A stretch of 24,939 nt of DNA from a virus, in IMG/VR virus record IMGVR_UViG_3300045051_000279, positions 1 through 24,939 of that record. One strand, written 5' to 3'. Numbering within the stretch: position 1 is the stretch's first letter; each line of letters starts with the position of its first letter. The notes under the pieces were generated by a model. That model was not told the origin of the DNA. It made no database searches and worked only from the letters and a program-made list of their open reading frames with translations. Positions 1-24,939 of the stretch are shown here, piece by piece. A program made the translations under genes and the position numbers.

Positions 1-178
1 TTTGGTTGCCGTAATCATCACGCTGCGCTTTCAATTTCTTAATCTCTTTTTTTGCTTTTTTGTACCTTGCTTCATAAAGCTTGTACAACTTGTAATAATC
101 CTTGCCGGCATAAGCCGTTGCTCCGATTGATAGCATCATAACCGCCACCAAAAGGGATGCTGCGATTGTTTTTTTCAT
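1..178 (-). CDS. Small exported protein with signal peptide, 3' end outside window
   Basis: The ORF reads leftward from an ATG at 178 and is still open at base 1, giving at least 59 residues. It starts MKKTIAAS, followed by a hydrophobic stretch (about residues 8-22) and ATAYA-G, which looks like a classical Sec signal peptide cleaved after Ala24. The mature part begins GKDYYKLYKLYE and turns into a Lys-rich, probably helical segment. It sits behind a terminator (254-276) and a promoter-like sequence (217-244), so it may be a separate transcription unit at the end of the lysis region. The leader is A-rich with no Shine-Dalgarno motif. Family not recognised. A spanin-like or secreted accessory role is possible but not shown. 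Confidence 0.7.
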   Translation of the reverse strand, partial: MKKTIAASLLVAVMMLSIGATAYAGKDYYKLYKLYEARYKKAKKEIKKLKAQRDDYGNQ

Positions 179-216
179 AGGTTGTTTTGTGTTTAATTAT
201 TACTAACCTTTACTAT

Positions 217-244
217 ACTTTATCATATCCACAAATCATGTCAA
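217..244 (-). promoter_or_regulatory. Promoter-like sequence before the exported-protein gene
   Basis: On the minus strand a perfect TTGACA (239-244) is followed after 16 bases by TAAAGT (217-222), a 4/6 match to the sigma70 -10 box. It lies just downstream of the terminator at 254-276 and upstream of the ATG at 178, where a new transcription unit would need a promoter. TATGAT and TATAGT are also nearby but at poor spacings. No transcript data are available. Confidence 0.4.
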
Positions 245-253
245 CACATCAAA

Positions 254-276
254 AACACCCCATAAATAGGGGTGTT
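254..276 (-). terminator. Intrinsic terminator after the holin-like gene
   Basis: An 8-bp perfect stem, AACACCCC (254-261) with GGGGTGTT (269-276), closes a 7-base loop. Read on the minus strand, the distal arm runs into a T tract. It lies 48 bases past the stop of the holin-like gene, where the long leftward late transcript could end. Confidence 0.75.
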
Positions 277-282
277 AAAAAG

Positions 283-291
283 TTATCCACA
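283..291 (+). other. Isolated DnaA-box-like 9-mer
   Basis: TTATCCACA matches the TTATNCACA DnaA-box consensus exactly. A single copy this size can occur by chance in 25 kb. It is recorded because the same 9-mer occurs in the cluster at 24647-24703. Confidence 0.2.
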
Positions 292-324
292 ACCATATCG
301 TTGATAAAAACGAAATGGTTTTTA

Positions 325-498
325 TTACATGCCTTTTTGCATTTTGGCAACGCCACCACGCAAGAAAATGAAGCCGGCACCATCAAGGATCATCTGCTTG
401 TCGCCTTGGATCAAGCCAAGCACGATCATCAGCCCGCCCACAATATAGGTTTTTTTACCGCTTAGGTACTCAACCGCGGAAGTAATGAAATTCCACAT
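325..498 (-). CDS. Holin-like small membrane protein
   Basis: A 57-residue ORF starts at ATG 498 and stops at TAA 325-327. It begins MWNFITSAVEYLSGKKTY, then has a hydrophobic stretch (IVGGLMIVLGLIQG, about residues 19-32), a short polar turn (DKQM) and a second weakly hydrophobic stretch (ILDGAGFIFLRGG) before a basic C-terminus. Small phage proteins with this GKKTY-then-membrane layout are common beside endolysins and are usually called holins or holin-like. Its position two genes after the M23 peptidase, followed by a terminator, supports a lysis role. The leader is A-rich without a Shine-Dalgarno motif. The class is not certain, because the second hydrophobic stretch is short for a membrane span. 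Confidence 0.65.
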   Translation of the reverse strand: MWNFITSAVEYLSGKKTYIVGGLMIVLGLIQGDKQMILDGAGFIFLRGGVAKMQKGM

Positions 499-508
499 AG
501 TTTTGCTT

Positions 509-838
509 TTATAATTTATTATTATTTTTGCGTTCCTCTAAAATTGTAAGGATTTTTGTTTGCACATCTGACATTCGGCGCATCTCATTTTCAATATGCT
601 TAATGTCATTTTCCTTGATAAGCAACATGCTCGCATCAAGGCTTTTTAGGCTCTCTTTAATCTCATTGATAACATAATTGATTTTATCGTGTTTCAGCGG
701 GCAAGAAGTTTCAATTTTATCAATTCGTGCTGCTGCCTTAATGTCGGGGTCGGTGAAAGTCTTATATATGGCAAAGATTATGCCACCCAAAGTTGCTATT
801 GAAATGATCAATTGTAAGTTGTCCATGATTATATCCAT
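509..838 (-). CDS. Membrane-anchored coiled-coil protein of the lysis region
   Basis: This is a 109-residue protein with one N-terminal hydrophobic segment (about residues 9-26, including LIISIATLGGIIFAIYKTF), a single cysteine (SCPLKHD), and a long charged helical tail predicted to form a coiled coil (INEIKESLKSL through ILEERKNNNKL). An N-terminal anchor plus soluble helix between an endolysin and a holin-like gene recalls phage lysis accessory proteins of the XhlA or signal-anchor type, but I cannot assign a named family. A second ATG four codons in (826) could be the true start. The 74 bases upstream, back to the M23 stop, hold no other gene. Confidence 0.6.
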   Translation of the reverse strand: MDIIMDNLQLIISIATLGGIIFAIYKTFTDPDIKAAARIDKIETSCPLKHDKINYVINEIKESLKSLDASMLLIKENDIKHIENEMRRMSDVQTKILTILEERKNNNKL

Positions 839-912
839 TGTGGTATTTTGATAATTTTTTCATAGCGTTTTGGTATGGTATTTCGTCTTTTTTTATTATA
901 ACACATTTTGCT

Positions 913-1377
913 TTAGTCCTCGGCAATCACAATAAGGTTGCCCCATCCGCCATTTTTAAACCATGTGCGCTTTTCATAAACAACCACGCCATCGCAAGAA
1001 GATTTGAAAGGATAGCCAAAATCTGAATTGCCACCACCCATGCCGTTTACATCCACGCCCGGGTGAAAACCATATCCAACCCAATCAAGGAAGCCATAAC
1101 CAAAATTTCCCACATCCACTTTGCGCCCAAACATCTTTTCAAAATCAACCCCGGAAGGGTCTTTATAAAACTGATCCACTTTTGCTTTGCTCCAACCGGA
1201 AATATAATTGTACAACTGATCCACGGTTAAGCCTTCGGAAATTGAAAAATGAAGGTGGGCATAATACTGTCCGTTGCCATCTCCAACGGTTCCGATCGGG
1301 GTTACATATTTAATAACCCTTTGCCCCTTGCGCACAAAGTTTTTATCCATGTGTGCAAATAAGTGTAGCCTTTTCAT
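913..1377 (-). CDS. M23/LytM-type peptidoglycan peptidase with permuted halves (endolysin candidate)
   Basis: This 154-residue protein would cut peptide bonds in peptidoglycan during lysis or entry. All M23 zinc-site motifs are present but in reversed order. The half that normally ends the domain comes first: LFAHMDK with His9, VRKGQRV, PIGTVGDG, and AHLHFSI with the HxH pair His41/His43. A linker follows (WSKAKVDQFYKDP, about residues 62-74). The half that normally starts the domain comes last: HPGVD with His105 and Asp109, then YPF, DGVVVY and GWGNLIVIAED at the C-terminus. The break falls where canonical proteins join GN-x-VxI to YAH. There is no signal peptide, so a holin would be needed for release. 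The A-rich leader follows the previous stop by six bases. The family assignment is firm; activity of the permuted form is inferred. Confidence 0.88.
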   Translation of the reverse strand: MKRLHLFAHMDKNFVRKGQRVIKYVTPIGTVGDGNGQYYAHLHFSISEGLTVDQLYNYISGWSKAKVDQFYKDPSGVDFEKMFGRKVDVGNFGYGFLDWVGYGFHPGVDVNGMGGGNSDFGYPFKSSCDGVVVYEKRTWFKNGGWGNLIVIAED

Positions 1378-1383
1378 AGGTTT

Positions 1384-1620
1384 TTATTTTAAAAACTTTG
1401 AATAATGTGCAATACAAGCCTTTTTGCGCTCAATTTCATTAGTAAGATTTTTAATCTCAATTTCTTGGCTTTCCACAATGTCTTTTATGTTTTGCTCGGT
1501 CAATTCCTCAACAACTTCCGGGCGGGTGAATTTTGGCACGGAAATTTTAACTTCTTCAATCACTGCTTCAACTACTTCTTCAGCTGCGACTTCTTCGGCA
1601 TTTTTTTCTACTTTTTTCAT
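1384..1620 (-). CDS. Small acidic coiled-coil protein, function unknown
   Basis: This is a 78-residue, Glu/Val-rich protein. The N-terminal 30 residues are alternating KxEEVxxEEV-type acidic helix, followed by VPKFTRPEV and a C-terminal heptad-like segment (IKDIVESQEIEIKNLTNEIERKK) typical of a coiled coil. One cysteine lies near the end (KKACIAHY). It precedes the M23 gene in the same reading frame, separated by its TAA stop and two codons. Possible roles are a tail or lysis accessory or an oligomerising partner, but no family is recognised. Confidence 0.55.
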   Translation of the reverse strand: MKKVEKNAEEVAAEEVVEAVIEEVKISVPKFTRPEVVEELTEQNIKDIVESQEIEIKNLTNEIERKKACIAHYSKFLK

Positions 1621-1641
1621 AAAATTTTAATTAAATTTTTA

Positions 1642-1857
1642 TTATACTTTTTCAAAATACATTGGGTAGTTACAATAATTTATAATTCTTCCATTTGAAA
1701 TTATCAACTCAACGGTTTTATCCTCGTATAACAATATTTTTTCAATAGTATTTTCCGAGATCGTGCCATCTGTATTTTTTATTTTATCCCCTTTTCCAAA
1801 ACAAATCTCGGTACTATTTATAGTAAAAACCACAAATTTTAATTCACTTGTAATCAT
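1642..1857 (-). CDS. Hypothetical small protein
   Basis: This 71-residue ORF starts at ATG 1857. The pattern is beta-rich: MITSELKFVVFTINSTE, FGKGDKIKN, SENTIEKILLYEDKTVELIISNG, then INYCNYPMYF. The FGKGD..NTDG and EDKTVEL..SNGR segments resemble a small SH3-like or KOW-like barrel, which is only an impression. It lies in the same direction between the fibre and lysis genes, after a leader ending ACAAAACT, and is probably real. Function unknown. Confidence 0.5.
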   Translation of the reverse strand: MITSELKFVVFTINSTEICFGKGDKIKNTDGTISENTIEKILLYEDKTVELIISNGRIINYCNYPMYFEKV

Positions 1858-1864
1858 AGTTTTG

Positions 1865-1880
1865 TTTTATAATTATAAAA
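1865..1880. repeat. Perfect 16-bp AT palindrome
   Basis: TTTTATAATTATAAAA is fully self-complementary and lies in the short gap between the end of the fibre gene (1887) and the start of the next gene (1857). It contains TATAAT on both strands. It could be a weak promoter element or just AT-rich leader. No -35 box at good spacing is clear. Confidence 0.3.
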
Positions 1881-1886
1881 AACTTA

Positions 1887-3062
1887 TTAAGCAGTTCTAA
1901 CCCATCTATACACAACGATATAAGGCTGCAAGTTGTTATGCGCCGCGGAAGCATTTGCTGCTGCAACTGAGGAAATATTTGCATATCCAGTTGCTGCGAC
2001 TAACTGCCCACCACTAGCAACATCCGGGGTAAGTCTATATTGCGTTCCTGTGCCATAAGCTGTTCCTCCATTATTCCACCAAACATTTGTTGAGATTACT
2101 TGTACATTATGCCCATGTCCACTATCGCTGTGTCCATGTCCTTTTTCTCCACTTTCTGATCCAGTAAGAAGGTGCGTTTTTTCTCCACCAGTTTCACCCA
2201 AAACATCAAATTCGGTTTGCCCTGCATCAATCGCCACAGTAACCCTTCCGGTTCCATGTGCTGCCCAAGTTCCAATGCCTAAAAGCGTTGCCGGGTTAGT
2301 GGAAACATTAAAACTTCGGATGGTTCCAATTGGATTATTCCAATCAGTTATAGCCAATTTCAAATTCAAAAATGAAAGCTTTTTTAAAACCCAAGCCGCC
2401 GCGCTATCAAATAAGCCAAACTCATCAGCATCAACCGGTGTAGTTTTTGCGGAAGCTGCATGCACTCCGGCAAGTCCATCCACATAATTTTTGCTTGCCG
2501 CTTGTTGGGCAAGTGTTGGATCTGCAATTTGAATTTTAAGCTTCATTTCAACGCGGGTATCTAAAATGTTTGCGTTTAATATCGAAACGGCACCACTAGC
2601 AACCGTAACATCTGCCAACCTCAAAAATGGGTTAGCCGACCCGATCGCTGCTTGGATGGTTGCATCACTTGGTGATACTGGCGATCCTGCCGGCGTTCCA
2701 TCCACGGCAATAAGCTTCAATACATTGGTAATATCTGCGTTTGGTGTGGCTCCCTTGTCAACATATAAAACAATGGCATCCTTTCGTGGGTTGCCGCTTG
2801 AATTTGAAGAAATTGCCACGCTTGCATCGGCATCCGTAAGAAATCCGGGATATGCCATATTGGCGCCGGATGCTTTCAGAAAAGCCGCACCTTGCGCAAC
2901 CTTAACACTCATTGCCGGTACTGTTTCTTGGGTAACCAAAAGCTTGCTTGCTGCCAAATCATACACGCCCGGCACGCTCACTAACTGGCTCATCATAAAA
3001 TTTACTATTTCTTCGGGGTGCTGGGTTCCCCCGGATCGCATTGTTTGAAGTTTTGCCGCCAT
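1887..3062 (-). CDS. Tail fibre / receptor-binding protein with C-terminal collar-like domain
   Basis: This 391-residue protein is probably trimeric and distal on the tail. The N-terminal ~190 residues look like a baseplate-attachment region of short beta repeats (PGVYDLAAS, VTQETVPAMSVKV, DAIVLYVDKG, ADVTVASGAV). A linker follows (SFLNLKLAITDW). The C-terminal ~150 residues begin NPIGTIRSFNVSTNP and end HNNLQPYIVVYRWVRTA, a signature of phage collar or T4 gp10/gp12 C-terminal domains, where HxH motifs bind metal within the trimer. Here the sequence GHGHSDSGHGH lies at about 308-318. It follows the other tail-tip genes. Its specific receptor is unknown. Confidence 0.8.
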   Translation of the reverse strand: MAAKLQTMRSGGTQHPEEIVNFMMSQLVSVPGVYDLAASKLLVTQETVPAMSVKVAQGAAFLKASGANMAYPGFLTDADASVAISSNSSGNPRKDAIVLYVDKGATPNADITNVLKLIAVDGTPAGSPVSPSDATIQAAIGSANPFLRLADVTVASGAVSILNANILDTRVEMKLKIQIADPTLAQQAASKNYVDGLAGVHAASAKTTPVDADEFGLFDSAAAWVLKKLSFLNLKLAITDWNNPIGTIRSFNVSTNPATLLGIGTWAAHGTGRVTVAIDAGQTEFDVLGETGGEKTHLLTGSESGEKGHGHSDSGHGHNVQVISTNVWWNNGGTAYGTGTQYRLTPDVASGGQLVAATGYANISSVAAANASAAHNNLQPYIVVYRWVRTA

Positions 3063-3074
3063 AAAATTGAAGGA

Positions 3075-3344
3075 TTATTTTTTAATTAAAAGTGATGTTT
3101 GTGTATCTATTTTATAATCAAGCGGGCTTTCCGGCGTAATATCTTCAAAACGCTGTAAAATGTCCATCTTGTCTAAGTTGCAAGCGATTTTCTTGCCTTC
3201 CTTTTCAATCCAACCAATGATGAATTTTCCAACTTCCATTTTTGGATCATTTGAAACACTCATGTTTAATTGCTGCTCACCGTGAAGCCTCCCGTCAAGG
3301 GTTGCAATAATATCGCCGGTTTTTTTGTCGTAAAATAGGATCAT
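3075..3344 (-). CDS. Hypothetical tail-region protein
   Basis: An 89-residue ORF from ATG 3344. It begins MILFYDKKTGDIIATLDGR, a beta-hairpin-like start seen in several small phage proteins encoded among fibre genes, and continues GKFIIGWIEKEGKKI, DMDILQRFEDITPESPLDY. No membrane segment or catalytic motif is visible. It is co-oriented and tightly spaced (12 bases) before the fibre gene and may be a fibre accessory or chaperone. That role is inferred from position only. Confidence 0.55.
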   Translation of the reverse strand: MILFYDKKTGDIIATLDGRLHGEQQLNMSVSNDPKMEVGKFIIGWIEKEGKKIACNLDKMDILQRFEDITPESPLDYKIDTQTSLLIKK

Positions 3345-3391
3345 TTTGATTTTTTATTTTGCACCGTTATTTTATCACAAAGCAAATTAAA

Positions 3392-3790
3392 TCACAATTT
3401 GCCTTTGTCCTTGTAAATAAAATATTTATAATTGAAAATCCAACTTCCCGATCCATAACCACTATCAAAGGTAAAAACCAAATACACATTGGTTGCATCG
3501 GCATAGGCATAAGCATCGAAAGTTTCCACTGGATCACCCAAGCGCCCGCCGTTTGGCATTTCTGCCCAACCATGCGCACAAACATCATTATAGGCTTGCA
3601 CCATTGGGATATACCCCAAGCCGTGCGGTATGGTAACAATCCCCGGGGCGTTCCAAAAAACTTCAATCGTTCCGCTGCCGGAAGCCGCCCCCTTCATAAG
3701 CGGGTATTTTGTGGTAAGCGCCATGTCTTTATCTGCTCCGGTTTCGGCATCAACGCTTTTTTTTGATATTCTAAATCCCCAATCTCCCAT
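3392..3790 (-). CDS. Tail-tip protein, third copy of the repeated 'DWGxRIS' domain
   Basis: A 132-residue protein starting MGDWGFRISKKSVDAETGADKD and ending YKYFIYKDKGKL. Its start, its central TIPHGLGYIPMVQAY segment and its aromatic C-terminus match each repeat of the larger gene just upstream (VDWGMRISKDGYDAETCTDD, VDHGLGYIPSAMVY, YYYIIFKK). It is therefore a stand-alone paralogue. The domain is beta-rich and glycine/aromatic-rich, as expected for an outer tail or decoration protein. The gene starts four bases past the preceding stop. The exact role is unknown; surface binding or fibre decoration is likely. Confidence 0.65.
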   Translation of the reverse strand: MGDWGFRISKKSVDAETGADKDMALTTKYPLMKGAASGSGTIEVFWNAPGIVTIPHGLGYIPMVQAYNDVCAHGWAEMPNGGRLGDPVETFDAYAYADATNVYLVFTFDSGYGSGSWIFNYKYFIYKDKGKL

Positions 3791-4040
3791 AAAATTAAGT
3801 CAAAGGTTTTTTGAAAATTATATAATAATAGGTAAAATCCGTGCGCCACATTGATCCAAATTCTATTGGGTCTAAATCGTTATATCCCACAAAAAGGTTG
3901 GTTTCATCCACCCCATACATCAAACCGGTATTTCCACCAAAAAGTGGGTTAAGGTAAAAAGTCAATCCGCGCGCCGGGTAAATATAATCCGTGCCATCTT
4001 TTCTGCCGTACACCATAGCGGAAGGGATATACCCCAAGCC
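3606..4040. repeat. Two 17-bp identical copies marking a gene-internal duplication
   Basis: GGGATATACCCCAAGCC occurs at 3606-3622 and again at 4024-4040. On the minus strand it encodes the conserved GLGYIP of the repeated tail domain. Identity at silent positions suggests a fairly recent duplication or gene conversion between the two adjacent genes. Confidence 0.6.
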
Positions 4041-4592
4041 ATGATCCACACTAAGCGTGCCACCATGTCCGCCGTTTCCTTGTAAGTGTACAATATTGGT
4101 GAAAAAACTACTTGAAAAAATAAGTTGATCATCGGTGCAAGTTTCGGCATCGTATCCATCCTTGGAAATTCTCATGCCCCAATCAACGCCCGCCGCGCCA
4201 CCTGCTCCACTCACAACAATATCTTCGGGATCGACTGCGGAAAAATCGCTTAAAAACACATACACCGTGAAATAAACTGTGGTGCCGTTAGCCAATCCCA
4301 TAAAGCCGTTTTCAATGTCAATTTCAACCCTATTTTGATAATTTCGTACGCTTGTATTTTTTATCCGGGAAATATTATTGGCGGTGCCGTTATAAACCAC
4401 ATAAAAAGGCGCATAAAATCCAATATTATGCGTTATGGTAATGGTGTTCACACCTGCCGCCGGTACGGTTCCAGTTACGCTATAACGGTTGAAAATTTTA
4501 AGCGTTTGAAAGCTACTTGAAAATGCCAAAAAGCGGTCGGGGCAATTGTCCGCCGGATAGCCCTTTTGCGAAATTGCCAATCCGTAATCCAT
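3795..4592 (-). CDS. Tail-tip protein with two tandem repeats of the 'DWGxRIS' domain
   Basis: A 265-residue protein built of two similar halves. Repeat 1 starts MDYGLAISQKGYPADNCPDR with FLAFSSSFQTLKI, then ITITHNIGFYAPFYVVYNG. Repeat 2 starts VDWGMRISKDGYDAETCTDD with LIFSSSFFTNIV, then LSVDHGLGYIPSAMVYG. Each half has one Cys at the same place (DNC, ETC). A short Ser/Gly/Ala linker (VSGAGGAAG) separates them. The protein ends in an aromatic strand (FTYYYIIFKKPLT). The neighbouring 132-aa gene is a third copy. I know this start pattern only as an uncharacterised domain in tail proteins of environmental phages. A receptor or glycan-binding role is inferred. Confidence 0.7.
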   Translation of the reverse strand: MDYGLAISQKGYPADNCPDRFLAFSSSFQTLKIFNRYSVTGTVPAAGVNTITITHNIGFYAPFYVVYNGTANNISRIKNTSVRNYQNRVEIDIENGFMGLANGTTVYFTVYVFLSDFSAVDPEDIVVSGAGGAAGVDWGMRISKDGYDAETCTDDQLIFSSSFFTNIVHLQGNGGHGGTLSVDHGLGYIPSAMVYGRKDGTDYIYPARGLTFYLNPLFGGNTGLMYGVDETNLFVGYNDLDPIEFGSMWRTDFTYYYIIFKKPLT

Positions 4593-4601
4593 ATTTTTTC
4601 T

Positions 4602-4814
4602 TTAAAATTTCCCGGGTAAATAGCCAAGCACAACTCGCACGGTTCCGGTATCATCCTTCATGGTCTGTTTTGGCGTGGTGCCATCAAGTTGTATTTTTCC
4701 ATCGGCGCCAATGCTTAAAATACCATTCACGGTTGAAAGCTGGCGTTCTTCAAGCGTCTTAACTCGCTTTTGAAGGTTTCGTATAATGTCCACAAAGTCG
4801 CTATCTATTGGCAT
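4602..4814 (-). CDS. Small tail protein with coiled coil, hypothetical
   Basis: ATG 4814 lies one base past the hub stop codon and gives 70 residues. An upstream in-frame TTG at 4829 is less likely. The N-terminus is a short helix with heptads (DFVDIIRNLQKRVKTLEERQLS), followed by a beta-like segment (NGILSIGADGKIQLDG) and TVRVVLGYLPGKF at the end. A trimeric coiled coil followed by a small beta domain is common in fibre-tip or hub-extension proteins. It sits between the hub and the repeated tail-tip genes, which fits a connector role. The function is inferred from layout only. Confidence 0.6.
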   Translation of the reverse strand: MPIDSDFVDIIRNLQKRVKTLEERQLSTVNGILSIGADGKIQLDGTTPKQTMKDDTGTVRVVLGYLPGKF

Positions 4815-4815
4815 A

Positions 4816-5850
4816 TCATTTTGGTTCAAAAGTTATATTAACGGTGCCATCATTTTGCACTGTTCGCTTGATAACCCGGTAAGAGGCATCAATTTCTTCA
4901 TTCGGGATTATCATTTTCAACCAATCGCCAACCCCAAAATTTACATACTGGATGGTGTCATAATCGGCGGTAATATTGATCCCCAATTTCGGGAATTTTT
5001 CATTATCCAAAAATTTATCGCCTTTGTCTTGAAGCGTGGTTAATTCGATCACATCTTTCTCACTCAATGTGCTTTGCAAAAGATTGAAAACTTCTTGGTA
5101 AACCGGTTCGGCATCGCGCACCACAACCAATCCACCTTCGCCAATTCCATCACCAAACACAATCACTTCATTGGTTACGCTATCCAAAAATGGCTTGCGG
5201 ATGCTGTAAGTGTCAATATTCACATTGTCTTGCAAGACAATCTCCGGGCGTTGCGTTCCTTTATTTGGAAAATAAACATTGAAAGCCTTATTATTATCAA
5301 TTTCAAAATCGTAACCGTTTTTAACTTGGGTGTTGCTCATACCCTCAATAGCATCCTTGATGTTTTTGTACCGGAAAGTTCTATCACGATCAACCGTTGT
5401 TGGATCTGCTCCTCGGGTTATGCCAAAATCGCCGTTTGTCAAAGCCTGTGTGTACGCTATAAGCCCCCAAGCAATATTGCTTGCATCCTCGCTTATGTAT
5501 TCCGCCAAATCTGCCGTGTAGCGCCTTGCAAGAAGCGAAAAGAAGCCTTTGCTTGCAATCTGCATGCTTCCTTGCTCGCCTTTTCCGCGGCTCATCACAA
5601 TATCGGAAATATACCCGGAATAAACAAGGTTGCCGGCAACATCGTAAATATAAAGTTCCTTGTACTCATCAGTTAGGATGGAAAGTGGGGTTACGCCGTA
5701 AGTGTCCGCGATTTGCTTTAAAATTTGGCGTTCAAAAGTAACCGTGGCGCTCCGGTCATTGTTCAATTCTTCGCTAAAGGATAGGGAAGTGAAAGGCAAA
5801 TCATGTTGCTTGCTCCCATCCAAATTTTTAACAATTACTCTGAAAAACAT
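4816..5850 (-). CDS. Tail hub / Tal-like baseplate protein
   Basis: This is a 344-residue protein starting MFFRVIVKNLDG. The chosen ATG at 5850 lies four bases past the Dit stop; a longer start at 5877 would overlap Dit. The N-terminal region has the look of hub proteins that follow Dit: SLSFSEELNNDRSATVTFER, then LYIYDVAGNLVYSGYISD, characteristic of phage hub and gp27-like domains that describe a local plane and tail tip. The C-terminus (VNFGVGDWLKMIIPNEEIDASYRVIKRTVQNDGTVNITFE) is typical for the family. No peptidase or lysozyme domain is present, so this is a short structural hub rather than a long Tal with enzymatic tail. Confidence 0.75.
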   Translation of the reverse strand: MFFRVIVKNLDGSKQHDLPFTSLSFSEELNNDRSATVTFERQILKQIADTYGVTPLSILTDEYKELYIYDVAGNLVYSGYISDIVMSRGKGEQGSMQIASKGFFSLLARRYTADLAEYISEDASNIAWGLIAYTQALTNGDFGITRGADPTTVDRDRTFRYKNIKDAIEGMSNTQVKNGYDFEIDNNKAFNVYFPNKGTQRPEIVLQDNVNIDTYSIRKPFLDSVTNEVIVFGDGIGEGGLVVVRDAEPVYQEVFNLLQSTLSEKDVIELTTLQDKGDKFLDNEKFPKLGINITADYDTIQYVNFGVGDWLKMIIPNEEIDASYRVIKRTVQNDGTVNITFEPK

Positions 5851-5854
5851 GTGG

Positions 5855-6715
5855 TTAAATTCCCATGTAAGCATCACGCCAAGTTATTTCCGCTTTGGCG
5901 TTTGCATTGGTATTAGTTCCGGTTAATTTAATGATGTTTACGCCTGGATCAATTTTAAACCAATCCCCGGCAACATACTGCATAATATTTGTGGCACCGT
6001 TCAAAATCGCCGTGCGGTTGAAAATGTCAATGTCAATATAATCATCCGATCCAAGGGTATAAGTAAAGCTTAAAGTTTCCCCGGTGGTTTCATTTTGGAT
6101 GCTTGGGTTTTCGGCTGCGCCATAAATTCTGATAGTTGGGAAGCTTGCCACATTGCCCTCATTCTCAATTTCCAAGGCATTGCTTGCCCCGGCTGCCATT
6201 GCAAAAGGCAATCCCATTGGCACCGCTCCGCCTCCGCCACCGTACACTTCCGCCGTATCCATCTTTTCGGTGGTTGAAAGCAAGAAGGGAAATGGCGCCA
6301 CAAGCTCAAAATGGAAGTCTGCCCGCACCATTTTACCTTTTTGGTATGGTATGTCGGGTCGGCTGTTTAAAATCACGCTAGCGGTCAATTCTAGCCCTTC
6401 CCGGGTGGTGATTATTATATCCTTCAATCCATTTGGGAAAGCCAAAGCCTCCAAAAGTTCTTTTCTTAGGCTTTCAAAGTCTGCGGTGTTTTGGGCTATA
6501 ATCTCGCCTTCCACGGTCAATATACGCCTTCCGTAATTGTAATTTCCCAATTGGGCGCCGTAATAATTGCCCCGGCTCTTTACATCAACTTGCGCTTCCG
6601 GGAAATCAAAGCCGGAAAGCTTGTTGAAAAGGTACCCGCTTTCATAGGTTCCAATAGGCAAGTAAAAACTGCCATTTTTTGCCCGGTCATATTTCAATTG
6701 AATTTGCGTAATCAT
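5855..6715 (-). CDS. Distal tail protein (Dit)
   Basis: A 286-residue protein of the siphovirus distal-tail family, which forms the hexameric ring joining tube and baseplate. Typical features are the N-terminal FNKLSGFDFPEAQVDV-like strand, the GNYYGAQLGNYNYGRRILTVEGEI segment (about residues 48-74), FESLRKELLEAL with the NGL turn, and the mid-protein RADFHFELVAPFPFL motif. A C-terminal galectin-like half follows (FPTIRIYGAAENP, GDWFKIDPGVNIIKLTG). The ATG overlaps the tape-measure stop (TAATG). Order after the tape measure and before the hub is the canonical position. Confidence 0.88.
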   Translation of the reverse strand: MITQIQLKYDRAKNGSFYLPIGTYESGYLFNKLSGFDFPEAQVDVKSRGNYYGAQLGNYNYGRRILTVEGEIIAQNTADFESLRKELLEALAFPNGLKDIIITTREGLELTASVILNSRPDIPYQKGKMVRADFHFELVAPFPFLLSTTEKMDTAEVYGGGGGAVPMGLPFAMAAGASNALEIENEGNVASFPTIRIYGAAENPSIQNETTGETLSFTYTLGSDDYIDIDIFNRTAILNGATNIMQYVAGDWFKIDPGVNIIKLTGTNTNANAKAEITWRDAYMGI

Positions 6716-8703
6716 TAGTTTGTATTTCTATATTTAAAAGCCAACCTATCGCTTAAAGTGTCCACATCCAAGCCATCGTTTAAGTTGGCGTAAACATTTT
6801 GTTGGATCACCTTTGCCCCTGCCGGTTGGAAATTAGGGGTGAAATTCATTTGATCGGCAATGCCTATAACCTGCCCTTTGAAATCTAATTGGCTCATACT
6901 GTCATAAAGTCCGGCATACTCATCCTTGATCACGCCCATACCTTTTTGCACCCAATCAATCAAGGATGGGGAATTTCTATGGAAAGGATTGATTTTGTCG
7001 GCTGCATCCTTGATGCTTTGGGCAATTTCTTCAATCTTCTTTTTGGCTGCTTCAAAAGGTTCCACCAAGGCGGAAACAATCGCATTTTTCATGCCGGAAA
7101 AGAAATTTTTAATGCCATTCCATGCACTTTCCAATCCGCTTTTAATAGCATTGATAATATTTGAAATCGTGCCTTTGGCTTCATTGATCGGCGCGGTCAT
7201 GTAATCCTTAATGGCGTTCCAAATACTTGATGTTGCGCTTGATACGCTATTCCAAATGCTTTTGATTTGGTCGCCAAGCCATTTAAGCCCGGAATAAATC
7301 CAATCAATCACCGGCTTTACGGCGTTTGTCCAAATCTCATAAAATACCCTTGCAAAAATTGCATAGGCAAGATAAAGCACCGGGAAAATAACATTATTCC
7401 AAACCCATGAAAAGATTGAAGCCCAAAACTGGAAGCGCTCCACAATGGCGGCAATAATCGGGGCAATGATAATATCGTAAAATGCCCTAAAGGCTGCACC
7501 AATGGCATCAAATACGCCTTGCCAAAAAGTCATAAAGGCGTTGAAATATGCCTTTACGCCATCAACAATTGAAATAATCCCCGCCCATATCTGATCCCAA
7601 TATTTATAAAAGAAGCCTACAACAAGCGTAATGGCTGCAAATATGGCAATAACCGTAATGTGCGCCGCTATAAAGGCAATCGCAAAGGCTGCAAGCATCA
7701 CCCCTATTGCTACAAAGAAGCCAATCAAGGCGGCTTTCCTGTTTTCCGGTTCGGCAAAGAATTTTTTAAGCCAATCAATCACCGGGGCAAGAAACACGCC
7801 CACTTTATTTGCGAAATCTGCAATCGCGGCAATGCTGTTTGTAATGAAATTTATAATATCCTCTTTGTGGTCGTTGATATACTGCATGAAGTTTTGAAGT
7901 CCACGCTTTATGCCATCAAAAATCCCGGTGCGCTTCATCACCTCAACGGAAAATATGGCAAAACTATCCTTCATGTTAGAAACGATTTGGTTGAAAGTTC
8001 CGGCTTGGTCGGTGAAAGCATTTGCAAAACGCCCTCCGGCTTCCCCGGTTTTCTCAAACATTTTCTTCAAAACATCAAAGGTAACGCCACCATTTGAAAT
8101 AAAATCACCCAAAGCCTCCCCGGTTTTCCCGGTGCTTTCGGTTAGCATGTCAAAAATAGGAATACCGGCAAAGGCAAACTGCTTAATATCAATCATGGAA
8201 GCCTTCCCCACGGATCCGATTTGCTGTAAGTTAACAATGATACGATCAAGTGCTTCCTGCCCGCCACCTGTCGCGGCAATCGCTTTACCAACATTTAAAA
8301 GCATTTTTTCGCTTTCCTGTGAATTTTTGGTTACGGCTGTTAAAAGTTTATTAGCGTTAATCAACCCCATCATTTCAAAAGGGGTTTCCGCTGCATCTTT
8401 TTTAATCATTTCAAGTGCCGCATCGGCTGCCTCAACTGATCCAAGCAAAGTTTTAAACGCCATCCTTTGGCTTTCCAAATCGGCGGTAACCTTCAAAGAC
8501 TTATAGCCTACGGCTGCCATGGCTACGGCTACAACGCCAAGCCCGGTTGCAATTGCTTGCCCCGCATTTGCCATTTCTTTTCCGGCGGTGGCAAATCCGC
8601 TTTTCATTCCGCTAACGCTGCTTTTAACGGAAGCAATGCCGGTTTTCATTTCTGAAATATCGGCTTTAAATTTTGCAACGACTGATCCCGCATCAAGTGC
8701 CAT
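6715..8703 (-). CDS. Tape measure protein
   Basis: A 662-residue tail tape measure protein, which fixes tail length and sits inside the tube. The N-terminal ~250 residues match the tape-measure domain: a helical, Ala/Lys-rich start, then LESQRMAFKTLLGS, AETPFEMMGLINANKLL, and GKASMIDIKQFAFAGIPIFDML. Residues about 325-365 are strongly hydrophobic and could cross the host membrane during DNA entry. The region after this is rich in regularly spaced Trp and Phe (YKYWDQIW, FMTFWQGVF, IWNSVSSATSSIWNAI). A length near 660 would suggest a tail of roughly 100 nm by the usual 0.15 nm per residue rule. No lytic domain is seen. Confidence 0.92.
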   Translation of the reverse strand: MALDAGSVVAKFKADISEMKTGIASVKSSVSGMKSGFATAGKEMANAGQAIATGLGVVAVAMAAVGYKSLKVTADLESQRMAFKTLLGSVEAADAALEMIKKDAAETPFEMMGLINANKLLTAVTKNSQESEKMLLNVGKAIAATGGGQEALDRIIVNLQQIGSVGKASMIDIKQFAFAGIPIFDMLTESTGKTGEALGDFISNGGVTFDVLKKMFEKTGEAGGRFANAFTDQAGTFNQIVSNMKDSFAIFSVEVMKRTGIFDGIKRGLQNFMQYINDHKEDIINFITNSIAAIADFANKVGVFLAPVIDWLKKFFAEPENRKAALIGFFVAIGVMLAAFAIAFIAAHITVIAIFAAITLVVGFFYKYWDQIWAGIISIVDGVKAYFNAFMTFWQGVFDAIGAAFRAFYDIIIAPIIAAIVERFQFWASIFSWVWNNVIFPVLYLAYAIFARVFYEIWTNAVKPVIDWIYSGLKWLGDQIKSIWNSVSSATSSIWNAIKDYMTAPINEAKGTISNIINAIKSGLESAWNGIKNFFSGMKNAIVSALVEPFEAAKKKIEEIAQSIKDAADKINPFHRNSPSLIDWVQKGMGVIKDEYAGLYDSMSQLDFKGQVIGIADQMNFTPNFQPAGAKVIQQNVYANLNDGLDVDTLSDRLAFKYRNTN

Positions 8704-8708
8704 CTTGT

Positions 8709-9071
8709 TTATCTCTTAGGATGATTAAGAATTGATTTTAGTTTTTTGAAAGCTCCCACTTCCGGTGTTGCTTCAATCATACCCCTTCTTTCCAACTTTT
8801 TCAATTCGCCCAATAAATAGTTGTGGAGTGTTTTTGGTTCTTTCGTGTGTGGGTTTGATATAATCGCCAATTGCATCAAATCTTCTTGCACTTTTCGGCG
8901 CTTTATCATGTCCAAATAATCAATCGCTTCATCCAAATAAACGGTATCAAGAATTTCATTTTTAGCCCAATGGTAATTACTGGCAAGCACATCAATAATG
9001 CTTTGCAAAAAGTAATCTAGGGTTTGCTCTAACGGTTCGCTTTGGCGGGCTATGCCTTCGGCGCTCTCAAC
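8709..9071 (-). CDS. Tail assembly chaperone, T-like part reached by -1 frameshift
   Basis: This frame has no good start of its own; the only candidate near its 5' end is a TTG at 9008. It is open back to the slippery site at 9071-9086 in the -1 frame relative to the gene before it. Entry by frameshift would add about 120 residues, beginning VESAEGIARQSEPLEQTL and continuing through HWAKNEILDTVYLDEAIDYLDMIKRR to a helical C-terminus. The fusion would be about 247 residues. G/GT chaperone pairs between the tube and tape measure genes are a conserved feature of long-tailed phages and hold the tape measure ready for tube assembly. Confidence 0.8.
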   Translation of the reverse strand, partial: VESAEGIARQSEPLEQTLDYFLQSIIDVLASNYHWAKNEILDTVYLDEAIDYLDMIKRRKVQEDLMQLAIISNPHTKEPKTLHNYLLGELKKLERRGMIEATPEVGAFKKLKSILNHPKR

Positions 9072-9457
9072 CCCTTTATTTTTTTTATGCTTTCAAGGAT
9101 CTTGGCAATATTATTAACTTCCAAAATCGCTGTTATCAAGTCAATATTATCATCCAAACCGCACTCATCAAGCAAAAATTCTTCGGTTACCTCCTTTTGA
9201 TCAACTGCCTTAACAATCAGCCCGGAAACGGTGGGCAAAATGGAAGCAATCATCATTGGCAATGTTTCCAAAATTTTATCGGAAGCCATGGTGTCAATGT
9301 TGGTTATTTCCTGCGGCAACTTTTGCAAGTCTGACAATAAGCCAATGATCTTGCGTAACGGCAATTTTTTAAGCTTGATTTTTACGCCATTTATTGTGAT
9401 TTGTTTTTCTGTTTCAAGTGTTTTCATGTGGGTAATATAATTGGGTGTCATTGCCAC
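9050..9457 (-). CDS. Tail assembly chaperone, G-like
   Basis: A 135-residue protein if started at GTG 9457, or 133 from ATG 9451. A GAGGTG motif lies eight bases before the GTG, so the GTG fits spacing better than the ATG. It is mostly helical with an N-terminal strand pattern (ITINGVKIKLKKLPLRKIIGLL), a usual feature of phage tail chaperones. It lies between the tube and tape measure genes. Near the end the frame runs over two slippery heptamers and then ends at TAG 9050-9052, leaving a short GLRAPKA tail. The normal product and the frameshifted fusion would both be made. Confidence 0.82.
   Translation of the reverse strand: MAMTPNYITHMKTLETEKQITINGVKIKLKKLPLRKIIGLLSDLQKLPQEITNIDTMASDKILETLPMMIASILPTVSGLIVKAVDQKEVTEEFLLDECGLDDNIDLITAILEVNNIAKILESIKKIKGLRAPKA
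9071..9086 (-). promoter_or_regulatory. Tandem -1 ribosomal frameshift sites
   Basis: Two in-frame slippery heptamers of the X-XXY-YYZ type stand nine bases apart: A-AAA-AAA (9086-9080) and A-AAG-GGG (9077-9071). The 0-frame stop follows 19 bases after the second. Slipping at either leads into the open -1 frame that continues to 8709. I see no strong downstream pseudoknot by eye. Confidence 0.75.
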
Positions 9458-9482
9458 GGTGGGCGCACCTCTTTAATTAAAA

Positions 9483-9998
9483 TTAAACTGCGGCGCTATC
9501 TCCAATAATTCCAAGGTATGATCCGTTGGATTTTGAAGTGTCAATAAGCGCTTCAAATTCTACTTCCATAACTCGCTCATCCTCAACGGTGTAATTCAAA
9601 GAAACTTCACCGGCAACAACTGCCTTATAAATCACAACATCATCAGCGCGGTTATTAGCTGCGTTGACAAGTGGATGAAGTACAAGTTGGGCTGCAAGGG
9701 CTGCAAGTCTTGCTCCGGCTTCTTTACCAAGCGTAATTCTGCCGTTTGTTCCTGCCAATGTTCCCATTGGGATAACTTTTGCAAGGTTTGCAATTTGGGT
9801 TTCTGCCAAAGGCACCTTCACGGTTAGTTTTTCACCAACCAAGGCTTTATCAATAACGGTTTTGCCGTATTGATCGGCTGTAATTTCCGCATATTCCGGG
9901 GAATAAGTAACGGTTACGCCACCTTTAGTGTGTCCAAGGTCAACTGCTCCAAATACAACGCTACAAGCGCCGATTTTAATGTTTGCTACATCACTCAT
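9483..9998 (-). CDS. Major tail tube protein
   Basis: A 171-residue protein that would stack as hexameric rings to form the tail tube. It starts MSDVANIKIGACSVVFGAVDLGHTKGG and contains VTVTYSPEYAEITADQYG, the typical tube loop and strand pattern with a predicted return strand MEVEFEALID near the C-terminus. It lies directly before the chaperone genes. It has one of the few clear ribosome binding sites in the window (AGGCAGGTGA ending six bases before the ATG), which fits a protein needed in many copies. Confidence 0.88.
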   Translation of the reverse strand: MSDVANIKIGACSVVFGAVDLGHTKGGVTVTYSPEYAEITADQYGKTVIDKALVGEKLTVKVPLAETQIANLAKVIPMGTLAGTNGRITLGKEAGARLAALAAQLVLHPLVNAANNRADDVVIYKAVVAGEVSLNYTVEDERVMEVEFEALIDTSKSNGSYLGIIGDSAAV

Positions 9999-10048
9999 GT
10001 TTATTCACCTGCCTTTCTAGTTAATAAATAATTATCTCTAAACTGCCA

Positions 10049-10258
10049 TTATTCTTGTTTGGGTTTTCGATCAAATACCGCTTCATCCGTATTCAGTTTT
10101 TTAATCAGCCGGGTTGGGGTCTTGTAAGTGATCGTGTTCATCTCCCCGCATCTGCATTTTATCATAATTCGCCCGGAATAAATATACTCCATGGCAAGAA
10201 GCCTTCGGCAAGCGGTGCATCTTATTTCCTTGTAAAATTTATCGTCTATTTTTAGCAT
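10049..10258 (-). CDS. Com-like zinc finger protein
   Basis: A 69-residue protein starting MLKIDDKFYKEIRCTAC. Cysteines lie at positions 14, 17, 35 and 37 (CTAC and CRC) with RRLLAMEYI and GRIMIKC between them. This matches the Mu Com family, small zinc-finger translational activators that bind mRNA of the DNA-modification gene mom in phage Mu. No mom gene lies in the window. The gene stands between the tail-terminator and tube genes, and could act on a different mRNA or simply be structural. The CxC second pair is slightly shorter than the usual CxxC. Confidence 0.6.
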   Translation of the reverse strand: MLKIDDKFYKEIRCTACRRLLAMEYIYSGRIMIKCRCGEMNTITYKTPTRLIKKLNTDEAVFDRKPKQE

Positions 10259-10270
10259 GGTTTTTTGTTT

Positions 10271-10660
10271 TTAATTTCTTAATCTAACCACAAAATTGCA
10301 TGAAAATAAGTGCCGGCTGCTATCATCCTGCCCCAAGTGTCCGGGTTCGCCCATCGCATCAATCCTCATCACATCCACCCCGCCACTTTCCAAAACAAGG
10401 TTATCGCCTTTTTGGTGAAGCAAATTATAAATTGCGCTTATCTTATCAAGTCCGCTCAAAAAACTGGTATTACGCACGGATATTTGCACGGTTGGCTTTA
10501 AAACTGGCAAGTACCTATCCGCTTGCACCCCTCCGGTCTGATCAATCATCACGCAATTATCCAAGGTATCCGGCATGGTGCCAATGAAAATATCGGTGGC
10601 TTTGGTGCCAATTCCATTTGCTGCTAAATATGTTGCTATGTTTTCAACTAATCGTGCCAT
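10271..10660 (-). CDS. Tail terminator / minor capsid protein (Minor_capsid_3-like)
   Basis: A 129-residue protein beginning MARLVENIATYLAANGIG. It contains IFIGTMPDTLDNCVMIDQTGG (about residues 25-45) and PTVQISVRNTSF, with a C-terminal FSCNFVVRLRN strand. This is the common pattern of small phage proteins that cap the tail tube and join it to the head. Position before the tube and after the gp10-like gene fits the standard order connector-stopper-gp10-terminator-tube. Confidence 0.78.
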   Translation of the reverse strand: MARLVENIATYLAANGIGTKATDIFIGTMPDTLDNCVMIDQTGGVQADRYLPVLKPTVQISVRNTSFLSGLDKISAIYNLLHQKGDNLVLESGGVDVMRIDAMGEPGHLGQDDSSRHLFSCNFVVRLRN

Positions 10661-10664
10661 AAGT

Positions 10665-11060
10665 TTAAATTTTACCTTTTAATTTGTTAGCCACAAAGTC
10701 CGATCCAATTTTATTCCAAGTATTGATATTCAGCTTTAATGGATCTTCAAGGTATTTCTTTTTTCTGCCCTTTTGATAATTCAATATTTTGTGTGATCCA
10801 TCCCGGCGGAAGCCTTCATGCACATAAGCGGCATAAGGCGTATTGTATGCCACGCACATTGCATCATCGCTTGCCTCGTAAAATACATGCCCGGTAGTCT
10901 GCAAAGTTCCTTTGTCGTGTGGCACTTCCATCCTTGAAATTAAAAGCAAAGTATCCGCCATCTGCTCGCGGGCATCCTTCCACCATTTATCAACTTGCCT
11001 ATCCAAATTTGAAAGTCCGCGCTGCAAGTCGCTATCATCAAAATTCACATCAAAGCCCAT
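10665..11060 (-). CDS. Neck / tail-completion protein (HK97 gp10-like, Minor_capsid_2-like)
   Basis: A 131-residue protein with an N-terminal helix (FDDSDLQRGLSNLDRQVDKWW), then the signature VPHDKGTLQTTGHVFYE and VAYNTPYAAYVHEGF, found in HK97 gp10-type and minor capsid proteins (the family pattern is VP-x-D-x-G-x-L, Y-x-x-Y-x-H-E-G). The rest is Lys-rich. Its exact role in this group is tail completion or head-tail joining; experimental data are sparse. It is co-oriented with its neighbours and separated by only four bases from the next gene. Confidence 0.8.
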   Translation of the reverse strand: MGFDVNFDDSDLQRGLSNLDRQVDKWWKDAREQMADTLLLISRMEVPHDKGTLQTTGHVFYEASDDAMCVAYNTPYAAYVHEGFRRDGSHKILNYQKGRKKKYLEDPLKLNINTWNKIGSDFVANKLKGKI

Positions 11061-11078
11061 TTTATTAAGCGAAAAATA

Positions 11079-11396
11079 TTACTCTTTGGTTCTCGTAAGA
11101 AGTGCTTTTTTGTGGCTTGTAATACCGCTTAAATTGCGTTTATCGTCTATTTTTACAACCTTGTAATTCACGCTTTCGTAAGTGATCACATCTTCAAGCG
11201 CAATGGCTTGCCCGGGTTTAACCCAAAGTTCAGCATCAACGGTATATTCAACCCCTTGGTCATTTCTTAGTGTCTTGGTTTTATGTTGAAAGCGCGCCGC
11301 AATCGCAACCCCTGCGGATGTGGTCGGTTTCCCTTCCAAATCAAATCCGGTTTTGCTTTTGATCGTTACGCTTTGGTTCAAATAGCTTTCAATCAT
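11079..11396 (-). CDS. Head-tail stopper protein
   Basis: A 105-residue protein starting MIESYLNQSVTIKSKTGFD. The beta-rich sequence with ARFQHKTKTLRNDQGVEYT and VITYESVNYKVVKIDDKRN follows the SPP1 gp16 / HK97 stopper pattern, a small SH3-like barrel that closes the portal channel after packaging. It lies between the connector and the gp10-like gene, the standard position. Its leader is ACATAAAAACCC before ATG, with no Shine-Dalgarno motif. Confidence 0.72.
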   Translation of the reverse strand: MIESYLNQSVTIKSKTGFDLEGKPTTSAGVAIAARFQHKTKTLRNDQGVEYTVDAELWVKPGQAIALEDVITYESVNYKVVKIDDKRNLSGITSHKKALLTRTKE

Positions 11397-11402
11397 GGGT
11401 TT

Positions 11403-12119
11403 TTATGTTAGCCTTCCAATTATTGTATAAAGCCCCTTCAATAGTCCTTTGGCTTCATTGGAAATTGCGATTTTTCCCGATCCAACCATATTGTCGGCAA
11501 AGGTTTCGCTAAGGTCGCCAATGCTATAAGATTTTACCCCCTCGCTTTGAAGTTTTTGCCTTTCACCACCGCCATTGCAAATATAAAGTGCTTGTTCGCA
11601 CACCGCATTTTTAACCCGCAAAGGTATTTTTTCAACAATCATAAATCGGCTTGTAGTATCCGGTGCCGGTGCAAAATCCTGTTCAACTTCAACTTCCCCG
11701 GTTTCGCAAACAAAGTTAGCCACTTTGTATGTTTTGCCTTTTCCGGTGCCATCAATAATGATCAAAGCACCACCATTGAAATAATCATCCGGCAAAGTCG
11801 CAATATTTTTAAGGGAATTGGCGGTTATTTTCTTGCCGTCAACTGTGGCAACACTTCCCATGTATCGTTCTTCTTCTTCGGTTGGGAATTTCAAAGACTG
11901 CTCCAAGCGGAAATATTGCGCATCCTCAAAAAGCTTTTCTGCCCGGTAACGCAAACTATCAATGTGCTTAGTGGCAAGCTTCAAAAGCGCTTCCTTTTGG
12001 TCATTAGTAAGCGCGGTATAATTTGCCACATCCTTGCGATTAAGCAAATAAGCATCGGCTTCCGCTACGGTTACATAACTATCGGCAAGCGGATGTGTTG
12101 GGGTTGTTTCAAGTGCCAT
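11403..12119 (-). CDS. Head-tail connector/adaptor with inserted beta domain
   Basis: A 238-residue protein. The N-terminal helical part starts ADSYVTVAEADAYLLNRK, the hallmark of the DnaT-like connector family, with HPLADSY just before it. The C-terminal helical part resumes at PLRVKNAVCEQALYIC. Between them, at about residues 87-163, sits a beta-rich block with GALIIIDGTGKGKTYKVANF and TGEVEVEQDFAPAPDTTSRFMIV. Simple connectors of this kind lack it, so the block looks like a domain insertion. Adaptor proteins form a ring below the portal. The gene begins a new module after the sugar cassette. Confidence 0.75.
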   Translation of the reverse strand: MALETTPTHPLADSYVTVAEADAYLLNRKDVANYTALTNDQKEALLKLATKHIDSLRYRAEKLFEDAQYFRLEQSLKFPTEEEERYMGSVATVDGKKITANSLKNIATLPDDYFNGGALIIIDGTGKGKTYKVANFVCETGEVEVEQDFAPAPDTTSRFMIVEKIPLRVKNAVCEQALYICNGGGERQKLQSEGVKSYSIGDLSETFADNMVGSGKIAISNEAKGLLKGLYTIIGRLT

Positions 12120-12139
12120 AATTTTATTTTAAATTGAAA

Positions 12140-13165
12140 TTAAGAAAGTGTTTTTTCTTCTTCATCGTCTTGGTAACACATTTCAGCCACTAAAGCATCA
12201 AAGGTATATTCCGGCTTCCAACCCAATTTTTCCTTTGCCTTGCTCGGATCACCAATCAATAAATCCACTTCGGCGGGGCGGTAAAAGTCTTTGTTTATTT
12301 TTATTATAACCTTATTTGAATTTTTATCAACGCCGTATTCATCCACGCCTTCGCCGTACCATTGCAAATCAAACCCAAATATCTGTGCGCAAGTTTCCAC
12401 AAACTGCCGTACGGTGCGGGTTTCCCCTGTTGCTATCACATAATCATCCGGGGTTTCCTGTTGAAGCATAAGCCACATTGCATGCACATAATCCCGGGCA
12501 TGCCCCCAATCCCTTTTTGCATCCAAATTGCCAAGTTCCAAACATTCTTGCTTGCCATGCTTCATTTTGGCAAAAGCCTTGGTAATTTTTCGGGTTACAA
12601 AATTGGTGCCACGGTGCGGGCTTTCGTGATTAAATAAAATCCCGCAAGAAGCGTGCATGCCGTAACTTTCCCGGTAATTGATGGTTGCCCAATGCCCAAA
12701 AAGCTTTGCCACTCCATAGGGGCTTCTTGGATGAAAAGGCGTGGTTTCCTTTTGTGGTACTTCCTGCACTTTGCCAAACATCTCACTTGTTGAAGCTTGA
12801 TAAAAGCGGCACTCCGGCTTATATTTGCGGATCGCTTCCAAAAGGCGCAATACTCCCAAGGCATTTACATTGGCGGTATATTCCGGGATTTTAAAACTGG
12901 TGGCAACATGGCTTTGCGCTGCCAAATTGTAAACTTCATCCGGCATAATCTCAAAAATAATATTGTCCAAAAGGGAAGTGTCTTGTAATTCTGCAAAGTG
13001 CAATTTAATCGGCACGCTAAATTTCTTTGCTGCCTCATCAATGCTTTCGCCACTATTTGCCCGGTGCAAGCCGTGTACTTCATATCCCTTGCCATGCAAC
13101 AATTCCGCCAAATAAAAGGCATCCTGCCCGCCACATCCAGTAATCAACGCAATTTTTGTTTCCAT
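12140..13165 (-). CDS. gmd: GDP-mannose 4,6-dehydratase
   Basis: A 341-residue short-chain dehydratase that converts GDP-D-mannose to GDP-4-keto-6-deoxy-D-mannose, the precursor of GDP-fucose, GDP-rhamnose or perosamine. The Rossmann fold starts with ALITGCGGQDAFYLAEL (residues 6-22; cellular enzymes usually have GITGQDGSYL), then HGLHR, followed by the catalytic STSEMFG (125-131) and YGVAK (Tyr150, Lys154). RDWGHARDYVHAMW and ATGETRTVRQFVE are typical of the family. It ends in an acidic tail (DDEEEKTLS). No reductase or epimerase for the next step is in the window, so the host or another phage gene must complete the sugar. The length is close to the family norm of about 340-370. Confidence 0.93.
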   Translation of the reverse strand: METKIALITGCGGQDAFYLAELLHGKGYEVHGLHRANSGESIDEAAKKFSVPIKLHFAELQDTSLLDNIIFEIMPDEVYNLAAQSHVATSFKIPEYTANVNALGVLRLLEAIRKYKPECRFYQASTSEMFGKVQEVPQKETTPFHPRSPYGVAKLFGHWATINYRESYGMHASCGILFNHESPHRGTNFVTRKITKAFAKMKHGKQECLELGNLDAKRDWGHARDYVHAMWLMLQQETPDDYVIATGETRTVRQFVETCAQIFGFDLQWYGEGVDEYGVDKNSNKVIIKINKDFYRPAEVDLLIGDPSKAKEKLGWKPEYTFDALVAEMCYQDDEEEKTLS

Positions 13166-13170
13166 GTTTT

Positions 13171-13332
13171 TTATTTAAAAAATTTATTAAACCACTTTTT
13201 TACTCGATCCCTTTTTGTTTTCACCCAAAAAGCCGGGCAATTATGGGGTTGCTTTCCTTCCCTAAATTTGCGGTAGCGGGGATTAAGGCAAGTGTTTTGG
13301 CACTTGCAATCATCGCATTTATGCTTTGGCAT
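13171..13332 (-). CDS. Cysteine-rich 53-aa protein inside the sugar cassette
   Basis: This short ORF starts at ATG 13332, overlapping the glycosyltransferase end by 14 bases, and stops at TAA 13171-13173, five bases before the dehydratase start. Its 53 residues begin MPKHKCDDCKCQNTC, with cysteines at 6, 9, 11, 15 and 32, and have a basic C-terminus (KTKRDRVKKWFNKFFK). The Cys/His pattern suggests a small zinc-binding fold and the basic tail suggests nucleic-acid or membrane contact. It fills the gap between the two sugar genes almost exactly. Family not recognised. It resembles, in style only, the other tiny Cys proteins near 17 kb. Confidence 0.65.
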   Translation of the reverse strand: MPKHKCDDCKCQNTCLNPRYRKFREGKQPHNCPAFWVKTKRDRVKKWFNKFFK

Positions 13333-14497
13333 TTTCTTGCATTAAGGATTTTATAACATTTGCCACCCCAAGCGCCGTATATTGGGCTTTCCAATGCTCG
13401 GCGTGCCTTGCAAGGTTTCGCGCCCTCACTTTGCGGTATCCTGCACCCATCTTGAAAGCCTCATATTCTGCCCGCATCGCTTTGCGCACACTTGAAATAG
13501 TCGGTTGAAATTGCAAGCCAAGATCCATTCCCTTAAATTCCTTATTGTCGTATTGCGGCACTATGTATTTCCATTCAAGCGGTTGCATCAAATTACTATC
13601 AAAATATTCGCTCATTCCGGTATGATCCGGGATAATTATTGGCATACCGGTTGCCATCGCTTCAAGCGGGGTTAATCCAAATCCTTCACCTCGGGAAGGA
13701 AAAACAAAACAATCAGATCGTTGCATCAATTCGCGCAAATCATCCAAGGAATAAATCGCCTTGATAACCTCCACATTCTTGTATTCGGCAAGGTTCATGG
13801 TCTTATCAACCGTGGTTTTGAAAATAAGGCGCACATCCTCATCCTCGCCAAACTCTTGATCAAAGGCATTAAGCACAATATCCCAACCCTTGCGCCATTT
13901 GAAAGCGTCAAAATGCAAAAAAGTGAAAGGGGATTGATCGTTTCTTTCACGCTCCAAGAAATAAAACTTTTCCGGCTCATAACCCAATGGCACAACCTCG
14001 CCACGCACTCCAAATTGCGCCTCTAGCACATCCGCACAAAACTTTGAAGGCACAATGCACTTATCGGCTACTTTCCACCACTCACCCCAAAATTCGGGGT
14101 ATTTCGTGGTTTCAAACATGGAAAAGATTATGTTTTTAGGGCATTGGCTATATTGCAAGGTATTTGGCAAGTGGTAATTTAAGCAAATTTCTTGCCCCTC
14201 GTAATCATCATTTAAAAAAATACCGTATTTTTCAATGTCTTTTTTCAATAAAAGCGCGCTTGCGCTGTAACCATCATAAGCAAAAGCATTGCTTGAAATA
14301 AAATGCACATCAATAAGCCCCAATTCTTTTGCCCTCGCTTTCCTATCAATCTTTGTTTCCCTATTTTGTCTTGCAATTTCCAAGCGTTCCGCACTACTAA
14401 GCATTTTATACCCTTTGCGTTTCAACTCCCAAAATTGCTTAGCGTTGATGTTTTTTTCCTCGATTTTCCCTTGGGGATTTTTCAAATAATACTTCAT
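13319..14497 (-). CDS. Glycosyltransferase, GT-B fold (GT4-like)
   Basis: A 392-residue enzyme expected to transfer a nucleotide-sugar residue to an acceptor. The N-terminal ~60 residues are a charged helical extension (AERLEIARQNRETKIDRKARAKEL) that may bind a partner. The GT-B part includes FISSNAFAYDGYSASALL, FSMFETTKYPEFWGEWW, CIVPSKF, LGYEPEKF, FLHFDAFKWRKGWDIVLNAF, and the C-terminal donor motif CFVFPSRGEGFGLTPLEAM with the EX7E pair Glu271/Glu279. These are diagnostic of GT4-type family members. Acceptor and sugar are unknown; the adjacent dehydratase suggests a 6-deoxyhexose. It begins after a terminator and a promoter-like sequence. Confidence 0.9.
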   Translation of the reverse strand: MKYYLKNPQGKIEEKNINAKQFWELKRKGYKMLSSAERLEIARQNRETKIDRKARAKELGLIDVHFISSNAFAYDGYSASALLLKKDIEKYGIFLNDDYEGQEICLNYHLPNTLQYSQCPKNIIFSMFETTKYPEFWGEWWKVADKCIVPSKFCADVLEAQFGVRGEVVPLGYEPEKFYFLERERNDQSPFTFLHFDAFKWRKGWDIVLNAFDQEFGEDEDVRLIFKTTVDKTMNLAEYKNVEVIKAIYSLDDLRELMQRSDCFVFPSRGEGFGLTPLEAMATGMPIIIPDHTGMSEYFDSNLMQPLEWKYIVPQYDNKEFKGMDLGLQFQPTISSVRKAMRAEYEAFKMGAGYRKVRARNLARHAEHWKAQYTALGVANVIKSLMQENAKA

Positions 14498-14535
14498 GTT
14501 TTTGTTTGGTTTTAGTATGGTTTACTTATGTTTGA

Positions 14536-14564
14536 ATTTTACAATATTATTGAAAATCAAGCAA
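14536..14564 (-). promoter_or_regulatory. Promoter-like sequence for the sugar cassette
   Basis: On the minus strand TTGCTT (14559-14564) and TAAAAT (14536-14541) stand 17 bases apart, matching sigma70 boxes at 3/6 and 5/6. They lie just behind the terminator at 14566-14597 and before the glycosyltransferase ATG at 14497, where a promoter is expected. Weak by sequence alone. Confidence 0.35.
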
Positions 14565-14565
14565 C

Positions 14566-14597
14566 AAAAAAACCGGCATTGCTGCCGGCTTTTTTTA
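14566..14597 (-). terminator. Intrinsic terminator after the major capsid gene
   Basis: CCGGCA (14573-14578) pairs with TGCCGG (14583-14588) around a 4-base TTGC loop, flanked by seven A and seven T, so it can act in both directions. On the minus strand it follows the capsid stop by about 15 bases. It is the clearest terminator in the window and separates the capsid unit from the sugar cassette. Confidence 0.9.
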
Positions 14598-14612
14598 TAT
14601 CAGCTTTTAAGA

Positions 14613-15515
14613 CTAGCTCAAAAGTGCAACTCCAAGATCATCTCGCATGATCGCTACACCAAACAAAGTGTCAAGCGTAATCTGATCAGCAAGGTTGGCT
14701 GCATCGTATGAGTAAATCACACGGATAACAATGCCGTTTTGCTCAACAAATCCAACTTTCACTCCCGGTGCCATTGGTTTTGCCAATGGGCGAGTAGCAA
14801 GCACCATTGCATTTCTTTGGAAAGCAAGGTTGTAAGTGGTTGCTGGGGATCCTTCCTCAACTGGGAAGATACTTTCCATAGTTCGGAAACCATAGATTTT
14901 TCCAAGCTCACCATCCTGTACAACTGCGCTTGATCCATACTTTTCAGTAGAAACAAACACATTTTCCTCAATGATGTTGTTTACATTCTCCGGGGTGATG
15001 TATAGGTAACGATCAGCCCTTGGCGCTCTACGCGTTGTCAAATCTGCGCGCGCTTGTTTAACTAAATCACCTGTTACGGCTGTGCCACGGCTTCCCAAAG
15101 TGTGGGTAAAGTCGCTTGCCAATTCTGCCAATGCTGCCTCAATCTGTTCTGAAAGGGCAATCATACCATCAGCAATATAACCTTCTTGGATCACCGTTTC
15201 ACCGGTTGCAAGGGTCTTAACAATATCTTCAACTGCAAAGGTAACCTCCCAATGATTATCCAGTACCACATCAACTTTCGTTGCTGTTGGGTTCTGAACG
15301 GTTACTTTTGTGCCACTCACTTTTCGGTTAGCTGTCAAAGCTCCACGAACTGGCACATGGATTGTATCACCTTCTTTTTGGGAAGTGTACTCAAAATCTC
15401 TTGCAACATTTTTTGCAAGGTGCAATTCAGCTTCCAAAGCACCAAGGGCTTTGTTAGCTACTACTTCCGGTATGAACTCCGCACCTTGGGTCATACCAAT
15501 TACTGGTTCCGGCAT
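14613..15515 (-). CDS. Major capsid protein (P22 gp5-like, HK97 fold)
   Basis: A 300-residue shell protein starting MPEPVIGMTQGAEFIPEVVANKAL. The pattern FIPEV..KALGALEAEL, then VARDFEYTSQKEGDTIHVPVRG, is typical of the P22-coat-type HK97-fold capsid family. Further family-like segments are ADRYLYITPENVNNIIEEN (about residues 171-189) and FRTMESIFPVEE. Immediately downstream of the scaffold and followed by a strong terminator, it is probably made in large amounts. Codon use looks smoother than neighbours. No added decoration (Ig-like) domain is visible. Confidence 0.9.
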   Translation of the reverse strand: MPEPVIGMTQGAEFIPEVVANKALGALEAELHLAKNVARDFEYTSQKEGDTIHVPVRGALTANRKVSGTKVTVQNPTATKVDVVLDNHWEVTFAVEDIVKTLATGETVIQEGYIADGMIALSEQIEAALAELASDFTHTLGSRGTAVTGDLVKQARADLTTRRAPRADRYLYITPENVNNIIEENVFVSTEKYGSSAVVQDGELGKIYGFRTMESIFPVEEGSPATTYNLAFQRNAMVLATRPLAKPMAPGVKVGFVEQNGIVIRVIYSYDAANLADQITLDTLFGVAIMRDDLGVALLS

Positions 15516-15557
15516 AGGATTAAATTTAATAAGATATTAAAAGGTTTTATATTCGTT

Positions 15558-16271
15558 TTACTTTCTTTGCCCGTCAATATCATCAATAATTTTCCCTTCC
15601 TTGTAAGCTTGCAAAATTTCAGCCTCATTAGCCTTGTAAAACTCATGGTTCTGTAATTCCGATCGCTTAAAGGTTCTTGTCGCGGGGTTGCCACCTGTTG
15701 GCGCTCCGCCGGTAGGGTTACCGATTGTTGACGGTGTGGGTGTTGCTCCAAAAAGGTATGTTTTTTCAGCCTTCAAACTTTCCAACACGGCTGTTACTGT
15801 TTCCGGCTTAACGCTTCCATCCTCTGAAAGCTCCACCTTGGAAATGTCCACCAATTTTGAAACGGCATCAAGATCAATTGCCCCAAGCTTGGTTGCTTCC
15901 ACAAACAAGGCATTGTTTTTAACTGACAATTCAAATTTCTGCTTATAACTCAAAGCTTCTTCTTCTTTGGCTTTGGCTATTGTTTCAAACTCACCTTTTT
16001 TGCGCAAATCATCTTCCTTGGCTTTCGCCTCATCAGCTTCACGCTGTTTTTTTTCTTCGGAAGCAATACGCGCTTTTTCTGCAACAACATCGTAACTATC
16101 CTTGCGGATATACTGCACACCATCTTTTTCAATGATGCTTTCAGTTGGTTGCGGTGTTGGTGTTGGGGTACCTGGCGTTGGTGCCGGCGGATTTTGTGGA
16201 TCCGGTGTTGGCGTTGGCGCTGGTGTTCCGGGTGTTGGATTTGGTGTTGGTGTTGGGGTTGGCTCTGGCAT
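15558..16271 (-). CDS. Scaffolding protein with Pro/Thr-rich N-terminus
   Basis: A 237-residue protein from ATG 16271, the start giving MPEPTPTP; a longer frame to 16328 has only an unlikely peptide. Residues about 3-43 are repetitive Pro/Thr/Ala/Asn. The middle (KARIASEEKKQREADEAKAKEDDLRKKGEFETIAKAKEEE) is a charged coiled coil. The C-terminal third (TRTFKRSELQNHEFYKANEAEILQAYKEGK) ends IIDDIDGQRK. Acidic helical proteins directly upstream of the capsid gene are the usual internal scaffolds for procapsid assembly. It shares the MPEP start with the capsid protein. A separate protease gene is not seen, so removal would be without cleavage or by another factor. Confidence 0.82.
   Translation of the reverse strand: MPEPTPTPTPNPTPGTPAPTPTPDPQNPPAPTPGTPTPTPQPTESIIEKDGVQYIRKDSYDVVAEKARIASEEKKQREADEAKAKEDDLRKKGEFETIAKAKEEEALSYKQKFELSVKNNALFVEATKLGAIDLDAVSKLVDISKVELSEDGSVKPETVTAVLESLKAEKTYLFGATPTPSTIGNPTGGAPTGGNPATRTFKRSELQNHEFYKANEAEILQAYKEGKIIDDIDGQRK
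16140..16268. repeat. Low-complexity Pro/Thr coding repeat
   Basis: The plus strand shows repeated GTTGGTGTTGG-like units, coding on the minus strand for tandem P-T-P, P-N-P and P-G-T-P residues in the scaffold N-terminus. Slippage-prone; copy number may vary between relatives. Confidence 0.75.
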
Positions 16272-16295
16272 ACATTTTTTGTTTAAGTTTGTTAT

Positions 16296-16314
16296 CGGAT
16301 CGTGTCGTGATCCG
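16296..16314. promoter_or_regulatory. 19-bp dyad between promoter and scaffold start
   Basis: CGGATC (16296-16301) is the inverse of GATCCG (16309-16314) around a 7-base centre. It lies between the TATAAT at 16328-16333 and the scaffold ATG at 16271, so it may be an operator or a 5' leader hairpin. Nothing else of this form was seen nearby. Confidence 0.45.
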
Positions 16315-16327
16315 TACCGTTGCCGCA

Positions 16328-16355
16328 ATTATAACACACCTTGAATTTCGTGCAA
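16328..16355 (-). promoter_or_regulatory. Promoter-like sequence for scaffold and capsid genes
   Basis: A perfect TATAAT on the minus strand (16328-16333) has TTGCAC (16350-16355) 16 bases upstream, a 3/6 match to the -35 box. A perfect TTGACA also lies at 16372-16377, but it is 38 bases away and too far for this -10. The site is between the zinc-ribbon gene and the scaffold, so it would give the scaffold-capsid unit an extra promoter, ending at the terminator near 14.58 kb. Confidence 0.5.
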
Positions 16356-16380
16356 ATAAAAATTGGGGGATTGTCAAGCA

Positions 16381-16614
16381 TCAAGCAAAAACCTTCTTGC
16401 CTGTTTGGCTCTCATACCTCGTAACTTCACAACGCCGGAAGGAATTTACCACCTGCTTTTTTTCCGCAATTTGCGATCGCCTAAAATCATCAATGCCGGA
16501 AAATTTACCGCTTCGGTTTCTCCCCCGCTTTGGTTTTTTTATGCTGCACGCCGGACAACGCCCCACCGTTTCGTTGTTGAATTTCGTGCCGCAATTTTTG
16601 CAATCCTCGATCAT
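16381..16614 (-). CDS. Zinc-ribbon protein, hypothetical
   Basis: A 77-residue protein from ATG 16614, starting MIEDCKNCGTKFNNETVGRCPACSIKKPKRGRNR. The CKNC and CPAC pairs form a classic four-Cys zinc ribbon (Cys 5, 8, 20, 23 of this start). A basic, Arg-rich middle follows. An in-frame TTG further upstream at 16674 would add a Lys-rich segment but is less likely. It may bind nucleic acid. It is the last gene before the scaffold promoter and follows the long non-coding stretch. Function unknown. Confidence 0.65.
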   Translation of the reverse strand: MIEDCKNCGTKFNNETVGRCPACSIKKPKRGRNRSGKFSGIDDFRRSQIAEKKQVVNSFRRCEVTRYESQTGKKVFA

Positions 16615-16925
16615 TTTATTTTTAATTTTGAAAATTATTTTTTCATTTTTCTTTTCCAAAAATTTTTCCAACAAAATATTTTTCTTAACTCTCTCCCCTA
16701 CTCCCCTGTATAGTCGATTTTTTAATTTTTTTTAAAAATTTTTAAGAAGTGGTATGCACATGGTAGGGTAGGGGAGTGCGTTAGCGGCTCAAACAAGCCT
16801 TTTTTTGCTTTTGTATTTTTTCATCAAAAAAACCGGTGGGGGAGTGGTGAAGGGGTTTTTATGGTCGGGAAAGGGGGCGTGCATAGCTTTTGGCTATACA
16901 TTTTTTAGCCCCCAATCCCGGTAAA
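16615..16925. other. 311-bp non-coding region with homopurine/homopyrimidine tracts
   Basis: No ORF of more than about 25 codons is convincing on either strand. It holds a strong stem-loop next to the right edge (described separately), an inverted pair CTCCCCTAC (16693-16701) and GTAGGGGAG (16768-16776), a tandem GGGGAG on the minus strand, and long A/T runs that include an AAAAATTTTT-type palindrome. The compositional contrast with the flanking genes is strong. Roles as a regulatory RNA, packaging-related site or remnant of a lost gene are all possible. Confidence 0.6.
16866..16920. other. Strong nested stem-loop 5 bases after the 55-aa gene
   Basis: The structure nests CGGG/CCCG (16866-16869 with 16917-16920), a 3x3 internal loop, GGGGGC/GCCCCC (16873-16878 with 16908-16913), and ATAGC/GCTAT (16883-16887 with 16893-16897). 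The arms are too GC-rich and too well ordered for chance. There is no T-tract on either side, so it is not a standard intrinsic terminator. It might protect the 3' end of an mRNA or mark a protein-binding site. Confidence 0.65.
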
Positions 16926-17093
16926 TCACTTCCCTGTTTTGCAAATATTTGCGGGTGCATCGCTTAGCGGTAGCAATTGGAAACATTCCCCTTTTGCTCC
17001 CGGGCATTGTGCGCAAACCCACATGTTCATCATCCTGTCGCCAACCGGTTTAAGACTTCTTGCAATCCAACGCGGGGTTTTTTTCGTTTCCAT
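16926..17093 (-). CDS. Small cysteine protein B (55 aa)
   Basis: ATG 17093 to TGA 16926-16928 gives 55 residues starting METKKTPRWIARSLKPVGD. It contains VCAQCPGAKGECFQLLPL with CxxC and another Cys eight residues later, and a last Cys near the C-terminus (NICKTGK), so a zinc site is likely. A clear Shine-Dalgarno motif (AAAGGAG, eight bases before ATG) supports it as a real gene. It starts three bases after the stop of the preceding small gene, so the two are probably translated together. Function unknown. Confidence 0.72.
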   Translation of the reverse strand: METKKTPRWIARSLKPVGDRMMNMWVCAQCPGAKGECFQLLPLSDAPANICKTGK

Positions 17094-17096
17094 TTT

Positions 17097-17261
17097 TCAC
17101 GCTCCTTTGCATCTGATAATTGGAATTGGCACGATCGAAATGCCGGGTTCCCATGGGCAATAATTTTTACCGCATGGGCAAATTTCAGCAACGCCTTTTT
17201 GGATGCAACCGGCACTACAATTATTTTTGCAAAGTCGGTTGTTGCAAACTGTGATCATCAT
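17097..17261 (-). CDS. Small cysteine-rich protein A (54 aa)
   Basis: ATG 17261 to TGA 17097-17099 encodes 54 residues starting MMITVCNNRLCKNNCSAGC. Cysteines are at positions 6, 11, 15, 19, 28, 30, 35 and 50, and the core CPCGKNYCPW suggests a zinc knuckle. A very good Shine-Dalgarno motif (GGGAGGTG) precedes it by four bases. It overlaps nothing and lies downstream of the 102-aa gene. Its function is unknown; an N-terminal ATG-ATG pair makes the exact start ambiguous by one codon. Confidence 0.75.
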   Translation of the reverse strand: MMITVCNNRLCKNNCSAGCIQKGVAEICPCGKNYCPWEPGISIVPIPIIRCKGA

Positions 17262-17302
17262 TTTTCACCTCCCATGAAAAGTACAAAAGTTATTGAAGTG
17301 TT

Positions 17303-17608
17303 TTATAAATACTTTGCCATTCGGCGCATCGCTTCTTGCAAGTCCGGGCGGTCTTTCATTTTTTTGGCAAACGCCAAAATCTTTTGCGGATCTTCACTTT
17401 CCAACACATCCATTGCGCCGGTTATATTTTCAATCCCTATTGCTTCTTTAAGTTTGTTGTATTCATCCAAAGCATCATTAAAAGTTTCCGGCTTTCCGGG
17501 TATCGGTTCATCAACCCAATCGGGCAATTCAAATTTTTGCTTCAAAAACCCTTCGGCTCCAAGCTCATCAATTCCCGGTTTTTGATCCATAATAATTTGC
17601 TTTGTCAT
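17303..17608 (-). CDS. Hypothetical head-region protein
   Basis: A 101-residue protein from ATG 17608 (MTKQIIMDQKPGIDE), seven bases after the MuF stop; a longer frame upstream would overlap MuF. The middle reads FELPDWVDEPIPGKPETFNDALDEYNKLKEAIG and the end is helical (PQKILAFAKKMKDRPDLQEAMRRMAKYL). It is mostly acidic and helical, with no cysteine and no membrane segment. Placement between MuF and the capsid unit suits a minor head or scaffold-related protein. Not recognised. Confidence 0.55.
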   Translation of the reverse strand: MTKQIIMDQKPGIDELGAEGFLKQKFELPDWVDEPIPGKPETFNDALDEYNKLKEAIGIENITGAMDVLESEDPQKILAFAKKMKDRPDLQEAMRRMAKYL

Positions 17609-17615
17609 ATTGTTT

Positions 17616-19337
17616 TTAAATCTTGTTATATGTCCAACCCAAAGCGCCGGCGGTCTGCTCAACCACTCGGTGGATTATTTCGGTGTTCACATTGATTATG
17701 GTTTTATCCGCCTTCATTGCCATAACATCTTTTTGGATGCTGTCGGCTGCCACTTGGTACATTTTCTTTATTTCCTTGGCGCTAGCGTTCCAACCACCTG
17801 CCGGGCGGATCAATTCATATCCCCCGCCATCCCCTACGGCTCGGATACTGGCAACATTAAGCTTATTTGCCAAAAGCATATCTTCAAGTGAAAAGGATGT
17901 GCCGTTAGGGTGGTTATGGGTAATAACGGCATCCTTGGCTTTACCCCAAACATTCTTTGGTATTCCCACGCTGTGATCATTTCCTACGGCGGAAAAAAGC
18001 ACGCTTCCAGTCTTGGGCTGCATAATCGCCAATTTCTCAATCTTTGCTTTCCCGGCGTTCAAATAAACCTTTTCAATATCCGTAATCCTCGCCTTGAAAG
18101 GATCAGCCGGCACACCCAAAGACTTTGCCAAAGTGCCAAGATCGGCATGTAATTCTTCAAGTGTCTTATACTGCTTGCCATCAAGGGCGCTGTGCATCTT
18201 TGCCAATATGCCATTATCCTTCAATTCCGGGTAACGCATTTCAATTTTACGCCCCATATCGTCAATAATGTGGGTGGTCATTTTGTTTGGCAAAACTTGG
18301 CTGCCATCAAGTTTAACATTCGGCAAAAACTGATATTGGGTTTTCATTCCGATCGTGGAATTGAAAAGTTCCCGCTTCATGTAGCTATCTTTGGTGTAAT
18401 CAAAAAGCCCTGCTTCCTTTTTGGAAATAATGGCGGCTTGGTCTTTATAAAAATTGTTTGCCCGCATCTCATCCATGGAAACATACTTTTGTTGCTCGGT
18501 ATCCCAAACCTGCGATTTTTCCACAAAGTCATTGTGGTATGGGGAATAAGTGTGCCGGCAATTTGGATGGAATAATCCCGCCCCTTCCGCTTGTTTCAAA
18601 GTGGGGAAGCCGGGCGTTGCCCCGCCCAAACTTAAAACCTCGCTTTGCCATGGGGCGCAATAGTCGCAAGAAGTGTAATGGCTACTAACCATCACCAAAT
18701 CATACCCACCACCCGCCATGCGGTTTATTACTCCGCTGTTATGCGCTCGGGTTAATGATGTTCGGGCAAGCATATCGCCATAACGGCGCAAATCCCAAGT
18801 TTTCCCGCCTTTATCCACTAATGCGGAAATGCCGGATTTTTTCAGTTCATCAGCAATGGCTTTGCGTACCGCATCCCTTGTTTCGCCGGTAATCTGTCCG
18901 GCTGCAATCTTGTTAAAAATGCCTTCCCGCGCTGCATTGTTGATTATGCCAATGGCATTTTTATATACCCCTGCCATACCGCTTGCAATGGTCGTGTAAG
19001 TTTCTTGGCTCAACGCCTCAATGGCTTCACGGTGGAAATGGGCAAAGTCGTTATTGATATTTAAAACACCGCCCCGGTCGTTTATGCCTTTGACGGTTTC
19101 AAACATTCCTTTTTCATAAAAGCCGGGAATATTTAATTTAACCCATGCTTGCGTGTCCGCATCGGCTTGATCCAAAATTTCCTTTATTTGGTTAAGGGTC
19201 TGCTTTCTTCGGAAGGCATCCGTTGGGCTTGCTTTTTCAAGGGTATCGTAAACATCAGCGTAAGTCTTGGAAATGATCTTGTTGAAAAGCGAAACGCTGC
19301 CATCGGAAGGCACAACCCCTTGCGGGTTCTTAGGCAT
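17616..19337 (-). CDS. MuF-type minor head protein fused to JAB/MPN metalloprotease-like domain
   Basis: A 573-residue protein. Residues ~100-265 match the MuF / SPP1 gp7 / Phage_min_cap2 pattern: RTSLTRAHNSG, SSHYTSCDYCAPWQSEVLSLGG, FHPNCRHTYSPY, with Cys224, Cys227, His257, Cys260 and His262 as a likely zinc site. Residues ~425-510 carry a JAMM-type site: Glu434 (KIEKLAIM), then THNHPNGTSFSLEDM with His474, His476 and Asp486. MuF proteins enter the procapsid with the portal and may be ejected with DNA. Fusion with toxins or peptidases at the C-terminus is known for the family, and here the added part looks like an intact isopeptidase-like domain. Starts directly after the portal gene. Confidence 0.85.
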   Translation of the reverse strand: MPKNPQGVVPSDGSVSLFNKIISKTYADVYDTLEKASPTDAFRRKQTLNQIKEILDQADADTQAWVKLNIPGFYEKGMFETVKGINDRGGVLNINNDFAHFHREAIEALSQETYTTIASGMAGVYKNAIGIINNAAREGIFNKIAAGQITGETRDAVRKAIADELKKSGISALVDKGGKTWDLRRYGDMLARTSLTRAHNSGVINRMAGGGYDLVMVSSHYTSCDYCAPWQSEVLSLGGATPGFPTLKQAEGAGLFHPNCRHTYSPYHNDFVEKSQVWDTEQQKYVSMDEMRANNFYKDQAAIISKKEAGLFDYTKDSYMKRELFNSTIGMKTQYQFLPNVKLDGSQVLPNKMTTHIIDDMGRKIEMRYPELKDNGILAKMHSALDGKQYKTLEELHADLGTLAKSLGVPADPFKARITDIEKVYLNAGKAKIEKLAIMQPKTGSVLFSAVGNDHSVGIPKNVWGKAKDAVITHNHPNGTSFSLEDMLLANKLNVASIRAVGDGGGYELIRPAGGWNASAKEIKKMYQVAADSIQKDVMAMKADKTIINVNTEIIHRVVEQTAGALGWTYNKI

Positions 19338-19339
19338 AA

Positions 19340-20809
19340 TTATTTCTTAGGCTTATCCATTGGCGGCATATCCTTTTTTGGTGGCATGTTCGCCGGATCC
19401 TTGGCATTAAAAGGGTTAACCGTGAAAGCCGGCATGTTCGCCTTTTTTTCTTCTTGAATAAGTTTAACTTTCGCTTCGGCTTCCTTTTTGCTTATGCCTT
19501 CGGTGCGCATAATAATATCCACATCGGAAGTAATGCCCATGGATTGTTTCTTTTCTTCAACTTCAAGTGTTTCAAGCGCATCGTTGATAATGCCATCTTG
19601 CCATTCGATCTGCACTTTTCCAACCTCGCCTTTCCAAGCCACTTCACCCGCCATAAAACTGTTTGCCTTGGCAAATTCGCAAGCATTTTTGAAAAGTCTT
19701 TTAAGTCCGCAATCATAATAAAGCTCTTTGCGGTGCTTCTTGGCAATGGTGCGCAAAAGTTTATATTTCAATGCCCTTCCGCTTTCGGCTGCACCGTTTT
19801 TGTCCAAGCCAAAGGCTGCACTTGAAGTTTCGGAAGTCATAAATAGAAATTCAACCAATTTGTCAATTTCCTTAAAGGCGCTATCAAGGTTTGCATCCCA
19901 AACAATGTATTCCGGTTTTTGTCCGCTTCCGCCATCGGTTGGCACTTCAATCACACCAAAGCTTTTGCGGTTCACATTGCCTTCTTCATCAAGCACGCCT
20001 TCCGGTACTGCCAAAATAGGATCGCCGTGTTTGTCCAAAATATTATCAACTTTGGTAACGCGGTTTTCAATGGCGGCAAATAGGGAAGTCAAATCTTTGT
20101 AATCGGATATGCCAAAGAAGCGGGAATTTACCCGGAAGTTTGGAATATGCACCACCAAGAAATCCTTAATATTTGTTGCTTCCGTTGGCTTAATCTCCGG
20201 GTAATAACTTTCAATTGGGGTAATCTCGCCAAGCACATTGCCGGCACCGTCAATCTCGTAAAGGTGATATTTAATGGATCCCTTCAAGTGCTTTTCCATA
20301 AACATTCCTTGGCGCTGTTTTCCACTTGTTGGGTTGGTTCCGCCAAGTCCTACACGCCACGCCAAATTATGCGCTTTCGGTTCACGGCGCACATTGTTTT
20401 CATCGTATTCGGGAAAATAAATACTTGGGTTCAAATCCTCAATGATCACTTGCTTTTCCTCACCACGGATGCGGAAAACGGCATCACCCCGGTAAGAATT
20501 TTCCAAGGCGCTTTCATAAAACTGCGTTTTCAAATTGTTGCTTTCAATCAAGGCATCAATAAATTCATCTTGATCGGGCATGGTAATCTTCGGAAATTCC
20601 TCAAACAACATATCAGCGGAAAGCTTTGAAATCATCCCGCCAAAGTTCGCGGCAACATACCGCAATTTATCAAGTTTTTTTAAATCCTGTCCAAACTCTC
20701 CGCCGGTCGCAACATTGAAAGCCTCGTAATGCTCGCCAAAAAATATCTTTTCGTATATTTCGTAATCGTTTATGCGTTGTAATTCTTTTGGGGGCGGAAA
20801 TTTTAACAT
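19340..20809 (-). CDS. Portal protein (SPP1 gp6-like)
   Basis: A 489-residue dodecameric portal. The family pattern includes YEIYEKIFFGEHYEAF near the start, LRYVAANFGGMISKLSADMLFEE (about residues 49-71), FYESALENSYRGDAVFRIRG, VHIPNFRV, and GISDYKDLTSLFAAIENRVTKVDNILDKHGDPILAVPEG. Clip- and stem-type helices follow (FGLDKNGAAESGRALKYKLLRTIAKK). The C-terminus is Pro/Met/Lys-rich, unlike the core, and looks flexible. It sits after the large terminase and 2 bases before MuF, the usual order for this family. Confidence 0.93.
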   Translation of the reverse strand: MLKFPPPKELQRINDYEIYEKIFFGEHYEAFNVATGGEFGQDLKKLDKLRYVAANFGGMISKLSADMLFEEFPKITMPDQDEFIDALIESNNLKTQFYESALENSYRGDAVFRIRGEEKQVIIEDLNPSIYFPEYDENNVRREPKAHNLAWRVGLGGTNPTSGKQRQGMFMEKHLKGSIKYHLYEIDGAGNVLGEITPIESYYPEIKPTEATNIKDFLVVHIPNFRVNSRFFGISDYKDLTSLFAAIENRVTKVDNILDKHGDPILAVPEGVLDEEGNVNRKSFGVIEVPTDGGSGQKPEYIVWDANLDSAFKEIDKLVEFLFMTSETSSAAFGLDKNGAAESGRALKYKLLRTIAKKHRKELYYDCGLKRLFKNACEFAKANSFMAGEVAWKGEVGKVQIEWQDGIINDALETLEVEEKKQSMGITSDVDIIMRTEGISKKEAEAKVKLIQEEKKANMPAFTVNPFNAKDPANMPPKKDMPPMDKPKK

Positions 20810-20844
20810 AGCATTGAAAGTTTATTAAAGTTAATTTTATTTTA

Positions 20845-22368
20845 TTACTTCAAGGGGTTTTTAGCAAATGCCTTTGCCTTTGGTTTTTGTCTTGCTTCGC
20901 GGGCAAGCATAATTGCATCCAAACGGTCATCGTGATCACCAAGCGGAAATTCCAATATCTGATCACGGATCTTTTCGGTTGCCTCATGCCCTTCACGCAA
21001 TTTTATAAATCCGCCTTCAAACGCAACGGCATGGATGCGCGCCCTTAATATTTTATCTTTGTGTGTGTTGATAGGTCTAATGCGGCAATAGTAAATGCCA
21101 CGCCTTTGCAATTCCTTTTGTACTAATTTTGAAAGTCCGCGTTGATACTGCACGGCTTCAATACCCATAATCTTAACATGCCACTTTTCGATCATGTCGC
21201 AAATCTTCTTGGCTTGCTCATCGGGATCATTGCTTTTCATAATCAAACAATCAAGCATGTATTCCGCCGCACTTTCCTTGCAAAATCCATAAATATAACT
21301 CACAAACTCATCGGCGGTTGCTTCCTCGGAAATAGCCGGATCGGTTCCACCCACAATTTCCAAGGTATCAAGCCATTGTTTTTCCCTTTTTTCATCACTA
21401 TCAGCTTCACGGCTAATCCATTGCTCACGGAAATTATATTGCTTGATCCACTCGGCTTTAATAATTCGGTCTTTATCATCCTGCGGCTCATTTTGGTATT
21501 CCTGCGCAAAAACTATACTGCCCACATAATCGGGATGCTCCGGGTTATCTCTAATGTCGCGCAAATACTCGGCGGAAAAGCGGGTTTCCCAAAAACTCTT
21601 GCCGTTATCATCCAATGCCTTGAAAAGCCGGGTATTCCACGATTTGTATTTGCCTTCATTGCTCAAAACTTGACTTAGGAGGCTTTTATAATGCAAAAGG
21701 GTACCAACATATACAATATTGCGGTGGTACCTGTCCATAGCCGGTTCTACATCAAAATCAAGCCAATCTTTAAGCTTCTTGCGTTGGTCGGCGCTGTACA
21801 CCATTTCAAGGTTTTCCAAATCATCCAAAATCACCAATTCAGGGCGGGCATTATTTTCGGAAATACCACGCACATTCATCCCGGATCCAACCGGCATAAA
21901 ATAAGTGTCTTGCTCAATCCCATGCACCAAAAACCCTTCCTTGCCCCATTCTTTGCTTCTTGCTTCCGGGTAAAGCCACCGTAAAATCTTATTGCCTTCA
22001 ATTTCTTTGCGGATCGGGCTTGAAAGCTTAATGGCTTTTTTGTAAGTGTCGGAAGCATACACCACACTTTTGAAAAATCCATTAACTGCAAGCCATGTTG
22101 CATACATCGTACCGGTTAGCGTACTTTTGGCACCACCTCGGGGGGCTGCAAAAGCATTACGCCCGCAATCCACCGTTTCATCTTTGATCAAGTCGGAAAT
22201 AATTGTTTCGTGAAAATCCGGGGTTTGATCGGGCATCTTTTGCCCAAATACCAAATATGCAAATTCCCAAAAAGCTTCCGGTGTTTTTTTGGCAAAGCGT
22301 TTTCTTAAATAAAGTCGTACTTTTTCTTTACCATGTTTTTCAATTAGTGGTTGAAGCCTTAGTTTCAT
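20845..22368 (-). CDS. terL: Terminase large subunit
   Basis: A 507-residue packaging ATPase and nuclease. The N-terminal ATPase has a Walker A-like APRGGAKST (75-83) and Walker B ELVILDDLE (177-184), with HYKSL and a coupling-type GTLLHY near 222-227. The RNase H-like nuclease follows, with GGTDPAISEEATAD (acidic residue Asp343), MGIEAVQYQR (Glu404) and LGDHDDRLDA (Asp480, Asp481, Asp484). All expected acidic residues are in place. The gene overlaps the small subunit by 29 bases. Packaging type (cos or pac) is not decided by this sequence alone. Confidence 0.95.
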   Translation of the reverse strand: MKLRLQPLIEKHGKEKVRLYLRKRFAKKTPEAFWEFAYLVFGQKMPDQTPDFHETIISDLIKDETVDCGRNAFAAPRGGAKSTLTGTMYATWLAVNGFFKSVVYASDTYKKAIKLSSPIRKEIEGNKILRWLYPEARSKEWGKEGFLVHGIEQDTYFMPVGSGMNVRGISENNARPELVILDDLENLEMVYSADQRKKLKDWLDFDVEPAMDRYHRNIVYVGTLLHYKSLLSQVLSNEGKYKSWNTRLFKALDDNGKSFWETRFSAEYLRDIRDNPEHPDYVGSIVFAQEYQNEPQDDKDRIIKAEWIKQYNFREQWISREADSDEKREKQWLDTLEIVGGTDPAISEEATADEFVSYIYGFCKESAAEYMLDCLIMKSNDPDEQAKKICDMIEKWHVKIMGIEAVQYQRGLSKLVQKELQRRGIYYCRIRPINTHKDKILRARIHAVAFEGGFIKLREGHEATEKIRDQILEFPLGDHDDRLDAIMLAREARQKPKAKAFAKNPLK

Positions 22369-22921
22369 CTTTTGTTTTCTCTAAGCGTTTTAATGTTTCA
22401 TCCAACCCGGCAATATCTTCATCGGTCAAATCAACTTCTTTGTTTAAGTTGGTCATTTCACCCTTGCTTATTTCGGTAGGTAATCCAAGGTTTATGCGGA
22501 AGCCGTTGATCGCTGTTTTCATCGCTTCCATGAGTTGGCGTTGGTCGAAAGCTCCAACCTTGCGGGCAAGTTTCCCGGTTGGATCCATGGCAATTGCCAC
22601 TTGGTAACTTTCTTGTTTTTTCTGTATCAAGTCCATTTCCCATTCCAACATTTTCAGCGCCTTGCTCCAAATCTGATATTGTTTTTGCTCTGCCTCGGCA
22701 ATAATCTGCTCCCGATTTTCTTTGAAACATAAAAACTTATCTTCGCCTAACTTCTGCCTAATATTCACCCAGTCATTTTTTTTTCCTAAATATTCAACCG
22801 TTCCTTTAGTTAAGCCAAATTTCTTTGCAACATCAAGATAATTCCTTTGTCTGCCGTTTTCGCTCTCGCAATAATATAAAAAAAGTTCTTTTTCATCCAA
22901 TTTTTTACTTCTTGTTTTCAT
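22340..22921 (-). CDS. terS: Terminase small subunit
   Basis: A 193-residue protein from ATG 22921 (MKTRSKKLDEKEL), preferred over an upstream TTG. The N-terminal helix-turn-helix reads RNYLDVAKKFGLTKGTVEYLGKKNDWV, typical of DNA-recognition domains of small terminases. A long helical middle (REQIIAEAEQKQYQIWSKALKMLEWEMDLI) supports oligomerisation. The C-terminal part is acidic (VDLTDEDIAGLDETLKRL) and would contact the large subunit. Overlap with terL and the helix-turn-helix make the call firm, although sequence is diverse in this family. Confidence 0.85.
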   Translation of the reverse strand: MKTRSKKLDEKELFLYYCESENGRQRNYLDVAKKFGLTKGTVEYLGKKNDWVNIRQKLGEDKFLCFKENREQIIAEAEQKQYQIWSKALKMLEWEMDLIQKKQESYQVAIAMDPTGKLARKVGAFDQRQLMEAMKTAINGFRINLGLPTEISKGEMTNLNKEVDLTDEDIAGLDETLKRLEKTKDETKASTTN

Positions 22922-22979
22922 TCTGTTTTTGTTAATCACTCTTGGTGGCAATCGAAATTACCACCAATAAGATTTTCAA

Positions 22980-23240
22980 TTAAGCGGTGAAAATATCCGT
23001 AACATGCTTGATAACTTCTTCAAGGGTGTAAGCCACGCGGTGCTTTTGCCCCGGGATTGAAATTACAAATCCGTTGTCCACTCTTTGGATCGTGGTATGC
23101 TCTGGCAATTCAGCCACAAGCTTTTTTGCAATCTCTCTTGCTGCCGGGTCAATCTCTTTGACTTCCTCGGCTCTCACTTCCTCTTGGGCTGTTTCCGGTT
23201 GCCCTTCCGTGGTTTCTTCAACCTTTTTTTCTTCATCCAT
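22980..23240 (-). CDS. Small acidic protein, hypothetical
   Basis: An 86-residue protein. The N-terminal ~30 residues are Glu/Gln/Thr-rich and probably disordered (EEKKVEETTEGQPETAQEE). A more ordered C-terminal half contains AREIAKKLVAELPEHTTIQRVDNGFVISIPGQKHRVAYTLEEVIKH, with a strand-rich VDNGFVISIPG section that looks like a small beta-alpha domain. Located between RusA and terminase; function unknown. Confidence 0.6.
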   Translation of the reverse strand: MDEEKKVEETTEGQPETAQEEVRAEEVKEIDPAAREIAKKLVAELPEHTTIQRVDNGFVISIPGQKHRVAYTLEEVIKHVTDIFTA

Positions 23241-23272
23241 AGTTTTGTTATGGTATTTAAATTATTAACTGC

Positions 23273-23662
23273 CTAAAAATTGTACTCCCCGCAAATCTCT
23301 AATTCAACCCACCAATCATCTTCCCCGCGGTGCTTGCGCGCCTCAACCGCAATTATGTTTTTGTCATTGTCAATAACCTTAACCAACTTATCTTGCAAAA
23401 CATCATTAACGCTTGTTTGGGCGTTGTCTATGTCAATATCCAAGCCACCCTTCAAGTGGAAATCATATTTTATAAAATAAGGCGGTTTCAGTTTCGGGAT
23501 TTTCTTTTGTGTGATCTGTTGGATGCAATCATTTTTGAAACACTCGTAAGCCTCGCTTGGCACGGTGAAGCCATATACCTTCCCGCTTGCTGTCCGCGCC
23601 TTCCTGTTTTGGCGGCTGTTTTTTTTGCTGCACACCCGCCCTTTTAAAATAAACTTTGTCAT
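23273..23662 (-). CDS. rusA: RusA-family Holliday junction resolvase
   Basis: A 129-residue endonuclease related to RusA, which cuts Holliday junctions and branched DNA before or during packaging. The family signature is DIDIDNAQTSVNDVLQD with acidic Asp75, Asp77, Asp79 and the DN pair, Asp87, and then VIDNDKNI (Asp98, Asp100). The N-terminal basic part reads GRVCSKKNSRQNRKAR, normal for RusA DNA contacts. The ATG overlaps the stop of the DUF5659-like gene (TAATG). The length is near that of RusA (120). Confidence 0.88.
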   Translation of the reverse strand: MTKFILKGRVCSKKNSRQNRKARTASGKVYGFTVPSEAYECFKNDCIQQITQKKIPKLKPPYFIKYDFHLKGGLDIDIDNAQTSVNDVLQDKLVKVIDNDKNIIAVEARKHRGEDDWWVELEICGEYNF

Positions 23663-23904
23663 TAGTCTTGGAAATTATACATCCGGCTTTTAAGTTGTTT
23701 TAGGCTCACGCAAAATTGCATCGGCTCTACTTGGGCGCACCTTTCGTAAAATTTCTTAATCTCATTTTGCAAATTATCGCTATTTTCAAAGCCAAAGGCA
23801 AAGCGATCATCTGATCCTTCTTTTCTTAAAATTGGGTCGTTTCCAATACTCAAAAGGTAAACTGTAAGGTATAAATCCTTGGTAACATATTCTTGGTTAC
23901 TCAT
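23662..23904 (-). CDS. DUF5659-like small phage protein
   Basis: An 80-residue protein: YVTKDLYLTVYLLSIGND, then DDRFAFGFENSDNLQNEIKKFYERCAQVEP and a C-terminal LKQLKSRMYNFQD. The DLYL-x-x-YLL opening, a central F-x-F-E-N-S segment and the LK-x-R-x-Y ending match DUF5659 domain proteins of unknown role in phages. The leader ends ACAAAAACACC before ATG, without a Shine-Dalgarno motif. It overlaps the resolvase start by one base. Confidence 0.6.
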   Translation of the reverse strand: MSNQEYVTKDLYLTVYLLSIGNDPILRKEGSDDRFAFGFENSDNLQNEIKKFYERCAQVEPMQFCVSLKQLKSRMYNFQD

Positions 23905-23961
23905 GGTGTTTTTGTTTTCTATTTAATTAAATTTGGTTGCATACGCCCGCCGGAATAAACA

Positions 23962-24156
23962 TCAAGCAATGCGCGAAAAAGATTTTAATGCTTTGGTTTG
24001 CGAAATGTACTTATCCCCGCACCGGTGCAATCCTTTACATGCCCTAGCCAAAGTGATTATTTTTGGCGTGTTCAAGCGGGTTAGCATCACAAGTATTGTT
24101 GCTTGCGCAACCTTCCGCCGCTTAGTAATCTTTTGGGCGTACGCTTCCAATTTCAT
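23962..24156 (-). CDS. Small basic protein, possible helix-turn-helix (XRE/Cro-like) regulator
   Basis: A 64-residue ORF from ATG 24156: MKLEAYAQKITKRRKVAQATILVMLTRLNTPKIITLARACKGL. The string AQATILVMLTRLNTPKIITLARACKGL follows the spacing of XRE-type helix-turn-helix domains (recognition helix, NTP turn, then an LARA-x-KGL helix). The helix before it is shorter than usual, so this is a weak call. A longer frame to 24210 begins only with TTG and overlaps the terminator arm. The plus-strand ORF over the same bases is less likely. It is Lys/Arg-rich with two Cys (GLHRC, ARACKG). Confidence 0.45.
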   Translation of the reverse strand: MKLEAYAQKITKRRKVAQATILVMLTRLNTPKIITLARACKGLHRCGDKYISQTKALKSFSRIA

Positions 24157-24193
24157 TATAGCGGTTAAACCATAGTTTGCATAGGTTGGCAAC

Positions 24194-24246
24194 AAAAAAG
24201 AAGCGTGCAATCCGGTAAAAGAATTTGATTAACCGTGCCGCTTCTT
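24194..24246 (-). terminator. Intrinsic terminator after the HNH gene
   Basis: On the minus strand AAGAAGCG (24246-24239) pairs with CGCTTCTT (24205-24198), with a smaller inner CGGT/ACCG pair, and the second arm runs into a T tract (24199-24194). It follows the HNH stop by 12 bases. The large loop makes it weaker than the terminator at 14.58 kb. Confidence 0.55.
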
Positions 24247-24258
24247 CTTCGCATCCAA

Positions 24259-24606
24259 TTATAACATATCCTTTGGGTGTTTTTCTCTATGGTGAATTTC
24301 ACAAAGCCAATTCACATCCAAGGGCTTATTGTAATCTTCATGGTGGGCAACTGATCTTTCCGCTCCGCAAATTTCACAAGGCTTTTTTATAACATAGCCA
24401 TACCGCACCGCCATCCGCAAAAACTTTTGTGCTTTTATTTTTTCGGCGTTCAGTTTAGCCCACGAAATTATGCTTGCCGTGTATTTTTCCCCTCGGCGGT
24501 GCGATCGCATATATTCGCGCTTATATTTTCGGATTTGCTCTTTGTTTTTTGCTCGGTAATCCCTATAATATGCGTTTGCTTCTTCTTTTGTCTGAAATTT
24601 CGGCAT
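24259..24606 (-). CDS. HNH endonuclease
   Basis: A 115-residue protein from ATG 24606 (MPKFQTKEEANAYYRDYRAKNK), preferred to a longer frame that runs into the DnaA-box cluster. The basic helical N-terminus (RKYKREYMRSHRRGEKY) probably binds DNA. The C-terminal HNH domain has PCEIC (Cys77, Cys80), AHHEDYNKPLDVNWLCEIHHREKH with His88-His89, Asn99, Cys102, His105-His106 and His110. HNH genes near terminases are common in long-tailed phages, where they help packaging, but a homing-type role is also possible. Followed by a terminator. Confidence 0.85.
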   Translation of the reverse strand: MPKFQTKEEANAYYRDYRAKNKEQIRKYKREYMRSHRRGEKYTASIISWAKLNAEKIKAQKFLRMAVRYGYVIKKPCEICGAERSVAHHEDYNKPLDVNWLCEIHHREKHPKDML

Positions 24607-24646
24607 GTTTTTGATATTATTACTTATGTTTTTAATAATATCATTG

Positions 24647-24703
24647 TGTAGATAACTTTGCAAATGTAGATAATTATACACTTATCCACACCCTTTATAC
24701 ACA
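24647..24703 (+). promoter_or_regulatory. Cluster of DnaA-box-like 9-mers, origin candidate
   Basis: Two perfect boxes of the TTATNCACA type lie 13 bases apart, TTATCCACA (24682-24690) and TTATACACA (24695-24703). TTATACACT (24674-24682) differs at the last base. Two copies of TGTAGATAA (24647-24655 and 24665-24673, exactly 18 bases apart) are one-mismatch boxes on the other strand. The segment is AT-rich and lies between the methyltransferase and HNH genes, overlapping the methyltransferase stop. It may serve as a replication start or just a DnaA-controlled promoter. Confidence 0.45.
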
Positions 24704-24939
24704 GTTTTTGAAAATTACAATCATGCTTGGAAACGGTGCCGCGTTTTTACAATCACCAAATTTTAACCTTCCCTTCAAAAATCTTATTTCTGCCTTATTG
24801 TAAATATAATCATGGAACCATCGCGTATCAGTCCGGGCGGGCAATAGCATCACACAAAAATTGCTTTCGCTCGCCTTTTTAACCCATTTGCCAATTTCCC
24901 TGCCATACGGCGGGTTACACCAACAAACCCCCCCCCATT
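24695..24939 (-). CDS. Phage Dam-type DNA N6-adenine methyltransferase, 5' end outside window
   Basis: About 80 C-terminal residues are visible, ending at TAA 24695-24697. The catalytic motif CNPPYGREIGKWVKKA (DPPY type), then VMLLPARTDTRWFHDYIY, AEIRFLKGRLKFGD and APFPSMIVIF match the phage N6-adenine methyltransferase (Dam, D12-related) family closely. It would methylate adenine in host-like sites and so protect phage DNA or regulate expression. The reading frame is open to the right edge through a run of nine C, so the start is not seen. Confidence 0.88.
   Translation of the reverse strand, partial: WGGVCWCNPPYGREIGKWVKKASESNFCVMLLPARTDTRWFHDYIYNKAEIRFLKGRLKFGDCKNAAPFPSMIVIFKNCV

Follow-up and report, generated by a model that had tools for sequence, protein, structure and literature searches.

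A probable natural circular permutant of the M23 peptidase domain among putative lysis genes of tailed phages

Few cell-wall hydrolases have been studied as closely as M23 peptidases, whose motifs usually follow one another in the order HxxxD, GN-x-VxI strand, YAH strand, G-x-V-x-G, IG and HxH, as they did in the standard-order phage proteins that we examined. A gene of a tailed phage in which the two halves of this domain stand in the opposite order raises the question of whether it encodes a genuine circular permutant, and for what purpose a phage would carry it. The window analysed here is the whole of a 24,939-base linear IMG/VR virus record (IMGVR_UViG_3300045051_000279), whose genes, on the minus strand, encode a tailed phage (terminase, portal, minor head, major head, tape measure, distal tail and tail genes), the gene in question coming after the tail genes (Table 1). 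Two other genes of the window have the major head gene on one side and the head-tail genes on the other: 12140-13165, a GDP-mannose 4,6-dehydratase that exceeds the TIGR01472 cut-off, and 13319-14497, which is glycosyltransferase-like. The gene starts of the window (n = 28) mostly lack a Shine-Dalgarno sequence and show instead an A-rich leader, often with AAAAC right before the ATG, which may hint at the host. Overall, we consider it probable (about 0.85), from sequence comparisons and a predicted fold, that the phage uses as its endolysin a zinc peptidase of the M23 (LytM/lysostaphin) type that has undergone natural circular permutation.

Table 1. Features of the permuted M23 gene and of its neighbours in the window
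Feature	Position	Strand	Basis or details
Probable circularly permuted M23 peptidase gene	913..1377	-	154 aa, ATG start, frame unbroken
Residues 4-48, normally C-terminal half (YAH-type His9, KGQ, IGTVG, AHLHF with His41 and His43)	1234..1368	-	Pfam M23 profile positions 46-89; alignment A4
First linker part (residues 49-74), showing homology to the standard-order phage M23 C-terminal tail (..GWSKxKVxxxYxxP)	1156..1233	-	Rotated alignment; hhalign to template 96-170
Second linker part (residues 75-104), showing homology to the standard-order N-terminal prefix (GGYxFLEW) from about residue 90 onwards	1066..1155	-	Rotated alignment; hhalign
Residues 105-154, normally N-terminal half (HPGVD with His105/Asp109, PFKSSCDGVVVYE, GWGNLIVI), ending at the hairpin; M23-matching part 105-151	916..1065	-	
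Tail protein, same late gene block, upstream of the lysin	1887..3062	-	PHROG tail families
Putative lysis-cassette candidate downstream of the lysin; 109-aa protein with a single N-terminal hydrophobic stretch	509..838	-	Sequence
Putative holin candidate downstream of the lysin; 57-aa protein with two hydrophobic stretches	325..498	-	Sequence

All five metal-binding and catalytic residues of M23 are present in the window protein (H9, H41, H43, H105 and D109). The HxxxD, YAH-type His and HxH motifs that characterise PF01551 are therefore all there, but their linear order is YAH, HxH, HxxxD and not the usual one, so that the protein is to be regarded as a permuted variant related to M23 rather than as an ordinary member of the family. 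The reading frame is unbroken, as had been stated from the sequence alone in the initial annotation, and the upstream gene stops 6 nt before the ATG, which leaves no second N-terminal half ahead of the gene. No further M23 open reading frame was seen in the window or in the examined stretches of its relatives, and NCBIfam has no family for the 154-aa protein.

The swapped order was reflected in the profile comparisons. In its native order the protein scored 37.0 bits against the Pfam M23 profile (PF01551) in two stretches, the best of which joined residues 4-48 to profile positions 46-89 of 96, while swapping the halves in silico gave 50.2 bits in a single stretch covering positions 2-89 of 96; the curated cut-off of 28.7 bits was exceeded in both orders. 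The score against PHROG 7767 likewise rose from 29.7 bits (native) to 42.6 bits (swapped). When every rotation of each permuted protein was scored against a profile built from nine standard-order phage M23 proteins, a gain of 8-21 bits was recorded for all complete permuted proteins (10/10), the best cut always falling inside the linker (residues 72-94), as against a gain of 3 bits at most for the nine standard-order controls, each scored with a leave-one-out profile; this difference excludes chance. Using hhalign, the native family matched the standard-order profile in two separate stretches without overlap, the order of which was inverted: template 27-90 corresponded to columns 90-151, and template 96-170 to columns 4-79 (E 8e-18 and 1e-16 for the two matches). 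The rotated family matched the standard-order phage M23 profile once, over 136 columns (E 1.6e-34). With tblastn, the window protein in native order found no match in 50,697 phage records, and two of its relatives (L016 and L010), used as queries, returned standard-order enzymes as half-length matches. They also returned a tail protein of a Vibrio jumbo phage, in a match extending over 90% of the query, and inspection showed that its halves too stand in the standard order.

AlphaFold2, run on nine native-order sequences, predicted a confident fold (pLDDT 88.2, pTM 0.87), whose strands correspond, in rotated order, to those of a model of the standard-order enzyme L020, the latter being of low confidence (pLDDT 60). 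Structure searches with the permuted model (PDB, BFVD, VIA) returned no full-length M23 match, Foldseek and VIA needing the same chain order. The matches were all weak and mostly barrel-sandwich-hybrid-like, among them lipoyl-type domains and NusG domain 2 (58 residues, Z 5.0), and residues 72-154 matched one LytM domain weakly (Z 2.2). In contrast, the poorer L020 model matched LytM, lysostaphin and many other M23 structures, a difference that a permuted topology would predict and that is not in itself proof of it. As the barrel-sandwich-hybrid-like matches were aligned over a range spanning residues 1-154, the permuted model suggests that both halves sit in one domain.

The same swapped order recurs in 10 other distinct proteins, of which nine are complete and one is cut by the contig end, encoded by 11 other IMG/VR contigs (L001, L002, L005, L006, L013/L014, L010, L016, L018 and L027, plus L079, the one cut at the contig end), and in a contig (DNVQ01000031.1) of a metagenome-assembled genome (MAG) of Moraniibacteriota (Patescibacteria), whose protein is identical to that of L010. 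Over aligned columns, the identity of these relatives to the window protein lies between 39-40% and 82%, that of L010 being 35% by tblastn. H9, H41, H43, H105 and D109 are invariant in 9/9 sequences of alignment A4, as are their L016 equivalents (H7, H38, H40, H97 and D101) in alignment A6, which adds L027, and dN/dS was about 0.11-0.14, for pairs with unsaturated dS only. Compilation of the reversed hhalign matches, the gain on rotation, the rise in Pfam score and this conservation bears out the initial proposal of a circular permutation of M23. In trees, the permuted proteins formed a single clade (bootstrap 98/97 with 19 rows and 96/95 with 21 rows), the sampling being biased in that the standard-order relatives had been fished with patterns from the permuted family; with that caveat, a single origin of the permuted clade is the simplest reading of the sequences. 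With the permuted profile, 212 of the 380 genomes searched in the phylum to which the Moraniibacteriota MAG belongs gave a match, and among the matches listed nothing extended past profile position 92, the MAG itself excepted; such first-part-only matches fit ordinary M23 proteins. L016 (3995-4837) and L027 (5001-5828) share a nearly identical C-terminal module, made of a coiled coil and a hydrophobic hairpin, while their permuted M23 domains are only about 40% identical, which suggests that whole permuted domains were swapped at the domain border.

How the permutation might have arisen can be read from the linker. In the standard-order L020, the core is preceded by the prefix GLDWLEYYSKHDVYHPGVD and followed by the tail YPTGWSKDKVQEYYFNP. 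The linker of the window protein runs from a tail-like segment (GWSKAKVDQFYKDP, to be compared with GWSKDKVQEYYFNP in L020) through some 18 residues to the prefix GYGFLDWVGYGFHPGVD, its second part being the standard N-terminal prefix (GYGFLDW...HPGVD). The new termini sit in the hairpin that connects the GN-x-VxI strand to the YAH strand. The rotated end-to-end alignment, tail and prefix included, accordingly shows what defines a circular permutation, namely old termini joined, new termini in a loop and the same residues retained, and it upholds both the cut and the likeness of the linker to a standard C-terminal tail that the initial annotation had proposed. Old ends joined and new ends in a hairpin are the pattern expected from duplication followed by truncation; a standard M23 gene would have been duplicated in tandem and its outer halves lost, most likely once. 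As no tandem-duplicated M23 intermediate was seen among the phage-record matches or the relatives examined, this route is one that we infer.

With regard to function, the two halves are expected to reunite in a single M23 domain, with His105, Asp109 and His43 as zinc ligands and His41 and His9 assisting catalysis, and the putative enzyme would cut peptide bonds of the host cell wall once a holin opens the membrane. Of the two small proteins encoded downstream in the window, the 109-aa one reached no family above cut-off and the 57-aa one had no match in family searches. The surroundings in the relatives are as follows: (i) in L010, a PF05105 holin gene precedes the permuted lysin and a small hydrophobic protein follows it, (ii) in L005, a 63-aa hydrophobic gene lies downstream, (iii) in L006, the permuted domain is fused to a second, C-terminal one with matches to PHROG families of tape-measure proteins and endolysins, and (iv) in L016 and L027, it is fused to a coiled coil and a hydrophobic C-terminus. 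The holin, the small hydrophobic neighbours and the fused modules make endolysin the best reading, with which the place of the window gene behind the tail genes also agrees. Small secreted-looking proteins, judged by eye to be perhaps 3D-domain like, are also encoded near the permuted lysin in L005 (8933-9508) and L006 (11574-12095).

The alternative that survives best, though it is unlikely, is that of a virion-associated lysin used for entry and not for exit, to which the position of the window gene after the tail genes and the resemblance of the fused domain of L006 to part of PHROG tape-measure proteins would lend themselves; the stand-alone proteins of 153-155 aa carry no tail domain, however, and the adjoining genes, the holin in L010 and the small hydrophobic genes in others, speak for lysis from within. 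It is less likely still that the permuted fold has changed its job, the new ends having altered the substrate groove or the chemistry. Permuted NlpC/P60 proteins, which act on lipids, offer a precedent for such a change (PMC12994826, PMC6403190), but the permuted M23 proteins retain all metal and catalytic residues, and their fusion and proximity to lysis modules fit cell-wall hydrolysis. Although degenerate M23 domains are known (review PMC9662197), an inactive or regulatory, EnvC-like relative is hardly to be expected where ligand and catalytic residues are invariant in nine diverse members. Finally, repeats can be joined in short-read metagenome contigs, but an assembly chimera of two incomplete, wrongly joined M23 copies, which had been named as an outcome that would refute the permutation, is refuted by the independent recurrence of the order in different data sets and in a MAG contig at 35-82% identity, with invariant catalytic residues, purifying selection and differing downstream fusions.

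Among known systems, the closest to the probable permuted endolysin are standard-order phage M23 enzymes from IMG/VR (L020, L019, L022, L023, L024, L093 and L098), with about 30-50% identity in matched segments. These enzymes share the prefix GGYxFLEW..HPGVDLN and the tail GWSKxxVxxxYxxP with the permuted family and differ from it in the normal order of their halves, so that prefix and tail lie on either side of the core and do not make up a linker inside the protein. The M23 enzymes of Thermus and Meiothermus phages (Lalka27b, Riverbug, MMP7; LysTt72, PDB 8s3m) have the M23 core in common with the permutant, in standard order, and were matched at full length with the swapped query only. LytM, lysostaphin, EnpA and ShyA (PF01551) have the same HxxxD, YAH and HxH motifs but, unlike the permutant, the N-terminal half first. 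Circular permutation is known from another superfamily of peptidoglycan hydrolases, NlpC/P60 (PMC6403190, PMC12994826), where the permuted group (YaeF-like, LRAT-like) has an unrelated cysteine-enzyme fold and its permuted members act on lipids. No described permuted M23, LytM or lysostaphin was found in open-access full text, to which the search was confined, in agreement with the earlier statement that no such case was known; no mention of permutation is made in the M23 review PMC9662197.

The MAG contig (L054, 11558-14938) carries a tyrosine integrase, the permuted lysin and a PF05105 holin beside cellular genes, namely a radical-SAM RNA-methylase-like gene and a cysteine-desulfurase-like aminotransferase. 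Because integrase and lysis genes adjoin cellular genes, this phage appears, provided that the binning is correct, to be integrated as a provirus in a Moraniibacteriota bacterium; no tRNA was found near the integrase. Patescibacteria are the ultra-small CPR bacteria, and to our knowledge little is known of their phages. It is conceivable, albeit improbable, that the permuted proteins constitute an M23 lineage of their own in phages of Patescibacteria (CPR), in which relocating the termini to the central hairpin either altered specificity or regulation or made it possible to attach, directly at the C-terminus, membrane anchors and second hydrolases fitted to such hosts.

A conserved natural permutant would mean that the M23 fold tolerates new ends in its central hairpin, with the old ends joined by a linker, and that the moved termini change the sites at which other modules can be attached. 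Annotation that depends on chain order, such as profile coverage or Foldseek, half-annotates or misses genes of this kind. The member apparently integrated in Moraniibacteriota would also make a lysis enzyme of CPR-bacteria phages accessible to testing.
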